From an uncultured Bacteroidales bacterium (GTDB lineage: Bacteria > Bacteroidota > Bacteroidia > Bacteroidales > Muribaculaceae): 64,000 nucleotides of DNA. This document shows positions 1 through 64,000 of the stretch, one piece after another (the stretch's first letter is position 1; every line of letters starts with the position of its first letter). The notes under the pieces were generated by a model that worked only from the letters and a program-made list of their open reading frames with translations, was not told the DNA's origin and did no database searches. The DNA lies in the NCBI GenBank assembly GCA_902779125.1, contig CACZAC010000023.1, forward strand, positions 35,318-99,317, in the 5' to 3' direction. The position numbers and the translations under genes are program-made.

Positions 1-420
1 AGTCAACGTCACCGATGCAGCACTTCCCGTCCAGGTGCCCACGGCACCGCTGGCGCTATAGTCACCCACGCTGGCGATGAGGTCAAAGTTGGATGTGTTG
101 GCGGCATTGACAGTGATGCCCGTGATGCTGCCCTCGGCCACCGACAAGGTCACCGAGCCGTCCACATAGATGCGCAGCGTGAAACTGCCCTGCGAGTTCC
201 AAATGCGCGTCGCGGTCGCGCCGTCGATTGCCGACAGCGTCACGCCGCCCACGGTCACTGCACCGGCAGGAGCGAGATTGGTTCCAGAGCCCTGGGCAGG
301 CACTTCATAACCCATGGCAGTAATACCCTCGGCAGTCGAGAAGTCAAAGGTGACAACGGCTGCCTGCAATACGAAAAAGGCCGAAAAGGCCATCAAGAAA
401 ATCGAGAAAAAACGCTTCAT
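1..420 (-). CDS. Secreted protein of unknown function, partial (C-terminus outside window)
   Basis: An open frame of 140 codons runs from an ATG at 420 to the window edge, so the C-terminus is missing. The first ~20 residues (MKRFFSIFLMAFSAFFVLQA) are a typical signal peptide. The rest is rich in Gly, Ala, Thr and Val with alternating hydrophobics, as in an extracellular beta-sandwich or adhesin-like domain. A TAnnTTTG promoter lies 24 bp upstream. I recognise no family; the reading frame and signal peptide are clear, the role is not. Confidence 0.75.
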   Translation of the reverse strand, partial: MKRFFSIFLMAFSAFFVLQAAVVTFDFSTAEGITAMGYEVPAQGSGTNLAPAGAVTVGGVTLSAIDGATATRIWNSQGSFTLRIYVDGSVTLSVAEGSITGITVNAANTSNFDLIASVGDYSASGAVGTWTGSAASVTLT

Positions 421-443
421 TGCACACATTAATATTTTGTAGT

Positions 444-452
444 GCAAAATTA
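444..452 (-). promoter_or_regulatory. Vegetative -7 box for the partial secreted protein
   Basis: Minus strand reads TAATTTTGC, a full match to the Bacteroidetes TAnnTTTGC element, with a TTG about 22 bp further upstream and the gene start 24 bp downstream. Confidence 0.7.
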
Positions 453-481
453 CTGCCTTACCGCCATATATACACAAGAGA

Positions 482-523
482 TACCCGAAAAAAGTTATCA
501 ACAAGCGCTACTTTTTTCGGGTA
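482..523. terminator. Perfect 14-bp inverted repeat after the DUF4153 gene
   Basis: TACCCGAAAAAAGT at 482-495 pairs perfectly with its complement at 510-523 across a 14-nt loop. It lies just past the stop of the minus-strand DUF4153 gene. The A/T runs are inside the stem, so termination is inferred from position. Confidence 0.55.
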
Positions 524-548
524 CCGTGAGAAGCTATGTCCTCGGGGG

Positions 549-2312
549 CTATTTGGTGAACAGAATGCCCTGGCCACCGATTAAAATGTTCTTGTCCTGA
601 TTCACCGAGAACGAGAACTGATTAAACATAAACAATTCCTTGCCGTTATCGACAATCAGCGGCTCGACATCGCCTTCAGTATTCCGTTCCCAATCCCGCT
701 CCACAAACTGGCTCACCTTGACTTCGAAGCGATATTCGGGGTTTCCTCCTGGCAGTGTGGCCTCATCGGCGGAACCACGCAAATGCGACGGGCTGATAAC
801 GATGATGACCTTGTCACCGTTATCCATGACTGTGCCTGTCGTCTTGTCTAAGTTAAAGCCCACATAGTACATGCGTGAATAGCCCTGCGGTATCGTGACG
901 TTATTAATCAAGTCATTATTATGATAGCCACTATAGCCACTGCTGAAAGACACGCCATCGTGCAGACTGCCCTGCTTGGTAAGGTTGCCTGTGATGGCAT
1001 CCTTGGCCAGCAGGTCACTCGTGCTGTTGTAGCCGAAGTCTCGCTGCAGGTAGTCGAGTTTGCCATCAATCGAAGCGGCCACCGTAGTGTCAACGCTGTC
1101 GAGCCACTTCTCGTACTGGTCACCCGTGAGCGGCAGTTGCTTGACTCCCGATGCGGCAAAGGCCTTACGTGCCTCGCTCTGCAACTGGCGCTGGGTTATG
1201 TTGGGGATGGATTGCGGACCCACCGAGATGAGGAACAGCACTGCGGCAAACGAAGCGGGAATCCACCAGATGCGCTTGTTGCGGGTGATGAGCAACCCGA
1301 TGCACACCACATAGCACCAGATGTTGAACACCGCCAGATAGAGGCGGCTCACCGTGATGCCGTAGTCACTCAGGCGGCGACCGATAGCCACCGTCATCAG
1401 CGCCAGCAACGGCAGCATCGCCAAGGGCAGCCAGCGAGTCACGGTTTTGAAAAAAGAATTGCCCTGCTCATGCTGCAACGGATAGGTGAGATAAAGCAGA
1501 ATCACCAGACCCACCATGCTGGCTGTCACCAGATAACTCACCCACCCCACGGGCAACTGCCATGAGAACAGAATCTTGGCGGCATAGATATAGAGCGTCG
1601 CCATGTATAACAACAGGAGCGGGATGAACAGGTATTGCACCACACCCTTGAAGAAGCCTGAATAGGATTGAACCTCGCGCACGCGTTTCTCCTCACCGGC
1701 TGGAATGAGATTCATGAACAATAGCGGTGCCAACAGCAGCATGCACACCGTGGGGATGCTGCCAAACACGCTGTCTGAAACCTGTACATCGAAAAGCCAT
1801 TCCAGCGACTGGGCAAACAGAATCAGTCCTAACGTGAGCACGCCACCAACGAACAATCCGGCGATGATGGCAACCATGGTCTGCAACGAGAAGTACCAGA
1901 ACGGCACATCGTCTCCCTTGCGGTAAAACGACAGCAGGAACACCGACAGCACCATGGTCACCACAGTGGCGGTCACAGCGTCAAACTGCGGCAGCGAGAA
2001 GCGGTCAAACTGCCCCAGATAAATCGAAATCCCCAGCCAGGCGGCATGGACCAGCACCTGGGTAAGCACGGCAGTAGAGCGTCGCTTGAAGTCCTCGGTG
2101 AGCAACTGCAGGGACACGCCCAGCACCGCACCTGTAGCGGGATAAAAGATATAGAAGAACTGCCACTTGTCGGTCACCTTGCCCCCATGAATGAGGAATA
2201 GCACAAAGCACGTGAGGAAGACCAGCAGCAATACCGACACGGGAAAACGACGGCAGCTCCGCCCGAACTGTTTAATCCAAGCGCTGAGAGAAAAATTCTT
2301 GAACAATGCCAT
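549..2312 (-). CDS. DUF4153 family integral membrane protein
   Basis: A 587-residue protein with about a dozen hydrophobic helices in the first ~370 residues, then a soluble C-terminal domain of ~200 residues that probably faces the periplasm. The arrangement of membrane helices with a C-terminal beta-rich tail matches DUF4153 proteins of Bacteroidetes, whose function is unknown. It stands alone: a palindrome follows it, and a 326-bp spacer separates its start from the divergent rnpB. No clear -7 box was found. The family call rests on overall pattern, not on a catalytic motif. Confidence 0.75.
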   Translation of the reverse strand: MALFKNFSLSAWIKQFGRSCRRFPVSVLLLVFLTCFVLFLIHGGKVTDKWQFFYIFYPATGAVLGVSLQLLTEDFKRRSTAVLTQVLVHAAWLGISIYLGQFDRFSLPQFDAVTATVVTMVLSVFLLSFYRKGDDVPFWYFSLQTMVAIIAGLFVGGVLTLGLILFAQSLEWLFDVQVSDSVFGSIPTVCMLLLAPLLFMNLIPAGEEKRVREVQSYSGFFKGVVQYLFIPLLLLYMATLYIYAAKILFSWQLPVGWVSYLVTASMVGLVILLYLTYPLQHEQGNSFFKTVTRWLPLAMLPLLALMTVAIGRRLSDYGITVSRLYLAVFNIWCYVVCIGLLITRNKRIWWIPASFAAVLFLISVGPQSIPNITQRQLQSEARKAFAASGVKQLPLTGDQYEKWLDSVDTTVAASIDGKLDYLQRDFGYNSTSDLLAKDAITGNLTKQGSLHDGVSFSSGYSGYHNNDLINNVTIPQGYSRMYYVGFNLDKTTGTVMDNGDKVIIVISPSHLRGSADEATLPGGNPEYRFEVKVSQFVERDWERNTEGDVEPLIVDNGKELFMFNQFSFSVNQDKNILIGGQGILFTK

Positions 2313-2638
2313 ACTTACATTTCTTATAACCAGATTATACCTCTATAACGTGAAAAAACGTGTAAAATTGCCATCCCGAGCACCAAAAACACAGCACCCT
2401 ACAATCAATCATCTGCTATCACCCATAATGCTACTTATGGGTACCCACGTAGTTGTACATCCAGCACAAATCACCCTATACAGAATAATTAGTCCCCCAA
2501 AAAGTGATAAAAAGTATAAAAAACCAAACAAATCGTATGCTGTAAACAACTAAATATCCCTAAAAAATGACAAAAAGTCATAAAATACACAAAAATTTGC
2601 TCACTATGAATAATCATTGTAATTTTGCGATACAAAAA
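2313..2638. other. Intergenic region, no gene seen
   Basis: AT-rich spacer between the divergent DUF4153 gene and rnpB. It holds the rnpB promoter at its right end and a short hairpin (ACCCATAA/TTATGGGT, about 2420-2442). Open frames here have no promoter or recognisable protein. Confidence 0.5.
2597..2628 (+). promoter_or_regulatory. rnpB promoter (-33 and -7)
   Basis: TTG at 2597-2599, a 20-bp spacer, then TAATTTTGC at 2620-2628. The mature RNA appears to begin about 10 bp downstream. This is a textbook Bacteroidetes promoter. Confidence 0.8.
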
Positions 2639-2999
2639 ACAGTATGGCGGCTTGTCGCTCGTTAACAATATGGTTGCGAGAGGAAAGTCCGGGCAACGCA
2701 GAGCATCACATTTCTTAACGGGAAGCTGTGGGAGACCGCAGGGTTAAGGTGACAGAAAACAACCGCCGCATGAGCGGTAAGGGTGAAAAGGCGGGGTAAG
2801 AGCCCACCGGGCACTGTGGTGACACAGCGCGCCGCACCACCTGTGAGTTGCAAGTTCATGTATACCGGCATCTAAGGGCTGCTCGTCCATTGCCGGGGGG
2901 TAGAACGCTATACTGGCGCAGCAATGCGTCAGACAGATAAATGACAGGCACCGGCCTTCATGGTCGGCACATAACCCGGCTTATAGCCATACTGTCTTT
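2639..2999 (+). ncRNA. rnpB: RNase P RNA component (bacterial class A)
   Basis: The RNA carries the invariant core GAGAGGAAAGTCCGGGC (about 2679-2695) and the matching 3' core ending in ATAACCCGGCTTATAG. Helix P1 is formed by ACAGTATGGC (2639-2648) and its exact complement GCCATACTGT (2986-2995), followed by a T-run. Length is about 360 nt, normal for the class. It is the catalytic RNA that matures tRNA 5' ends. It lies upstream of folC on the same strand with its own promoter. Confidence 0.95.
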
Positions 3000-3072
3000 T
3001 TGTTTTTCGTGTACCGCGCGTGAATAACATTGGATAACGATGGCTTATTTAATCATCTAGGTAACCAAACAT

Positions 3073-4407
3073 ATGGCAAGAAAAGAAGAATTGGAACGCT
3101 TGTGGTTGCGCACGACTGATTATCTGTTCAACCAACGGCCCGCCTTTGAGCGGCAGGGCGCACACGGTTACAAGCCTGGGCTTGGAACCAGCATTGCTCT
3201 TGCCAAATTGTACAAGGAACCTTATCGGCATTACCGCACCATCCACATCGCCGGCACCAATGGCAAGGGCTCAACGGCCCACATGCTGGCCTCCTGCCTG
3301 CAGAAGTGCGGATATCGCGTGGGACTGTTCACCTCGCCGCACATGGTGGACTTCAGAGAACGCATCCGCGTCAACGGGAAGAAAATCAGCCGCAATTTCG
3401 TGATACAATGGGTTGCCGACTACAAGAAAAACAAACAAAAGATGCTGGATGACATCGAGCCGTCATTCTTTGAACTGACCTCGACCATGGCATTTGACTA
3501 TTTCGCTTGGCGTCATGTCAATGTGGCAGTCATCGAGACAGGACTGGGCGGCAGGCTCGACAGCACCAACATCATCACGCCCGACCTGAGCATCATCACC
3601 AACATCGGTCTGGAACACCAGCAATTCCTGGGCGACACTCTCGCCGACATCGCCAGCGAGAAAGCCGGAATCATCAAACACGGCCAGCCCGTAGTCATCG
3701 GTCATGCCAACGGCATCGTGCGCATGGTCTTTGAAAGAACCGCTAAGCGCCTGTATGCCGACATCACCTTTGCCGAAGACGAGCCCCAGGTCATTAATGC
3801 CAAACACGCCAACGGGATGCTGCAACTCAACACCAGGGACCATGGCATCGTCAACTGTGACCTGACTGGTGACTACCAGGTCGAGAACGTCAACACAGTG
3901 CTCACGGCATTGAACGTACTCAAGCACGGCAAATACCGCATCAAGGATCAGGCTGTCAAGGAAGGCCTTGCCCATGTAGCCGAAACGACGGGCCTGATTG
4001 GCCGCTGGATGAAACTCGGCGACAAGCCGCTCACCATCTGTGACTCGGCCCACAACGTGGCAGGAATTACCCAAGCCATGAAGCAGCTGACCCATGAGTC
4101 GTATGACCAGCTGCACATGGTCATGGGATTCATGGCCGACAAGGACGTTGATGGCATCCTCCAGCTGCTGCCTCAGAAAGCCACCTATTATTTCACCCAA
4201 GCACAAACCCCGCGTGCCTTGTCCGTCAAGGACCTGTTGCCAAAGGCAAAAAAACATGGCCTCAAAGGCTCTACATATTATAATGTGAGTGAGGCTCTCG
4301 ATGCGGCACGCCAGGCGGCCCACCCCAGGGACATGATTTACATCGGTGGCAGCATGTATGTCCTTGCCGAACTATTCAAAGCCATCTCCAACGAGGACGA
4401 CGAGTAA
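3073..4407 (+). CDS. folC: Bifunctional folylpolyglutamate synthase / dihydrofolate synthase
   Basis: A 444-residue Mur-ligase-like enzyme that adds glutamate to dihydropteroate and to folates, using ATP in the cytoplasm. The ATP loop GTNGKGST is at residues 61-68, followed by LFTSPHMVDFRERIRVNG, the FolC signature, and ETGLGGRLDSTN, which binds magnesium. The C-terminal Mur ligase domain holds DSAHNVAG. Length fits the family. The start is the ATG soon after a non-coding spacer; no promoter is evident, so read-through from rnpB is possible. folP lies 13 kb away, so folate genes are not clustered. Confidence 0.95.
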   Translation: MARKEELERLWLRTTDYLFNQRPAFERQGAHGYKPGLGTSIALAKLYKEPYRHYRTIHIAGTNGKGSTAHMLASCLQKCGYRVGLFTSPHMVDFRERIRVNGKKISRNFVIQWVADYKKNKQKMLDDIEPSFFELTSTMAFDYFAWRHVNVAVIETGLGGRLDSTNIITPDLSIITNIGLEHQQFLGDTLADIASEKAGIIKHGQPVVIGHANGIVRMVFERTAKRLYADITFAEDEPQVINAKHANGMLQLNTRDHGIVNCDLTGDYQVENVNTVLTALNVLKHGKYRIKDQAVKEGLAHVAETTGLIGRWMKLGDKPLTICDSAHNVAGITQAMKQLTHESYDQLHMVMGFMADKDVDGILQLLPQKATYYFTQAQTPRALSVKDLLPKAKKHGLKGSTYYNVSEALDAARQAAHPRDMIYIGGSMYVLAELFKAISNEDDE

Positions 4408-4958
4408 TTCCACACACCACTAATAATTACCTGAAATGCGGCTGGTGCTCGCGCACTAGAACCCATCATTATAATCCACAAGAATTTATTTCTTAATTCA
4501 TTGGTGTCCCGTTAAAAAATCGACAACACGGATGTAAGTTGTTTATAATCAGATTATTATAAAAGTTATTCAAGCGCACGGATTTGAAATTACTATGCAA
4601 TGAATAACAATTTGATTCTGTTTTTTTTTAATGCTAATTGCGCTAATTATACAAATCTCACGAATAGATTAAAATACTAGCATCAAATTAGTTAAATTGG
4701 CTACGCCGAGCTAAAGGTTCGTGTTTTTGTGTGTTTCCGCCTGCAGTGCCATTATTGGCAACCGCAATCAGAATGATGAAGCACCTTCCCACCACTCCAC
4801 CCCTAATCAGCGGCCTCCCTCCTGTTTATTCATGCTATCCTGGAGCCGAAGTCGGTTTTTTGGCAGTGTCAAAATGTCATTATATGTTATCATGAGCTGG
4901 TGCAATGCAAAACTAATTAAAAAGTCACTGCATTGCTATTAATTTATTTTAAAAAAAG
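4408..4958. other. Long intergenic region with a solo mobile-element end
   Basis: AT-rich stretch with no convincing gene. At about 4502 it has GGTGTCCCGTTAAAAAATCG, which resembles the GTGTCCGG ends seen at 45488 and 42739 and looks like one end of a decayed insertion or MITE. No partner end was found nearby. Confidence 0.4.
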
Positions 4959-4974
4959 TGGCACAGATATTGCC
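4959..4974 (+). promoter_or_regulatory. Sigma-54 (-24/-12) promoter of degQ
   Basis: TGGCACAGATATTGCC matches the RpoN consensus TGGCAC-N5-TTGC with the required 10-bp gap between the invariant GG and GC. It lies 100 bp before the degQ start. A second, imperfect TGGCAC copy follows at about 4998 (GA in place of GC). Confidence 0.65.
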
Positions 4975-4991
4975 AGTGTCATTTTTAGTTG

Positions 4992-5000
4992 TACTTTTGG
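4992..5000 (+). promoter_or_regulatory. Possible vegetative -7 box of degQ
   Basis: TACTTTTGG fits TAnnTTTG and sits 18 bp after the sigma-54 site, so degQ may have a basal and an RpoN-dependent promoter. Confidence 0.5.
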
Positions 5001-5073
5001 CACAACAATTGAAAAGTTAAATTTAACACTTGGAAAAATTAAAATCAACAATAATTTAACAGTAAACTGACAC

Positions 5074-6621
5074 ATGAAGAAAAATTTGAAATTAGCGATT
5101 ATGCTCGTGGCTGCGTCGATTCTAGGCTCGGCAGCAACCATGATGGCAACAAGCGAGTTGCAAAAGAAAGGTGTCATTACCGACACATATGTATTGAACA
5201 AGGAGAGCAAGACCACCGACGACGGTTTTGTTAAGTTCGCATCTCGTCCCGTGGACTTGAGCCGCGATTTTACCGACGTCGCCGAGAACACCATCAACTG
5301 CGTGGTAAGCATCAAGAATCTCGCCACGCCCAAGCAGAACTACTATCAGGGCGGCTTTATTGACCCGTTTGAGTTCTTCTTTGGCCCCGGCTTCGGCGGT
5401 GGTAACGGACAGGGACAGCGCAAACAGCAAGAACCGCAGAAGAGCGAGCCTCAAGCCATCGGCGCAGGTTCGGGTGTGATTATCAGCTCTGACGGCTATA
5501 TCGTCACCAACAACCACGTGATTGACGGCGCCGAGAAACTCGAGGTTACCCTCAACGACAACCGCCAGTTCAACGCCACAGTGGTGGGCACCGATGAGAA
5601 GACCGATATCGCGCTCATCAAGATTAACGCCAAGGACCTGCACGCCATCACCTTCGGCAACAGCGACGCTGTCAAGCCCGGCCAGTGGTGCGTGGCAGTG
5701 GGCAACCCCTTCGGCTTCAACTCTACCGTTACCGCCGGCATCATCAGCGCCAAGGCCCGCGGCATGAGTGACAACAGCCGCAACAACAACGGCATCAAGG
5801 CGTTCATCCAGCACGATGCTGCCGTCAATCCCGGCAACTCGGGAGGTGCGCTGGTGAACACCGCCGGTGAACTCATCGGCATCAACACGATGATTTATTC
5901 CCAGACGGGTAACTACAGCGGCTGCTCGTTTGCCGTGCCCAGCAACACCGTCAAGAAAGTCATCACCGACATCAAGCAATATGGCACCGTGCAGCGTGCT
6001 GTGCTCGGTATCCAGTACACTGAACTTACCGCCGAGAAAGCCAAGGAGGAGAAAATCACCGCCACCAACGAGGGCATCTATGTCGCCAAGGTCACCGACC
6101 GCGGTGCCGCCAAGGAAGCCGGCCTGCAAGAGGGCGATGTCATCGTGAAGCTCAACGGTGCCCGCGTGAAGGACAGTGGCGAGATGCAGGAAGAGATGAA
6201 CAAGCTGCGTCCTGGCGACAAGGCTGAAGTTGAGTACTACCGCGACAACAAGCTGCGTCATACTACTGTCACCTTCAAGAACGACCAGGGCAACACCAAG
6301 ATGACCAAGCAGAGCGATGTCATGTCACTGGGATGCGCCTTTACCGAGCTGAGCAAGGAAGACAAGGAAGACCTTGCCATCTCCAAGGGCTTGAAGGTGG
6401 TCGGCATCAAGGCCGGCAAGTTCAAGAGCGCTGGCATCCGCGACGGGTTCATCATCACCGACATCAACAACATTCCCGTTGACTCGCGCGATGACGTGGA
6501 GAGCATCTACAACCAAATCATGCGCAGCAGCGACGCCGACAAGGTGATGTTCATCACCGGCTTCTACCCCACCGGCAAGAAGGTTTACTACGCCGTTGAC
6601 CTGAGCGACGACGAGGAATAG
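5074..6621 (+). CDS. degQ: Periplasmic serine endoprotease, DegQ/HtrA (Do) family
   Basis: A 515-residue HtrA protease/chaperone that degrades misfolded envelope proteins. An N-terminal signal or anchor (residues 1-25) is followed by a trypsin-like domain with the full triad: H148 in TNNHVIDG, D178 in KTDIALIKI and S256 in GNSGGALVN. Two PDZ domains follow (about 310-400 and 415-505). A glycine/glutamine-rich loop at 105-125 corresponds to the LA loop. It lies upstream of the sigma factors on the same strand, an order I recall from Bacteroides. Its promoter region has a sigma-54 site. Confidence 0.95.
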   Translation: MKKNLKLAIMLVAASILGSAATMMATSELQKKGVITDTYVLNKESKTTDDGFVKFASRPVDLSRDFTDVAENTINCVVSIKNLATPKQNYYQGGFIDPFEFFFGPGFGGGNGQGQRKQQEPQKSEPQAIGAGSGVIISSDGYIVTNNHVIDGAEKLEVTLNDNRQFNATVVGTDEKTDIALIKINAKDLHAITFGNSDAVKPGQWCVAVGNPFGFNSTVTAGIISAKARGMSDNSRNNNGIKAFIQHDAAVNPGNSGGALVNTAGELIGINTMIYSQTGNYSGCSFAVPSNTVKKVITDIKQYGTVQRAVLGIQYTELTAEKAKEEKITATNEGIYVAKVTDRGAAKEAGLQEGDVIVKLNGARVKDSGEMQEEMNKLRPGDKAEVEYYRDNKLRHTTVTFKNDQGNTKMTKQSDVMSLGCAFTELSKEDKEDLAISKGLKVVGIKAGKFKSAGIRDGFIITDINNIPVDSRDDVESIYNQIMRSSDADKVMFITGFYPTGKKVYYAVDLSDDEE

Positions 6622-6650
6622 AAACACACACATCACACACAACAACTGTT

Positions 6651-6688
6651 AGCGGGAGATGTGGCCATGACGTGCCACATCTCCCGCT
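6651..6688 (+). terminator. degQ terminator hairpin
   Basis: AGCGGGAGATGTGGC (6651-6665) pairs perfectly with 6674-6688 across an 8-nt loop, 30 bp after the degQ stop. There is no strong T-tract. Confidence 0.7.
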
Positions 6689-6837
6689 TGCCTCATCCCA
6701 ACCCAAGCCCCCAACTCTTTCATATACAGAAAAAGGGAATAAAACAATCATGTCGATTCCAAAATACAATTAAATGATTCTCAATATTTTTTTCAAAAAA
6801 AATTAACGGAAAATAGTGAGATTTAAAAAAAAAGCAT

Positions 6838-6846
6838 TATCTTTGC
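6838..6846 (+). promoter_or_regulatory. Vegetative -7 box of the small RHH-like gene
   Basis: TATCTTTGC, an exact consensus match, 34 bp before the ATG at 6880. Confidence 0.75.
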
Positions 6847-6879
6847 ACGTGAATATTAACCCCAAAAAAATGAATCAAT

Positions 6880-7065
6880 ATGAGAGGAGGACCTAGACCC
6901 GGAGCCGGAAGACCTAGAATTTATGGTAAGCGAGTGCAGTTATCTATCTTGATTTCAGAGGAAGCCAAAGACAAACTCAAGCAGTTAGCCACAGCCAAAG
7001 AGAAGCCTCTGGCAGGCATAGTCGAGCAGCTCATCATCGACCATCACAAGGACATGATGTTGTAA
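6880..7065 (+). CDS. Small ribbon-helix-helix-like protein
   Basis: A 61-residue basic protein. It opens with a Gly/Pro/Arg-rich stretch (MRGGPRPGAGRPRIYG) common at the front of small phage and plasmid DNA-binding proteins. It then has KRVQLSILISEEAKDKLKQLA, which fits an Arc/CopG fold: a beta strand that enters the DNA groove followed by two helices. An ATG at 6870 is in another frame that stops at once, so 6880 is the start. It has its own consensus promoter and a hairpin downstream, hence it is monocistronic. Targets are unknown; control of its neighbours is only a possibility. Confidence 0.7.
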   Translation: MRGGPRPGAGRPRIYGKRVQLSILISEEAKDKLKQLATAKEKPLAGIVEQLIIDHHKDMML

Positions 7066-7168
7066 AATCGACAATAAAAATTAACTTCTGAGCCAAATTT
7101 TGACGACCCCGCATCAAGACCCACACATCACTTAACACAATAAAGGTCATTGCTCCAAAAGAAGCCTA

Positions 7169-7220
7169 AAAGGAAAAACAGCACAATTATTACCTGAAAA
7201 AAAGAACGCTGTTTTCCTTT
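7169..7220 (+). terminator. Terminator-like inverted repeat after the RHH-like gene
   Basis: AAAGGAAAAACAGC (7169-7182) pairs with GCTGTTTTCCTTT (7208-7220) with one bulged A and a ~25-nt loop. Confidence 0.5.
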
Positions 7221-7309
7221 AAATAGATTTGTTCTTATTGCCTTATCACGGGCAATAGGTATTGTTGTGCGCGCTAGTGACCACCATAAAGGTGTCAAGG
7301 GTTGCAGTT

Positions 7310-7325
7310 TGGCACATTTTTTGCA
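7310..7325 (+). promoter_or_regulatory. Sigma-54 (-24/-12) promoter of the first rpoD copy
   Basis: TGGCACATTTTTTGCA is a perfect TGGCAC-N5-TTGCA match with GG/GC spacing of 10 bp, 44 bp before the ATG at 7369. No TAnnTTTG box was found for this gene. Confidence 0.7.
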
Positions 7326-7368
7326 GTACGTTTTTTATAATAAACACACTAAAACCAAACCAAGTTCA

Positions 7369-8226
7369 ATGAGACAACTTAAAATCTCAAGATCCATAAC
7401 CAACCGCGAGAGTGCATCTCTCGATAAGTACCTGCAGGAAATCGGGCGACAGGAACTCATTTCGGTTGAGGAAGAAGTGGAACTGGCACAGCGCATCCGC
7501 GAGGGCGATGACGCCGCTCTCGAGAAGCTGGTCAACGCCAACCTGCGCTTTGTCGTCTCGGTCGCCAAACAATACCAGAACCAAGGATTGAGCCTGCCCG
7601 ACCTCATCAACGAGGGCAATGTAGGCCTCATCAAGGCCGCCCAGAAGTTTGATGAGACACGCGGTTTCAAGTTCATCTCCTATGCCGTGTGGTGGATACG
7701 CCAATCTATCCTCCAGGCCATTGCCGAGCAGTCCCGTCTCATCAGGGTACCCCTCAACCAGGTGGGCTCGGTCAACAGGGTAAACAAGGCACAGGCACAG
7801 TTTGAGCAGAGGCATGAGCGCCGCGCATCGGCCGAAGAACTCGCCAAAGAGCTGGAAATGCCCATCGACAAAATCAGCGAGGCCATGAAACTGGCCGGAC
7901 GCACCGTCTCGGTCGACGCACCCTTTGCCGAAGGCGAAGAGAACAGCCTGCTCGACGTGTTGCCCAACAACGACTCCCCCATGGCCGACTCCAACCTCAA
8001 CCAGGAATCGCTGGCCAAGGAGGTGGAACGCGTCCTGGAGCAGCTCAATCCCCGTGACCGCGAAATCCTGAAGATGTTCTTCGGCATCGGCTGCCAGGAG
8101 ATGACACTTGAGGAAATCGGCGCCAAGTTTGACCTGACACGTGAACGCGTGCGCCAAATCAAGGAAAAAGCCATCCGCCAGCTCAAGGGCCGCCGCAGCC
8201 AACTGCTCATGGCTTATCTGGGTTGA
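7369..8226 (+). CDS. rpoD: RpoD-type sigma-70 factor, first of two tandem copies
   Basis: A 285-residue sigma factor of the short Bacteroidetes primary type, lacking region 1.1. Region 1.2 (DKYLQEIG) is followed by region 2 with [21 protein letters not shown] and the melting segment [13 protein letters not shown], then region 3 and region 4 with the helix-turn-helix [17 protein letters not shown]. The frame is open further upstream to 7267, but that extension runs through the sigma-54 promoter and lacks homology, so the ATG at 7369 is chosen. It matches the start of the second copy. The two copies are very similar over their whole length. Confidence 0.9.
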
Positions 8227-8308
8227 CGTCCCAGCTTTCAGCAAATGGCAACTAAAGCCGTTTAACAGTCAATAAACACGGTTTTTTTGCTGATTTTTTG
8301 TGATTTTT

Positions 8309-8340
8309 TTTGAGTGTTGAGATATTTGTTGTATCTTTGC
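8309..8340 (+). promoter_or_regulatory. Vegetative promoter of the second rpoD copy
   Basis: TTTG at 8309-8312, a 19-bp spacer and TATCTTTGC at 8332-8340, 24 bp before the ATG. Confidence 0.8.
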
Positions 8341-8364
8341 ACGCTTAAACTGTACATAAGTTAG

Positions 8365-9222
8365 ATGAGACAACTTAAAATTACAAAATCCATTACTAAT
8401 CGCGAGAGCGCTTCGCTCGACAAGTATTTGCAGGAAATCGGACGCAAAGAGCTGATTACAGTCGATGAGGAAGTCGAGCTGGCACAGCGCATTCGTCAAG
8501 GTGACCAAGCAGCACTTGATAAACTTGTCAATGCCAACCTGCGCTTTGTCGTTTCTGTCGCAAAACAGTATCAGAACCAGGGATTGAGTCTTCCCGACTT
8601 GATCGACGAGGGCAATCTGGGCCTCATCAAGGCAGCGCAGAAATTCGACGAGACACGCGGCTTCAAGTTTATCTCCTATGCTGTGTGGTGGATTCGTCAG
8701 TCCATCCTACAGGCCCTTGCGGAGCAATCTCGCATTGTCAGGCTGCCGCTCAACCAGGTGGGCTCTATCAACAAGATCAGCAAGGCCCAGTCACGGTTTG
8801 AACAGGAGCATGAGCGCCGCCCGTCGGCCGAGGAACTCGCCGAGCGCCTTGACATCCCCGTTGACAAGATCAGCGACACGATGAAAGTGTCAGGTCGTCA
8901 CGTCTCGGTCGATGCACCGTTTGTCGAAGGCGAGGACAACAGCCTGCTGGATGTGCTGCCCAACAACGACTCACCCATGGCCGACTCCACCCTCAACCAA
9001 GAGTCGCTGGCCAAGGAGGTGAACCGCGCGCTGGATCAGCTCAACCCGCGTGAGAGGGACATCCTGAAGATGTTCTTCGGCATCGGCTGCCAGGAGATGA
9101 CGCTCGAGGAGATTGGTGCGAAATTTGACCTGACACGTGAACGCGTGCGCCAGATCAAGGAGAAAGCCATCCGCCGCCTGAAAGGCCAAAAGAGCAAACT
9201 GCTCAAAGCCTATTTAGGATAA
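8365..9222 (+). CDS. rpoD: RpoD-type sigma-70 factor, second tandem copy
   Basis: A 285-residue primary-type sigma factor with the same domain order as its neighbour: region 1.2 from residue ~18, the region 2 melting motif [13 protein letters not shown], and the region 4 helix-turn-helix [17 protein letters not shown]. Differences from copy 1 cluster in region 3 and the C-terminal tail, while the promoter-recognition helices are almost identical. It carries a consensus vegetative promoter and a rho-independent terminator, so it is transcribed alone. This copy is the likelier housekeeping sigma factor. Confidence 0.92.
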
Positions 9223-9248
9223 CACAACTTATTGCAACAAGTATTCAG

Positions 9249-9273
9249 GCTGCCTCACAAGGGCAGCTTTTTT
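9249..9273 (+). terminator. Rho-independent terminator of the second rpoD copy
   Basis: GCTGCC (9249-9254) pairs with GGCAGC (9262-9267) and is followed by a run of Ts. Confidence 0.75.
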
Positions 9274-9494
9274 AATTGCCTATTCCCAAGACCATACACC
9301 GAAACGGTCTATTTGCATGGCCATCAATACGAAAAAAGTCTGAAAAATTGCAAGAATCAGAATTTGGTTGTAATTTTACCACTTCAAAGCCATCATGAAG
9401 CAACATCAAGAGACTTCATGACATCGTGCAAAGACATATCTAAGTTTTTTTACGGCAAAAGTATATTTATCAATAACCATTAATGATCTGAAAA

Positions 9495-9983
9495 ATGAAA
9501 AAGATTTTGACTTTAGTTTGCATGCTCATGCTTGGCGTGAGTATGGTAAGCGCACAAGTTCATCAGGGTGAGAGCGCCGCTGGAGCTCAGCTGGTGTATG
9601 GCACCGAGATTAAAAACCTGGGCATTGGCATCAGGTACCAGTATGGTATCCTTGACCAGCTGCGTGCCGAAATCGGCGTGAACTACTTCTTCGAGAAAAA
9701 CCACATGTCGTGGTGGGATGTCAACCTCAACGCCCATTACCTCGTTGGACTGTGGAACGAGCAACTGTACATCTACCCTATCGCAGGTCTCAACTACACG
9801 ATGGTGGACTTCAAGGGCGAACTCGACGATAAGGGCGAGAAGAACCATGTGGGCCTGAACCTGGGTGCTGGTGTAGAATATGAAATCACCAACCACTTCG
9901 GTGTCAACTTTGAATTCCGCCACACCGTCATCCGCAAGGTGGACCAGGGTGTCTTCGGGCTCGGTGTGAACTACAAGTTCTAA
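9495..9983 (+). CDS. Outer-membrane beta-barrel protein
   Basis: A 162-residue protein with a clear signal peptide (cleavage near AQ at residue ~21). The mature part alternates polar and hydrophobic residues in about eight strands and ends in a terminal Phe (GVNYKF), the usual C-terminal signal for barrel assembly. It resembles small OmpA/OmpX-like porin-family barrels of Bacteroidetes. Substrate or function is unknown. No good -7 box was found; TAATTTTAC near 9371 is one base off. It converges with the lipoprotein gene at 10074 over a shared terminator. Confidence 0.8.
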   Translation: MKKILTLVCMLMLGVSMVSAQVHQGESAAGAQLVYGTEIKNLGIGIRYQYGILDQLRAEIGVNYFFEKNHMSWWDVNLNAHYLVGLWNEQLYIYPIAGLNYTMVDFKGELDDKGEKNHVGLNLGAGVEYEITNHFGVNFEFRHTVIRKVDQGVFGLGVNYKF

Positions 9984-10004
9984 ACCCCACACTAAACTGA
10001 TTAC

Positions 10005-10048
10005 AAAACAAGCAGGACCAGCCTCACGGGCATGGTCCTGTTTGTTTT
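10005..10048. terminator. Bidirectional terminator between convergent genes
   Basis: A 16-bp stem with one wobble pair: 10005-10020 against 10033-10048, with A/T-rich flanks on both sides. It lies between the barrel gene and the minus-strand lipoprotein. Confidence 0.75.
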
Positions 10049-10073
10049 GTGTCCTTGTGTCACCGCAGCAGCA

Positions 10074-11600
10074 TCATTCCATGGGCTGCAGCTTGTCGAT
10101 GGCGCCGCTCACAAACGACGAGAAGTCATTCTCGTCCTCATCCTCGTTGCCAAATGCGTCACCCGCCTTGATGGTACACAGTGAGCGCAGCAATTCCAGC
10201 GAAGCGTTTGCCTTGGGCTCGTTGGTGTAGAAGTGGCCCTTGCCGTTGAAAATGTCCTCCAGGCCGAACTCGAAGTAGCCGTTGATGCTATCGTTGCGCG
10301 TCTGTGCAAAGATGCCCATCAATGCCGTATTGAAGAATTCACGCACGGGTTTCATCTCGTAGGCATAGCCCTCGGTCTGCTCATAGTCAAGCATCTTGAG
10401 GTAGAGAATGCCGTCGATGACACCGATGCGTATCATCTTATTGTCATACTGATAGATATACTCGCCCTCATACATCTCAGGAGCCTGCCCCATAGCGTTG
10501 GCAAAGTTACTGATTTGCGTCACGACCCCCTCGGAATCGGTAGAACGGGTGGCTATCACCATGTTCCACTCGCCCTCGAGATGCGGGTCCCGTGCCAGAC
10601 CGATGGTGAACGGGCCGTCCACGGTCGACAGGATTTTCGCCAGGTCAATGCGACCGATGTAGGGCAATTTGCCGAACATGCCCAGCAACTGCTGAATCTG
10701 CTTGAGTTTAACGAAATTCTCACCCTTGACACTCATCGTGAAGATATAGTCCATAGAGTTGGGGATAGCCTTGAGCACGTCCTCGCTGGGCGAACCCAGT
10801 GTCGAATTGAGTAACTGGGCGTATTCGCTGTTCTCGGCAGCGAGGATACGGGTCGCCATCTCGACACGTTTGTCGTCCAGCTCGACATTGCAGACCACGG
10901 CATCGATGTCACTCTCGGTGAAAATCTCGATGAGTGGCATCTTTTGGGACAGCTCCCGATAGACCTCGCTCTTGCCGAGGATGGACTTCAGGCCCTTGCC
11001 CAGCATCCAGGCATTGATGGCGGCATCGTCGTGCAGCACCGTCTTGACATCCTTGTTATCGATGATGCTGGTTGCCGTTTTGGAGAGAATGCCCTTGGCT
11101 GCACGGGCAGCGCGTGCAGCATCCATAGCCTTGTTGACGGTACCGATGAGAAGCACCTTGCCGTCAATGACATAGAGATTGTCCTTGACATACATACAGT
11201 CCAGCCCCTCGACCTTCTCAAAGTCGCCTCCCACACGCATCTCAAGCGTCTTGCGGGCCTTGTCGGGGTCGTCGAGCATCGCCAGAAACACCTTGCCAAA
11301 TGTCTTGACCGTGAAGAACACATAAGCCTTGTTGTCGGTGTCTATTCCCATCTGGGGCAACTCATTGAGCAGGATACACAACGGAGACGTGTCGTTATCA
11401 TCGATTACCTGCTGTAACGATTGGGGCAACACGATGCGGTCATCATCGAGCAAGCCCGCCTGCTTCAGAATCTCAGGGACATCAAAACTCACCACACCGG
11501 TAGCGTCGGAGGGAATCATTTCCTCAAGGTTGTTGCCTGCACATCCCGTCAGCAACAGGATGAGCATCCCAAGTGTCATTCTTCTAAACCACTTCTTCAT
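10074..11600 (-). CDS. DUF4836-like lipoprotein
   Basis: A 508-residue protein that starts at the ATG at 11600. Upstream codons in the open frame are ignored because the lipoprotein signal (LLLTGC, Cys near residue 20) begins here and a consensus promoter lies 87 bp upstream. The opening of the mature part (IPSDATGVVSFDV) and repeated alpha/beta segments fit the Bacteroidetes DUF4836 family of predicted surface or periplasmic lipoproteins with no known function. The C-terminus is acidic. Family assignment is from memory of the pattern. Confidence 0.7.
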   Translation of the reverse strand: MKKWFRRMTLGMLILLLTGCAGNNLEEMIPSDATGVVSFDVPEILKQAGLLDDDRIVLPQSLQQVIDDNDTSPLCILLNELPQMGIDTDNKAYVFFTVKTFGKVFLAMLDDPDKARKTLEMRVGGDFEKVEGLDCMYVKDNLYVIDGKVLLIGTVNKAMDAARAARAAKGILSKTATSIIDNKDVKTVLHDDAAINAWMLGKGLKSILGKSEVYRELSQKMPLIEIFTESDIDAVVCNVELDDKRVEMATRILAAENSEYAQLLNSTLGSPSEDVLKAIPNSMDYIFTMSVKGENFVKLKQIQQLLGMFGKLPYIGRIDLAKILSTVDGPFTIGLARDPHLEGEWNMVIATRSTDSEGVVTQISNFANAMGQAPEMYEGEYIYQYDNKMIRIGVIDGILYLKMLDYEQTEGYAYEMKPVREFFNTALMGIFAQTRNDSINGYFEFGLEDIFNGKGHFYTNEPKANASLELLRSLCTIKAGDAFGNEDEDENDFSSFVSGAIDKLQPME

Positions 11601-11686
11601 GGTCTTCAATTTGCGTTTTGTGATAGTTATAATAAAACACTTCAAATTCTATTGCCCGAGAGACTAGGAATCACTTGAACAATGGC

Positions 11687-11695
11687 ACAAAAATA
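11687..11695 (-). promoter_or_regulatory. -7 box of the DUF4836-like gene
   Basis: Minus strand TATTTTTGT fits TAnnTTTGY, 87 bp before the chosen start. Confidence 0.55.
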
Positions 11696-11928
11696 CGACA
11701 TATTAAGGATATAACAAGCATTTTTTGTAACAACTTTTTTCCTGCCGCCAAATTGCAGCTATAATCGCTCATAAAAACCAAAGAAATGTGGCTGGCAATG
11801 CCAGTAGAAAAGGGATGATTATCCACTCCATTGTTAAAAACAAGCAAAAAACATAAACCTCAATAATAAAAAATAGTAGTATTTGAAAAAAAAGCCTAAT
11901 CTATATAGCTTAATTCAAAATATTGAAC

Positions 11929-11937
11929 TAAATTTGG
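11929..11937 (+). promoter_or_regulatory. -7 box of the small acidic protein gene
   Basis: TAAATTTGG fits TAnnTTTG; the ATG is 74 bp downstream. The 365-bp region 11646-12010 holds only this and the divergent -7 box. Confidence 0.5.
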
Positions 11938-12010
11938 ACATTAAAACCATAGAAACAAGTATAACTCATCCAGGAGCAGTTGTAAGCACCTGATTAAAAG
12001 GAATAAGAAT

Positions 12011-12250
12011 ATGAATGACATTTCTGAAATTTTGCGCGAACTGCTGGACCGATACAGCAACACTCCCGAGTTAGACCGGGAGTTTGAGAGAATGCGACGT
12101 GAGGTTGATGGCTTCGAAGACGACTATGCCACATGGTGTGACGAGAATGGCTATAATATCAAGGACGGCTACCTCGATTTCGTCAACGAGATTGTAGAGT
12201 CCCAAGATTCCTACTGGGACAACTATCAGGAATTCGGAAACAATATTTAA
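12011..12250 (+). CDS. Small acidic protein of unknown function
   Basis: A 79-residue protein, strongly acidic, with a helical N-terminal half (MNDISEILRELLDRY...) and aromatic residues near the end (YWDNYQEF). No family is recognised and it has no signal peptide. A -7 box lies upstream and the aguA start is 75 bp downstream on the same strand, so the two could be cotranscribed. Codon use looks like that of real genes here. It is probably genuine but uncharacterised. Confidence 0.6.
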   Translation: MNDISEILRELLDRYSNTPELDREFERMRREVDGFEDDYATWCDENGYNIKDGYLDFVNEIVESQDSYWDNYQEFGNNI

Positions 12251-12324
12251 CTCACGTTGCACGTTTAATATCATATAAACACCCTATCATCATTAACATC
12301 AAACAACGATACACATCACAATAG

Positions 12325-13368
12325 ATGCTTTCCAAAAGAAACCGCAGCTTTGCTGCCGAGTGGGACTGCCAAGACGGCATTCTCATCTCATGGCCTCACG
12401 CCGGCACTGACTGGGCTTATATGCTCGACGAGGTGACGGCTTGTTATGTACAGCTGGCCAAAGCCGTCCTGCAGGATGACGAGCGGCTGGTCATCATCGC
12501 TCCCGATGCCGACGAAGTGCGCCTGGCATTAGGCTCAGATGTTGACTGGAGCCGCATCACCATCGTCGAACTGCCCACCAACGACACTTGGGTGCGCGAC
12601 TACGGACCCATCACCGTGTGGCACGACGGCAGGATGTCGCTCGCCGATTTCACTTTCAACGCCTGGGGCATGAAATTTGCCGCCGACTGCGACAACTTGG
12701 TCACCTCGCGCCTGAATGAGCGCGGTGTGTTCAATATGCCGCTGCTCAACTACCGTGACATCGTGCTTGAAGGCGGTTCTATCGAGACCGACGGCAACGG
12801 CACTGTGATGACAACGACCTGCTGCCTGACCGCACCCAACCGCAACGACGCCATCAGCCGAGAAGAAATGGAACAGGTACTGTTGGAGCGACTGGGATGC
12901 GTCAAGATGCTGTGGCTCGACCACGGCTCCCTCGCGGGAGACGACACCGACGGTCACATCGACACACTGGCCCGCTTTGCTCCCGGTGGCATCATCCTCT
13001 ACACGGGATGCGACGACCCCGAGGACGAACATTTCGAGCCGATGAGGCAGATGGAAGAACAACTCAAGACCTTCACTGACGCCGACGGTAACCATTACCA
13101 CCTCATCAAGCTGCCGCTGCCTGACGCCTGTTATGACGAAATCTCCAGATTGCCCGCCACCTATGCCAACTTTCTGGTGACTAACCACCAGGTGCTCGTA
13201 CCCATTTATGGGCAGCCCGAGAAAGACCTCCAGGCATGCCAACTCATCGGCGAAGCCTTTCCTGGCCGCAAAGTCACAGGAATTGACTGCCAAGCGCTCA
13301 TCTGCCAGCACGGCTCACTGCACTGTGCCACCATGCAACTGCCCAAAGGTTCACTGACTAATCACTAA
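12325..13368 (+). CDS. aguA: Agmatine deiminase family protein
   Basis: A 347-residue enzyme of the peptidyl-arginine deiminase fold that would convert agmatine to N-carbamoylputrescine and ammonia. Motifs include NDTWVRDYGPI (about residues 89-99), EGGSIETDGNG, and DGHIDTLARF with the catalytic His and Asp. The nucleophilic Cys is near the C-terminus in HGSLHCATMQLP. It has no signal peptide, unlike secreted P. gingivalis PPAD. aguB begins 15 bp after its stop, which strongly supports the agmatine role. Confidence 0.92.
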   Translation: MLSKRNRSFAAEWDCQDGILISWPHAGTDWAYMLDEVTACYVQLAKAVLQDDERLVIIAPDADEVRLALGSDVDWSRITIVELPTNDTWVRDYGPITVWHDGRMSLADFTFNAWGMKFAADCDNLVTSRLNERGVFNMPLLNYRDIVLEGGSIETDGNGTVMTTTCCLTAPNRNDAISREEMEQVLLERLGCVKMLWLDHGSLAGDDTDGHIDTLARFAPGGIILYTGCDDPEDEHFEPMRQMEEQLKTFTDADGNHYHLIKLPLPDACYDEISRLPATYANFLVTNHQVLVPIYGQPEKDLQACQLIGEAFPGRKVTGIDCQALICQHGSLHCATMQLPKGSLTNH

Positions 13369-13383
13369 TCTCAACCACAAATC

Positions 13384-14259
13384 ATGAAAATAGGAATCAT
13401 ACAACAACGCAACAGCAGCGATGTCACCGCCAACCGCCAATCGCTGATCAACAAGATAAAGCAGCTTGCCAGCCAGGGCGCCCAACTCGTCGTCCTGCCC
13501 GAGCTGCACGACTCGCTCTACTTCTGCCAGGTGGAGAGTGTGGACAACTTTGACCTCGCCGTGCCCATTCCTGGTGATGTGACCCGTGAATATGCCGACG
13601 TGGCACGCGACTGCGGCATCGTGCTAGTCACCTCGCTGTTCGAGAAGCGCTCGACAGGCCTCTACCACAATACGGCGGTGGTATTCGACACCGACGGCAG
13701 TGTGGCGGGCCAGTATCGCAAGATGCACATCCCCGACGACCCTGCCTACTACGAGAAATTCTATTTCACTCCTGGTGACCAGGGATTCATCCCCATCGAG
13801 ACGTCGCTGGGCAAACTGGGTGTGATGGTGTGCTGGGACCAGTGGTACCCTGAGGGCGCCCGCCTGATGGCAATGCGCGGTGCCGAACTGCTCATCTACC
13901 CCACCGCTATCGGCTACGAGAGCAGCGACACGCCAGAGGAGCAGGAACGCCAGCGCGAGGCCTGGACCACCGTGCAACGTGGTCATGCCGTTGCCAACGG
14001 CCTCCACGTCATCACCGTGAACCGCGTGGGTCATGAACCCGACCCGTCGAGCCAGACCAATGGCATCCAGTTCTGGGGCAGCAGCTTTGTCGCCGGCCCA
14101 CAGGGCGAACTCATCTATCGCGCCCCCAACGACAGCGAGGACATCCAGGTCATCGACATCGACATGGAGCGCAGCGAGCAGGTGCGCCGCTGGTGGCCCT
14201 TCCTGCGCGACCGCCGCATCGAGTGCTACGGCGACCTCGACAAGCGTTTCCTGGACTAA
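13384..14259 (+). CDS. aguB: N-carbamoylputrescine amidase
   Basis: A 291-residue nitrilase-superfamily enzyme that hydrolyses N-carbamoylputrescine to putrescine, CO2 and ammonia. The Glu-Lys-Cys triad is visible: Glu in VVLPELHD, Lys in YRKMHIPDD and Cys in GVMVCWDQWYPEGAR. The WDQWYPE wording is characteristic of the AguB branch. It follows aguA by 15 bp, forming the two-step agmatine-to-putrescine pathway, and is followed by a long hairpin. Confidence 0.93.
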   Translation: MKIGIIQQRNSSDVTANRQSLINKIKQLASQGAQLVVLPELHDSLYFCQVESVDNFDLAVPIPGDVTREYADVARDCGIVLVTSLFEKRSTGLYHNTAVVFDTDGSVAGQYRKMHIPDDPAYYEKFYFTPGDQGFIPIETSLGKLGVMVCWDQWYPEGARLMAMRGAELLIYPTAIGYESSDTPEEQERQREAWTTVQRGHAVANGLHVITVNRVGHEPDPSSQTNGIQFWGSSFVAGPQGELIYRAPNDSEDIQVIDIDMERSEQVRRWWPFLRDRRIECYGDLDKRFLD

Positions 14260-14272
14260 GGAAAAACAAACA

Positions 14273-14332
14273 ACGAATTACGCGAATTAAACGAATGGCT
14301 TCCGCCTGGTTCGTAAAATTCGCGTAATTCGT
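14273..14332. terminator. Long hairpin between convergent aguB and the repeat-protein gene
   Basis: A 23-bp imperfect inverted repeat (14273-14295 with 14310-14332) built from ACGAATTACGCGAATTAA and its complement. Similar AATTCGCG/TAATTCG words occur near 30790, so it may also be a dispersed palindrome that serves as terminator. Confidence 0.65.
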
Positions 14333-14351
14333 TATTTATTCAGGAAACTGA

Positions 14352-14981
14352 TTAGGCCTCGCCTTCGTCCTTGGGACCGCCAAAGGCATTCTTCAGGAAG
14401 TCCTGTACCTTGTCCATCACGCCCTCGGCAGCTTTGCTGGCATCGTCAAGCGCATCTTTGGCTTTGTCAAGAACGCTCTCCTCACCCTCCTTGGGCTCAA
14501 AAGCCTCTTTAGCCTTCTGTGACAGGTCCTGAGCAACCTCGGTAGCAGCGGCAGTACCCTGCTCCACAAAGTCCTTCGCCTTATCCATCATCTCGCCGGC
14601 AGCGGTTGCACCCTCACCGAACATTTCTTTGGCTTTATCCAGCAGACCGGATTCGCCCTCCTTAGTTTCGAACATCGCCTTGGCTTTCTCCAGGAAATCC
14701 TCGCTCATTTCACCGGCGGCAGTAGTACCCTTGTCAAGCATCTCCTTGAGTTGGTCGAGCACACCAGCTTCACCTTCCTTGCCTTCAAGCATTTCCTTAG
14801 CTTTGTCAAAGAAGCCAGGTTCTCCCTCTTTACTCTCAAACATGCCTTTGAGTTTGTCAAACATGCCGGCGCCGTCGTTGGCAGCTTCGCCAAGCATATC
14901 CTTCAACTGGTCAAAGATGTTGCCAGTCTCATTCTTCATCTCCTCGGGAGCCTGTTCGGGATTCTTCATTTCCTCGTCCAT
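14352..14981 (-). CDS. Amphipathic LEA/apolipoprotein-like repeat protein
   Basis: A 209-residue protein starting at the ATG at 14981 (MDEEMKNPEQ); codons further upstream lie between promoter and start and are ignored. It is almost entirely Ala, Glu, Lys, Gly, Met and Asp. It repeats an 11- to 14-residue amphipathic helix word of the form LDKAKEMF plus a KEGE linker at least four times. There is no Cys or Trp and no signal peptide. Such composition is seen in late-embryogenesis-abundant, apolipoprotein and MT0933-like proteins. A desiccation- or membrane-associated role is a guess. It has a consensus promoter. Confidence 0.75.
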   Translation of the reverse strand: MDEEMKNPEQAPEEMKNETGNIFDQLKDMLGEAANDGAGMFDKLKGMFESKEGEPGFFDKAKEMLEGKEGEAGVLDQLKEMLDKGTTAAGEMSEDFLEKAKAMFETKEGESGLLDKAKEMFGEGATAAGEMMDKAKDFVEQGTAAATEVAQDLSQKAKEAFEPKEGEESVLDKAKDALDDASKAAEGVMDKVQDFLKNAFGGPKDEGEA

Positions 14982-15047
14982 ATTACATCCTGTATTATAT
15001 AAAAATGTGTGCCTACTTCCTTTCAAGCGATTCGGCTTTCTCTGCCC

Positions 15048-15056
15048 CCAAAGTTA
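15048..15056 (-). promoter_or_regulatory. -7 box of the repeat-protein gene
   Basis: Minus strand TAACTTTGG with a TTG 19 bp upstream; start is 67 bp downstream. Confidence 0.7.
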
Positions 15057-15284
15057 CACAATATTTGAATATAAACAACAAAAACCCTCCACAATTTAAC
15101 AACCTCCCTCATCATTCCCGACAAATAAATCAAGAATAATAACTATATTTGCAACCAGAATAAAGTCCGACACTGTCAGACATTGTCCGACCAAGTCCGA
15201 CTAGGCACTGGGTGTAAAACTAAAGGGCCGGGGCAGTAAATGCCTCGGTCCTTCGGTTTTCTTATTCTCAAGAATGGGCCAGTA

Positions 15285-15600
15285 TTAAGCCTCTTCCTTC
15301 TTGATAATGCGGCGCTCCTTGATGCGAGCCTTCTTACCGGTGAGACCACGCAGGTAATACAGCTTAGCGCGACGCACCTTACCATGCTTGTTGATAACGA
15401 TGCTGTCAATAAACGGAGACTCGAGCGGGAAAATACGCTCAACGCCGATGTTGTCACTGATCTTGCGAACGGTGAAACGCTTCTTCTCACCCTCGCCAGT
15501 GATCTTAATCACCACACCACGGTACTGCTGGATACGCTCCTTGTTACCCTCCTTGATGCGGTATGCTAAATGCTTGTTCTGCAACTTTAATCAAGTCCAT
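15285..15600 (-). CDS. rplS: 50S ribosomal protein L19, with an out-of-frame lesion near the 5' end
   Basis: Residues from [22 protein letters not shown] to the C-terminus are a typical L19. The natural start is at 15600, where [11 protein letters not shown] matches the conserved L19 N-terminus, but that frame then jumps at about 15567 and stops. Compared with the family, about 17 residues are missing and the frame shifts, as expected from a ~50-nt deletion. An open frame from a TTG at 15584 would give 99 residues without the N-terminal helix. L19 is essential, so this is either an assembly error or a true lesion compensated elsewhere. Confidence 0.85.
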
Positions 15601-15683
15601 TTTAATATCTTTTAATTCGTTAATAATCACTTCGCAATATACACAAGCCACTCAATTTCTTGCCAGAGATTACGAAAAGCGGG

Positions 15684-15692
15684 GCAAAGGTA
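15684..15692 (-). promoter_or_regulatory. Vegetative promoter of rplS
   Basis: Minus strand TACCTTTGC with TTG 19 bp upstream; the natural rplS ATG is 84 bp downstream. An intact promoter argues that the locus is, or was recently, active. Confidence 0.75.
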
Positions 15693-15733
15693 GTACAATT
15701 TTCTGAACTGGCAATAAAAAAAATAACATTTTT

Positions 15734-16315
15734 TCAGGACAGGTATTCCTTGATATAGAGTTCGCAGTTGGCGACCAAGGTGTCGTACCATTGCTGGCCA
15801 TAGCGCTCGATGAGCGGTTCTTTCAGGAACTGGTACAGGCGGATGCCCTCGCGGCGTCCAAGCACCTCGGCACACTTGCAGATTTTCCATCGGTCGAAGT
15901 TCACCGCCTCGTAACCCGGATAACGCTTGATGCGCACCGGATAGAGAGAGCAGGACATGGGTTTACGCCAATTGATGCGTCCCTCACGATAGGCTTTCTC
16001 AATGGCACACAGACACATGCCGCCCGGCGCATAGGTCGAGAAAACGCAGTTGGCTCCCCCAACGAGTTGCGTCACCAGTTCACCCTCCACGTCAAAGAAG
16101 GCGACGCCGTTCTCCTTAATCTGCTCTTGAGCCTGCGGCAGCAGGTCATCCCACACTTCGGGCAGTATTTCCTTTAGGCGCCGATACTCCTCCTGTGTTA
16201 AAGGCGCCCCCGAGTCACCCTCGATGCAGCAAGCCCCCAGGCACGTCTCCAAGTCACAACAGAAGAAGCGCTCCACGAGGTCAAGACTAACCAATGTGCC
16301 GTCGATATCAAACAT
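15734..16315 (-). CDS. DUF3109 family cysteine-rich protein
   Basis: A 193-residue cytoplasmic protein with a conserved cysteine pattern: FFCCDLETCLGACCIEGDSGAPL near the start, and later CVFS, CLCAIEKAY, SCSLYP and CKCAEVLGR. Such Cys groups suggest metal or Fe-S binding, as in YkgJ-like proteins. The opening matches the DUF3109 family of Bacteroidetes; function is unknown. It lies 59 bp downstream of cdaA on the same strand and may be the last gene of a folP-cdaA operon. Confidence 0.85.
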   Translation of the reverse strand: MFDIDGTLVSLDLVERFFCCDLETCLGACCIEGDSGAPLTQEEYRRLKEILPEVWDDLLPQAQEQIKENGVAFFDVEGELVTQLVGGANCVFSTYAPGGMCLCAIEKAYREGRINWRKPMSCSLYPVRIKRYPGYEAVNFDRWKICKCAEVLGRREGIRLYQFLKEPLIERYGQQWYDTLVANCELYIKEYLS

Positions 16316-16317
16316 AG

Positions 16318-16346
16318 TTCAGTTTTCAGTTTTCAGTTTTCAGTTG
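16318..16346. repeat. Four tandem copies of a 7-bp word (CAGTTTT)
   Basis: A short CAGTTTT array sits between cdaA and the DUF3109 start. Similar simple tracts are common between Bacteroidetes genes. It could slip and alter spacing. Confidence 0.7.
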
Positions 16347-16374
16347 CTTTATTTTGTGTGAAAGGGCTATCAAC

Positions 16375-17160
16375 TCAATCGTTCTCAACAAGTGCCGACA
16401 GGGCGTGTTCGAGGTCGGTACTGGAGAGGTTCAAATGCAGTTCACCCTTGTGGGCATAGGAAATACGCCCCGTCTCCTCGCTCACGACAATGGCAATGGC
16501 ATCAGTTGCCTGGGCAATGCCCTTTGCCGAACGGTGGCGCAGTCCCAGGTAACGCGGGATATTGGTATCATGGGACACGGGCAGGATACATCCGGCACTC
16601 ATGATTTTGCTGCCGGCAACTATCAGTGCACCGTCATGCAACGGGCTGTTTTTGAAAAAGATATTCTCTATCAGTCGAGAGTTGATGTCAGCGTTAATCA
16701 TGTCGCCCGTGCGCTCATAGTCGGTCAGGGGCATCGTGCGTTGAATCACAATCAGGGCGCCAGTCTTGGTTTTAGCCATGTTCATGCACGCATACACCAC
16801 AGGCATAATCCACTTCTTCTCGTCGGCCACCTCGCCCTTGCTTTTGAAGAGTTTTTCAAATATCTTGAAGCCCCGTCTGGAACCCAGTTCGGTCAAGAAA
16901 CGCTTAATCTCGTCTTGGAACAGGATGACGAGGATAAACAGGCCGATGTCGATGAACTTGTCCATGATGGTGCCGATGAGGCGCATGTCCATCATCTTGT
17001 ACATCACTACCCAGGCAACGACAAACGCCAGGACGCCCACAAAGATGTCGAGCGAGCCCGAATCCTTCATCGTGCGGTAGAGGTAGTACAGGAAAGTGGC
17101 AACCAGTAGGATGTCAACCAAGTCCTTGAAACTGAAAAGTGAGAATAGTGAACTGAGCAT
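16375..17160 (-). CDS. cdaA: Diadenylate cyclase CdaA
   Basis: A 261-residue enzyme that makes the second messenger c-di-AMP from two ATP. Three membrane helices occupy roughly residues 10-90. The DAC domain follows with the DGA motif (SPLHDGALIV) and the RHRSA motif (LGLRHRSAKGIAQ), both needed for catalysis, and ends in VSEETGRIS. It starts 23 bp after the folP stop, so it is cotranscribed with folP, an arrangement common in Bacteroidetes. Confidence 0.95.
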   Translation of the reverse strand: MLSSLFSLFSFKDLVDILLVATFLYYLYRTMKDSGSLDIFVGVLAFVVAWVVMYKMMDMRLIGTIMDKFIDIGLFILVILFQDEIKRFLTELGSRRGFKIFEKLFKSKGEVADEKKWIMPVVYACMNMAKTKTGALIVIQRTMPLTDYERTGDMINADINSRLIENIFFKNSPLHDGALIVAGSKIMSAGCILPVSHDTNIPRYLGLRHRSAKGIAQATDAIAIVVSEETGRISYAHKGELHLNLSSTDLEHALSALVEND

Positions 17161-17183
17161 GAGTTATATTGTACGATTGTGGA

Positions 17184-18062
17184 TTATACGGTTGATGGTT
17201 TCTTGTTCATACTGCTCTGACGCAAGAGTGTGGTGAGCTTCACAGCCTCGACTGCGGCTTTGACATCATGTACACGCAGGAAATGGGCTCCCTGCTGCAG
17301 GGCTATCGTGTTGATGACCGTGGTACCGTTGAGCGCTTCGTCGGCAGTGCATTGCAGCGGGGTGTATATCATGCGCTTGCGCGACACGCCCACCAGCAGC
17401 GGGGCATCGAGCACATGGAACGCTTCGAGACGCGCCAGCAGTTCGTAGTTCTGCTCAAGGGTCTTGGCAAAGCCGAAGCCCGGGTCGGCAATGATGTCGG
17501 CGACGCCCATCTGGTGCAACTCGTCGATGCGACGCGCCATCCATTCGAGGACCTCGGCAGCAACATTCTGGTAATCGGTCAGCGACGACATGGTCTCGGG
17601 TGTGCCACGCATGTGCATGAGCACATAGGGCACCCTGAGTCGCGCTACCGTGGCAAACATTTCGGGGTCTAGCATGCCAGCCGAGATGTCATTGATGATG
17701 TCAGCGCCCCACTCTTCCACACAACGGCGCGCCACATCGGCACGGTAGGTATCCACCGAGAGGATGACATCCGGGAACTCACGTCGGATAGCATTCAATG
17801 CCCAGTCAAGACGTGCCATCTCGCCCTGAGCATCCACCTGTTCACTTCCAGGACGGGTCGAGCATGCCCCCACGTCAAGCACGTCGGCGCCGTCATCCAG
17901 CATCCTACCGACGCGCTCGATGAGAGTTCGCTCATCGACGACCCGGCTGCCGCTGTAGAACGAGTCGGGCGTAATGTTGATGATGCCCATCACCCACGGC
18001 CGGTCGATGGTCACCAGTCGCCCTTTCAAGTTCAGGCTGTATGTCTTGAACGGTTGTATCAT
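17184..18062 (-). CDS. folP: Dihydropteroate synthase
   Basis: A 292-residue TIM-barrel enzyme that joins pABA to the pterin pyrophosphate and is the sulfonamide target. Signatures include VMGIINITPDSFYSGS near the start, DVGACSTRPGS (pterin site), DTYRADVA and INDISAGMLDPEM. The C-terminal SRK appears as GVSRKRM. The first gene of a folP-cdaA operon, it is divergent from murI with its own -7 box 23 bp upstream. Confidence 0.95.
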   Translation of the reverse strand: MIQPFKTYSLNLKGRLVTIDRPWVMGIINITPDSFYSGSRVVDERTLIERVGRMLDDGADVLDVGACSTRPGSEQVDAQGEMARLDWALNAIRREFPDVILSVDTYRADVARRCVEEWGADIINDISAGMLDPEMFATVARLRVPYVLMHMRGTPETMSSLTDYQNVAAEVLEWMARRIDELHQMGVADIIADPGFGFAKTLEQNYELLARLEAFHVLDAPLLVGVSRKRMIYTPLQCTADEALNGTTVINTIALQQGAHFLRVHDVKAAVEAVKLTTLLRQSSMNKKPSTV

Positions 18063-18084
18063 AGCTCAAATGACATTTTAACTT

Positions 18085-18093
18085 GCAAAGATA
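18085..18093 (-). promoter_or_regulatory. -7 box of folP
   Basis: Minus strand TATCTTTGC, 23 bp from the folP start and only 22 bp from the opposing murI -7 box. Confidence 0.75.
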
Positions 18094-18115
18094 CAACAAT
18101 TCTGCAAAAATGGCT

Positions 18116-18124
18116 TACCTTTGC
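18116..18124 (+). promoter_or_regulatory. -7 box of murI
   Basis: TACCTTTGC, exact consensus. It decides the murI start, since ATG codons upstream of it cannot be used. Confidence 0.75.
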
Positions 18125-18151
18125 AGCACAGAAATGACAGATTCAACAACT

Positions 18152-18991
18152 ATGATTCACGATAACGGCATCGAGCAGGCTCCCATCGGGGTGTTTGACT
18201 CGGGATTCGGCGGGCTCACCATCCTGCGGGACATCAGGCGTGTACTGCCCCAGTACGACTACCTGTTTGTGGGGGACAACGCGCGGGCACCCTATGGCAC
18301 ACGCTCCCGCGAACTGGTCTATGAGTTCACCTTACAGGCTGTCAAATACCTGTTTTCACGCGGTTGCCATCTGATTATCCTGGCGTGCAACACGGCTTCG
18401 GCCGAGGCGTTGCGACGCATCCAGCAGCAGGACCTCCCCACCCTTGCCCCTGACCGCCGCGTGCTGGGCGTTGTGCGCCCCACGGTCGAGAAAGTGGGCG
18501 AACTGACGCGCACGGGCCACATCGGCGTGTTCGGCACGCCCGGCACCATCGCCAGCCGCAGCTACAACATCGAGATTGAGGGGACTTACAGCGGTTTTAA
18601 GGTGTACGGCCACGCCTGTCCGTTGTGGGTGCCACTGGTCGAGAACCGCGAGAGCGAGGGCGACGGCGCCGACTACTTTGTCAAGAAAGACATCAATCTG
18701 CTCATGTCGCAGTGCCCCGATATCGACACCGTTATCCTGGGCTGCACCCACTACCCCCTGCTTATCAACAAAATCAGCCAATATATGCCTCAGGGCGTGA
18801 ATGTCATCCAGCAGGGGCCCATCGTCGCCGACAGCCTCGCCGACTATCTGAGACGCCACCCCGAAATCGAGCGCCACTGCAGCCGTGGTGGCACCTGCTC
18901 TTACTACACGACCGAGGATCCCGACCATTTCTCGCCCCTGGCGAGTGTGTTTGTCAACGAGCCTGTCAACGCTAAGCGCATCAACCTATAA
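18152..18991 (+). CDS. murI: Glutamate racemase
   Basis: Makes D-glutamate for peptidoglycan. About 279 residues from the ATG at 18152. That start leaves a short leader after the -7 box at 18116-18124 and puts IGVFDSGFGGL at residue 12, as in homologues; 18134 is an alternative. The two catalytic cysteines are in LACNTASAEAL (C79) and LGCTHYPLL (about residue 197). Pro-Tyr-Gly (APYGTRS) is also present. The gene after it begins 27 bp downstream. Confidence 0.93.
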   Translation: MIHDNGIEQAPIGVFDSGFGGLTILRDIRRVLPQYDYLFVGDNARAPYGTRSRELVYEFTLQAVKYLFSRGCHLIILACNTASAEALRRIQQQDLPTLAPDRRVLGVVRPTVEKVGELTRTGHIGVFGTPGTIASRSYNIEIEGTYSGFKVYGHACPLWVPLVENRESEGDGADYFVKKDINLLMSQCPDIDTVILGCTHYPLLINKISQYMPQGVNVIQQGPIVADSLADYLRRHPEIERHCSRGGTCSYYTTEDPDHFSPLASVFVNEPVNAKRINL

Positions 18992-19018
18992 CCCACAGAA
19001 ACAATCTTTCAACGATTT

Positions 19019-19393
19019 ATGCAACAATTCTATACCATTGGATTACTTATCGTGTCCAATATTTTCATGACGATTGCCTGGTATGGCCACTTGAAACTGC
19101 AGCAAATCAAGGTCTTCAACGACGATACCCCGCTCTTTATGATTATTTTGTTCTCGTGGCTGTTGGCGCTGCCCGAGTACTCGTGCCAAGTGCCCGCCAA
19201 CCGCATCGGGTTTGACGGCAACGGCGGTCCATTCAATATCATGCAGTTGAAAGTCATCCAAGAGGTGATTTCGCTTTCAGTATTCACGGTATTCGTGACG
19301 ATATTCTTCAACGGCGAATCACTGCGATGGAATCATTTAGCAGCCGGCGTGTGCCTGGTGTTGGCTGTCTTTTTTGTCTTCCACAAGTGGTGA
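19019..19393 (+). CDS. DUF486 (DMT superfamily) small membrane protein
   Basis: A 124-residue protein with four predicted membrane helices. The signatures FMTIAWYGHLK, SWLLALPEYSCQVPANRIG and MQLKVIQEV are those of the DUF486 branch of the drug/metabolite transporter superfamily. The transported compound is unknown. It follows murI by 27 bp on the same strand and may be cotranscribed. Confidence 0.9.
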   Translation: MQQFYTIGLLIVSNIFMTIAWYGHLKLQQIKVFNDDTPLFMIILFSWLLALPEYSCQVPANRIGFDGNGGPFNIMQLKVIQEVISLSVFTVFVTIFFNGESLRWNHLAAGVCLVLAVFFVFHKW

Positions 19394-19460
19394 GGACACA
19401 GGGCCCCGCCCAGGCGTGGTCCCACACGATTGAAAACCCAATACTAAGATTTCCCCTCAA

Positions 19461-20015
19461 TCAGGGGCACATGAGCGCTGTGAGTAGCGTGATGGTCTTG
19501 CTCAATGAACCGTCACCGCTCCAGTCGAGGTTGATGCCCAACAGGTCGGTGGCAGCCGCAGTGATGTCAAAGCCGACAGATTCCAGAGAGTGTCTCATTT
19601 TATCAGGATGGCGGCAAGGCTTTCCCTCGGGACGCGTGCAGCCTTCGGGACACAACACGCACCGGAAAGTGAAACAACGGCTGCCGGGCACCGCCCGCTC
19701 CATCTCATACATGTGCGGCAACAGCGATTGCCACACTTCTTCCATCGCCTGACGGCCCAACTCGACGGCCTGCTCCGGTGACGTGCAGGCGGCGCGCGTC
19801 TGCTCGTCAAACTCGATAATCGTTGCGATAAACCTCACCGTCTTGAAGCCGTCGCTCACCGTCCTCGGGTCGAAGTCAAAAGGCGGACAATTCCACGCCT
19901 TGCCATAGCCCGGACACTGCAGGCAGAATTGCCTGATGCGCTCCACATCACGGTAACGGCTGATGAATTCATCGGCACTGATAATCGTCTCTTTGCTGGT
20001 TACTGTATATTTCAT
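19461..20015 (-). CDS. DUF2284 family metal-binding protein
   Basis: A 184-residue protein read from the ATG at 20015 (MKYTVTSKETI). Cysteine motifs FCLQCPGYGKAWNCPP near residue 30 and FTFRCVLCPEGCTRPEGKPCRHP near 125 are typical of DUF2284 and suggest Fe-S or zinc binding. The -7 box ends only 4 nt before this ATG, so its mRNA should be leaderless or nearly so. It shares a mirror-symmetric promoter with the divergent HAD gene. Confidence 0.88.
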   Translation of the reverse strand: MKYTVTSKETIISADEFISRYRDVERIRQFCLQCPGYGKAWNCPPFDFDPRTVSDGFKTVRFIATIIEFDEQTRAACTSPEQAVELGRQAMEEVWQSLLPHMYEMERAVPGSRCFTFRCVLCPEGCTRPEGKPCRHPDKMRHSLESVGFDITAAATDLLGINLDWSGDGSLSKTITLLTALMCP

Positions 20016-20053
20016 GTTTGCAAAGGTAAACAAAAATGTTTACCTTTGCAAAC
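20016..20053. promoter_or_regulatory. Mirror-symmetric divergent promoter within a perfect 16-bp inverted repeat
   Basis: GTTTGCAAAGGTAAAC (20016-20031), a 6-nt centre AAAAAT, and the exact complement (20038-20053). On the plus strand TTTG at 20017-20020 and TACCTTTGC at 20041-20049 are spaced 20 bp, a full promoter for the HAD gene. By symmetry the minus strand has an identical promoter for the DUF2284 gene. Each arm is the -33 of one promoter and the -7 of the other. Confidence 0.8.
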
Positions 20054-20075
20054 AAATTCTAATAATGAGTACATT

Positions 20076-20732
20076 ATGAGCAAAATAGACAATAGCGACA
20101 AGATGCACGTGGTATTCGACCTGGGCGGTGTGGTTTTCCGTCTCGACAAGATGATTGCCATCGAGCGTTTCAAGGAAATCGGTGTGACACATGTCGAGGA
20201 ATTTCTCGACGACTATGCCCAGAAAGGCATCTTCGGCGACCTGGAGGCCGGTGTACTCACCGCCGAACAGTACCGCGACGAACTGAGCCGCATCGTGGGC
20301 AAGCAGTTGACGATGGAGCAGCTGGACTATGCTTGGACGGGCTATGCCGCCGAGTTGTACCAGCGCAACTTCGATGCCCTGCTGCGCTTGCGCCGTGAGG
20401 GATTCCGCGTGACCTTGCTGTCTAACACCAACCCCTTCATGATGCATTGGGCACGCAGCAGCGCCTTTGACGGCAACGGACACGGCCTGGACTACTATTT
20501 CGACCGCCTGTACCTGAGCTACGAGATGCGCATGATGAAACCCTCACCCGACATTTTCCAAGCCATGATTGACGGCGAACAGACCGCCCCTGGTAACATC
20601 CTCTTCATCGACGACAGCGCCCGCAACTGCCAGGCAGCAGCAGCCCTGGGAATCCGCACGCTCAACCCCGACAACGGCAGCGACTGGCGCAAGGATGTAT
20701 ACAGTTATCTGGGACTTGACATGCTTGACTAA
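20076..20732 (+). CDS. HAD-superfamily hydrolase (subfamily IA)
   Basis: A 218-residue phosphatase-like protein starting at the ATG at 20076, since upstream codons lie in the promoter palindrome. Motif I is HVVFDLGGVVF (Asp-Leu-Gly, as in YihX-like sugar phosphatases), motif II LLSNTNP, motif III Lys in MMKPSPDIFQ, and motif IV LFIDDSARN. A helical cap lies between motifs I and II. The likely substrate is a small phosphometabolite such as a hexose phosphate, but this is inferred only from subfamily. Confidence 0.9.
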   Translation: MSKIDNSDKMHVVFDLGGVVFRLDKMIAIERFKEIGVTHVEEFLDDYAQKGIFGDLEAGVLTAEQYRDELSRIVGKQLTMEQLDYAWTGYAAELYQRNFDALLRLRREGFRVTLLSNTNPFMMHWARSSAFDGNGHGLDYYFDRLYLSYEMRMMKPSPDIFQAMIDGEQTAPGNILFIDDSARNCQAAAALGIRTLNPDNGSDWRKDVYSYLGLDMLD

Positions 20733-20755
20733 CTGGACGGACCAGATATTATGAC

Positions 20756-20791
20756 ATGAAACAGGGAGGCCCGAAGGTCTCCCTGTTTCAT
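20756..20791. terminator. Bidirectional terminator between HAD gene and S9 peptidase gene
   Basis: A stem of 15 positions with one mismatch, ATGAAACAGGGAGGC (20756-20770) with 20777-20791 and a 6-nt loop, between convergent genes. Confidence 0.75.
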
Positions 20792-20814
20792 GCTATAATC
20801 AGATTGACTATCAG

Positions 20815-23022
20815 TTATTTTTTCTCTTCGGGGGCGGGGGCGGGAGCAGCGGCGGCCTTGGCGGCGGCAATGCTGTCCTGCTGGGCCTTGTAGGCCTTGG
20901 CAGCCTCGCTACCGGGCTTCAGCCACGTGTCGAGCCAGCGGAAGAACTCGCGCTGCCACAGGATGCTGTTCTGGGGCTTGAGAATCCAGTGGTTCTCGTC
21001 GGGGAAGAGCAGCAGACGTGCGGGCAGCCCCTTAATCTTGGCGGCATTGAATGCCTGGCAAGCCTGGGTGAAGACGATACGGTAATCCAACTCACCAGCG
21101 GTACACATGATGGGGGTATCCCAGTTCTGAACGTAGTTCTTGGGGTTGGCCTGAGTGTAGGAACGCTGTGCGGTAGCGTTGCTCTTGTCCCAGTACGGAC
21201 CACCGAGGTCCCACTGCACGAACCACATCTCCTCGGTCTCGAGATACTGGGCCTCGAGGTTGAAGATACCGGCGTGTGCCAGGAAGCAGGCGAAGCGCTT
21301 GTTGTGGTTACCGGCAAGGAAGTAAACCGAATAGCCACCATAGCTGGCGCCAACGGCACCGATGTGTTCACCATCGATGTAAGGTTCCTTCTTCATGTAA
21401 TCCACAGCGCTGAGGTAGTCACGCATATTCTGGCCACCGTAATCGCCACTGATCTGGGCGTTCCACTCGGTGCCGAAGCCCGGCAGACCACGACGGTTGG
21501 GCAGGATAACGATGTAGCCGTTGCTGGCCATGATGCGCATGTTCCAGCGATAGCTCCAGAACTGGCTCACAGGTGACTGCGGACCGCCCTCACAGAAGAG
21601 GATAGCGGGATACTTCTTGTTGGGGTCGAAGTTGGGCGGGTAGCATACCCAAGTGGTCATCAGCTTGCCATCGGTGGTGGGCACCATGCGCTTCTCGATG
21701 CCGATGGGGTCAACCTGGGCGAGAGCCTCGTCGTTGACGTGGGTGAGCTGAACGGGCTCCTTACCCATCTGAATGCTGCAGATTTCATTGGGGGTCTGGT
21801 AGCTCTGGCGGCAAGCGATAACGGTCTCATTATCGGGGAATGCCATGCTGTTGAAGTCACACACGCCCATGGCGATGGTGTCCACCTTCTGGGTAGCGAC
21901 ATCCATGCGGAAGATGGGCTGCGTGCCCTGGAACGGGCAGATGAAATAGATGGCCTTCTCGTCGGGCGACCAGGCGATTTCATCCACGCTGTAGTCCCAG
22001 TTCTCGGTCAGGTCCTTCTTGTTGCCGGCAGCATCCATGAAGAAGATGCGGTTCTTGTCGGCCTCGTAGCCGTCGTGTTCCATCGAGAGCCAAGCCATCT
22101 CGCCCTTGCTGTTGATGATGGGATAGGTGTCATAGCCCATCATGCCCTGCGTCAGGTTCTCGGTCTTGCCGGTCTCGAGGTTATACTTGTACAGGTCGCT
22201 GTTGGTCGAGAAAGCGTAGTCCTTGCCGGTCTTCTTGCGGCAAACGTACACGAGGTTCTTGCCGTCGGGAGTCCAAGCCAGCGACTCGATGCCGCCCCAA
22301 GGCTTCATCGGCGACTCATAGGGCTCGCCCTCGAGGACGTCCTTCACGTTGCCGGCCTTGCTGCCGTCATAGTCAGCCACAAAGGGGTGAGGAATGGTGG
22401 TCACCCACTCGTCCCAGTGCTTGTACATCATGTCGTCATAGAGTTTGCCCGTGGTCTTATCCAAATCGGGATAAACGTCTTGTACAGTCTGGCCATACTT
22501 GACTTGTGAAATCATGACCACGCGCTTCTCGTCGGGCGAGAAGACGAAGCCCTCGATGCCGTCCTCGACATCGCTCACGCAGTTGCGGCCACCGCCGTCG
22601 GCGTTCATGGTCCACAGCTGAGGGGTCTTGCCCTCACCTTCATCCTTGTAGATGAAAGCAATCTTCTTGCCTCCGTCAATCCACACATAGTTGCTCTCGC
22701 TGTTGGGCGTGTTGGTAATCTGACGGGCGTTCTGGCCGTCAACATCCATCACCCAGAGGTCGCAGTTGCCCTTGTTGGTGGTGATGTCATAATAGGTAAC
22801 GCCATACAGGATTTTCTTGCCGTCGGGCGAAACCTGGGGACCGCCCACGCGACCCAACTGATTGAGGAATTCGGGAGTGAACTCTTTCTTTTCCATCTTA
22901 CCGGAAGTTTTCTCGGTGGCAGGAGCCTGACCGGGAGCCGCATTTTCCTGCTTGGAGCAGGTCGAGGAACTCAACAGGGCCAACACCGCAACCGACATTG
23001 CTGTTAACTTGAAGAATTTCAT
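20815..23022 (-). CDS. S9 family prolyl oligopeptidase / dipeptidyl aminopeptidase lipoprotein
   Basis: A 735-residue serine peptidase read from the ATG at 23022, where a lipoprotein signal begins (LLSSSTC, Cys near residue 24). A beta-propeller of repeated WSPDEK/FSPDEK-type blades fills residues ~50-450. The alpha/beta hydrolase domain has the nucleophile motif GASYGGYS, an Asp in GELDYRI and a His in DENHWI. Such enzymes cut dipeptides or acyl-amino acids from peptides. An Ala/Pro/Lys tail ends the protein. Convergent with the HAD gene. Confidence 0.92.
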   Translation of the reverse strand: MKFFKLTAMSVAVLALLSSSTCSKQENAAPGQAPATEKTSGKMEKKEFTPEFLNQLGRVGGPQVSPDGKKILYGVTYYDITTNKGNCDLWVMDVDGQNARQITNTPNSESNYVWIDGGKKIAFIYKDEGEGKTPQLWTMNADGGGRNCVSDVEDGIEGFVFSPDEKRVVMISQVKYGQTVQDVYPDLDKTTGKLYDDMMYKHWDEWVTTIPHPFVADYDGSKAGNVKDVLEGEPYESPMKPWGGIESLAWTPDGKNLVYVCRKKTGKDYAFSTNSDLYKYNLETGKTENLTQGMMGYDTYPIINSKGEMAWLSMEHDGYEADKNRIFFMDAAGNKKDLTENWDYSVDEIAWSPDEKAIYFICPFQGTQPIFRMDVATQKVDTIAMGVCDFNSMAFPDNETVIACRQSYQTPNEICSIQMGKEPVQLTHVNDEALAQVDPIGIEKRMVPTTDGKLMTTWVCYPPNFDPNKKYPAILFCEGGPQSPVSQFWSYRWNMRIMASNGYIVILPNRRGLPGFGTEWNAQISGDYGGQNMRDYLSAVDYMKKEPYIDGEHIGAVGASYGGYSVYFLAGNHNKRFACFLAHAGIFNLEAQYLETEEMWFVQWDLGGPYWDKSNATAQRSYTQANPKNYVQNWDTPIMCTAGELDYRIVFTQACQAFNAAKIKGLPARLLLFPDENHWILKPQNSILWQREFFRWLDTWLKPGSEAAKAYKAQQDSIAAAKAAAAPAPAPEEKK

Positions 23023-23089
23023 AATAATTGTACTGTTAATGATGTATTTAGTGTTAAATTGGTTTTCAGCTTGCACATTATTTTAAACT

Positions 23090-23098
23090 GCAAATATA
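23090..23098 (-). promoter_or_regulatory. -7 box of the S9 peptidase gene
   Basis: Minus strand TATATTTGC, 68 bp before the start at 23022. Confidence 0.7.
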
Positions 23099-23179
23099 AT
23101 CATTTATCGGCAACAACCCGCCATTAGAAGCAAGAAAAACACCAAGACATTTTATTTCACTTTCTTTAGGTCTAAACAG

Positions 23180-23255
23180 ACAACCAAAAACGATTGTCTT
23201 TTCTGAAAACAACCAAAAACGGTTGTTTCTTGAAAAAACAATCAAAAATGGTTGT
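23180..23255 (+). promoter_or_regulatory. Triple palindromic operator array upstream of satD
   Basis: Three 18-bp sites at 23180-23197, 23209-23226 and 23238-23255, spaced exactly 29 bp. Each reads ACAAYC-AAAAAY-GRTTGT, an inverted repeat of ACAACC and GGTTGT. The third overlaps the predicted -33 box of the satD promoter. Confidence 0.75.
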
Positions 23256-23274
23256 TTATATCATATATTATATA

Positions 23275-23283
23275 TAGTTTTGC
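23275..23283 (+). promoter_or_regulatory. -7 box of the satD operon
   Basis: TAGTTTTGC, with TTG at 23252-23254 (inside operator 3) at a 20-bp spacer. The satD start follows 16-28 bp later. Confidence 0.7.
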
Positions 23284-23298
23284 ACCGACAATCATAAC

Positions 23299-23958
23299 AT
23301 GTCATTCATTATGAAAGGAATCATTACCGGCGATATCGTGGATTCTTCCCAAATCAGCGCCGAATACCGGGGCGAGCTGCTCAAGTGCCTCAACACGATG
23401 GGCGATGAGTTGCAATGCGTCACACCATTCTCGATGGAACTGTTCCGCGGCGACAGTTTCCAACTGCTCATCGACGAGCCCAGTGCAGCGATAAAAATCG
23501 CCATCCTGCTGAGGGCGGGACTTATACGGCACACGGCAAGCAAGGAAAACGGCATGTGGGATGCGCGCATCTCGCTGGGCATCGGCAATGTCGAATTCCT
23601 GTCGGAACGTATCGTCACATCCGATGGCGAAGCCTTCCACTACTCAGGACGGCAACTTGATGAAATGGGCAAGCAACGCCTCGCTGTCAAGACGCCCTGG
23701 CAGGATGTGAACGATGAACTTGCACTCTCCACGGCATTTATCGACGACATCATCAACGGGTGGTCCAGCAAGCAGGCAGGGATGATTTACCTCGCACTCC
23801 GTCAGGACACCCCCAAGAAGGACATCGCCAAACTCATCGGCACGTCGGTGCAGAATGTGCGCAACGTGCTCTCTTCTGCCAAGGAAAGCCTTGTCCGGAA
23901 ATATATCGAACGCTACCGCGATATCATCATGAGCCACCATAGCCAACCGACGATATGA
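23299..23958 (+). CDS. SatD-like protein with C-terminal helix-turn-helix
   Basis: A 219-residue protein. The N-terminal part (GIITGDIVDSSQIS... FRGDSFQLLI) matches SatD-family proteins, whose fold resembles nucleotide cyclase or GGDEF-like domains. The C-terminal part (KKDIAKLIGTSVQNVRNVLSSAKESLVRKYIERY) looks like a sigma region 4/LuxR-type helix-turn-helix. An alternative start is at 23311 (MKGIITGD). It overlaps the DUF3307 gene by 4 bp (ATGA). The operator array in front suggests autoregulation; the signal it senses is unknown. Confidence 0.8.
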   Translation: MSFIMKGIITGDIVDSSQISAEYRGELLKCLNTMGDELQCVTPFSMELFRGDSFQLLIDEPSAAIKIAILLRAGLIRHTASKENGMWDARISLGIGNVEFLSERIVTSDGEAFHYSGRQLDEMGKQRLAVKTPWQDVNDELALSTAFIDDIINGWSSKQAGMIYLALRQDTPKKDIAKLIGTSVQNVRNVLSSAKESLVRKYIERYRDIIMSHHSQPTI

Positions 23959-24677
23959 ACATCATCATCCTACTCAAGCTATTATCGGCACATGTCATCG
24001 CCGATTTCTTCCTGCAGTTTGACATATTGTGCCAATCCAAGCACGAGAAGAACTGGCGCGGGGTTACAGCCCAAGCCATCCATGCGCTCATCCATGCCCT
24101 GTGCGCCTATCTCCTGCTTGCCGACTGGGGCGCTTGGGTAATTCCGCTGGTGATTTTTGTAACGCATTTCATCATCGACATCCTCAAAATCAAGTGGAAC
24201 GGGAACAGCACGCTGGGATTCCTCAGCGACCAGGTGGCACACATCGGCGTCATTCTCGCTTTGTGGTGGGCCTACTATGCCGACCACACTCAAGTGCTGG
24301 ACGCGACGAGCACATTCATCAACTCCAGGCGCCTGTGGGCTGTGCTGCTGGGCTATATGCTGGTCCTGAAGCCCGCTTCCATCCTCATCAGCGTTTTCAT
24401 CAAGCGCTGGATTCCCTCCAACAACATGCAATCCCAAGGGATGCCCTTTGCTGGCGCCTGGATCGGCTACATCGAGCGTGTACTGATTCTGACCTTTATC
24501 ATCACCGGCAACATCGAGGGCGTCGGCTTCCTGCTGGCGGCAAAATCCATCTTCCGCTTCGGTGACCTGAACAAGGCGCGCGAGATTAAAATCACAGAGT
24601 ATGTCCTGCTGGGCACTCTGGCAAGTTTCTCGATTGCGCTGTTGACAGGCTTTGCCATCAATATGTATATTCATTAA
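23955..24677 (+). CDS. DUF3307 family integral membrane protein
   Basis: A 240-residue protein with about six membrane helices. The motifs HVIADFFLQFD near the start, HALIHALCAY and THFIIDILKI are the conserved His/Asp-rich core of DUF3307. It overlaps satD by 4 bp, and SatD-DUF3307 pairs recur in other phyla, so the two probably act together. Function is unknown. A GH92 gene starts 17 bp after its stop. Confidence 0.88.
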   Translation: MNIIILLKLLSAHVIADFFLQFDILCQSKHEKNWRGVTAQAIHALIHALCAYLLLADWGAWVIPLVIFVTHFIIDILKIKWNGNSTLGFLSDQVAHIGVILALWWAYYADHTQVLDATSTFINSRRLWAVLLGYMLVLKPASILISVFIKRWIPSNNMQSQGMPFAGAWIGYIERVLILTFIITGNIEGVGFLLAAKSIFRFGDLNKAREIKITEYVLLGTLASFSIALLTGFAINMYIH

Positions 24678-24694
24678 CCAATTCCACCATAACT

Positions 24695-26899
24695 ATGAAA
24701 AAAGCCATCAATACACTGATTTTTCTTGCTGCCAGCCTTGCTATCACGGCGAGTGCGCAATGTGGCATGACCAGTCCTCAGAAACATCATTCAGTCCGCA
24801 GCAATTGGGTGAACCCGCGCATCGGTACGGGAGGTCACGGCCATGTGTTCTATGGAGCCAACGTGCCTTTCGGCTATGTGCAGTTGGGACCAACCGAGCC
24901 CACTCAGGGTTGGGACTGGTGCTCAGGCTATCATGACAGCGACTCGGTGCTCATCGGCTTCGGCCACCAGCACCTGAGCGGCACCGGTATCGGCGACCTG
25001 GGCGACATTGCCTTGCTGCCCGTCACCAGCCGTGACCAGAAAGCGGTAATTTTCAGTCACAACGACGAGAGTGCCCATCCGGGCTACTACTCGGTGACAC
25101 TGCGCAACGGGGGTAAGCCTTACGTTCAGGTGAATTTGACTGCCACCAAGCGCACAGGCATGCACCGCTATGAATTCAATGTCGAACAAGACACTATCTA
25201 CCTGCGACTCGATTTGGGCCAAGGTATCGGATGGGACACCCCGAAACAAATGATGATGCAGCAAGCATCACCCAGGAGGATTGTCGGTTACCGTTATTCA
25301 TCGGGATGGGCAAGAGACCAGAAAGTCTTTTTTGTCATGGATTTCCAGCAAGATGTAACACTCGAGAAACTGAATGGCGACACCACGGGCATCATTTCGG
25401 CACCCAACTATCCCGCTACACCATTTCTCGTCAAAGTGGGACTGTCGGCAGTAAGCATCGATAATGCGATAGAGAACCTGACAGCTGAGAATCCTGACTG
25501 GGACTTCTATGACGTCGCCCGCAAAGCATGGTGCGCCTGGGCTGACGAACTGGATAAAATCCAGATTGCCACCGACAACGAGAATGACCGCAAGGTGTTC
25601 TACACGGCGCTCTATCACACGATGGTCGCCCCGTCAGTCTTCAGCGACGTGAACGGGCAATACCGCGGTGCCGACGGCAAGGTGCATCAAGGTGATTTCA
25701 CCAACTACACTACCCTATCGCTCTGGGACACCTACCGCGCCGCACATCCGTTGCAGACGCTCATCCACCGCGAGAAACAGCAGGACATGGCACAGACCTT
25801 CCTGCACATCTTTGAGCAACAGGGCAAACTGCCCGTGTGGCACCTGATGGGCAACGAGACCGACTGCATGGTGGGCAACCCCGGCGCGCCCGTGCTCGCC
25901 GACCTGGTGCTGAAGGGCTTTGACGTTGACAAGAAGGCTGCACTCAAGGCAATGACCACCAGCGCGATGCTCGATGAGCGCTCGATGGGACTGTTAAAGC
26001 AGTACGGCTATATCCCCTATGACCTGGAACCCGAAAAAGAGACCGTGGCACGCGGACTGGAGTATGCCCTTGCCGACTGGTGCATCGCCCAAGTGGCAAA
26101 AGCCGCCGGTGACCGTGAGAACTACAACTATTTCAACGAGCGCAGCCAGTCTTATCGCCACTACTTTGACAAGCAGACGCGTTTCATGCGCGGCAAGGAC
26201 TCGAAGGGCCATTTCCGTCCTGCGGCAGAATTCGACCCGCTATCGACCAAGCACCGTAACGACGACTACTGCGAGGGCAACGCCTGGCAATACACCTGGC
26301 TTGTGCCCCATGATGTGCATGGGCTGGTAAAACTCTTCGGCAGCGAGAAGGCGTTTATCCAGAAACTTGATTCGCTGTTCATCGTCGAGGGCAACCTGGG
26401 TGAAGAAGCGTCGCCCGACGTAAGCGGCCTTATCGGCCAGTATGCCCACGGCAACGAGCCCAGCCACCACATCATCTACATGTACAACTATGTGGGCCAG
26501 CCCTGGAAAGCCGCAAGACTCATCCGCCAAGTGCTGCGAGAGCAATACCGCAACGACTTTGACGGCCTGTCGGGCAACGAGGACGTGGGCCAGATGTCGG
26601 CATGGTATGTCCTGTCGTCTATCGGCCTGTATCAGGAGGAACCCGCCGGTGGCAAGTACATCATCGGCTCACCGCTGTTCAACGAGGCAACCCTCAACGT
26701 GGGCGACGGCAAGACGTTCACCGTCAAGGCGGTGAACAACAGCGACGAGAATATCTATGTCCAGAGCGCCACACTCAACGGCAAGCGCTACGACAAGAGC
26801 TACATCGACTACCGCGACATCATCGCCGGTGGCACGCTCGAACTCGTCATGGGTCCCAAACCCTCGAAATGGGGCACAAGCAAAAAGTCCAGACCGTAA
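24695..26899 (+). CDS. GH92 family alpha-mannosidase, first copy
   Basis: A 734-residue secreted glycoside hydrolase. A signal peptide (to about ASAQC, residue 23) is followed by the N-terminal beta-sandwich (WVNPRIGTGGHGHVFYGANVPFG), then an (alpha/alpha)6 barrel. The GH92 hallmark GLSGNEDVGQMSAWYVLSSIG near residue 620 contains catalytic acidic residues; HLMGNETDCMVG is also typical. GH92 enzymes are calcium-dependent exo-alpha-mannosidases acting on host or yeast mannans. It lies 17 bp after DUF3307 and may be cotranscribed with it. Confidence 0.93.
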   Translation: MKKAINTLIFLAASLAITASAQCGMTSPQKHHSVRSNWVNPRIGTGGHGHVFYGANVPFGYVQLGPTEPTQGWDWCSGYHDSDSVLIGFGHQHLSGTGIGDLGDIALLPVTSRDQKAVIFSHNDESAHPGYYSVTLRNGGKPYVQVNLTATKRTGMHRYEFNVEQDTIYLRLDLGQGIGWDTPKQMMMQQASPRRIVGYRYSSGWARDQKVFFVMDFQQDVTLEKLNGDTTGIISAPNYPATPFLVKVGLSAVSIDNAIENLTAENPDWDFYDVARKAWCAWADELDKIQIATDNENDRKVFYTALYHTMVAPSVFSDVNGQYRGADGKVHQGDFTNYTTLSLWDTYRAAHPLQTLIHREKQQDMAQTFLHIFEQQGKLPVWHLMGNETDCMVGNPGAPVLADLVLKGFDVDKKAALKAMTTSAMLDERSMGLLKQYGYIPYDLEPEKETVARGLEYALADWCIAQVAKAAGDRENYNYFNERSQSYRHYFDKQTRFMRGKDSKGHFRPAAEFDPLSTKHRNDDYCEGNAWQYTWLVPHDVHGLVKLFGSEKAFIQKLDSLFIVEGNLGEEASPDVSGLIGQYAHGNEPSHHIIYMYNYVGQPWKAARLIRQVLREQYRNDFDGLSGNEDVGQMSAWYVLSSIGLYQEEPAGGKYIIGSPLFNEATLNVGDGKTFTVKAVNNSDENIYVQSATLNGKRYDKSYIDYRDIIAGGTLELVMGPKPSKWGTSKKSRP

Positions 26900-26958
26900 T
26901 GGGTACACATTAACCTGTCGTCTGCTACTGGCAACAAAAACATGCAAAACATCGGACA

Positions 26959-27062
26959 ATGTGATTTCAAACGGATAAAAACCACGAATTATGTGATTTT
27001 TTCATCCAAAAATATTGGAATTATGTGATTTTTGACGTATTTTTGTTTCCGATAATGTGATT
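26959..27062 (+). promoter_or_regulatory. Four ATGTGATT sites at exact 32-bp spacing over the AAA ATPase promoter
   Basis: ATGTGATT occurs at 26959, 26991, 27023 and 27055. Only this word, with an A/T-rich lead, is conserved; the 24 bp between copies differ. The third copy lies just before the -7 box and the fourth near the expected transcription start. Confidence 0.75.
27038..27046 (+). promoter_or_regulatory. -7 box of the AAA ATPase gene
   Basis: TATTTTTGT fits TAnnTTTGY, 29 bp before the ATG at 27075. Confidence 0.65.
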
Positions 27063-27074
27063 AAAGATAGATTT

Positions 27075-28412
27075 ATGCTTAAGCGAAAAATTGATAATTT
27101 CCTCATTGAGTGGAAGAAACGTCCTGAAAGGAAGCCACTCATTGTCAAGGGGGCGCGACAAGTGGGCAAAACGATGTCAATCCGGCACTTTGCCCAGCAG
27201 CATTATAAGCATGTTATCGAAATCAATTTCCTGCTGCAAAGTCAATTTCAAGGCATCTTTGAAGATGGCTACGAGGTTGACAGCATCATCAAGAATATTT
27301 CACTGCTCAATCCGCGACTTGACATTAAACCTGGTGAGACACTCCTGTTTTTTGATGAACTGCAGGCTTGTCCCGACTGCGCCACCAGCCTGAAATCATT
27401 CAAACAGGATGGCCGTTACGATGTCATCTGTTCTGGCTCACTGATGGGTGTCTATTACCAGCAAATTGAGTCCAATAGTGTCGGTTTCAAGGAAGATTAC
27501 CTGATGCACTCGATGGACTTTGAGGAGTTTCTGTGGGCTAACGGCTACGATAACAGGCTGATTGATGAGCTCTATCACCACATGGCTAACGTCAAGCCCC
27601 TCTCGTCAATCATGATGCACCGCATGACCGAATTGTTCCGTAATTACATGGTCATTGGAGGCATGCCCGAAGTTGTCAACACTTTTGTAACCCAAAACAA
27701 CTTCAACAACACGTTATCACTCCAGCGGCAACTACTTCTCGACTATGAGGAGGACATCACTAAATACGCCTTAGGAATGGAAAAAGGAAAAGTGCTCTCG
27801 GTTTACCGTCACATCTCTACCTTCCTTGCCCAGGAAAACAAGCGTTTCCAAATCACTAAGTTATCTCCAACCGCCCGCAACAGGGCATACATCGGCGCTA
27901 TTGAGTGGCTTAACAATGCTGGAATTATCAACGTGTGTTACTGCTTGCATGAGCTGGCACTACCATTAAGGGGAAATTATGATTCCAAATTATACAAAGT
28001 ATATTATCGTGACTCTGGATTGCTCATAGCTTCACTTGACGAAGAAGCTCAAGATGACCTAAGGAGAAACCGCAACTTTTCCACTTATAAAGGGGCCATC
28101 TATGAGAATATCGTGGCCGATATGCTCGTGAAACAAGGTTACGACCTCTACTACTATCGCAATGACAGATCATCGATAGAAATGGATTTCTTCGTCAGGA
28201 GCGCTAATCACTTGTGGCCTGTTGAGGTTAAAGCCAGCAACACTGCAAGCGCTTCTTTAAAAAAACTCACCGACCCGTCAAGCAAGGCGCATCCCGATAT
28301 TAAGAACGGTATCAAATTGTGCGCTTCCAACATCGGATTCAACGGTCAGTTTTACACTTTCCCGTATTTTCTTACCTTCTTGTTAAAGCGTTGGCTGCGT
28401 GAACAAGAATAA
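27075..28412 (+). CDS. AAA-type ATPase with DUF4143-like C-terminal domain
   Basis: A 445-residue protein (start 27075; 27057 is an upstream alternative). Walker A is GARQVGKT at residues 26-33 and Walker B LLFFDELQACP near 98. The C-terminal part holds AIYENIVADMLVKQGYDLYYYR and MDFFV...PVEVKA, the nuclease-like core of DUF4143. Such ATPases are common and often mobile in Bacteroidetes; their role is unclear. It is visibly more AT-rich than the GH92 genes on both sides and carries its own operator array, which suggests later insertion. Confidence 0.9.
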   Translation: MLKRKIDNFLIEWKKRPERKPLIVKGARQVGKTMSIRHFAQQHYKHVIEINFLLQSQFQGIFEDGYEVDSIIKNISLLNPRLDIKPGETLLFFDELQACPDCATSLKSFKQDGRYDVICSGSLMGVYYQQIESNSVGFKEDYLMHSMDFEEFLWANGYDNRLIDELYHHMANVKPLSSIMMHRMTELFRNYMVIGGMPEVVNTFVTQNNFNNTLSLQRQLLLDYEEDITKYALGMEKGKVLSVYRHISTFLAQENKRFQITKLSPTARNRAYIGAIEWLNNAGIINVCYCLHELALPLRGNYDSKLYKVYYRDSGLLIASLDEEAQDDLRRNRNFSTYKGAIYENIVADMLVKQGYDLYYYRNDRSSIEMDFFVRSANHLWPVEVKASNTASASLKKLTDPSSKAHPDIKNGIKLCASNIGFNGQFYTFPYFLTFLLKRWLREQE

Positions 28413-28420
28413 ACCTAATA

Positions 28421-30688
28421 ATGATGAAAAGAATATTTATTTTGGGAGCTATTTTAGCTTGGAGTCTTGTAGCAATGGCTGCTGAACTGGAGCCGGTAGA
28501 TTATGTGAATCCGCTGGTGGGGTCGCAGTCGAGTTTTCAACTGTCAACGGGCAACACCTACCCCGCCATCGCTATGCCCTGGGGCATGAACTTCTGGGTA
28601 CCGCAGACGGGCAAGAACGGCGATGGCTGGCAATATACCTACACAGCCAACAAGATACGCGGCTTCAAGCAGACGCATCAGCCCAGCCCGTGGATTAACG
28701 ACTACGGCCAGTTCTCGCTGATGCCTACTGTTGGAGAGCCCGTGTGGGACGAGAATGAGCGCGCCAGCTGGTTCTCACACAAGGCCGAGGTGGCAACGCC
28801 CTATTACTACAAGGTCTATCTTGCCGACTATGACGTAGTTGCAGAGGTGGCGCCCACCGAGCGTGCCGCCATCCTGCGGTTCACCTTCCCCGAGACCGAC
28901 CAGGCCAACGTCGTCATAGACGCTTTTGACAAGGGCTCCGTCGTCAGGATTGACCCCGAGAATCATGCGGTATATGGATACTCGACCCGAAACAGTAGCG
29001 GCGTGCCTGAGGGCTTCAAAAACTTCTTTATCATTCAATTTGACAAGCCTTTCTCATCGTTCAGCGTTGTTGAAGACAGTATCATTCACGAGGGAGAAAA
29101 GGGCATCGGGTGCAACCATGCCGGAGCCATCGTGACGTTCAACACCCGTCGAGGTGAGCAGGTCAATGCACGCGTCGCCTCATCGTTCATCAGCCTTGAC
29201 CAACCCCTGGTCAACTTGCGGGAATTGGCTGATGATGACCTGGAAACCGTCAAGGAGAAAGGACGCCAGCGCTGGAACGACGTGCTGGGGCGCATTGAGG
29301 TTGAGGATAGCGACATCGACCACCTGCGCACCTTCTACTCGTGCCTGTACCGCTCGGTGCTATTTCCCCGCAGTTTCTATGAAATTGATGCCAACGGCAA
29401 TCCTGTTCATTACAGTCCTTACAACGGTCAGGTGCTGCCAGGCAGGATGTTTACCGATACAGGCTTTTGGGACACCTTCCGCAGTCTGTTTCCGCTGGTT
29501 GACCTGATGTACCCCACGATGGGCGCATGGATGCAGGAAGGACTGGTGAACACCTATTTGGAGAGTGGTTTCCTGCCCGAGTGGGCGAGCCCCGGACATC
29601 GCAACTGCATGGTGGGCAACAACAGTGCCTCGGTGGTTGCCGACGCCTACCTGAAGGGCTTGCGTGGCTATGATGTCGATAAACTGTGGGAGGCCGTGGT
29701 GCATGGCACTACCGCCGTGCATCCTCAAGTGCAATCGACGGGACGTTTGGGACACGAGTATTACAACGAACTGGGTTATATTCCCTATGATGTGGGCATC
29801 AAGGAGAGCGTGGCAAGAACGCTGGAGTATGCCTACGACGACTGGTGCATCTACCGTCTGGGCAAGGCCCTGGGCAAGCCCAAGAGCGAAATCAAGGTCT
29901 ATGCCGAGCGTGCGATGAACTACCGCAAAGTATTTGATGCCGAATCCAAACTCATGCGCGGCAGGCTCAAGGACGGGTCTTTCCAGTCACCCTTCAGCCC
30001 GTTGAAGTGGGGCGACGCGTTCACCGAGGGCAACAGCTGGCACTATACCTGGAGCGTGTTCCACGACCCGCAGGGCCTCATCGACCTGATGGGCGGCAAG
30101 AAGACGTTCTGCCAGATGCTCGATTCAGTATTCGCCGTGCCGCCAGTGTTTGACGACAGTTACTACGGCTTCACCATCCACGAGATACGCGAGATGCAGA
30201 TTATGAACATGGGCAACTATGCCCACGGTAACCAACCCATCCAGCACATGATTTACCTCTACAACTACGGTGGCCAGCCGTGGAAGGCACAGTACTGGGT
30301 GCGCCAGACCATGGACCGCCTCTACAGTGCCACCCCCGACGGCTACTGTGGCGATGAGGACAACGGGCAGACCTCGGCATGGTATGTGTTTTCGGCGCTG
30401 GGATTCTACCCCGTGTGCCCCGGCAGTAACCAGTATGTCATCGGCACCCCCTATTTTGACCACGTCACGTTGAACCTCGAGAACGGCAAGCAGGTGACCG
30501 TCACCCGCGAGGGCAAGGGCTGCTACATCCAGTCGATGACCATCGACGGCAAGCCCTACACCCGCAATTATCTCGAGCATGAGCGCCTGCTACAGGGCTG
30601 TGACATCCGCTTCGTCATGGGTGACACCCCCAACACCAAGCGCGGCACCGCCCCCCGTGACCTGCCCTACTCCTTCTCCAACAAGTAA
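28421..30688 (+). CDS. GH92 family alpha-mannosidase, second copy
   Basis: A 755-residue secreted enzyme with signal peptide (to about AMAAE, residue 21). It has the beta-sandwich YVNPLVGSQSSFQLSTGNTYPAIAMPWGMNFW and the catalytic region YCGDEDNGQTSAWYVFSALGFYP. HRNCMVGNN replaces the NETDCMVG of the first copy, so the two are distant paralogues likely with different linkage preference. It begins 8 bp after the ATPase stop. An ATG 3 bp downstream could also be the start. Confidence 0.93.
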   Translation: MMKRIFILGAILAWSLVAMAAELEPVDYVNPLVGSQSSFQLSTGNTYPAIAMPWGMNFWVPQTGKNGDGWQYTYTANKIRGFKQTHQPSPWINDYGQFSLMPTVGEPVWDENERASWFSHKAEVATPYYYKVYLADYDVVAEVAPTERAAILRFTFPETDQANVVIDAFDKGSVVRIDPENHAVYGYSTRNSSGVPEGFKNFFIIQFDKPFSSFSVVEDSIIHEGEKGIGCNHAGAIVTFNTRRGEQVNARVASSFISLDQPLVNLRELADDDLETVKEKGRQRWNDVLGRIEVEDSDIDHLRTFYSCLYRSVLFPRSFYEIDANGNPVHYSPYNGQVLPGRMFTDTGFWDTFRSLFPLVDLMYPTMGAWMQEGLVNTYLESGFLPEWASPGHRNCMVGNNSASVVADAYLKGLRGYDVDKLWEAVVHGTTAVHPQVQSTGRLGHEYYNELGYIPYDVGIKESVARTLEYAYDDWCIYRLGKALGKPKSEIKVYAERAMNYRKVFDAESKLMRGRLKDGSFQSPFSPLKWGDAFTEGNSWHYTWSVFHDPQGLIDLMGGKKTFCQMLDSVFAVPPVFDDSYYGFTIHEIREMQIMNMGNYAHGNQPIQHMIYLYNYGGQPWKAQYWVRQTMDRLYSATPDGYCGDEDNGQTSAWYVFSALGFYPVCPGSNQYVIGTPYFDHVTLNLENGKQVTVTREGKGCYIQSMTIDGKPYTRNYLEHERLLQGCDIRFVMGDTPNTKRGTAPRDLPYSFSNK

Positions 30689-31185
30689 TTTACAGGTATC
30701 TAAATCAAGCAAAAAGCTCCGTTAGGAGCAATAAGAGCATCGGCAGGGGTGCAACGAGGCGAAGCCAATTTCACTAAAAAATTAAAAATTCGCGTTAATT
30801 GGTCTGATTAGTGTAATTCGCATTAGCCCCGCAGGGTTTGGACCAACGACTATATCATTGCCTTAATAATATCAAGCAAAAAAAGTTCGCTGCGCTCCCG
30901 CGTTGCGAACTTTCTGCAAATAACATTTCTCCAAATTTATTAACTTTTAACTTGAATAGAATTGATGAAAGTCGGAATATTACTAAATGTAATTATGAAA
31001 AGAGTTATTTCTCCTTGTCTCAAATTATTGTCAAACCGCACGATTTCCAACCAAATATTCTTCAGAGGAAACCAGTTAACGGTTCGATGACGCAAAGATA
31101 CAACTTTTTTGTAAACTCCACACTTTTTTTCAACGAATTTACAAAAAAATCTTATAAAAAATTCATCATATACAATCACCAAACA
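30689..31185. repeat. Intergenic region with a degenerate dispersed palindromic repeat
   Basis: About 30715-30775 holds GCTCCGTTAGGAGC and GGCAGGGGTGCAACGAGGCGAAGCC, words shared with the repeats at 39812, 42540 and 45196. TTCGCGTTAATTGG at about 30790 recalls the hairpin at 14273. No gene is supported, but a consensus minus-strand -7 box lies at 31092-31100. Confidence 0.6.
31092..31100 (-). promoter_or_regulatory. Orphan -7 box on the minus strand
   Basis: Minus strand TATCTTTGC, an exact consensus, but no plausible gene follows in that direction and no convincing -33 was seen. Confidence 0.35.
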
Positions 31186-32358
31186 TTACAGGCAATTGCG
31201 GAAGATAATCTCGATATCCTGCTGGTTGAGGGGCACGAAGCCGGGCAGGACGTCGCCATAGCATGCCTTGCGTGCCATCACGGGGATGTGTTCGTCACCG
31301 ATGCCCAACTCGGTGAACGTGCTCTTGAGCTGCAAGGTGTTGAACAAGAAGTCCTTGGTCTTCTCGATGGCCTGGCGGGCAATGTCCATCGGTGGCTGAT
31401 TGGCGTCGATGCTGAACACATTCACGCCATACTGCACATACTTGCTCACGGTCTTCTCGCTCAGGCAGTATTCCATCCAACGCGGGGTGATGATGGCAAG
31501 GCCCAAGCCATGGGTAATGTCATAGAACGCCGACACCTCATGCTCCATGGGATGGCAGCTCCATGCCTGGCGCTTGCCGCCGTCCACAAAGCCGTTGATG
31601 GCCCATGAGGACGTCCACAACAGGTTAGCGCGAGCCTCATAGTTCTCAGGCTCCTTCATGGCGATGGGCGCATACTTGATGATGGTCTTCAGCAAGCCCT
31701 CCATGAAGCAGTCGAGCATATAGAGGTCCTGATTCATATTGAAATACACCTCAAAGATGTGCGACATCATATCGGCGGCACCACATGCCGTCTGATAGGG
31801 GCTGACGGTATAGGTCACGGTGGGGTCAAGGAAGGACACCTTGGGCAACAGCGTGGGACTCTCCACACGTCCGATTTTGTCGTTGGTCTCGGGATTGCTG
31901 ATTACGCCACCGGCATCCATTTCGCTGCCCGTTGCCGACAAGGTCAACACGCTGATGATGGGCAGGGCTTCGGTGATGGGAGCCCACTTCTCGTTAAAGA
32001 AATCCCACGGGTCGTGGTCCACCTTGGCACCGGCAGCCATAAACTTGGTGGCGTCGATGGTCGAACCGCCACCCACTGCCAGCAGCACGTCGATATTATG
32101 GTCCTTGCACATCTGGGCGCCACGGCGCACGCTGTCGATGCGGGGGTTAGGCTCGATGCCCGAGAGTTCAAACAGCTCCATGCCGGCTTTCTTGACCTCG
32201 GCAACCACGGCGTCATACAGACCCGTGCGCTTGATAGAGCCACCGCCATAAGTGAGCAGGACGCGTTTTCCGAACTTTGCAAGCTCCTCGCTGAGGTGCT
32301 GCAACTGATTTTCTCCAAAGTAAACCTTGACAGGGATGTTATAGACGAAGTTGTTCAT
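31186..32358 (-). CDS. Iron-containing alcohol dehydrogenase (butanol dehydrogenase/YqhD-like)
   Basis: A 390-residue NAD(P)H-dependent enzyme that reduces aldehydes such as butanal. The nucleotide-binding turn GGGSIKRTG and AVGGGSTIDATK near residue 95 identify the family. Metal ligands are Asp and His in the C-terminal half (ACGAADMMSHIFE, CHPMEHEVSAFYDITHG). Length is that of YqhD/BDH proteins. It lies 28 bp downstream of the DUF362 gene and is probably cotranscribed with it. Confidence 0.93.
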   Translation of the reverse strand: MNNFVYNIPVKVYFGENQLQHLSEELAKFGKRVLLTYGGGSIKRTGLYDAVVAEVKKAGMELFELSGIEPNPRIDSVRRGAQMCKDHNIDVLLAVGGGSTIDATKFMAAGAKVDHDPWDFFNEKWAPITEALPIISVLTLSATGSEMDAGGVISNPETNDKIGRVESPTLLPKVSFLDPTVTYTVSPYQTACGAADMMSHIFEVYFNMNQDLYMLDCFMEGLLKTIIKYAPIAMKEPENYEARANLLWTSSWAINGFVDGGKRQAWSCHPMEHEVSAFYDITHGLGLAIITPRWMEYCLSEKTVSKYVQYGVNVFSIDANQPPMDIARQAIEKTKDFLFNTLQLKSTFTELGIGDEHIPVMARKACYGDVLPGFVPLNQQDIEIIFRNCL

Positions 32359-32386
32359 GTTTTGGTTAAAGTTTAAAGGTTACAGG

Positions 32387-33325
32387 TTAAAGGTTGATGA
32401 TGACGTAGTTCTTGGAGCCCAGGCCTATACGCTCGGCCCAGTCGATGGTGTGGGTGCCGTGACGGCTGTTGATGCGCTCGATGAGGGGGGCATTGTCGTC
32501 ACCGGGTTTGCCCTTGTGGCTGAACACCATCTGCACGCAAGCCCAATCCAGTGCCACAGGGTCAAGACTAGCCATGATGCCCATGTCCTTGAGTTTGGGC
32601 TCATCGGGAGTGCCGTCGCAGTCACAATCGACCGACATGTTGTTCATCACATTGATGTAGATGACGTGACCGCCCATATAGTTGTGGACAGCCTGGGCTG
32701 CAGCGGCCATCGACTCGAGGAAACCGTCCTGGTTCTCGATGTGATTCCATGCGTCGCTGGCGTCATCGGTATAACCAGCCGAGTGGATATAGGCCTTACC
32801 GGCAGTGCTGGCGACACCGATTGAGGCGTTCTTCAACACGCCACCGTATCCACCCATGGCATGCCCCTTGAAGTGGGCAAGGTTAATCATCCAGTCATAG
32901 TTGGCAAGGTGGTCGCCCACGATGTCATACTTGATGTGGCTGCGGTCCTTGACGGGGATACGCATCTGCCCGAACTCATCCATGATATCGACGGCGAAGA
33001 TGCTGTCAAAGCCATGCTCATGAATGGTCTGCCAGTGCTTGGAAACTTCCTGACGCGAGCCGCCGTAAGCGGTGCAGCACTCCACAATCGTGCCATTGAC
33101 CTCCTCTACCAGATTGCGGATAAAAGTGGGCTTGAGGTAATGGTTGTTGCCTGATTCGCCGGTGCTGATTTTCACAGCCACGCGACCTGTCGGCGCAACG
33201 CCGAGCGCCTTGTAAATCTTGACGAGTGATTCGGGAGTGATTTCACTGGTGTAGTACACTTTGCTCTGCGCATTGGCCACTACAGCCAGCAAAGCAGCAA
33301 ACAATAAGGTTGAGAATCTCTTCAT
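32387..33325 (-). CDS. Secreted DUF362 domain protein
   Basis: A 312-residue protein with a signal peptide (MKRFSTLLFAALLAVVANAQ). DUF362 features include GRVAVKISTGESGNNHYL, INLAHFKGHAMGGYGGVLKNASIG and the Cys-containing DCDCDGTPDEP. The usual C-terminal ferredoxin domain of some DUF362 proteins is absent. Function is unknown. It heads a two-gene unit with the alcohol dehydrogenase and has a consensus promoter, divergent from msrA. Confidence 0.88.
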   Translation of the reverse strand: MKRFSTLLFAALLAVVANAQSKVYYTSEITPESLVKIYKALGVAPTGRVAVKISTGESGNNHYLKPTFIRNLVEEVNGTIVECCTAYGGSRQEVSKHWQTIHEHGFDSIFAVDIMDEFGQMRIPVKDRSHIKYDIVGDHLANYDWMINLAHFKGHAMGGYGGVLKNASIGVASTAGKAYIHSAGYTDDASDAWNHIENQDGFLESMAAAAQAVHNYMGGHVIYINVMNNMSVDCDCDGTPDEPKLKDMGIMASLDPVALDWACVQMVFSHKGKPGDDNAPLIERINSRHGTHTIDWAERIGLGSKNYVIINL

Positions 33326-33357
33326 TTCAGTTCTTGATTAAATGGATTTTTACGATG

Positions 33358-33366
33358 CAAATTTAC
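33358..33366 (-). promoter_or_regulatory. -7 box of the DUF362 gene
   Basis: Minus strand TAAATTTGC, 33 bp before the start. Confidence 0.7.
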
Positions 33367-33488
33367 AACCATTTACGCGACAAAGCAATACCTTTATTAC
33401 CAATTCATTTACCAATATTTCTGAAAAACGCTGTTTTCTTTCATGTCAGAAAAAGACAAATAGCGGTTTTCATCTCACAAAATGTTAT

Positions 33489-33497
33489 TAACTTTGT
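33489..33497 (+). promoter_or_regulatory. -7 box of msrA
   Basis: TAACTTTGT, 33 bp before the msrA start. Confidence 0.65.
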
Positions 33498-33529
33498 CAC
33501 GACATAACTAAAAACGATTCAAGAGCGAT

Positions 33530-34033
33530 ATGAAAGATATTTATTTTGCAGGCGGATGCTTTTGGGGCACGGAACACTACTTCAAACTGGTGAACGGTGT
33601 CACCGAGACCCAAGTGGGCTACGCCAACGGACATACCGAAAACCCCACTTACCAGGATGTGTGTACCGACAAGACCGGATTTGCCGAGACGGTGCGCATC
33701 GTCTATGACCCCGAGGTCATCTCGCTGGAATTCCTGACCGAGATGTACTTCAAGGCCATTGACCCCACTAGCGTCAACCAGCAGGGGCATGACAAGGGCA
33801 CACAGTACCGCACGGGCATCTACTATACCGACGAGGCCGATGTGCCCACGCTCAAGGCGGTATATGACCGCGTGCAGGCCCAGGTGAAGCTGAGACTCGC
33901 CGTCGAATTGCTTCCGCTCCAGAATTTCTACCCTGCCGAGGACTACCATCAGGACTATCTGGACAAGAATCCTGACGGCTACTGCCACCTGCCACTGGAA
34001 CTGTTCGAGATGGCAAAACGCGCCAACCGATAA
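33530..34033 (+). CDS. msrA: Peptide methionine-S-sulfoxide reductase
   Basis: A 167-residue cytoplasmic enzyme that repairs oxidised methionine. The catalytic motif GCFWG is at residues 9-13 with Cys10. Family words VGYANGHTENPTYQDVCT, HDKGTQYRTGIYY and FYPAEDYHQDYL follow. No MsrB domain is fused. A VanY-like gene starts 6 bp downstream. Confidence 0.96.
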   Translation: MKDIYFAGGCFWGTEHYFKLVNGVTETQVGYANGHTENPTYQDVCTDKTGFAETVRIVYDPEVISLEFLTEMYFKAIDPTSVNQQGHDKGTQYRTGIYYTDEADVPTLKAVYDRVQAQVKLRLAVELLPLQNFYPAEDYHQDYLDKNPDGYCHLPLELFEMAKRANR

Positions 34034-34039
34034 CCACCC

Positions 34040-35020
34040 ATGGAACTCAAACTGGAACTCATCAAGCGCCTGATTGCAAAATGGGCTGACCGCGATAACC
34101 GCTGGCTGTCAATGCCTTGCACCCTAGCCGCGCTATTCGTGCTGCTGGTGATGGTCAAGAGTTGCCAGGGCATTGCCTATAACTTCACCAACGAATGCAA
34201 AATCTACAAACTGGGCTATACCATCGATGAGGCCCGAACCCTCGTTGCCACCCTCAGCGAAGCTCAGGAGGACACATTGATAGCCCATCAGGAACACGAC
34301 ACCATTGCCATCCCCATGCTGGGCATGCGCTACTTTATCGCCGACAACTTCAGCCGTTACCTTGCCTTCCACAAGAAGAACTCGACAAGCGCTCCGCTCG
34401 ATGTCATCGTCGCCCTGGTCAACGTGGGATACGACCGCGACAGGGGATCCAGTGCGGTGCCCTGCGACACCAGCAAGGGCCAACTGATGCTGGTCAATGG
34501 CCGACATTACCTGGACGAGAACTACAAGCCCGAGAATCTGGCGACGTTCAGCATGGACTACTGCTATGAGAATCAGCGGGCGCAAAGCGTCGTCGTTGAT
34601 GCATTCATGGTGATGCAGCAGGCTTGTAAGGAACAGACAGATGCCCAACTGATGGTCAACTCGGCATACCGATCCTATCAAGACCAGATAGGAACTTACA
34701 AGCGCAACCCAAAAGGATATGCTGCCCGAGCAGGAAGCAGCGAGCACCAGACGGGATACGCCATCGACGTCACATCACGGCAGCACCCCATGAGATGGCC
34801 TTTCGATACATCTGTCGAGGGCGTGTGGATGCGGGAGCATTGCCATGATTACGGTTTCATCCTGCGCTACCCCAAGAAGCAGTCACAAATCTTCGGCTTC
34901 GCCTACGAGCCGTGGCACCTGCGCTACGTGGGCAAGGATGTGGCAAAACGCATCCATGACGAGGACATCACCTTCGACGAGTATTACGCCTACTACATCG
35001 AAGGACCGACCCCACGCTAA
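34040..35020 (+). CDS. M15 family D-alanyl-D-alanine carboxypeptidase (VanY/DdcA-like)
   Basis: A 326-residue protein with one N-terminal membrane anchor (about residues 24-45). The catalytic domain lies in the last ~170 residues: SAYRSYQDQIGTY, SSEHQTGYAIDVTS with zinc His and Asp, and EPWHLRYVGKDVAKRI with the third ligand His and a catalytic Glu. It would trim the terminal D-Ala from peptidoglycan stems. About 150 residues between anchor and peptidase domain have no recognised motif. The stop codon lies within a 30-bp repeat that recurs at 35117. Confidence 0.9.
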   Translation: MELKLELIKRLIAKWADRDNRWLSMPCTLAALFVLLVMVKSCQGIAYNFTNECKIYKLGYTIDEARTLVATLSEAQEDTLIAHQEHDTIAIPMLGMRYFIADNFSRYLAFHKKNSTSAPLDVIVALVNVGYDRDRGSSAVPCDTSKGQLMLVNGRHYLDENYKPENLATFSMDYCYENQRAQSVVVDAFMVMQQACKEQTDAQLMVNSAYRSYQDQIGTYKRNPKGYAARAGSSEHQTGYAIDVTSRQHPMRWPFDTSVEGVWMREHCHDYGFILRYPKKQSQIFGFAYEPWHLRYVGKDVAKRIHDEDITFDEYYAYYIEGPTPR

Positions 35021-35146
35021 GGCGCAAAGCCGCTAAGTTTTTCAGACAACAAAGACAACTAATTATTCGGCATCCACATTGTAGGGCCTCGCCTTGGCGT
35101 GGCCGCATCGTACAGCCCCCACGCTAAGGCGCAAAGTCGCTAAGTT
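35010..35146. repeat. Two copies of a 30-bp repeat after the VanY-like gene
   Basis: A 30-bp word (containing ACGCTAAGGCGCAAAG and CGCTAAGTT) occurs at 35010-35039 and 35117-35146 with one mismatch. The first copy overlaps the end of the coding region. Confidence 0.75.
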
Positions 35147-35192
35147 AACGTGAACTCAATAAAAATAAAGTTCTAATAATCAATTAGATATA

Positions 35193-35217
35193 TAGAGACG
35201 CAAATTTTGCGTCTCTA
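35193..35217. repeat. Palindrome between convergent genes (likely terminator)
   Basis: A 12-bp arm TAGAGACGCAAA and its exact complement with a 1-nt centre. Similar GAGACGCAAA palindromes are frequent between Bacteroidetes genes. Confidence 0.65.
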
Positions 35218-35254
35218 CACTGACAATCAAGACTTTATCTTTACAGAATTCACG

Positions 35255-36292
35255 CTAGGATATGTTTAGAGAATAACCGGATTGGCTGGCGGTAATTGAA
35301 AAATTGCCACACAAGCCGTGGAGACTGCCCATGGCGGCGGTGACCATGCCCATGGTCATGCGCAGGTTAACTTCCACACAAGGATTCAAGGCGATTTTGC
35401 CGTTTTCATCCCAATAGAACATCATATCGATGCCCACGGGTCCATCATAATGCGGTGCGATAAGTTCATCTATGGCCATAAGCACCTGACCTATCACCAC
35501 GTCGAGTTCGGGATACATGCCCAGCAGCATCTCGTGCAGTTCTTCCATCGGGGCTACCCTACCCGTCCCGAACTGACTGTGGAAGTCGCTGTCAAAGACC
35601 GAATAGCCCATCAGCATCACATGACCGTCACGGCAAGCACACTCGATGGCGAAATCCTGCACCCTGTCCAGCCCCACCTCGCACAACAATGAGCCTTGCC
35701 GCTTTATCGCGCCCTCAATCCAGCGCGGCACATGGTTGTCGCCCGTCGGGTCAATGACACGGTAGATGCCCTTGCCGCTGCCTGACCACGGCATCTTGAG
35801 GTAACAACCCGGATGGGACGATGCAAAAGCCATCACATCGTCGTAGTTATCCAGTTCCACGGGACAGGGCGAGAACGCCTCGCCCAAGGCATGATGTATG
35901 GCAATGCTCGTGCGGCGATGCGACAAGCGACGAATCCCGTCCAACTGCTCGTCGCTGGGCAGAAAATCGGGAGAGACACCCACCTGCAGCAACTGGTGGC
36001 GCAACGTGGCGTCCCAGCCCCACGGATGGATGCGGCAGGGACCTAATTCAGCAATTTTGCTGACTGGGACAGGCGTTATCTTCAGGTGATGGTCTTGAAG
36101 CCAATGGCGGTCCTCGTCAATCGGCGCATCGTCAGGGACGGCAATATAGGACCCTGCAGGCGCCACCCACGCGGGCAGCAACCGCAGGTCATGACGGAAC
36201 TGGCGTGCAAACGGTGGCGCGGTATAGTTGTGCGCCCCGTGCGCCAATGCCAGGTCATGCTCCGGATTGAAAAGATAGACGTTGACCATCAA
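35255..36292 (-). CDS. Predicted ATP-grasp protein of unknown substrate
   Basis: A 345-residue protein with the Bacteroidetes-specific opening VNVYLFNPEHDLALA. The middle and C-terminal parts resemble an ATP-grasp fold: YLKMPWSGSGKGIYRV (nucleotide-binding lysine and glycine loop), GPVGIDMMFYWDENGKIALNPCVEVNLRMTMG (metal-binding Glu and Asn). It would ligate an acid to an amine with ATP, but the substrates are not known. An ATG 3 bp in is equally possible. It begins 27 bp after the GH2 stop on the same strand. Confidence 0.75.
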   Translation of the reverse strand: MMVNVYLFNPEHDLALAHGAHNYTAPPFARQFRHDLRLLPAWVAPAGSYIAVPDDAPIDEDRHWLQDHHLKITPVPVSKIAELGPCRIHPWGWDATLRHQLLQVGVSPDFLPSDEQLDGIRRLSHRRTSIAIHHALGEAFSPCPVELDNYDDVMAFASSHPGCYLKMPWSGSGKGIYRVIDPTGDNHVPRWIEGAIKRQGSLLCEVGLDRVQDFAIECACRDGHVMLMGYSVFDSDFHSQFGTGRVAPMEELHEMLLGMYPELDVVIGQVLMAIDELIAPHYDGPVGIDMMFYWDENGKIALNPCVEVNLRMTMGMVTAAMGSLHGLCGNFSITASQSGYSLNIS

Positions 36293-36318
36293 TGCAACAA
36301 CTATGTCGCTCTCAAGTT

Positions 36319-38727
36319 TTACTTGACGGTGATGTTGACGCTGGATTTCATGCCAGTGGCAGAATCCTTGACGGTAAGCGTCATAACACTGGGCTTTTTA
36401 CCTGCCTGACAAACGACTACCAACTGGCCGTGGAAGAGGCTCATCTGCGGCTGGGTGAAGGGCTCCAGCGAAGTGGCATCGCCGTTGCAGGCAGCCTTGT
36501 AGGTGCCCGCTCCAGTTACGCTGAATTCAAGCCTATTGGCGGCATCGGGGCACAGGGTGCCGTTCTTGTCCACGAGGCTCACGGTGATATAGGCAAGATC
36601 GTTGCCGTCGGCGGCTATGGTCTTGCGTTCAGGCTCCAGCACGAGGCGTTTGGGTTTGCCTGCAGTGCGGACAATCTGCTGCCCTGCCTTGTTGCCGTTT
36701 TCGTCATAGACAACAACTTTTAACTCACCAGGCTGATAGATGACGTTGCGCCAACGCAAGCGGTAACGGTCCAGACGGGTGGTATCGTTCTTGGTAATGC
36801 GGCCCTGACTCTTGCCGTTGACAAAGAGTTCGGCGCTGGGATAGTCGGTATAGCAATAGACGGGCGTCACCTTGCCCTTGCGGTCGGGCCACGTCCAGTG
36901 AGGCAACAGGTGGATGGTGTGCTCATTCTTGTTCCAGTGGCTGCGATACAGGTAATAGCGGTCCTTAGGAAGGCCTGCCAGGTCGCAGATGCCGAAGTAG
37001 CTGCTCCGTGAGGGCCAATATTCATCGTAGGGCGTCGGTTCACCCAGATAGTCGTAACCCGTCCATACGAACTCGCCCACTGTCCAGTCACGGTCCTCCT
37101 GCATCTTCCAATCATCGTCGGGCAGGTTGCTCCACCAGCAGTATTCCACATCATAACCCGAGCACTGGCCGTCGGGCCAAGCCTTGTTGGTGGCGACAGT
37201 ATCAGGGAAATAGTAGTGGCCGCGTGTGCTCACGGTCGATGCGGTCTCGCTGCCCAGGATAAAGCCCTGAGGCAAGCGCTCAAACAACTCATCATACCTG
37301 TGGAGGCGGTAGTTAAAGCCAGGCACATCAGCCACTTGGGCAAAACCGCACCAAACATCGCCGTCGGGCTGGTCCATACCACAGGTCACCATGCGCGAGG
37401 GGTCATAGTAGTGACACAGGGCGATGAGGTCCTTGTAACGTTTCACGCCCTCGGGTTTCCACTGCTCGGGAATCTCGTTGCCCACACTCCACATGATGAT
37501 GCTGGGATGGTTGCGGTGGTTGAGCACCAGGTTGCGGATGTCCTGCTGCCACCACTCGTCCCAATAGTTGCCGTAGCCGTTGCGCACCTTAGGCTCCTTC
37601 CAGCCGTCGAAACTCTCGGCCATCACCATCATGCCCAGACTGTCGCAGATTTCCATCTGCATCGTCGAGGGCATGTTGTGGCTCGTGCGGATGGCATCGG
37701 CACCCATCGCCTTCATCATTTCGATTTGACGAATCAGCGCCGTCTTGTTGATAGCAGCACCCAGCGGTCCCAAGTCGTGATGCAGGCACACGCCCTTGAT
37801 GCTGCGGCGCACACCATTGAGCTGGAAACCGCCTTCCTTGCTGAAGGATACGGTGCGGATGCCGACTTTGGTGCTCTGGCGATCAAGTTCCTGTCCATTG
37901 CGCAACAAAACAGCCGTCAAGCGATAGAGCCGAGGTGACTCGGGCGACCACAAGGCAGGATTGTTCACGGTCATCAGCGTAGCAAAATGCCCCAAGCCAT
38001 CAGCAGGTGTGCGCTTATTGGCCACCTGGCGACCAGCGGCATCAACAAGCGTTATATCCAGTTCATATCCCTCAATCCGGTCGGGAATGACATCAAACTT
38101 GTGTTCGACACGCAGGGCTGCCTGACCGCCATCAATGCTCAATGTATGCACATACAAGCCCCACGGGTCCAGGGCATTCTGTTCGCGTGTCATCACGAGT
38201 TTGACAGGGCGGTAGATGCCGCCGCCAGGATACCAGCGGTTGCTCTCCTCCTTGTTCTCAAGGCTCACCTCCAGCGTGTTGGCAGAGCCGTTGGTGTTCA
38301 TATAGGGGGTGACATCGACGATGAAGGCATTGTAGCCGTATGCCCAATGCCCCGCGAGCTTGCCATTGACATAAACATAGGGGTCGGCCATCGCGCCATC
38401 AAATATGAGTTTCGCGCCGCCGAAGCCTTGAGGAACAGTAAACGTGGTCTTATAGTAGCCCTTGCCAATCCAGGGCAGTGCGCCAGAGCGTCCCGACTTC
38501 TCGGTGGCGACGTTCTCGCCATTTTCCTTGATGGCAACGACCTGCAGGTCCCATTTCTTGTCAAACGGGCCGCTGATGGCCCAATCATGAGGCACGGTCA
38601 CCTCTTCCCAATTGACCTTGTCACGCGAGAACTGCCAGCCCTCGTTCAATGTCACCTCGCGGTGGCTCTGTGCAGCCGCTGACACAGCCAGCAACATCGC
38701 TGCCAGAAGAATAAACGTCTTTTTCAT
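36319..38727 (-). CDS. GH2 family beta-galactosidase-like enzyme
   Basis: An 802-residue secreted hydrolase with signal peptide (to AAAQ, residue ~19). A sugar-binding jelly roll (VTVPHDWAISGPF), an immunoglobulin-like domain and a TIM barrel follow. The acid/base Glu is in MWSVGNEIPEQ and the nucleophile is probably the Glu of ILGSETAS. The region after about residue 560 (SYFGICDLAGLPKDRYYLYRSHWN) is DUF4982-like, ending in a beta domain. Activity may be beta-galactosidase or a related exo-enzyme. Follows engB by 46 bp. Confidence 0.9.
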   Translation of the reverse strand: MKKTFILLAAMLLAVSAAAQSHREVTLNEGWQFSRDKVNWEEVTVPHDWAISGPFDKKWDLQVVAIKENGENVATEKSGRSGALPWIGKGYYKTTFTVPQGFGGAKLIFDGAMADPYVYVNGKLAGHWAYGYNAFIVDVTPYMNTNGSANTLEVSLENKEESNRWYPGGGIYRPVKLVMTREQNALDPWGLYVHTLSIDGGQAALRVEHKFDVIPDRIEGYELDITLVDAAGRQVANKRTPADGLGHFATLMTVNNPALWSPESPRLYRLTAVLLRNGQELDRQSTKVGIRTVSFSKEGGFQLNGVRRSIKGVCLHHDLGPLGAAINKTALIRQIEMMKAMGADAIRTSHNMPSTMQMEICDSLGMMVMAESFDGWKEPKVRNGYGNYWDEWWQQDIRNLVLNHRNHPSIIMWSVGNEIPEQWKPEGVKRYKDLIALCHYYDPSRMVTCGMDQPDGDVWCGFAQVADVPGFNYRLHRYDELFERLPQGFILGSETASTVSTRGHYYFPDTVATNKAWPDGQCSGYDVEYCWWSNLPDDDWKMQEDRDWTVGEFVWTGYDYLGEPTPYDEYWPSRSSYFGICDLAGLPKDRYYLYRSHWNKNEHTIHLLPHWTWPDRKGKVTPVYCYTDYPSAELFVNGKSQGRITKNDTTRLDRYRLRWRNVIYQPGELKVVVYDENGNKAGQQIVRTAGKPKRLVLEPERKTIAADGNDLAYITVSLVDKNGTLCPDAANRLEFSVTGAGTYKAACNGDATSLEPFTQPQMSLFHGQLVVVCQAGKKPSVMTLTVKDSATGMKSSVNITVK

Positions 38728-38773
38728 TATTTTATAATTGCTGTCAATGCTATAGTTGCTATAGTCACTGTAA

Positions 38774-39382
38774 TTATTGGTTGGATTTCAGTTGCTTGTT
38801 GATGCTGTCGATGTAGCCGAGCAGCTCGTCACGGCCACGGGCGTCCTCGCTCGAGGTCATGAAGACGGGAGGCAGTTCCTCCCAGGTCTTGCGCAGCACC
38901 TTCTTGTACTCCTCGACGGCTGCGGGTCCGGCAACCTTGCCCAGCTTGTCCATCTTGGTAAACACGATGGAGAACGGCACGCCGTGTTCGCCCAGCCACT
39001 CCATGAACTCGAGGTCTATCTTCTGCGGCTTGATGCGGCTGTCCACAAGCACAAACAGGTTGGTCATATGCTCGCGTCCCAGCACATATCCCTGAATCAT
39101 GTTCCAGAGTTTGTCACGGTCCTCCTTGCTGCGCTTGGCATAGCCATAGCCGGGCAAATCGACGATATACCACTCACCATTAATCAGGAAATGGTTGATG
39201 AGCATGGTCTTGCCTGGTGTGGCGCTCGTCTTGGCGAGGGCTTTGCGGCCCGTGAGCATATTGATGAGCGACGACTTGCCCACGTTGCTGCGGCCGATAA
39301 AGGCATACTCGGGCTGCGTGGTGTCGGGGCACTTGCGGTAGTCACTGTTGCTAATCTTGAATTCGGCAGATTTGATGTTCAT
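38774..39382 (-). CDS. engB: Ribosome biogenesis GTPase EngB (YihA/YsxC)
   Basis: A 202-residue TRAFAC GTPase needed for 50S subunit assembly. G1 is GRSNVGKSS at residues 30-38, G2 in TSATPGKT, G3 [10 protein letters not shown]4 FTKMDKL, G5 MTSSEDARG. Length is normal. It starts 21 bp after the TIGR04076 gene and is likely cotranscribed with it. Confidence 0.96.
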
Positions 39383-39403
39383 ATTGTTGTAATCGTTAGT
39401 TTA

Positions 39404-39745
39404 TCACATTTCTAGATTATCTAGAGTCTCTAGATAGAACGAGACGGGCCTGAAGCCGTCGTTGCACGAAATCATTGCCGAGTTGGGATTCTGCATCCAC
39501 CCGTCATAGAAATTGCCCTCGCCGCGCGCCAACGCCTCGACAAAGGACCGCATCGACTCCCATGCGCTCTCACACAAGCCCTCGGGACGCTTGCCGTCTA
39601 CCGAAATGAAGGTCTGGCCAACGGTAATGTCACACGCGTGCTCGATGGGGTTTTCAAACTGCTGCATCAAGTCGCGGTACACCGTCTGCCTCATTGCCGT
39701 GATGCGCACCTGACGCAACGGCTGTTTTACGCTTTCCTCGTTCAT
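39404..39745 (-). CDS. TIGR04076 family protein
   Basis: A 113-residue protein starting at the ATG at 39745. The frame is open upstream, but the -7 box lies there. It matches the TIGR04076 pattern: VRITAMRQTVYRDLMQQF, CDITVGQTF, PEGLCESAWESM and SCNDGFRPVSF with conserved Cys residues. Function is unknown. The -7 box ends 4 nt before the ATG, so the transcript is predicted to be leaderless. First gene of a TIGR04076-engB(-GH2-ATP-grasp) run. Confidence 0.85.
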   Translation of the reverse strand: MNEESVKQPLRQVRITAMRQTVYRDLMQQFENPIEHACDITVGQTFISVDGKRPEGLCESAWESMRSFVEALARGEGNFYDGWMQNPNSAMISCNDGFRPVSFYLETLDNLEM

Positions 39746-39749
39746 GAGC

Positions 39750-39758
39750 GCAAAGTTA
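39750..39758 (-). promoter_or_regulatory. -7 box of the TIGR04076-engB unit
   Basis: Minus strand TAACTTTGC, 4 nt before the ATG at 39745; it fixes the start and implies a leaderless mRNA. Confidence 0.7.
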
Positions 39759-39811
39759 CACAATTCCATCCAAAAAAACAAATCAAACCGAATCATTGGC
39801 ATCCGACGAAA

Positions 39812-39923
39812 GCTTTGTTAGGAGCGACTAGGGCATAGGCAGGGGTACAACGAGGCAAACCTCGTTGTACCCCTGCATTAGTGAACATTAGTCCTAGCCC
39901 CATCGGGGCGGCAGTACCCTATC
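39812..39923. repeat. Dispersed palindromic repeat, partial copy, with strong hairpin
   Basis: Shares the words TTAGGAGCGAC, GGGCATAGGCAGGGGT and TAGCCCCATCGGGGC with the copies at 42540 and 45196. At its core a perfect 17-bp stem (39839-39855 with 39860-39876, loop CAAA) could end transcription of the dockerin gene at 39943. Confidence 0.75.
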
Positions 39924-39942
39924 AGCTCTATCGGTTTTATTG

Positions 39943-41913
39943 TCATGGCCAAGGTATTTGGCCGGTAATCACGCCGATGATGTAGTTCACATCGGCAACG
40001 GAGATCTCGTAGTCACAATTGGCATCAACATTCCACCCAGTGTTATCGTTAGACCCGCCATCGGTCACGATAAAATTGATGACGATGTTCGCATCGGCAA
40101 CAGTAACCTCACCATCCCGGTTCACGTCGGGGTTAGGAGTATGGGGAGGAAGAATCATCCGGCCTTGCTTGAACTTGTAATCAATGTAGTCGCCAGGTAT
40201 CTCGAAGCGGACCACCGCCTCACGATAATTCAAGTGCTCGGGCAGTGGCTCGGCGGTTACCGAAGCTTGCACTTCCCAGCCATTCTCTTCGTCGCCCGAC
40301 ACGTCTTCGAGTTCGATATCCAGCCAGTCGGGCAGTTCCTCATCGCCATTCCAAGTCATTATATAGTCATCAGAGCCAAACCATGAGTAGAAGTCTATAC
40401 CCTCAAACGGATAAGTTCCCTCAGGAACCTCAATGGGCTGACTCATGATACCGCCCTCCTCAGGGAAGGTGTACTCGCCATCCTCAAACGAATAGTTGAA
40501 CACAATGAACGGATTCTCGGTCGAGAGGAAAATGGTCAGACCGGTCTTCATGGTACCGATGTTGAAGAAGTTGTTCAGGCCTGCCCAGTAATAATGACCG
40601 GTAAAGTCATATACGGGGTTGCCATCTTCACCGAACACGGTGTCGCCATTCTCGTCATAATGAATGACGTTGATTGGATATTTGATATAGGCCAGTTCAC
40701 CGTATCCCTCATCGTCCATATAATTCCTACTGATGCAAGCCGAGAAGTCCTGAATGCCGGCATTGTCGTTGTAACCGTCAATCACTACCAGGATAGGATA
40801 ATCAATGGTGGGTGTGTATTCAAAGGTCAATGAGGGATCATCCTCATCATGGCTATAAAGGGTAAACTCAACGAAACCAAAATTATTATTAATCGTGTAC
40901 TCGCTAATGATAGCCTCACCAGTAACAATCGGCACACCGAGATACTCACTAAGGAAGGCTGATTCAAAGGTAAAGTAGGGGGGAATATAAGGCAGCCTGT
41001 AAACCTTACAGGTCATTTTGACTCGCTCGCTATTAAGCTTCATCGAGGTGGTGTACATACCGATCTTCTTGAGCAGATAGGGACTGGTCGGCTTTTCAAA
41101 TGCTTGAGCGATACCGTCAATATGAGCGCCATTCTTGCCGAACCACCAACCCGCATCGTTACCAGGCGCCGGCTTAGCACCAGAGTAAGAAATGTACGGA
41201 TAAATACTACCACCAGGGCCATCAACGACCATAGTCTTACTGCTTGCCCAGTAATCGACATCGTCCCTACCGCTGAACATCAAATCACTAGGTATAGAGT
41301 AAACCGCAAACGGAGACACGCCACTAACCACGGGAGGTTCAGATGGATCATTGATAGCCGAAAAGCCAACACCCTTTTGATAAACATACCAATTGCTGTT
41401 CGCATCATCCAAATCTCCTTCAACAACATAGAAAGAAGGAACCACCGACGTCTCGAGGTCATAGGTTACACTCGCTTTCATCACGTCATCCAACTGATAA
41501 CAGTTTCCTTCACCATCATATTTAAAGATGTCCCATGCCGTATGGGTATTCTCGTTGGCACCGACGACATGACCACGATAGGTGTAACTCTTGAAAGGCT
41601 TCATGAAAAGGAAAGGTACGTCATAAGAATAACCGTATTTTCCATCCACAGAGAAAGCATCCACATAGAATGCACCTGCTGGACGATCATACCAATTCCT
41701 CAGTTTCACTTCATCCCTCCTGGGAGCCTTGTTGACAACTGGGGAGCCCGGAGTGTGCATGCTCATCACCTCATGCTTCACCTGAGGCATTGCCACGCGT
41801 TGCAATGGCACAGTACGGTTAACCTTAGCGTCTGAACGTTTTACTGGTGTGGAAGCCGTCGACATCAAGGCGAACATAAGTACCAGAACGCCTAAAAGTA
41901 GATACCTTTTCAT
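39943..41913 (-). CDS. Secreted dockerin-repeat protein, paralogue 1
   Basis: A 656-residue protein starting at the ATG at 41913 with a signal peptide (to about STAS, residue 21). A ~500-residue region of unknown fold is followed by a BACON-like segment (LPDWLDIELED...YREAVVRFEIPGDYIDYKFKQG). Two calcium-binding dockerin type I repeats close the protein: DVNRDGEVTVADANIVINFI and DANCDYEISVADVNYIIGVI. Dockerins bind cohesin modules on scaffoldins or cell surfaces. Two close paralogues follow upstream. No enzyme domain is recognised. Confidence 0.85.
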   Translation of the reverse strand: MKRYLLLGVLVLMFALMSTASTPVKRSDAKVNRTVPLQRVAMPQVKHEVMSMHTPGSPVVNKAPRRDEVKLRNWYDRPAGAFYVDAFSVDGKYGYSYDVPFLFMKPFKSYTYRGHVVGANENTHTAWDIFKYDGEGNCYQLDDVMKASVTYDLETSVVPSFYVVEGDLDDANSNWYVYQKGVGFSAINDPSEPPVVSGVSPFAVYSIPSDLMFSGRDDVDYWASSKTMVVDGPGGSIYPYISYSGAKPAPGNDAGWWFGKNGAHIDGIAQAFEKPTSPYLLKKIGMYTTSMKLNSERVKMTCKVYRLPYIPPYFTFESAFLSEYLGVPIVTGEAIISEYTINNNFGFVEFTLYSHDEDDPSLTFEYTPTIDYPILVVIDGYNDNAGIQDFSACISRNYMDDEGYGELAYIKYPINVIHYDENGDTVFGEDGNPVYDFTGHYYWAGLNNFFNIGTMKTGLTIFLSTENPFIVFNYSFEDGEYTFPEEGGIMSQPIEVPEGTYPFEGIDFYSWFGSDDYIMTWNGDEELPDWLDIELEDVSGDEENGWEVQASVTAEPLPEHLNYREAVVRFEIPGDYIDYKFKQGRMILPPHTPNPDVNRDGEVTVADANIVINFIVTDGGSNDNTGWNVDANCDYEISVADVNYIIGVITGQIPWP

Positions 41914-42015
41914 AATCCATTCCGAATTAATAGAGTTAATAATTATAATAATTAGTATTTGGCATAAAAAGCACAATAAGACTGAGACTTTATAGTCAAT
42001 ACTGGTTTAATGGTT

Positions 42016-42024
42016 GCAAAGTTA
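42016..42024 (-). promoter_or_regulatory. -7 box of dockerin paralogue 1
   Basis: Minus strand TAACTTTGC followed by a ~100-nt leader. The same layout and leader words precede paralogue 2. Confidence 0.7.
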
Positions 42025-42156
42025 AACAATACTATCCAAAAAAACAAACGGAATCAAGAATATATCCCCAATCATGACCAAATTGTCATCTTTAGACCTG
42101 CATCCCCCTCCACTACCCTTCCCACACACAACACCACCAACTTTCTTTCATTAACG

Positions 42157-42458
42157 TGAGTTCGACGAAACTCAACTCATTAACTTGAGGGTGTGTCATA
42201 ATTCAACTGCTAGAACTATAACCGCCCTGCGGGCGGGAAATTAATCAAATTAATTATAAAATTTTTATTAATATGATAATAGTATTTTGTTTAATTTCCC
42301 GAAGTTTGGCAGCACCTTAGCAATTGATGCAAGCATCATTGCCTTCGGTTTGCACAAACTTTCCCGTGCGATAGCACGGTTATATTACCGAGTCGCAATT
42401 ATGACATACCCTCAAGGCGGATGAATTGAATATCAGTACTTTAAAATCGTCGAACTCA
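42157..42458. mobile_element. Nested MITE-like insertion upstream of dockerin paralogue 1
   Basis: Outer inverted repeats GAGTTCGACGA (42158-42168) and TCGTCGAACTC (42447-42457) enclose an inner 233-bp element (42184-42416) with 20-bp terminal inverted repeats CTTGAGGGTNTGTCATAATT. No transposase is encoded. The equivalent spacer before paralogue 2 lacks this block. Confidence 0.7.
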
Positions 42459-42467
42459 GGTTATTTA

Positions 42468-42731
42468 AGCCCGTAGGGCTGTCAGGGTATAGGCAGTAGT
42501 GGAGCGAAGCGGAACTCCTGTAGATGATGACACACACGACATAAAAGCCCCGTTAGGGGCGACACGCTATGCTTCGGCGACACGTCGTGTATCAACGATT
42601 TACTGTCGCCCCGATGGGGCTAAGACTTCAATGCGCACTATTGCAGGGGTTGCACTCGGCTTCGCCTCGCTATACCCCTGCCTATACCCTGCTCGCTCCT
42701 AACGGAGCTTTCACCAGACACGAATCATTTT
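42468..42731. repeat. Long direct repeat, copy A (partner at 45124-45390)
   Basis: About 265 bp nearly identical to 45124-45390. It contains GCCCCGTTAGGGGC, GCCCCGATGGGGC and GCTCC...GGAGC hairpin words. The two copies bracket dockerin paralogue 2. Confidence 0.8.
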
Positions 42732-42788
42732 TTATTAGTGTCCGGTGAAACATCGTAGATGATAGCGGCTAGAAGAACCGATTTCAAT

Positions 42789-42829
42789 GAAAAAAGCAAG
42801 CCAGAACCTCGAAAAGGTTCTGGCTTGCT
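42789..42829 (-). terminator. Rho-independent terminator of dockerin paralogue 2
   Basis: A perfect 15-bp stem (42795-42809 with 42815-42829, loop CGAAA), followed on the minus strand by six Ts. Confidence 0.85.
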
Positions 42830-42879
42830 CTATAGGCTTTTGCGCGTTGTTACAGCTCACCAACAACGCACTGTTAACT

Positions 42880-44844
42880 TCATGGCCAAGGTCTCAGGCC
42901 GATAATTACTTCGATGATGTAGTTCACATCGGCAATGGTGTACCCCACTTCCCAATCGACATGGACATCATCGTCCGAACCATACTCCTGATAGTTCAGA
43001 ATATAATTGATGACGTAGTTCAAATCGGCAATAGTAACCTCTCCATCCAGGTTTACGTCGGGGGCAGGATTATGGGGAGGAATCGAGCCTTGCATGAACT
43101 TGTAATCAATATAATCGCCAGGTATCCCGAAGCGTATCACCGCCTCACGATATTTCTTGTTCACTGGCAAAGGCTCGGCGGTTACCGTAGCATGCACATA
43201 CCTGCCATTCTCTTCATCGCCTGAAACGTCTTCGAGTTCGATATCCAGCCAGTCGGGCAGTTCCTCATCGCCATTCCAGGTCATCTCATAGTCTTCAGAG
43301 CCATACCATGAGTAGAAGTCTATACCCTCAATCTCGTCATTCGGGTAGCTCTCGTCCTGTATCACAACGGGCTTTCTCATGATACCGCCCTCTTTGGGGA
43401 AGGTGTGCTCGCCAGTCTCATCAGAATTCTTGAAGGTAATGAACGGATTTTCGGTCGAGAGGAAAATGGTCAGACCGGTCTTCATGGTACCGGTGGAGAA
43501 AAAGTTGTTTAAGCCAGTCCATACATAATCACCGGTAAAGTCATATACTGGCTTGCCATCTTCACCCCACACGGTGTCGCCATTCTCGTCATAATGAATG
43601 ACTTTAATCGGGTACTTGATGTAAGCCAGCTCGCCATATCCCTCATCATCATAGAAATTAGTGCTGACGCTCGCCGTGAAGTCCTGAATGTCGGCATTGT
43701 CGTTGTAGCCGTCAATCACTACCAGGATGGGACTGTCAATCGTGGGAGTGTAATCATAGGTCAATGAGGGGTCCTCCTCATCATGACTATAGAGGGTGAA
43801 CTCAACGAAACCATAGTTATCCTGAATCGTTTGCTCGCTAATGATAGCCTCACCAAAGGCAATCGGCTCATCTAGATACTCATTGAGGTACACTGGTTCG
43901 GAGGCACGATAGGGACGAATATAGGGCAGTTTATAAACCTTACAGGTCATCTTGGTACGTTCGCCGTTAAGTTTCAATGAGGTTGTTAACATACCGACCT
44001 TCTTGAGCACGTAGGGACTGGTCGGCTTTTCAAATGCTTGAGCGATGCCGTCAACATGGTTGCCATTCTTACCGAACCACCAACCCGCATTGTTACCCTC
44101 AGCAGGCTTAAGACCAGAATAATAGGTGTATCGGTAATGAGTATTATTAGGGCCTTCGACATACGTGGTCGTCTTACTGGAGCACCAGTAATCAACATCG
44201 CTCTTACCGCTGATTACCATATCACTGGGTACCGAGAACACCTGAATGGGAGTCTCGGACTCAACAACAGGGGGCTCTGATGAATATGGATCATGATTAA
44301 TGGCATGACAGCCTCCTCCCAATTGATATACATACCAATTGCTGTTCGCATCATCTATTTCACCATCAATGGCAAAGAACTTGGGAACCTCAGATAGCTC
44401 AATGCCATAAGTAACCTTGGCATTCATCACGTCACACAGCATGTTTCCATCATCATCGTAGATGTCCCATAACGTATGGGTATTCTCGTCGGCTCCAAGG
44501 ATGTGACCACGGTAAGTGTAAGTGGTGAAGGGTTTCATGAAGATGAACGGTGAACTGTAAGAATAGCCATAGCGGCCATCAACTGAAATCATGTCCACAT
44601 AGAATGCGCCGGCAGGACGATTATACCAATTCGTCAAAGACGCTGCCCGCTTGGGAGCCTTGTTGACAACGGGAGAGCCAGGAGTGCGCACGCTCATTTC
44701 CTCAGACCTCACCTGAGGCATTGCCACGCGTTGCAATGGCACAGTACGGTTAACCTTAACAATTGGACGATTTACTGGTGTGGATGCTGTCGCCATCGAG
44801 GCAAACATGAGTACAAAAACTCCTAAAAGTAGATACTTTTTCAT
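42880..44844 (-). CDS. Secreted dockerin-repeat protein, paralogue 2
   Basis: A 654-residue protein with signal peptide (to about ATAS, residue 21). It is the closest relative of paralogue 1 over its whole length, including NWYNRPAGAFYVD, GKNGNHVDGIAQAFEKPTSPYVLKK and the BACON-like segment. The C-terminal dockerin pair is DVNLDGEVTIADLNYVINYI and a second, more divergent repeat (DVHVDWEVGYTIADVNYIIEVI) whose calcium loop is partly degenerate. It has its own promoter and terminator. Confidence 0.85.
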   Translation of the reverse strand: MKKYLLLGVFVLMFASMATASTPVNRPIVKVNRTVPLQRVAMPQVRSEEMSVRTPGSPVVNKAPKRAASLTNWYNRPAGAFYVDMISVDGRYGYSYSSPFIFMKPFTTYTYRGHILGADENTHTLWDIYDDDGNMLCDVMNAKVTYGIELSEVPKFFAIDGEIDDANSNWYVYQLGGGCHAINHDPYSSEPPVVESETPIQVFSVPSDMVISGKSDVDYWCSSKTTTYVEGPNNTHYRYTYYSGLKPAEGNNAGWWFGKNGNHVDGIAQAFEKPTSPYVLKKVGMLTTSLKLNGERTKMTCKVYKLPYIRPYRASEPVYLNEYLDEPIAFGEAIISEQTIQDNYGFVEFTLYSHDEEDPSLTYDYTPTIDSPILVVIDGYNDNADIQDFTASVSTNFYDDEGYGELAYIKYPIKVIHYDENGDTVWGEDGKPVYDFTGDYVWTGLNNFFSTGTMKTGLTIFLSTENPFITFKNSDETGEHTFPKEGGIMRKPVVIQDESYPNDEIEGIDFYSWYGSEDYEMTWNGDEELPDWLDIELEDVSGDEENGRYVHATVTAEPLPVNKKYREAVIRFGIPGDYIDYKFMQGSIPPHNPAPDVNLDGEVTIADLNYVINYILNYQEYGSDDDVHVDWEVGYTIADVNYIIEVIIGLRPWP

Positions 44845-44941
44845 ATTCCAATCTGAATTTAGAGTTAATAATTATAATAATTAGTAATTGGTATAAAAAA
44901 ACAATATGACCACAACTTTGGTCAATATTCGTTTTATTGTT

Positions 44942-44950
44942 GCAAAGATA
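44942..44950 (-). promoter_or_regulatory. -7 box of dockerin paralogue 2
   Basis: Minus strand TATCTTTGC, giving a leader of about 95 nt with the same TAATTATAATAATTAGTA words as paralogue 1. Confidence 0.7.
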
Positions 44951-45123
44951 AACAATATTATCTAAAAAAACAAACAGAATCAGGATTATATCCCTATTCA
45001 TGACCAAATTATCATCTTCAGACCCGCAGCCCGCCCCTTCCACTACCCTCTTCTCAGACACAATACCAAGAACTCACGTTATTTAAGACCGCAAGGACTA
45101 TCAGGACAGGAGAGGAGCGCTTT

Positions 45124-45390
45124 TAAGCCCGTAGGGCTGTCAGGGTATAGGCAGAAGTGGAGCGAAGCGGAACTCCTGCAGATGATGACCCGCCCCGACA
45201 TGATAGCCCCGTTAGGGGCGACACGCTATGCATCGGCAACACGTCGTGTATCAACGATTCACTGTCGCCCCGATGGGGCTAAGACTTCAATGCGCACTAT
45301 TGCAGGGGTTGCACTCGGCTTCGCCTCGTTACACCCCTGCCTATACCCTGGTCGCTCCTCACGGAGCTTTCCCCACACACGAATCATTTC
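45124..45390. repeat. Long direct repeat, copy B (partner at 42468-42731)
   Basis: Matches copy A over about 265 bp with few differences. It runs into the 44-bp tandem array that begins at 45346. Confidence 0.8.
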
Positions 45391-45477
45391 CCTGGTCGAT
45401 CCTCACGGAGCTGTCCACACACACTAATCATTTCCCTGGTCAATCCTCACGGAGCTTTCCACACACATTAATCATTT
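45346..45477. repeat. Three tandem copies of a 44-bp unit
   Basis: Units begin at 45346, 45390 and 45434 with CCCTGGTC. Each contains a hairpin word TCCTCACGGAGC followed by CACACA and AATCATTT. Only one such unit exists at the end of copy A (42731). Confidence 0.8.
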
Positions 45478-45487
45478 TTAAATAATT

Positions 45488-45932
45488 GGTGTCCGGTAAA
45501 GATTTTCTACATCGTCATAATTCACTATATATGAATTAAATAAGCATTTGTGCTGTATGATGGGCTAGGTTCTTGCCTCGAAGAGGCAAGTCGGGTCGAA
45601 AACTCGACTTTTATGGAAAACATCATGCACCCGATGGAGCAGCGAGAGTGAAGCTAAACTTGTTTAAGCTTTACCGAGTCGTGAAAGAGGAAGGCGTAGC
45701 CAACCCCATCTTCGATGAGCGCAGCTTGGTGGCTGCCATATCAGGTGGAAAGTGCATCGTAGACGAACTTCTACATCCGCCAATAGCCTGTCAGTCATGA
45801 AGTTCCTCTACGAGGCACTAGCAATATTCGGCTCCAGGACAAGCTGCGAACCTCTCTGAGGTTCTTGCATGGTCTTTATGATTGAAATCGGTTCTTCGAA
45901 CCGCTAACATCTACGATGCTTCCCTGGACACC
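45488..45932. mobile_element. Candidate non-autonomous element with GGTGTCC ends
   Basis: A 445-bp block starts with GGTGTCCGGTAAAG and ends, inverted, with GGTGTCCAGGGAAG. The right ~60 bp is related to 42736-42790 (CATCGTAGATG, GAAGAACCGATTTCAAT). A 75-codon open frame at 45573-45800 has no recognised relative and may be a remnant. Confidence 0.5.
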
Positions 45933-46023
45933 AGTGAATTTGATTAATTTCCCGCCCTGCGGGCGGGTATAATTCCCGCATTTGAACCGATTCAATGCAC
46001 CCGTCGTCCTCGCGGGACAACCA

Positions 46024-46067
46024 CAAAAAATCAGAAACGGGGAGCCTTCTATCAGGCGCCCCGTTTC
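46024..46067 (-). terminator. Rho-independent terminator of dockerin paralogue 3
   Basis: A 14-bp stem with one mismatch (46034-46047 with 46054-46067), followed on the minus strand by TGATTTTTT. Confidence 0.8.
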
Positions 46068-46132
46068 TTGAGGTAATAGATGATATGTTAAGAAACTGTA
46101 ATAAAAATCAGCTTATTCAACTTCATCGGGAT

Positions 46133-48067
46133 TTACTGACCAAGGATCTTGGCAATGATACGGTTCACGTCGGCAACAGTAACCTCACCGTCCTGGTTGG
46201 CATCACATACCATGTTATCGGTACCGGCCAGGATGTTGGTGATAACCATGTTCACGTCGGCAACGGTAACCTCACCATCGCGGTTCACGTCCTCAGGCAG
46301 ATAGGGAATGGGCTCGCCCTGAGTGAACTTGTACTCAATGTAGTCACCGGGAATCTCGAAGCGAATCACGGCCTCACGATAAGGCACGTCCTCGGGCAGA
46401 GGCTGAGCGGTTACCGAAGCGTAAACTTCCCAACCGTCCTCGTCAGAGCCTTCTACATCCTCGAGTTCGATATCCAACCATTCGGGCAGATCATCACTGC
46501 CGTTCCAGGTCAGAAGCCAGTCGCCACCTTCGCTGCCAATCCATGAGTAGAAGTCGATACCATCAACCTGATAGGTCTCGCCTTCAATTTCAATTTCCTC
46601 TACCAGTTCACCGCCCTCGTTGGGGAAGTGGTGTTCACCATCCTCAAACGAATAGTTGTAGGTGATGAAAGGATTCTCGGTCGAAATGAAGATAGTCAAA
46701 GCAGTCTTCATCAGACCAGAACTGAAGAAGTTGTTCAGACCAATGAATCTGTATTCACCAGTAAAGTCATAAACGGGTTTGTTATCCTCACCGAACACGG
46801 TGTCGCCATTCTCGTCAAGACGAACGACGGTGCGGGGATACTTAACATAAGCAAGCTCACCATAACCCTCGTCAATCTCTTCATCATTGCTGATACAAGC
46901 CGAGAAGTCAATGATATCATCGTTATCGTTGTAACCTTCAATCACCACAAGGATGGGATAATCAATGGTGGGAGTGTACTCATAAGTCAACTCGGGGTCT
47001 TCCTCGTCAACGCCAAAGAGGGTAAACTCAACAAAACCGTAGTTATCCTGAATGGTGGACTCGTTGATGGTAGCCTCACCGCTAACAATCAGCTCACCGG
47101 GAACCTCGGGCAGAACAACGGCAGCAGTGTCATTGTATGCGGGAAGTTCGGGCAGTTTGTAAACCTTACAGGTCATCTTGGCGCTCTCGCCGGCAAGTTC
47201 CAAAACTGCAGTGTACAGACCAACCTTCTTGAGCAGATAGGGGCTAGTCGGTTTCTCAAATGCCTGAGCGATACCATCAATGTGCTGACCATTCTTACCA
47301 AACCACCAACCGTTCTCATTACCGTCAGCAGGTTCAGCACCAGCGTAGTAGGTGTACAGGTAATAGTCCTTACCTTCGCGGCCACCACCGACCATGGTCT
47401 TGCTGGAAGCCCAGTAGTCAACATCGGTCTCACCGCTGATCATCACATCAGCAGGTACAGAGAATACCTGTACAGCAGCCTCAGACTCTACCGTGGGGTT
47501 CTCATAGCTACCACCCATCTTGTGGTCAACAATCTGGTAAGTGTTCCATGTTGCTTCTACATCATCAAATTCACCGTCAACGGCATAGAACTTGGGAGTC
47601 TCAGAAAGCTCAAGGCCATAGGCTACCGATGCCTCCATCTCGTCATCAATGGGGATGTAGTTTGCATCACCGTCATATTTGAAGATGTCCCATGCCACAT
47701 GAGTTCTCTCGTCAGCACCAGTTACAAAACCGTAATAGGTATACTCAGCAAAGGGCTTTGCGAAAAGGAAAGGAGTGCTGTAGGCATAACCGTAAGAGCC
47801 ACCAACCGAGATAGCATCTACATAGTATGCTCCAGCGGGACGATTGTACCAATTCTCCAGAAACGCTTCCCTCTTGGGGGCCTTGTTCACGTAGGGAGAA
47901 CCGGGAGTACGCATAGTGTTAACCTCGTGCTTAGCCTGGGGCTTAGCCACGCGCTGCACTTGAGAAGTGCGGTTCACCTTCGCGTCAGAACGTTTAACAG
48001 GAGTTGTGGCGCTTGCATTAGCAGCCAGCATCAGTGCCAAAGCTCCTAAAAGTAAAGTCTTTTTCAT
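46133..48067 (-). CDS. Secreted dockerin-repeat protein, paralogue 3
   Basis: A 644-residue protein with signal peptide (to about ASAT, residue 20). It is more divergent and more acidic than paralogues 1 and 2 but collinear with them: NWYNRPAGAYYVD, GKNGQHIDGIAQAFEKPTSPYLLKK and LPEWLDIELEDVEG. The dockerin pair is well preserved: DVNRDGEVTVADVNMVITNI and DANQDGEVTVADVNRIIAKI, each with an intact calcium loop. No -7 box was found; a terminator separates it from the SusC operon. Confidence 0.87.
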   Translation of the reverse strand: MKKTLLLGALALMLAANASATTPVKRSDAKVNRTSQVQRVAKPQAKHEVNTMRTPGSPYVNKAPKREAFLENWYNRPAGAYYVDAISVGGSYGYAYSTPFLFAKPFAEYTYYGFVTGADERTHVAWDIFKYDGDANYIPIDDEMEASVAYGLELSETPKFYAVDGEFDDVEATWNTYQIVDHKMGGSYENPTVESEAAVQVFSVPADVMISGETDVDYWASSKTMVGGGREGKDYYLYTYYAGAEPADGNENGWWFGKNGQHIDGIAQAFEKPTSPYLLKKVGLYTAVLELAGESAKMTCKVYKLPELPAYNDTAAVVLPEVPGELIVSGEATINESTIQDNYGFVEFTLFGVDEEDPELTYEYTPTIDYPILVVIEGYNDNDDIIDFSACISNDEEIDEGYGELAYVKYPRTVVRLDENGDTVFGEDNKPVYDFTGEYRFIGLNNFFSSGLMKTALTIFISTENPFITYNYSFEDGEHHFPNEGGELVEEIEIEGETYQVDGIDFYSWIGSEGGDWLLTWNGSDDLPEWLDIELEDVEGSDEDGWEVYASVTAQPLPEDVPYREAVIRFEIPGDYIEYKFTQGEPIPYLPEDVNRDGEVTVADVNMVITNILAGTDNMVCDANQDGEVTVADVNRIIAKILGQ

Positions 48068-48119
48068 AATTGAATCAAATAATATAGCTGTTAATAAAAA
48101 ATGAATTTCGATTACGTTT

Positions 48120-48165
48120 TAAAAACAGCCAGGGCAACCTCACGGTCAGGGTGTGTCACCCTGGC
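48120..48165 (-). terminator. Rho-independent terminator of the SusC-DUF4302 operon
   Basis: AGCCAGGG (48126-48133) pairs with CCCTGGCT (48158-48165), and the minus strand then reads GTTTTTAAAA. It marks the end of the operon before dockerin paralogue 3. Confidence 0.75.
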
Positions 48166-48184
48166 TAAATCCTCATTACTTCAA

Positions 48185-49564
48185 TTACTGGAGATCCCAG
48201 ATAATGTAGTTGCCAGCGCTACCGCTCTGTGACATCGTCATTCTCACGGGAGCAAGCAGCGAGTTGGCCTTCAAGTCATAGGCAGTAGCGGCGAAGGTAT
48301 CAACAAACTGACGTATGGTGGGACAGTTCTTGGCATACAGTTCACCATAGCTATTGCCCTGGGGTGCAACGGTAAAGCGAACCTGGTTATCATTGACTTT
48401 CTCAATCGTCACATAATAGCCGGGGTTGTATTTCACTGAACCCTTCTTGATGTTGAACGATACGATAAACGAGCCCGTATTATCATTCTCGTTGCTTTCA
48501 TATGCAATCTGAGCAAAATTCAGCGTGGACTTATTGTAGGCCTTCAACTCGGCAGTAATGGTGTTAAGCATATCAGCAAAGACGCCTCCCATATTGTTCA
48601 GCTCACCCTTCCAAATAAAGGACTTGTTGGAGAAGATATTGCTCAACACATCGGCAGTCATGGTAGTCTGATTGTCATCGCGGCACAGCAGCGAGCCATC
48701 AGGCTGACGGATGAAGTTCTTAATCACATAACCGTCGAGAGTCACAGGATCCATGAAGGAAAGACCGTCGTGGGTAATGATGATGTTGTGCGTCTCGGAT
48801 GTCGAGATTTCATCAGCATCCTCACGGAACATCTTCAAGATGCTGGTTGCACCGTTCTTGACAATCCAGCGCACGCCGTTAGGCAGGTTGATGTAAACCT
48901 GGTTCACCTTGGAGTTGAAGAAGGAGTCGGTCATAGCAACCACCTCATTCATGTAAACCTCATCCTCAGCACTCGACTTCACGCGGGTCATAATCATGTT
49001 CAGGTATCTCTCGGTCTGGGTGGGCTTCTTGCCAGTCAGATAGAGGGTATCACCCGAATACTTCATGATATCAAACTCATAGTTTCCGGCATGGCCATAA
49101 CCACTCTCGTTGACATCGGTGCTAGCCTGAGCGCTGCTCTGGCTAGGAATGTCATAGGGGTCAGCAAACAGGTGGAAGAACCTGTTATAGGTATTGAACG
49201 TGAGAACGGGACCGTTGTCGGCGATAACTTCCCACATGGAGACTTCACTGCCGAAGGCTGATGTGTTAGAGTTACCGACCAGGACTTGGTTAATCCACTT
49301 GTTGTGGCCTGAAATCTTGACCGAACCATCCTTAGCGAAGGTCATCAGGTAGATATAACCCTGTTCCTCTTCGTTGGCAAAGTATTCAAGCTGCCACCTG
49401 CCACCATTGCTGGTGAGGATATCCATATATTCGGCTTTTGCCTTATCCAGACGGATGATGGCATCCTCATCAAAGATATTGTCAACCTCATTCTTGCATG
49501 ACGCCAGGGAAAGTGTGGATAGCACAGTAAGCGTCAATAATGAAATATTTAAAAACTTTTTCAT
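48185..49564 (-). CDS. DUF4302 family lipoprotein
   Basis: A 459-residue protein read from the ATG at 49564, where the lipoprotein signal begins (LSLASC, Cys near residue 22). The stretch RLDKAKAEYMDILTSNGGRWQLEYFANEEEQGYIYLMTFAKDGSVKISG is typical of DUF4302. The family occurs next to SusC/SusD pairs and is presumed to be a surface accessory binding protein. Last gene of the operon, 30 bp after the metallohydrolase. Confidence 0.88.
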   Translation of the reverse strand: MKKFLNISLLTLTVLSTLSLASCKNEVDNIFDEDAIIRLDKAKAEYMDILTSNGGRWQLEYFANEEEQGYIYLMTFAKDGSVKISGHNKWINQVLVGNSNTSAFGSEVSMWEVIADNGPVLTFNTYNRFFHLFADPYDIPSQSSAQASTDVNESGYGHAGNYEFDIMKYSGDTLYLTGKKPTQTERYLNMIMTRVKSSAEDEVYMNEVVAMTDSFFNSKVNQVYINLPNGVRWIVKNGATSILKMFREDADEISTSETHNIIITHDGLSFMDPVTLDGYVIKNFIRQPDGSLLCRDDNQTTMTADVLSNIFSNKSFIWKGELNNMGGVFADMLNTITAELKAYNKSTLNFAQIAYESNENDNTGSFIVSFNIKKGSVKYNPGYYVTIEKVNDNQVRFTVAPQGNSYGELYAKNCPTIRQFVDTFAATAYDLKANSLLAPVRMTMSQSGSAGNYIIWDLQ

Positions 49565-49594
49565 TTTATCTTCATTCATGTTAAAGGTAAAACA

Positions 49595-50734
49595 TTAGTG
49601 AATGTCATAGACCCACTTGCGCAATACGTCCATGTTGTATTCCTTCTGACGGTCCTGGACCTCCTGGCGCAAAGCGTCGAGATCGACACCCCACGCGTCA
49701 CGGAACCACTGGCGGGCAATATCTACCTTCTGGAGAATAGCCTTGTCGCCTTCGATGCCGTCCTTATCCTCAACAGCATAGACCTCGATGCGGTTACCAT
49801 CCTTGTCACGCTCATTCTTCCAATAGGTGTGTACAGTGCCATCGACAGTCACCTTAGCGATATTCTTCTCGTCAGCCAGGTACACAGGCTTCTTTTCCTG
49901 CTCACTGTCATTGTTGGGATAGTAGTAGAAGCTGTAGTAAACAGCGTCGGTAGCATCCTCGGCTGCATCAGTTTCCCAACCGCGGGCAGCAAGACTCAGG
50001 TAAAAGTCCCAATCTTCCTGGGTATAGGTGATGAAGCAGGCGATGGTCTCGGCAAAGTCCTCACGGTACTCACTCGATGCATAGGGAGTCAAGAAACCTA
50101 CAGAGGTCACCTCCCAACCACGACCGGTCCAGTTGGTAGCATCATACTTACCTACCGAGATGGTATTGAACTCGGGAGGATAGGTCTTGGTCTGGTGCAG
50201 GATGTGGGCAAACTCGTGGTGCATCGTGTGGAAGTAAAGGTCATTCATCATCTCAAAGCTGTTCACATTCATCGAATTCAACTTGAACAGAGTGATCTTC
50301 ACACCACCCTCGGCAAGACCGACGGTCTCACTACCCGATGACGGGTTAAGAGCGGGAGAGCCCACCATGAGCAGGATGCGGGGACCGTACAACTTCAGGA
50401 AGTCGGGGCCTGCAATCTTGTCATACACATCAAACCACAGGAACTTGCACAATACAGCCAGGTCAACAGCATTCTCATACTTTGCAGGTACAAGGTTGTA
50501 GTTCATATTGGTGCTGATGTCCGGCATCTTGTACAGGAACGTCAAGTTATACTTATCAAGGTAGTTCTCCTTGAGGAACTTGTCCAGCTGATAGGAATAG
50601 GAATTGGGGTCGAGCGTCTCGTCAACGTCGGGGAAGATCGTGGGACCCAACTTTTCCTTACTGCATGATGACAGCGACAGGGCAGCCACAGCGACAAGCA
50701 GCAATGCTGAAATATAATATTGAATCTTCTTCAT
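49595..50734 (-). CDS. Substrate import-associated zinc metallohydrolase lipoprotein
   Basis: A 379-residue lipoprotein read from the ATG at 50734 (lipobox LSSCS, Cys24). The zinc site HEFAH is at residues 173-177 with a downstream Glu in REDFAETIACF as likely third ligand, a gluzincin pattern. It matches the TIGR04549 family found in SusCD operons. It may cut peptides or glycopeptides at the surface before import, but the substrate is unknown. Lies between SusD (16 bp) and DUF4302 (30 bp). Confidence 0.9.
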   Translation of the reverse strand: MKKIQYYISALLLVAVAALSLSSCSKEKLGPTIFPDVDETLDPNSYSYQLDKFLKENYLDKYNLTFLYKMPDISTNMNYNLVPAKYENAVDLAVLCKFLWFDVYDKIAGPDFLKLYGPRILLMVGSPALNPSSGSETVGLAEGGVKITLFKLNSMNVNSFEMMNDLYFHTMHHEFAHILHQTKTYPPEFNTISVGKYDATNWTGRGWEVTSVGFLTPYASSEYREDFAETIACFITYTQEDWDFYLSLAARGWETDAAEDATDAVYYSFYYYPNNDSEQEKKPVYLADEKNIAKVTVDGTVHTYWKNERDKDGNRIEVYAVEDKDGIEGDKAILQKVDIARQWFRDAWGVDLDALRQEVQDRQKEYNMDVLRKWVYDIH

Positions 50735-50750
50735 GATTATCATTCTTTAA

Positions 50751-52514
50751 TTAGTTGTTATCGATACAAGCATTAAGGGATACACTGTGACCCGAATCCT
50801 TCGGTACTTGCCTTGGCTTGATCTCACGCGGGTTGGGATCCAAGCCGGCACCGATTACCTCATTAGGAATCTGAATAGCATAACGGGGATCAAGTACTTC
50901 CAGTGTATAGACATCACTCATGTTCATCTTGTGGACAATAGAGAAACCATAGCGCTTGATATCAAACCAACGGTTACCCAAGTGAATCAACTGGATGCGG
51001 CGGAAGTGCTGTACGCACTGCAGGTAGGGCTCAATCTCGGCAGTGAGATGATACTTGTCACTGGGGCATACCTCATCGATGTGGAAGTCCATCACGATGC
51101 CATAGCTGTCATACTTGCGACGCACCTGATAGTCCTTGGTGTAGAACTTGGTGATCAAATCCTTGGTCAGCTCTACCATGCGATAATTCTTGGTAGAATC
51201 GAGCATCAGACGGTCATGGTTCCAGAGCCACAGGTCATCGAATGCAGCGTCAACATTGCCAAGGAACAGATTAGCCTCGGCACGCAGCAGAATAAGCTCC
51301 TGGCTGGTGAACTCGGGACGGATCATGTGAACATATCCGATACCGGCAATCTTGTCGGTGTACTCGAACTGCTCCCAGCAGTTGGCACCGAAGATTGCAC
51401 CATACTCAGAGTGAGCCGATGAGCTGAAGAAACTGTTGGTGAAGCAAGGCATCATAGCCCAGGACACCTTGTCCTTACCGCTGGTATAGCTGTAGATACA
51501 ATTCTCCCAGGTCGGGCCAGGGCCACCAATCGAACCACGCAGGGCCTCACGGGCAGTCCAGAACCTGCTGCCGAAACGGCGCTGCCAGGTGCTGTAGGTA
51601 TCAATCATCATGAAGTTTCCGGGACGGTCAACGCTGGTGTAGTAACGGGCAGCATTGTCGAAATCATAGAAGTCCTTGTCCCAGAAATCGTTGCGCATAG
51701 TGGCGGGGTCGGTACCCTTGAATGCGGCACCAACATATTCTACCACCTTGTCATACTGGCGCTTGGCAGTATAGAAACGGGCAGCAAAGGCATTGGAAGC
51801 GGCCACATTGAAGTGGTACTTGGGAACCTCATAGAACTCGTCGGTGACAAGCTTCAGACCTTCCAGCATATCCTTCTCGATATTATCATAGGTCTGCTGC
51901 AGGGTACCACGGTCGTACTTGGGATCCAGCTCAGTCTCGGGCTTCATAGCATAGGGGATGCCGGGAAGCGTCTGGCTGATTTGGGGACCACGGTAAGGCA
52001 TGCAGAACACCTGAGCCAGGATATAGTGGTGATAAGCACGAATCATCAGGGCCTCACCCTTGATGGCATCCATGCGGGCCTGATCATGAGCACTGATAAG
52101 CTCGCCCTCAATCTCACCGGCCTCAGCAAACTCTTCGACTTTCTCGAGCACGGCATTGGCAGCAGCAATAGCGCCATAGCAACCGCTCCAGATTCCCGAA
52201 GGAGTGTCAGAGTCACTGATATCAAGAGTCACATCCTGCCAAGCATAAATCTCCTCGTCATACTGGTTATAGGATGAATAGTTGTAACGCATACCATCGG
52301 CACTCGGGGAGTTGGTGTCGCTGACGTTGTCACTCGACAGCTCACCCAGGGCAGCATAGTTGGTCTGAGTGTAGGCAGTTACAAGCAACTGCTCGAGCTG
52401 GTCAAGATTCTGCAGATACACGCGGGTATCGGGCACTGTTTCCAGAAAGTCGCTGCAAGAGCTCAATCCGACAAGTGCTATAACGATAGATAAGATTTTA
52501 TATCGTAGTTTCAT
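50751..52514 (-). CDS. RagB/SusD family nutrient-binding lipoprotein
   Basis: A 587-residue surface lipoprotein. The lipobox is LSSCSDFLE (Cys20) and DFLETVPDTRVYL is the usual SusD start. TPR-like helices follow (GEALMIRAYHHYILAQVFCMPY). The C-terminal half includes LILLRAEANLFLGNVDAAFDDL and a segment near IHLGNRWFDIKRYG. It captures substrate and acts as the lid of the SusC channel. Starts 42 bp after the SusC stop. Confidence 0.95.
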   Translation of the reverse strand: MKLRYKILSIVIALVGLSSCSDFLETVPDTRVYLQNLDQLEQLLVTAYTQTNYAALGELSSDNVSDTNSPSADGMRYNYSSYNQYDEEIYAWQDVTLDISDSDTPSGIWSGCYGAIAAANAVLEKVEEFAEAGEIEGELISAHDQARMDAIKGEALMIRAYHHYILAQVFCMPYRGPQISQTLPGIPYAMKPETELDPKYDRGTLQQTYDNIEKDMLEGLKLVTDEFYEVPKYHFNVAASNAFAARFYTAKRQYDKVVEYVGAAFKGTDPATMRNDFWDKDFYDFDNAARYYTSVDRPGNFMMIDTYSTWQRRFGSRFWTAREALRGSIGGPGPTWENCIYSYTSGKDKVSWAMMPCFTNSFFSSSAHSEYGAIFGANCWEQFEYTDKIAGIGYVHMIRPEFTSQELILLRAEANLFLGNVDAAFDDLWLWNHDRLMLDSTKNYRMVELTKDLITKFYTKDYQVRRKYDSYGIVMDFHIDEVCPSDKYHLTAEIEPYLQCVQHFRRIQLIHLGNRWFDIKRYGFSIVHKMNMSDVYTLEVLDPRYAIQIPNEVIGAGLDPNPREIKPRQVPKDSGHSVSLNACIDNN

Positions 52515-52556
52515 AATCTTCTATATTATATATAATGTGAAACATCAAAGACAACA

Positions 52557-55500
52557 TTACATACCCAAACGCAGGGTAAGGGTGAACTGCTTGGGAGTAG
52601 GCGAAGCTACACCACCACTGTTGAAGAACTCGGGATCCTGGCCGTTGAGCTTCTTGTCGGCATACAGCAGGCAGATGTTGGTAGCAGCAAGCTTAACCGA
52701 AGCGGTTTTCAGACGCAGGTGCGAAATCAGGCTGATGGGCACATCGTAGGTGAGAGAAATCTCTTTCAGGCGGATAAAGCCACCATTGGCGATGCGCTCG
52801 GTGCTGTAGTTGTAAGCATTGTATGCCTGACCCAGGTAACGGTTGTCGTAAGCCTGACGGCGAGAAGCGATAGCGGGAATCGTGGTTACGTTCTCATCAC
52901 CGGGGAGTACCCAACGGTTCTTGAAGTCCTTGGTAAAGGAGGTCAAGTCACTGTAACCGTAAGCAAAGGTAGGATCAAGACGGAGCTTGTTACCGAATGC
53001 ATAGGTCATGAACACGTTCAGGTGGAAACCCTTGAACTCAAAGTTGTTGCCGAAACCGCCAGTGAAGGTGGGATCAACGGGACCCTCATACTTCAAGAAG
53101 TCAAGATTCTCGAAATCCTGGAAGTTCAGACCAGTAGTCGAAACATCTCCATGCTCGTCGATAATCATGGGAATACCATGGGAATCAAGACCGGCGAAGG
53201 GAATCGAGAAGATAGCACGGTGGGGATAACCCTCCAAGGGGAAACCGCTACCACGCACCAGGTCGATGACGCGTGAACGCGACTGCAGCTTGGTAATCTC
53301 GGTCTTCACATAGGAGAAGGTCAAGTCGGTGTCCCAAGCGAAGTCACCTTTATGCTTAGGCTCGATGTTGTGGGTGGTGAGGGTGAACTCAACACCGTGA
53401 GACTTCATCTCGGCCACGTTACCATACTTGTTGGTGTCACCACCGACACCCTGGGTGCGGATAAGACCAATCAGGTCAAAGTTGTTACGCATGTACCAGT
53501 CAAACTCGAGGTTGATGCGGTTCCACAGGAAACCGAGGTCAAGACCGAAGTTGAACTCGTGCTTTTTCTCATAGGTCAGGTTGCTGTTACCCAGACCCGA
53601 CAGGGCGAGACCCATCTCATAGGTGCTCAACTCCTGACGCCAGGGACGAGTAGGATAATACAGAGCCTCGGCGTTGGCAAGGCTGGTAGGACCACTCTCG
53701 GCGGTGAGCGAGTAGCTCAGACGCATGTTGGCGTTGGTCAGGATACCCTTGTTGTACAGAGCGCTATTGTGGAAGAAAGGTTCATCGTGGATGTGCCATG
53801 ATGCTGCAATGTTCCAAGTGGGAAGCCAGCGGCTCTGCGAGGTGCGACCCATCTGGTTAGAACCCTCATAACGGAAAGTACCGTTGAGGATGTAACGGTT
53901 CATGATCATGTAATTGAGCACGGCAAAGTAAGCCATGTCACGGCGGTGGTACTCACCGACGCTGTAATAACTACCGTTCTCCTCCTGAATCTGCTTGAAG
54001 AGCTTGTAGTTGGTGAAAGGCAGGTTACCGTTGGCATAAACGATGCCCCATGCATCAAACGACTCGCTGAAGCGGTCGAAGCGGTTAGCCTCCATACCAC
54101 CGAAGAGTCCCAGATAATGGTTACCGTTATCAAACTGCTTGGTGTATTGTCCCGTTGCACGGAACAGGAAAGTCTTGTTGTTGTGCTTGTTGTAGAACAA
54201 CATACCACCCTTGTTCAGAATAGTCTCGGGGAGAGCATTCTCGACATCGGGGTCGGTATACAGGTAAGAGTTCGACGAACGGATGATGGCGTTATCGGGG
54301 TCGATACCGGCGCGATAGGCCATCGCCTGGTTACTGTTGTCAAGCACATAGTGGTTCTGCTCGGTGGTAGCAACACGCATCGAACCCAGAATGTTGAACT
54401 CCAGACTCTGGTCGTCCTTTATGATGGGCTTGATGCTCAACTCGCCCTGGAACTTGAGGTCAGTCACATTCAGGTCGATATAGTTGCGTTCCAACTCGTC
54501 AAAAATATTAAATGTGGTGTAGTTGCGCACATAACGCTGATCGGGGTCAACGGTACGGGCGGTGTTCAACGCGAAGCTATAGGGGTTGATATCGAAGTCA
54601 CGCCTTACTTCACCGTTCACAACGTCCACATTCTGGCTCAAGGTACCGGGAGCCCTCTGCTCACGGAAGCTGTCGCTGTTCAGAATCTTGATCCTAATCT
54701 TGTCGGTCAGGTTGTAGATAGCGTTAGCGTTGAAGGTGTAACGCTCAACGCGGCTGCTCTTGTACCATCCCGGATCCATCATTACCGATGCCGACGTGTA
54801 GAACGAGCCCTTGTCGGTACCACCCGAAACGCTCACCGAGTGGTTCTGCATGATGTTGTGGTTGAACAACAGGTCGAACCAGTCGGTGTTACGCATCTCT
54901 GCTTGACGCAGGAACTGATTGCGGGCGTTAGTGGTGTTAGGCAGAGCGTAGGTGCCGGTAGCAGGATCATAAGTATCCATCAAGGAGTACATCTGGCCAT
55001 AGATACCAGAAGTCGTGCTGTTAGCTAAGCTGGCATACTCCAGCCAACCCTTCTGCTCCATCTCACGCAAGATACTCATCTGCTCCTGAGAGTTACAGAT
55101 GTTGAAGTCGCGGTAGTTGGGCTTCAGACGGTAGGTGAATTCACCAGTGTAGTTAATGGAACTAGTGCCCTTGCGGCCCGTCTTGGTGGTGATTACAATC
55201 ACACCGGCGTTTGCCTTGGCACCATAAATCGAGGTTGCTGAACCATCCTTCAGAATCTGAAAGCTTTCGATATCGTCAGCGTTAAGGCCGGCGACAGCCG
55301 AAGCAATCAGCGTGTTGGCATCACCCGACGACAGGTCATCGGCACTGATGTCCACGTTGTCCTCGAGAACCACACCATCGACTACCCACAGGGGCTTGGA
55401 GCTACCATAGATTGACGTTGCACCACGCACACGGATCTTGGGAGCCGTACCGAAGGTACCGGACACGTTCTGGACTTGAACACCCGAAACACGTCCTTCC

Positions 55501-55910
55501 AGACCACGGCTCACATCGGCAACACCCGAGAGCTTAGCCTTCTCAGCATTTACGCTCTGGGTAGCACCGGTAAAGAGTCGTCTGTCCACCTTTTGGTAAC
55601 CGGTTACAACGATTTCACTAATCACCTCACCCTTGGTCTTCAGGGTAATCGTCATGCCCGACTTGGCAGCAACGATGGCATCCTCATAACCAATGTAAGA
55701 GACTTTAATCTTAGTGCCTGCTGGCACATTCAACGTGAAATGACCGTTTTCATCGGTAGCGACGCCATTCTTGGGATTGTTCTGTTGAACAACCGACGCG
55801 CCGATGATAGGTTCGTTGTCCTCGTCAATCACGGTACCACTCACCTGGGCATTAAGACCAAGCGAGGCAAGCGCCATGACAAGGAACAAGAGAAAATGTT
55901 TTAGACTCAT
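52557..55910 (-). CDS. SusC/RagA family TonB-linked outer-membrane transporter
   Basis: A 1117-residue importer. A signal peptide (to LNAQ, residue ~22) is followed by a carboxypeptidase-regulatory-like domain (VSGTVIDEDNEPIIGASVV, residues 23-100). Then come the TonB box region (ISEIVVTGYQKV), the plug domain with IRVRGATSIYGSSKPLWVVDG and a 22-strand barrel. The usual SusC signature IESFQILKDGSATSIYGAKANAGVIVITT is intact. The barrel ends in TLRLGM. First gene of the operon, with a leader of about 220 nt. Confidence 0.96.
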   Translation of the reverse strand: MSLKHFLLFLVMALASLGLNAQVSGTVIDEDNEPIIGASVVQQNNPKNGVATDENGHFTLNVPAGTKIKVSYIGYEDAIVAAKSGMTITLKTKGEVISEIVVTGYQKVDRRLFTGATQSVNAEKAKLSGVADVSRGLEGRVSGVQVQNVSGTFGTAPKIRVRGATSIYGSSKPLWVVDGVVLEDNVDISADDLSSGDANTLIASAVAGLNADDIESFQILKDGSATSIYGAKANAGVIVITTKTGRKGTSSINYTGEFTYRLKPNYRDFNICNSQEQMSILREMEQKGWLEYASLANSTTSGIYGQMYSLMDTYDPATGTYALPNTTNARNQFLRQAEMRNTDWFDLLFNHNIMQNHSVSVSGGTDKGSFYTSASVMMDPGWYKSSRVERYTFNANAIYNLTDKIRIKILNSDSFREQRAPGTLSQNVDVVNGEVRRDFDINPYSFALNTARTVDPDQRYVRNYTTFNIFDELERNYIDLNVTDLKFQGELSIKPIIKDDQSLEFNILGSMRVATTEQNHYVLDNSNQAMAYRAGIDPDNAIIRSSNSYLYTDPDVENALPETILNKGGMLFYNKHNNKTFLFRATGQYTKQFDNGNHYLGLFGGMEANRFDRFSESFDAWGIVYANGNLPFTNYKLFKQIQEENGSYYSVGEYHRRDMAYFAVLNYMIMNRYILNGTFRYEGSNQMGRTSQSRWLPTWNIAASWHIHDEPFFHNSALYNKGILTNANMRLSYSLTAESGPTSLANAEALYYPTRPWRQELSTYEMGLALSGLGNSNLTYEKKHEFNFGLDLGFLWNRINLEFDWYMRNNFDLIGLIRTQGVGGDTNKYGNVAEMKSHGVEFTLTTHNIEPKHKGDFAWDTDLTFSYVKTEITKLQSRSRVIDLVRGSGFPLEGYPHRAIFSIPFAGLDSHGIPMIIDEHGDVSTTGLNFQDFENLDFLKYEGPVDPTFTGGFGNNFEFKGFHLNVFMTYAFGNKLRLDPTFAYGYSDLTSFTKDFKNRWVLPGDENVTTIPAIASRRQAYDNRYLGQAYNAYNYSTERIANGGFIRLKEISLTYDVPISLISHLRLKTASVKLAATNICLLYADKKLNGQDPEFFNSGGVASPTPKQFTLTLRLGM

Positions 55911-56488
55911 AAAATTTAGTTTAATTGATTAATTATTAATATTTTAAGTTTTTCGATGACTGTTTTTTCCCATCCTCCTATACATGCACGGCTTCAAAAC
56001 TCATGCTTACCCTTCCCACGAGCAGCAAAACGAAATCTGGTTTCCACTACAAAAGCGTTTCAATCCCTACAACAGATTGAACCTATAACAGTTTCCTAAG
56101 TTTCTTAACTACACATCTAAAATTAGATAGGCTTGCAAAGTTAATTGTTTTTTTTTAATATAATGTAATTTTGTCAAAAACTTTTTATTTTTTTTTGTCA
56201 TTTTGTCACCTTTTAGCCCCGATTTTTAGCATTAAAACACTAGGTTTCAACCCATTAACAAACACCCAACCACCAAAAACCATCGCAAATCCCACATAAC
56301 ACTCAGACTGACAGGTGTTTACACAAGAAAAACGGCAATTATCTGTTAACTAACCCAAAATAATAAGGTTTCACACCGTTTTTTACACGTTGCCACAGCC
56401 GGGGCACAACAGGTCAACAATCGCTAGGATTCGACAAGAATTGGGCACATTTTTGGCTTCCAGAGTGGGAGAATAGCAGGAAAGTGAT
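55911..56488. other. Intergenic region with SusC leader
   Basis: Holds the long SusC 5' leader (55911 to about 56130), its promoter, and an AT-rich stretch to the divergent pseudouridine synthase promoter. No further gene is seen. Confidence 0.5.
56135..56143 (-). promoter_or_regulatory. -7 box of the SusC operon
   Basis: Minus strand TAACTTTGC, followed by about 220 nt of leader before the SusC ATG. Confidence 0.65.
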
Positions 56489-56497
56489 TATCTTTGC
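56489..56497 (+). promoter_or_regulatory. -7 box of the pseudouridine synthase gene
   Basis: TATCTTTGC, 29 bp before the ATG at 56527. An ATG at 56509 is in another frame and stops after eight codons. Confidence 0.75.
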
Positions 56498-56526
56498 ACT
56501 GCTGCAACCATGCGGCGACAAGATTT

Positions 56527-57204
56527 ATGGAAGTAGTATATGACGACAACCACATCATCATCGTCAACAAGAGTGCCGGCGAGCTGGTGCAGGGCGACCG
56601 CACCGGCGACCCCACGCTCATCGACTCGGTGAAAGCGTGGATCAAGGAAAAATACAACAAGCCCGGCAACGTGTTCCTGGGCGTGACCCACCGCATCGAC
56701 CGTCCCACCTGCGGACTGGTCGTCATGGCCAAGACCAGCAAAGGGCTCTCGCGCATGAACGAGCTCTTCCGCAAGGGTGAGGTGCACAAGACCTACTGGG
56801 CAGTGGTGGGCAAGCAGCCGCCCGAGCAGCAAGGCACCCTCACCCACTACCTCAAGAGCGTGGAGAGCAACAACAAGACCCATGTGAGCATTGTGCCGCG
56901 CGAGGGACACCAGCGCGCCGTGCTCAACTACCGCGTCATCGCCGCCAGCCAGCGCTACTGGCTGCTTGAGGTGGACCTAATCACCGGACGCAAGCACCAG
57001 ATACGCGCGCAACTGTCGGCCATCGGCTGCCCCATCAAGGGCGACCTCAAGTACGGCGCTCCCCGCAGCAACCCCGACGGCGGCATCTCGCTGCAGGCCC
57101 ACCGCATCCGTTTCACCCATCCCGTGAGCGGCAAGGAAATCGACATCACCGCTCCCCTGCCCGACGACTTCAAGCGGCTGGGCTTCGATGAGCAGTCTTT
57201 GTGA
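56527..57204 (+). CDS. RluA family pseudouridine synthase
   Basis: A 225-residue enzyme that isomerises uridine in rRNA or tRNA. The start at 56527 (MEVVYDDNHIIIVNKSAG) lies after the -7 box. The catalytic Asp58 is in THRIDRPTCGLVV, and RKHQIRAQLSAIGCPIKGDLKYG is the RluA-family signature. No S4 domain is present. The target uridine cannot be told. Confidence 0.93.
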   Translation: MEVVYDDNHIIIVNKSAGELVQGDRTGDPTLIDSVKAWIKEKYNKPGNVFLGVTHRIDRPTCGLVVMAKTSKGLSRMNELFRKGEVHKTYWAVVGKQPPEQQGTLTHYLKSVESNNKTHVSIVPREGHQRAVLNYRVIAASQRYWLLEVDLITGRKHQIRAQLSAIGCPIKGDLKYGAPRSNPDGGISLQAHRIRFTHPVSGKEIDITAPLPDDFKRLGFDEQSL

Positions 57205-57220
57205 TTTGAAGAAAAATGGC

Positions 57221-57229
57221 TATCTTTGC
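57221..57229 (+). promoter_or_regulatory. -7 box of the fumarase gene
   Basis: TATCTTTGC, with the ATG 61 bp downstream. Confidence 0.75.
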
Positions 57230-57290
57230 GGCAAGAAACAGGACAATCAACTTAAAAACTCAATTAATAATCTAAAAGCGAATTATTCTT

Positions 57291-58916
57291 ATGGCAAACA
57301 ATCCCGAATTCCGCTATGCGCCCATGTTCCAGTTGGGCAAAGACGACACCGAATACTACAAGCTGACCAGCGACTATGTATCGGTGGGCGAGTTTGAAGG
57401 CAAACCGATTCTGAAAATCGAGCCCGAGGCGCTCACGATGCTTGCCCAGCAGGCCTTCCGCGACGTGAACTTCCTGTTGCGCCGCTCCCACAACGAGCAG
57501 GTCGCCAAGATTCTGCGCGACCCCGAGGCCAGCGACAACGACAAGTATGTGGCACTGACCTTCCTGCGCAATGCCGAGGTCGCCGCCAAGGGCCAGCTGC
57601 CCCTGTGCCAGGACACCGGCACCGCCATTATCCACGGCGAGAAGGGTCAGCAGGTGTGGACCGGATTCTGTGACGAGGAAGCCCTCGCCCGCGGCGTCTA
57701 TAACACCTACACCCAGGAGAACCTGCGCTACTCGCAGAATGCCCCGCTGAGCATGTACGAGGAAGTGAACACCCGCTGCAACCTGCCCGCCCAGATTGAC
57801 CTGGAGTGCGCCGAGGGCATGGAATACCACTTCCTGTGCGTCACCAAGGGCGGCGGCAGCGCCAACAAGACCTATCTCTACCAGATGACCAAGGCCGTCC
57901 TCAACCCCGGCACACTGGTGCCGTTCCTGGTTGACAAGATGCGCACCCTGGGTACGGCAGCATGCCCGCCCTATCACATCGCCTTTGTCATCGGTGGAAC
58001 CAGTGCCGAGAAGAACCTGCTCACCGTGAAGCTGGCTTCGACCCACTACTATGACAACCTGCCCACCACGGGCGACGAGACGGGACGCGCCTTCCGCGAC
58101 GTGGAACTCGAGAAGCAGGTGCTCGAAGAGGCCTACAAAATCGGCTTGGGCGCCCAGTTTGGCGGCAAGTACATGGCACATGACGTGCGCATCGTGCGCC
58201 TGCCGCGCCACGGCGCATCCTGCCCCATCGGCTTGGGCGTGAGCTGCAGTGCCGACCGCAACATCAAGGCCAAAATCAACAAGGACGGCGTGTGGATCGA
58301 GAAACTCGACGACAAGCCCACCGAGCTGATTCCCGAGGAACTGCGTCAAGCCGGCGAGGGTGACGGCATCAAGATTGACCTGGACCGTCCCATGAGCGAA
58401 ACACTCGCCATCCTCGACAAGTATCCCGTATCGACCCGCGTGTCGCTCAGCGGCACCATCATTGTGGGCCGCGACATCGCCCACGCCAAGTGGAAAGAGC
58501 GCTATGACCGCGGCGAGGGCATCCCCCAGTACATCAAGGACCATCCCGTGCTGTATGCCGGTCCCGCCAAGACCCCGAAGGGTATGCCTTGCGGCTCGAT
58601 GGGCCCGACGACGGCCAACCGCATGGATCCCTATGTTGACCTGTTCCAGAGCCTCGGAGGCAGCATGGTGATGATTGCCAAGGGCAACCGCAGCCAGGAA
58701 GTGACCGACGCCTGCAAGAAGCACGGCGGCTTCTACCTGGGCAGCATCGGCGGCCCCGCAGCCATCCTCTCGCAGGAGAGCATCAAGAGCATCGAGTGCG
58801 TCGAGTATCCCGAGCTGGGCATGGAAGCCGTGTGGAAAATCCGCGTCGTGGACTTCCCCGCATTCATCCTCGTGGACAACAAGGGCAACGATTTCTTTAA
58901 GGGCTTAGGCCTGTAA
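57291..58916 (+). CDS. fumA: Class I (Fe-S) fumarate hydratase
   Basis: A 541-residue enzyme that hydrates fumarate to malate with an oxygen-sensitive 4Fe-4S cluster. Cluster cysteines are probably those of [10 protein letters not shown] (near 110), [10 protein letters not shown] and the later [17 protein letters not shown] region. [15 protein letters not shown] and [16 protein letters not shown] are class I signatures. Alpha and beta parts are fused in one chain. It ends with a clear terminator. In Bacteroidales it works in the reductive branch to succinate. Confidence 0.94.
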
Positions 58917-58936
58917 TTGCCCCCTTCAGATTCATC

Positions 58937-58986
58937 ACCCGTCGCGGGATTTCCCACTTTTTTGGGGACCGCGACGGGTCTTTTTT
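58937..58986 (+). terminator. Rho-independent terminator of fumA
   Basis: ACCCGTCGCGG (58937-58947) pairs perfectly with CCGCGACGGGT (58969-58979), followed by CTTTTTT. Confidence 0.9.
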
Positions 58987-59050
58987 GCTCCAAAATCCTA
59001 CCATTTCCAGTAAAAATATGTTAAAAAGCATATATTTTGCCCTTTTTTGC

Positions 59051-59081
59051 TTGCCAGGTCAAGAAAAAGCATTACCTTTGC
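59051..59081 (+). promoter_or_regulatory. Promoter of the initiator tRNA
   Basis: TTG at 59051-59053, a 19-bp spacer, TACCTTTGC at 59073-59081; the tRNA starts 11 bp later. Confidence 0.8.
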
Positions 59082-59091
59082 ACTCGCAAAT

Positions 59092-59163
59092 TGCGGGATG
59101 GAGCAGTGGCAGCTCGTTGGGCTCATAACCCAAAGGTCGTCAGTTCGAGTCTGGCTCCCGCTA
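59092..59163 (+). tRNA. Initiator tRNA-fMet (anticodon CAT)
   Basis: A full cloverleaf with anticodon CAT in loop CTCATAA. Initiator marks are present: three G-C pairs at the base of the anticodon stem (GGG/CCC), A11-T24 in the D stem (GAGC/GCTC), and an unpaired 1-72 position. Here the 1-72 position is T opposite T rather than the C-A of E. coli. The T loop is TTCGAGT. The 3' CCA is not encoded. Confidence 0.9.
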
Positions 59164-59259
59164 CTAGAGACGAGGTTGAGCAACATGCTTGACCTTGTTT
59201 TTTTGTGCCTTTTTGACCCGAAAAGGGCATCGCGGCTTGCACAATTGGCAAAAGATGTG

Positions 59260-59268
59260 TAAATTTGC
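59260..59268 (+). promoter_or_regulatory. -7 box of the glycosyltransferase gene
   Basis: TAAATTTGC, 23 bp before the ATG at 59292. Confidence 0.7.
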
Positions 59269-59291
59269 TAGACTAAAACAATCCGAGAGCA

Positions 59292-60485
59292 ATGAAACAT
59301 ATCGCAGTTCTTTTTGAAGGCGACATCAACCGCAGGCTAGGCGTGTTCAATGCCGTCATCAATCGCGTGAAGCACTTGCAGCAAGTGGCTGACTACGAGA
59401 TAAATGTGCACATGTTGCAGGTCTATGACGGCTGGCTGATGCGCCTCTTGCGCCACACCCCGCGAGTGCCTTACCGCCCCGACGAAATCGAAGCCGACGG
59501 CGTGAAAATCCACATCACCTGGTTCAGGCGCCGATGGTCCGACGCCATCATGCACCGCCTGTTCCACAAGCCGCCGCGAGCCTTCATGCGTTGCCTGCAC
59601 CGTATGGGCTGGGAGATGCGCGGCAGCGACCTGGTCAGCGCCCACGACCGCATCATGGGTCATGTCGCCGTGTTCGCCGGCAAGAAACTGCACATTCCCT
59701 GTTTTATCACATGGCATGGTGCAAGCATCTACACCGACCCACCTCGCGACCCGATGATTAAAGAACAGACCATCAAGCTGTTACATCGCGCCACCTGCAA
59801 TTTCTTCGTCAGCCAGGGACTGCTCGACAAAGCCCACGCCGAGCTTACCAACGGCTTCCCTGCCGAGGTGCTACTCAACGGCGCCAGCGCCCAGTTCGAG
59901 CGGTACAGCGACGGGAAACGCGCCCAACTGAGGAAGAAACATGGCGTGGACGACGATGAAAAGGTCGTTGCCTTTGTCGGACGCTTTGAACCCGTGAAAA
60001 ACGTGACGTTGCTCCCCGAAATCTACTCCGAAATACAACGCCAATACAACGGCAAACTCTCGTTCTGGGCCATCGGCGACGGCGTCCAACTCGAGGAAAC
60101 GCGTCATCTCATGGATGCCAAGGGAGTGAAATGCCGCTTCACCGGCAAAGTGCCGCCCGAGGAAATCCCCGAACTGCTCAACTGCGTCGACCTGCTGGTG
60201 CTCCCCAGCAGCCTTGAAGGACTGCCCCTGGTTGTCATCGAGGCACTGTCCTGCGGAGCCCATGTCGTGGCCACCAATGTCATCGGAACCGCCGAGGCCG
60301 TCGGCCGCGAAAACGCCATCGACTTGGGAGAGCATTTTGTAGAGCGGTTCACCACGCGAGCAGTCCAATTGCTGAGTGGCAACATCGACCAGCAACTGCC
60401 TCCCGAAGTGAGCTGGACAGCCACCGCCATCAAGGAAAACCGCATTTATCACCAATTTTTGGATAAAATCAACTTATCTAATTGA
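59292..60485 (+). CDS. GT4-type glycosyltransferase
   Basis: A 397-residue GT-B fold enzyme. The N-terminal domain contains ITWHGASIYTDPPRD. The C-terminal nucleotide-sugar domain has VAFVGRFEPVKNVTLLPEIY, FTGKVPPEEIPELLNCVDLLVLPSSLEGLPLVVIEALSCGAHVVA, with the family's E-x7-E motif. Acceptor and donor are unknown; a capsule, LPS or glycolipid role is likely. It is monocistronic and not in a polysaccharide cluster. Confidence 0.92.
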   Translation: MKHIAVLFEGDINRRLGVFNAVINRVKHLQQVADYEINVHMLQVYDGWLMRLLRHTPRVPYRPDEIEADGVKIHITWFRRRWSDAIMHRLFHKPPRAFMRCLHRMGWEMRGSDLVSAHDRIMGHVAVFAGKKLHIPCFITWHGASIYTDPPRDPMIKEQTIKLLHRATCNFFVSQGLLDKAHAELTNGFPAEVLLNGASAQFERYSDGKRAQLRKKHGVDDDEKVVAFVGRFEPVKNVTLLPEIYSEIQRQYNGKLSFWAIGDGVQLEETRHLMDAKGVKCRFTGKVPPEEIPELLNCVDLLVLPSSLEGLPLVVIEALSCGAHVVATNVIGTAEAVGRENAIDLGEHFVERFTTRAVQLLSGNIDQQLPPEVSWTATAIKENRIYHQFLDKINLSN

Positions 60486-60642
60486 CAATTCTTGGTTTAT
60501 CAATATAAATATAAAGTGATTATTTAAATAAAAATAATCGATTACAACTTTTCTTTCATTTCATAATTATTACTGCGTTATCAACTGATTTTCACTTGAA
60601 ATAAATCATAAGTTTAAAGCGAATATTTAAGTCAATAAAAAT

Positions 60643-63105
60643 ATGCCCAAATTTGCCGAAACATTGCTGCCATTGGCTCTTCCTGGCACCTATACTTACC
60701 GCATTCCCGAGGGGTTGAAACTCTCTATCGGGATGCGCGTGCTGGTGCCTTTCGGGCGCAAAAAAATCTTCACCGCCATCGTGGTGAATCTGCATGACCT
60801 GGAGCCAAAAGGGTATGATGTAAAAGAGGTTTTGGGCACGCTTGACGACAAGCCCATCCTGCGGCATCCGCAGCTCGATTTCTGGCAATGGATAGCCGAC
60901 TACTACCTGTGCTCCATGGGAGAGGTCTATAAGGCCGCTGTCCCCTCGGGACTGAAGGTGGAAAGCGAGACCACAATCAGCGTCAATCCCGACTTTGAGG
61001 AGAACGAGCCGGGGCAGTTGACCGATCGTGAACGGGTCATCCTGGACTTCACCGCCCAACGGGGACGCGTTCAGATTGCCGAAATTGCCAAGGCAACCGG
61101 ATTCAAGACCGTAGAACGAAATGTCAGCCACTTGTTGGACATGGACGCCCTGCACGTGAGCGAGCGCGTCGTCGATAATTACCGTCCCAAGACAGAGCCG
61201 TGCGTGAGGCTGACCATCTCGCGAGACGACGAACAGGCTCTGCATCAGTTCTTTGACCAACTCAAGCGGGCACCCAAACAGGAAGTGCTGCTGCTTGCCT
61301 ACATCGACCAGTCGCACTGGTTGCAGAGCGGTGAAGTGCGCGAAGTGAGCAAGGAAAACCTGCTGAAACGGGCTGGAGTGAGCAACGCCGTGCTCCATGA
61401 AGCGGTAAAACGCGGTATCTTTGAAATCTACAAGAAGGAAATCAATCGCTTTGCCGACCTGGGCAGCGTGCTGGAGGAACCGCCCTTGCTGAGCCAAGAA
61501 CAAAAACGGGCCTACGATGAAATCCACCTGTCGATGCGCCAGCACGCCATCACGTTGCTGCACGGCGTGACCAGCAGCGGCAAGACGTCGGTCTATATGC
61601 ACCTCATTGCCGACGCCCTGCGCCTGGGCAAGCAGGTGCTCTACCTCGTGCCCGAAATCGCCCTGACGACCCAACTGACACGCCGCTTGAGACGCGTATT
61701 CGGCGATAAACTGCTCATCTATCACTCCAAATTCAGCGACAACGAGCGCGTTGACATCTGGAAACGCCTGCTGGAGAGCAATGAGCCGTGTGTGGTCATC
61801 GGTGTGCGTTCGTCGGTATTCCTCCCCTACTCCAACCTGGGACTCGTCATCGTCGACGAGGAGCACGACAGCAGCTACAAGCAACAGGACCCCGCTCCAC
61901 GCTACAACGGCCGCAACGCCGCCCTGGTGCTGGCACAGATGCACGGCGCCAAGACGGTGCTGGGGTCGGCAACGCCCGCCATCGAGGTCTATCACCGCGC
62001 CCTGTCAGGACAATATGGGCTGGTCAAGCTGTTGACACGCTATGGCGACATCCAGATGCCCGACGTCAAGGTCATCGACACCATCGACGCCCGCAAGCGC
62101 CGAGAGATGCAGGGCGTGTTCAGCAACGAACTGTTAACCAGCTGCCGTAAAGCGTTGAAAAACGGTGAACAGGTCATCCTGTTCCAGAACCGCCGCGGCT
62201 ACTCGCCCATGGTGCGTTGCAAGGAATGCGGCAGCGTGCCCAAGTGCGAGAACTGCGACGTGTCGCTCACCTATCACAAGCACAACCGCAGCCTGGTGTG
62301 CCACTATTGCGGCTACACCATTCCCCTGCCCGACCTGTGCCCAGCATGCCAACTGCCTGGACTGGAGATTATTGGCTATGGCACCGAGCGTATCGAGGAC
62401 GACATCGACGCCGTGTTCCCCGGCGAGAAAATATCACGCATGGACCTGGACACCACGCGCAGCAAGAACAGTTACGACCGCATCATTGACGAGTTTTCTG
62501 CCCACCGCACCAACATCCTCGTGGGCACCCAGATGGTGACCAAGGGACTTGACTTTGACGCTGTGAGCATCGTGGGCATCCTCAATGCCGACACGATGAT
62601 TAACTTCCCGGACTTCCGCAGCCACGAGCGCGCTTTCGACATGCTCGAGCAGGTATCGGGTCGTGCCGGTCGCGCCCACAAGCAGGGCCAGGTCATCATC
62701 CAGACCAGCAACCCCGAGCACGACGTCATCAAGTATGTGCAGGCACACGATTACGAGGGGTTCTACGAGCATGAATTGGCTGACCGTCAGAAATTTGGCT
62801 ATCCGCCGTTCACCAAGGTCATCAACATCTACCTCAAGCATCGCGAGGACGTCGTCGTGGGCGAATTGGCGGTGCGCTACAGCGGCTTGCTGCGACAAGT
62901 CTTCGGTACACGCGTGTTGGGTCCGATGGCGCCCTTTGTGGCCAGGGTGCAGAACCTCTACATCCGCCAAATCACCCTCAAGATGGAGACTGTAGCGTCG
63001 ATGAGCAAAGTGAAGAAAATCCTGCGTGACCTCTACGAACAGATGCTCGCCAGCGACGACCGCATGAAGTCAGTCCGCCTCTACTACGACGTGGACCCCG
63101 TTTGA
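60643..63105 (+). CDS. priA: Primosomal replication protein N' (PriA helicase)
   Basis: An 820-residue 3'-5' DNA helicase that restarts stalled forks. The N-terminal 3'-DNA-binding domain (YTYRIPEGLKLSIGMRVLVPFG) is followed by the helicase with Walker A GVTSSGKTSVY and the DEEH box VIVDEEHDSSYKQQ. A zinc module of eight cysteines lies near residues 524-568 (CKECG, CENCD, CHYCG, CPAC). Motifs V and VI (GTQMVTKGLDFD, QVSGRAGRA) are intact. No clear -7 box was found upstream. Confidence 0.96.
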   Translation: MPKFAETLLPLALPGTYTYRIPEGLKLSIGMRVLVPFGRKKIFTAIVVNLHDLEPKGYDVKEVLGTLDDKPILRHPQLDFWQWIADYYLCSMGEVYKAAVPSGLKVESETTISVNPDFEENEPGQLTDRERVILDFTAQRGRVQIAEIAKATGFKTVERNVSHLLDMDALHVSERVVDNYRPKTEPCVRLTISRDDEQALHQFFDQLKRAPKQEVLLLAYIDQSHWLQSGEVREVSKENLLKRAGVSNAVLHEAVKRGIFEIYKKEINRFADLGSVLEEPPLLSQEQKRAYDEIHLSMRQHAITLLHGVTSSGKTSVYMHLIADALRLGKQVLYLVPEIALTTQLTRRLRRVFGDKLLIYHSKFSDNERVDIWKRLLESNEPCVVIGVRSSVFLPYSNLGLVIVDEEHDSSYKQQDPAPRYNGRNAALVLAQMHGAKTVLGSATPAIEVYHRALSGQYGLVKLLTRYGDIQMPDVKVIDTIDARKRREMQGVFSNELLTSCRKALKNGEQVILFQNRRGYSPMVRCKECGSVPKCENCDVSLTYHKHNRSLVCHYCGYTIPLPDLCPACQLPGLEIIGYGTERIEDDIDAVFPGEKISRMDLDTTRSKNSYDRIIDEFSAHRTNILVGTQMVTKGLDFDAVSIVGILNADTMINFPDFRSHERAFDMLEQVSGRAGRAHKQGQVIIQTSNPEHDVIKYVQAHDYEGFYEHELADRQKFGYPPFTKVINIYLKHREDVVVGELAVRYSGLLRQVFGTRVLGPMAPFVARVQNLYIRQITLKMETVASMSKVKKILRDLYEQMLASDDRMKSVRLYYDVDPV

Positions 63106-63140
63106 GCGACCGCTCAATCTATTCAGGAACCTATCATGAC

Positions 63141-63175
63141 AAAAAGCGGAGTGCCCGGCAATTGCCATGCACTCC
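63141..63175 (-). terminator. Terminator between convergent priA and SUMF1 genes
   Basis: GGAGTGC (63148-63154) pairs with GCACTCC (63169-63175) and encloses the palindrome GGCAATTGCC. The minus strand then reads CGCTTTTTG, so it best serves the SUMF1 gene. Confidence 0.7.
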
Positions 63176-63235
63176 ACTTCTATGATTGAACGCTGTTGTT
63201 ACCGCTGCAATCTCACCAATGGATTCAAGCACACA

Positions 63236-63985
63236 TTAAAGGGCAAGGCGGAAGCCAACGCGCTTATCAGGGCAGGTGTTGCTACTTCGCGAAATTGGGT
63301 AGATTTCATAGTAAAAAGAACAGCAGCTGCCACCGTGGCCCGAATGGCTGTCCTCACATATTTCCTCCACGTTGCCACTCATATCAAATAAACCTAATTC
63401 ATTTATGCATTTTGTGGCTACAGGATGAGTCTTACTACCAGAATTGCTATAAAACCATGACGCTTCAGAAGCACCGCTAGCGCCCGAGTAAATGTAGTTC
63501 CTACTTTTGTTACCACCACGAGCGGCGAATTCCCACTCCGCCTCTTTGGGCAGTCTGAACTTTTTACCCGTCAACTTGTTCAACTTGCTGATGAACGTTC
63601 TGCAGTCGCTCCATGAAAAATTCTCCACAGGACGTTGCATATTATCCAATCCATCTTTATAATTATTCTCATTGGAGAAGAAACTCGGATTACTACCCAT
63701 CACGACCATCCATAACTCTTGGGTCACCTCGGTAGCACCGATGCTAAAACTTGATACGGACACCTGATTCGTAGTACTCCCACTGCCGCTCTTTGTGTAT
63801 GTGCCCCCATCGACTCCCACCATCCTGAACTTCACACCTTTAACTGTAACGTATTCAGTCTTTGGTGTTGTATTACTACCTGAGTGGTCGCCATGAGGTT
63901 CTTCACCATCCACAAAGTATTCATAACCATAATAACCGATTACCCCCAATGCCAAAACAAAGAGAAGAGTTAAGAAATTTTTCAT
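63236..63985 (-). CDS. SUMF1/formylglycine-generating-enzyme-like protein
   Basis: A 249-residue protein with an N-terminal membrane anchor or signal (LTLLFVLALGVIGYYGY). The SUMF1 core is present: MVGVDGGTYTKS, SFSIGATEVTQELWMVVMGSNPS, RPVENFSWSDCRTFISKLNKLTGKKFRLPKEAEWEFAARGG and VGFRLAL. The usual GNVWEWCED motif reads GNVEEICED, and the cysteine pair of true formylglycine enzymes is not in place. It is therefore more likely a binding or structural variant than a sulfatase-activating enzyme. The promoter lies outside the window. Confidence 0.9.
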   Translation of the reverse strand: MKNFLTLLFVLALGVIGYYGYEYFVDGEEPHGDHSGSNTTPKTEYVTVKGVKFRMVGVDGGTYTKSGSGSTTNQVSVSSFSIGATEVTQELWMVVMGSNPSFFSNENNYKDGLDNMQRPVENFSWSDCRTFISKLNKLTGKKFRLPKEAEWEFAARGGNKSRNYIYSGASGASEASWFYSNSGSKTHPVATKCINELGLFDMSGNVEEICEDSHSGHGGSCCSFYYEIYPISRSSNTCPDKRVGFRLAL

Positions 63986-64000
63986 AGACGATTCTTTTTT

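Follow-up and report, generated by a model that had tools for sequence, protein, structure and literature searches.

A 32-bp repeat array over the putative promoter of a PDC-S01 ATPase gene: a candidate operator for the ATPase itself

The window, that is, the whole 64-kb stretch of DNA analysed here, contains a cassette in which an array of short direct repeats precedes an ATPase gene, the two lying between a pair of GH92 genes assigned by Pfam at 24695-26899 and 28421-30688. The features on which the argument relies are, by position:

26900..28420, + strand: cassette of array and ATPase gene, between two GH92 genes that are adjacent in relatives
26953..26968, + strand: array copy 1, with the word ATGTGATT at 26959-26966; width taken from the clade profile of 223 copies
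26976..26980, + strand: A/T block of spacer 1, 16-20 bp past the TGTG core, read from the sequence
26985..27000, + strand: array copy 2, word at 26991-26998; width from the clade profile
27008-27012 and 27040-27044, + strand: A/T blocks of spacers 2 and 3, 16-20 bp past the TGTG core
27015..27017, + strand: putative -33 element TTG, weak, inferred by comparing the sequence with the consensus
27017..27032, + strand: array copy 3, word at 27023-27030; between the putative -33 and -7 elements
27038..27045, + strand: putative -7 element TATTTTTG, fitting TAnnTTTG, 14 bp past the start of the copy-3 TGTG core
27049..27064, + strand: array copy 4, word at 27055-27062; near the inferred transcription start
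27075..28412, stop included, + strand: PDC-S01 ATPase gene with AAA_14 and DUF4143; 445 aa, AlphaFold2 pLDDT 88.8
27075..27539, + strand: AAA+ domain, about residues 1-155; P-loop G26-T33, Walker B D94 E95
27783..28007, + strand: winged-helix region, about residues 237-311, from the secondary structure of the model; best covariation with the word
28008..28409, + strand: PD-(D/E)XK-like domain, about residues 312-445, with E344, D371, E384 and K386

In 12 same-genus relatives, the GH92 pair stands side by side, -10 to 75 bp apart and without the cassette; about 1.5 kb holding the array and the ATPase gene separates the pair in the window's genome and in G330, which is 96% identical to it in the second GH92 gene. 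These figures come from inspection of 25 of 30 loci, which comprise 12 with the pair side by side, one with the cassette, two with gaps of ~0.3 and 0.55 kb, and 10 that are uninformative. Array and ATPase gene are present or absent together. No second gene is apparent in 26900-28420, where the open reading frames of at least 60 aa are the ATPase frame and an overlapping frame of 100 aa.

The protein exceeds the Pfam gathering cut-offs for both of its named parts, DUF4143 (PF13635, 102.4 bits against a cut-off of 28.1) and AAA_14 (PF13173, 83.5 against 27). It is also a member of PDC-S01 by profile, matching the PADLOC profile PDLC04786 over residues 1-439 with an E-value of 1.7e-153, and PDC-S01 profiles are matched by all 10 other subfamily representatives tested. 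By this family assignment the window ATPase is a phage-defence candidate. In its accessible portion, PMC12988326 presents PDC-S01 as a fusion of an ATPase with the PD-(D/E)XK superfamily that ranks fourth in frequency among the defences of prokaryotes, and adds that most PDCs of the core defensome still await validation. The P-loop, Walker B and C-terminal D...ExK motifs are conserved across relatives: E344, D371, E384 and K386 are all invariant in 41 relatives, and among 29 diverse members E344, E384 and K386 are invariant and D371 nearly so. The D...ExK motif falls in an alpha/beta C-terminal domain of the AlphaFold2 model, a domain predicted to be nuclease-like, with weak profile matches at this PD-(D/E)XK-like end. 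The boundaries of the AAA+ and winged-helix parts are our own reading of the model, in which residues 121-130 and 251-270 are among the lowest-confidence blocks.

The word ATGTGATT begins at 26959, 26991, 27023 and 27055 on the + strand, a period of exactly 32 bp. Its number in the window is unremarkable, since the six copies found, against 3.0 expected, are reached in 6 of 100 shuffles; the striking part is the spacing. None of 20,000 dinucleotide shuffles of the 175-bp upstream region contained any 8-mer three to four times at equal spacings of 9-60 bp, and these positions and shuffles together bear out the claim of the earlier note that four sites lie exactly 32 bp apart. When the 64-kb window was scanned for 8-mers of more than two letter types, no 8-mer but ATGTGATT occurred as four evenly spaced copies in the 12-60 bp range. 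A CRISPR array was considered and rejected: such arrays have repeats of ~23 bp or more, unique spacers and cas genes, while the units here are ~16 bp and occur in two to five copies. Two other repeats in the window may be recorded. At 23180-23258, three copies of a palindrome like ACAACCAAAAACGGTTGT lie 29 bp apart upstream of an open reading frame (23299-23958; 219 aa, no Pfam match) and, with TATAGTTTTG following the last of them, look like a second, different periodic promoter array. At 45346-45477, a 44-bp unit stands in three tandem copies at a place with no open reading frame of at least 100 aa.

The array extends far beyond this locus. A sample of the window's clade, comprising the best 80 of 585 relatives from one named genome collection (54-81% identity), spans Bacteroidota, Bacillota, Spirochaetota and Fibrobacterota as labelled; single phylum labels may be wrong, because many of these relatives are metagenome bins, and the clade array is also seen in Eubacterium sp. 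14-2 and Roseburia inulinivorans, which are not labelled as bins. One of the 80 (L201) had no upstream DNA and was left out of the array test; of the remaining 79, 68 score above 20 shuffles, and in 67 of these the period is 32/33 bp. In 72 of the 80 members, window included, two or more TGTG cores keep register, and the 151 core-to-core intervals are 32 bp in 108 cases and 33 bp in 39. Aligning 223 clade copies shows that the repeat unit is longer than the 8-bp word: informative columns run from about -7 to +9 around TGTG, giving ~16 bp with a consensus of roughly [CG]G[AG]A[AT]3TGTGA[AT]2, of which the search pattern itself fixed TGTG, two A/T before it and one after. The strict clade pattern has four occurrences, in three of 295 order-level genomes, and its reversed form none; two of the three genomes have an intact PDC-S01 open reading frame behind the array. 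The third (G023, L225 1502-1600) shows a clade array before a short remnant resembling both ends of the ATPase gene, and a further PDC-S01-like open reading frame lies nearby on the opposite strand.

The earlier note also held that the DNA between copies is unrelated, which fits part of each spacer. Over the 108 intervals of 32 bp, columns 10-13 and 21-24 are near random (0.01-0.18 bits); the claim fails for columns 16-20, a conserved A/T-rich block some 16-20 bp past each core that carries 0.5-0.94 bits, a signal that is in part the -7 box of the last spacer. Because this block sits between the cores, A/T-rich stretches recur about every 11-12 bp, as if one face of the DNA were contacted, to judge from base composition. 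A/T-rich spacer parts at the same places are what a decayed tandem duplication might leave behind, yet other parts of the unit are near random while the core is still in register. The shuffles above and the recurrence of the array across phyla exclude chance, and the joint likelihood of chance or decayed duplication is negligible.

The position of the array relative to the gene is equally regular. The earlier note had placed the array over the ATPase promoter, and this location holds up as far as consensus matching can tell: a putative -7 box, TATTTTTG at 27038-27045, lies between copies 3 and 4 and matches TAnnTTTG, the Bacteroidota -7 box consensus. The likely start codon is the ATG at 27075; an in-frame GTG at 27057 falls inside array copy 4. 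Across the window's clade, 29 of 43 TAnnTTTG sites start 14 bp downstream of the first base of a TGTG core, the layout to which the window belongs, and TATAAT starts at core+5 in 11 of 16 cases, the last array copy therefore reading TGTGATATAAT. Judged by consensus only, the same array is laid over two promoter types. In 56 of the 79 clade relatives used for a test of strand and side, the array is upstream and on the sense strand in 50, and an antisense array or one downstream of the gene was found in 0 of the 56. The sense orientation of all 50 positive genes is what one would look for if the repeats acted in RNA, as a leader or attenuator. This role is highly improbable, as transcription is inferred to begin downstream of most copies, the promoter being located between the last two copies or its -10 element inside the last one.

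The same data bear on the proposal that the array is mainly a working site of the enzyme, for loading, cutting or capture in defence or in movement of the cassette. The nuclease-like domain with its conserved motif, the presence or absence of the cassette as a unit, and a MuB filament among the fold matches of the model (rank 46) all lend it some credit. The lack of a downstream array in all 56 genes means that the arrays are not paired transposon ends, and it counts against a working site, as do the recurrent offsets to promoter elements of two types. On balance we regard a working site as unlikely.

Arrays are not confined to the window's clade. DUF4143 is matched ten times in the window's own genome, counting the gene studied here, and several of these genes have a different upstream word at similar spacing. 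For a wider survey, 99 own-genome and same-genus loci were taken out of 142 matches, and 99 of 102 open reading frames were scored for ungapped self-matches at 18-60 bp in ~275 bp upstream of each, two having been dropped for lack of a P-loop and one for short upstream DNA. Among these PDC-S01-like genes, 69 of 99 beat 50 shuffles, with the best spacing at 32-34 bp in 54 of the 69; against 20 shuffles, 70 of the same 99 exceed. A score of at least 12 is reached by 65 of the 99 family genes versus 17 of 192 other open reading frames from the same loci and the window. The control spacings are scattered, with only 3 of 17 at 32-34 bp, and in those three, with periods of 33 or 34 bp, a divergent neighbour merely shows the array of the ATPase from the other strand.

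The frequency and period of the array vary by subfamily. The window's branch has it in 36 of 43 genes at 32-34 bp; two further subfamilies have it in 10 of 12 genes at 32/33 bp and in 9 of 11 (eight at 32 bp, one at 54). Another shows it in 6 of 6 at 23 bp or its double, and lower proportions, 4 of 12 at 39-42 bp and 3 of 10 at 40 bp, occur in two more; a subfamily of three has none, and of two singletons one has an array at 44 bp and the other does not. A direct array was undetected in 30 of the 99 genes, including 7/7 L001-type and 3/3 L058-type genes, whose representatives L001 and L058 still match PDC-S01. The earlier note had named an absence of periodic motifs upstream of homologues as the finding that would speak against it; such a motif is carried by the 69 of 99 same-genus and own-genome genes and by the 68 of 79 closer relatives. 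Inverted repeats were rejected as a general rule. They beat 20 shuffles in 20 of the 69 array genes, of which 9 belong to a single cluster of 10, and in 10 of the 30 genes without an array, so that palindromes are a trait of particular clusters. In one PDC-S01 cluster (L050-L055, L060-L064 and L070), inverted repeats beat shuffles in 11 of 12 and the units look palindromic.

Outside this sample the pattern is patchier. Among 15 plasmid or phage relatives hand-chosen from 71 records, 10 beat 50 shuffles, all at 32/33 bp or its double, and include Collinsella, Agathobacter, Fusobacterium animalis, Criblamydia, Vibrio, Acinetobacter and Glaesserella; Ruminococcus albus, F. vincentii, Parabacteroides, Vescimonas and one phage contig were not above the shuffles. 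In the two samples that follow, ties with the shuffle maximum were scored as misses despite visible repeats (L305, L284, L308). Plasmid relatives of another subfamily beat shuffles in one case of five, at 40 bp. In 12 genomes not labelled Bacteroidota, 16 of 30 genes beat shuffles, 11 of the 30 being window-clade loci already counted; of the remaining 19, 6 exceed shuffles, 3 of them at 32/33 bp. The claim of an array is thus strongest in Bacteroidota and in the window's clade. Phage decoys were considered and rejected: the pattern turned up in 16 viral stretches, in 2 of which a PDC-S01 open reading frame follows it, and the other 14 have none on the stretch examined, several of these matches lying in apparent coding sequence or in another repeat. 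A 250-kb viral contig (L230, ~1004) carries a three-copy GAAAAATGTG array at ~32 bp, with no PDC-S01 open reading frame on the stretch examined.

What, then, reads the array? A global regulator was rejected, as the window's own genome holds the exact pair ATGTGATT-N24-ATGTGATT nowhere but at this locus, where three such pairs overlap. Allowing up to 3 mismatches gives 44 matches versus 7 for the reversed pattern, an imbalance that may reflect base composition. A separate host-encoded regulator that binds the array and controls the ATPase gene has a precedent in RptR, a dedicated repressor acting on repeats in a defence promoter (PMC12255303, in its accessible part). Such a factor predicts the opposite of the observed distribution of words, and is disfavoured on that ground: paralogues within one genome have different words, and relatives in different phyla have one in common. 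The 69 cross-genome pairs above 55% protein identity have on average 10.1 of 12 bases in common, against 8.3 of 12 for 103 same-genome pairs and 8.1 of 12 for the most distant pairs. Word similarity drops with protein distance (rho -0.246, with 0/300 permutations as low), a figure in which shared ancestry is left in.

When parts of the protein were taken separately in 54 genes, the winged helix gave a partial correlation of -0.146 (3/300 permutations as low; exploratory, the best of four tests) and the AAA+ domain one of -0.076 (22/300), and no word correlation was found for the helical part (105/300) or the nuclease domain (255/300). The top 15-residue stretches, ranked without permutation, fall mostly in an AAA+ loop (121-145) and the winged helix (256-295), with stretches 41-60 and 76-90 also within the top twelve of the sliding windows. 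Covariation is thus best with the ATPase's own winged helix, which, together with the absence of an apparent second gene from the cassette, leaves a host regulator quite unlikely.

The specificity of the arrays to branches of the family suggests instead that the ATPase recognises and controls its own gene. Self-binding, which the earlier note had left as an open possibility, is now the best-supported reading of these sequences, because one word is kept across phyla, words are paralogue-specific, the cassette appears to hold a single gene, and the winged helix covaries with the word. Specifically, we propose, at a probability of roughly 0.68, that the repeats form an operator through which a single-gene system regulates itself, the ATPase binding there through its winged helix and repressing. 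The PDC-S01 protein would recognise the word of its clade through the winged helix, probably aided by the AAA+ loop, and would occupy between two and five copies, spaced by three turns of the helix and all on the same DNA face, presumably in a cooperative manner. The bound protein would assemble over the core promoter and so keep its own gene low. Displacement, titration or switching of the protein, with nucleotide state or phage infection as possible causes, would end the repression. A simple rule is opposed by the 30 array-less genes of 99 and by the other non-Bacteroidota genes, with 6 of 19 positive; autoregulation does not explain why some subfamilies lack an array, why others use 23 or 40 bp, or why L230 carries an orphan array.

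A doubtful, more far-reaching idea is that the array is part of the immune mechanism, an AAA+ nuclease oligomer parked on its clade-specific array serving as self-address and sensor. If this were true, the replication of phage DNA, the breakdown of host DNA or a loss of nucleotides would strip or titrate the oligomer, releasing both promoter and nuclease, and same-genome paralogues would be orthogonal sentries, each with its own word in a fixed 2-, 3- or 4-turn register. Apart from mechanism, the arrays allow a DNA ligand to be predicted from sequence, one clade at a time, for many members of the family, which opens binding, induction and the geometry of the oligomer to direct tests. They further indicate where the unit begins at its 5′ end, a point relevant to cloning with or without its own control region. 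Were the ATPase its own repressor, a single gene would join sensor, regulator and probable effector.

In the accessible text of PMC12988326 no cis-acting DNA element is given for PDC-S01, the word "promoter" being absent and its 4 uses of "repeat" unrelated. DUF4143 is mentioned in the available part of PMC4406477, and the literature searched, which included few subscription journals and no bioRxiv preprints and was in part accessible only in portions, yielded no description of repeats upstream of DUF4143/PDC-S01 genes. The nearest precedent found, by analogy, for repeats in a defence promoter is RptR, whose direct repeats, as described in the accessible portion of PMC12255303, cover the -10 box of a defence promoter in Type I restriction-modification islands, where cooperative binding brings about repression; the repressor, a small separate protein, is the first gene of the unit under its control, and its 9-bp repeats are built around a conserved 6-bp palindrome. 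Like those of RptR, the window's direct repeats overlap the core promoter, whose elements are assigned by consensus only. Unlike them, they have a period of 32/33 bp and clade-specific words, and no separate regulator is seen: 26900-28420 contains no separate small repressor gene of the RptR type, and the ATPase is the candidate binder. In structure, the best Foldseek match of the model is 2qen, the Walker-type ATPase PABY2304 of Pyrococcus abyssi (E 7.9e-8, TM 0.43/0.53), which has 350 residues compared with 445 in the window ATPase. Foldseek also returned ORC subunits and 2qby, a structure of Cdc6/Orc1 bound to origin DNA (E 7.1e-6), a match that lends the proposed DNA binding some support. 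Orc1/Cdc6 proteins bind repeated origin boxes, and the window ATPase resembles them in having an AAA+ domain followed by a winged helix, in the same order and fold; it differs in its low TM-scores, 0.22-0.34 for the ORC/Cdc6 chains listed, in its added nuclease-like domain, and in the location of its repeats at a putative promoter rather than an origin.
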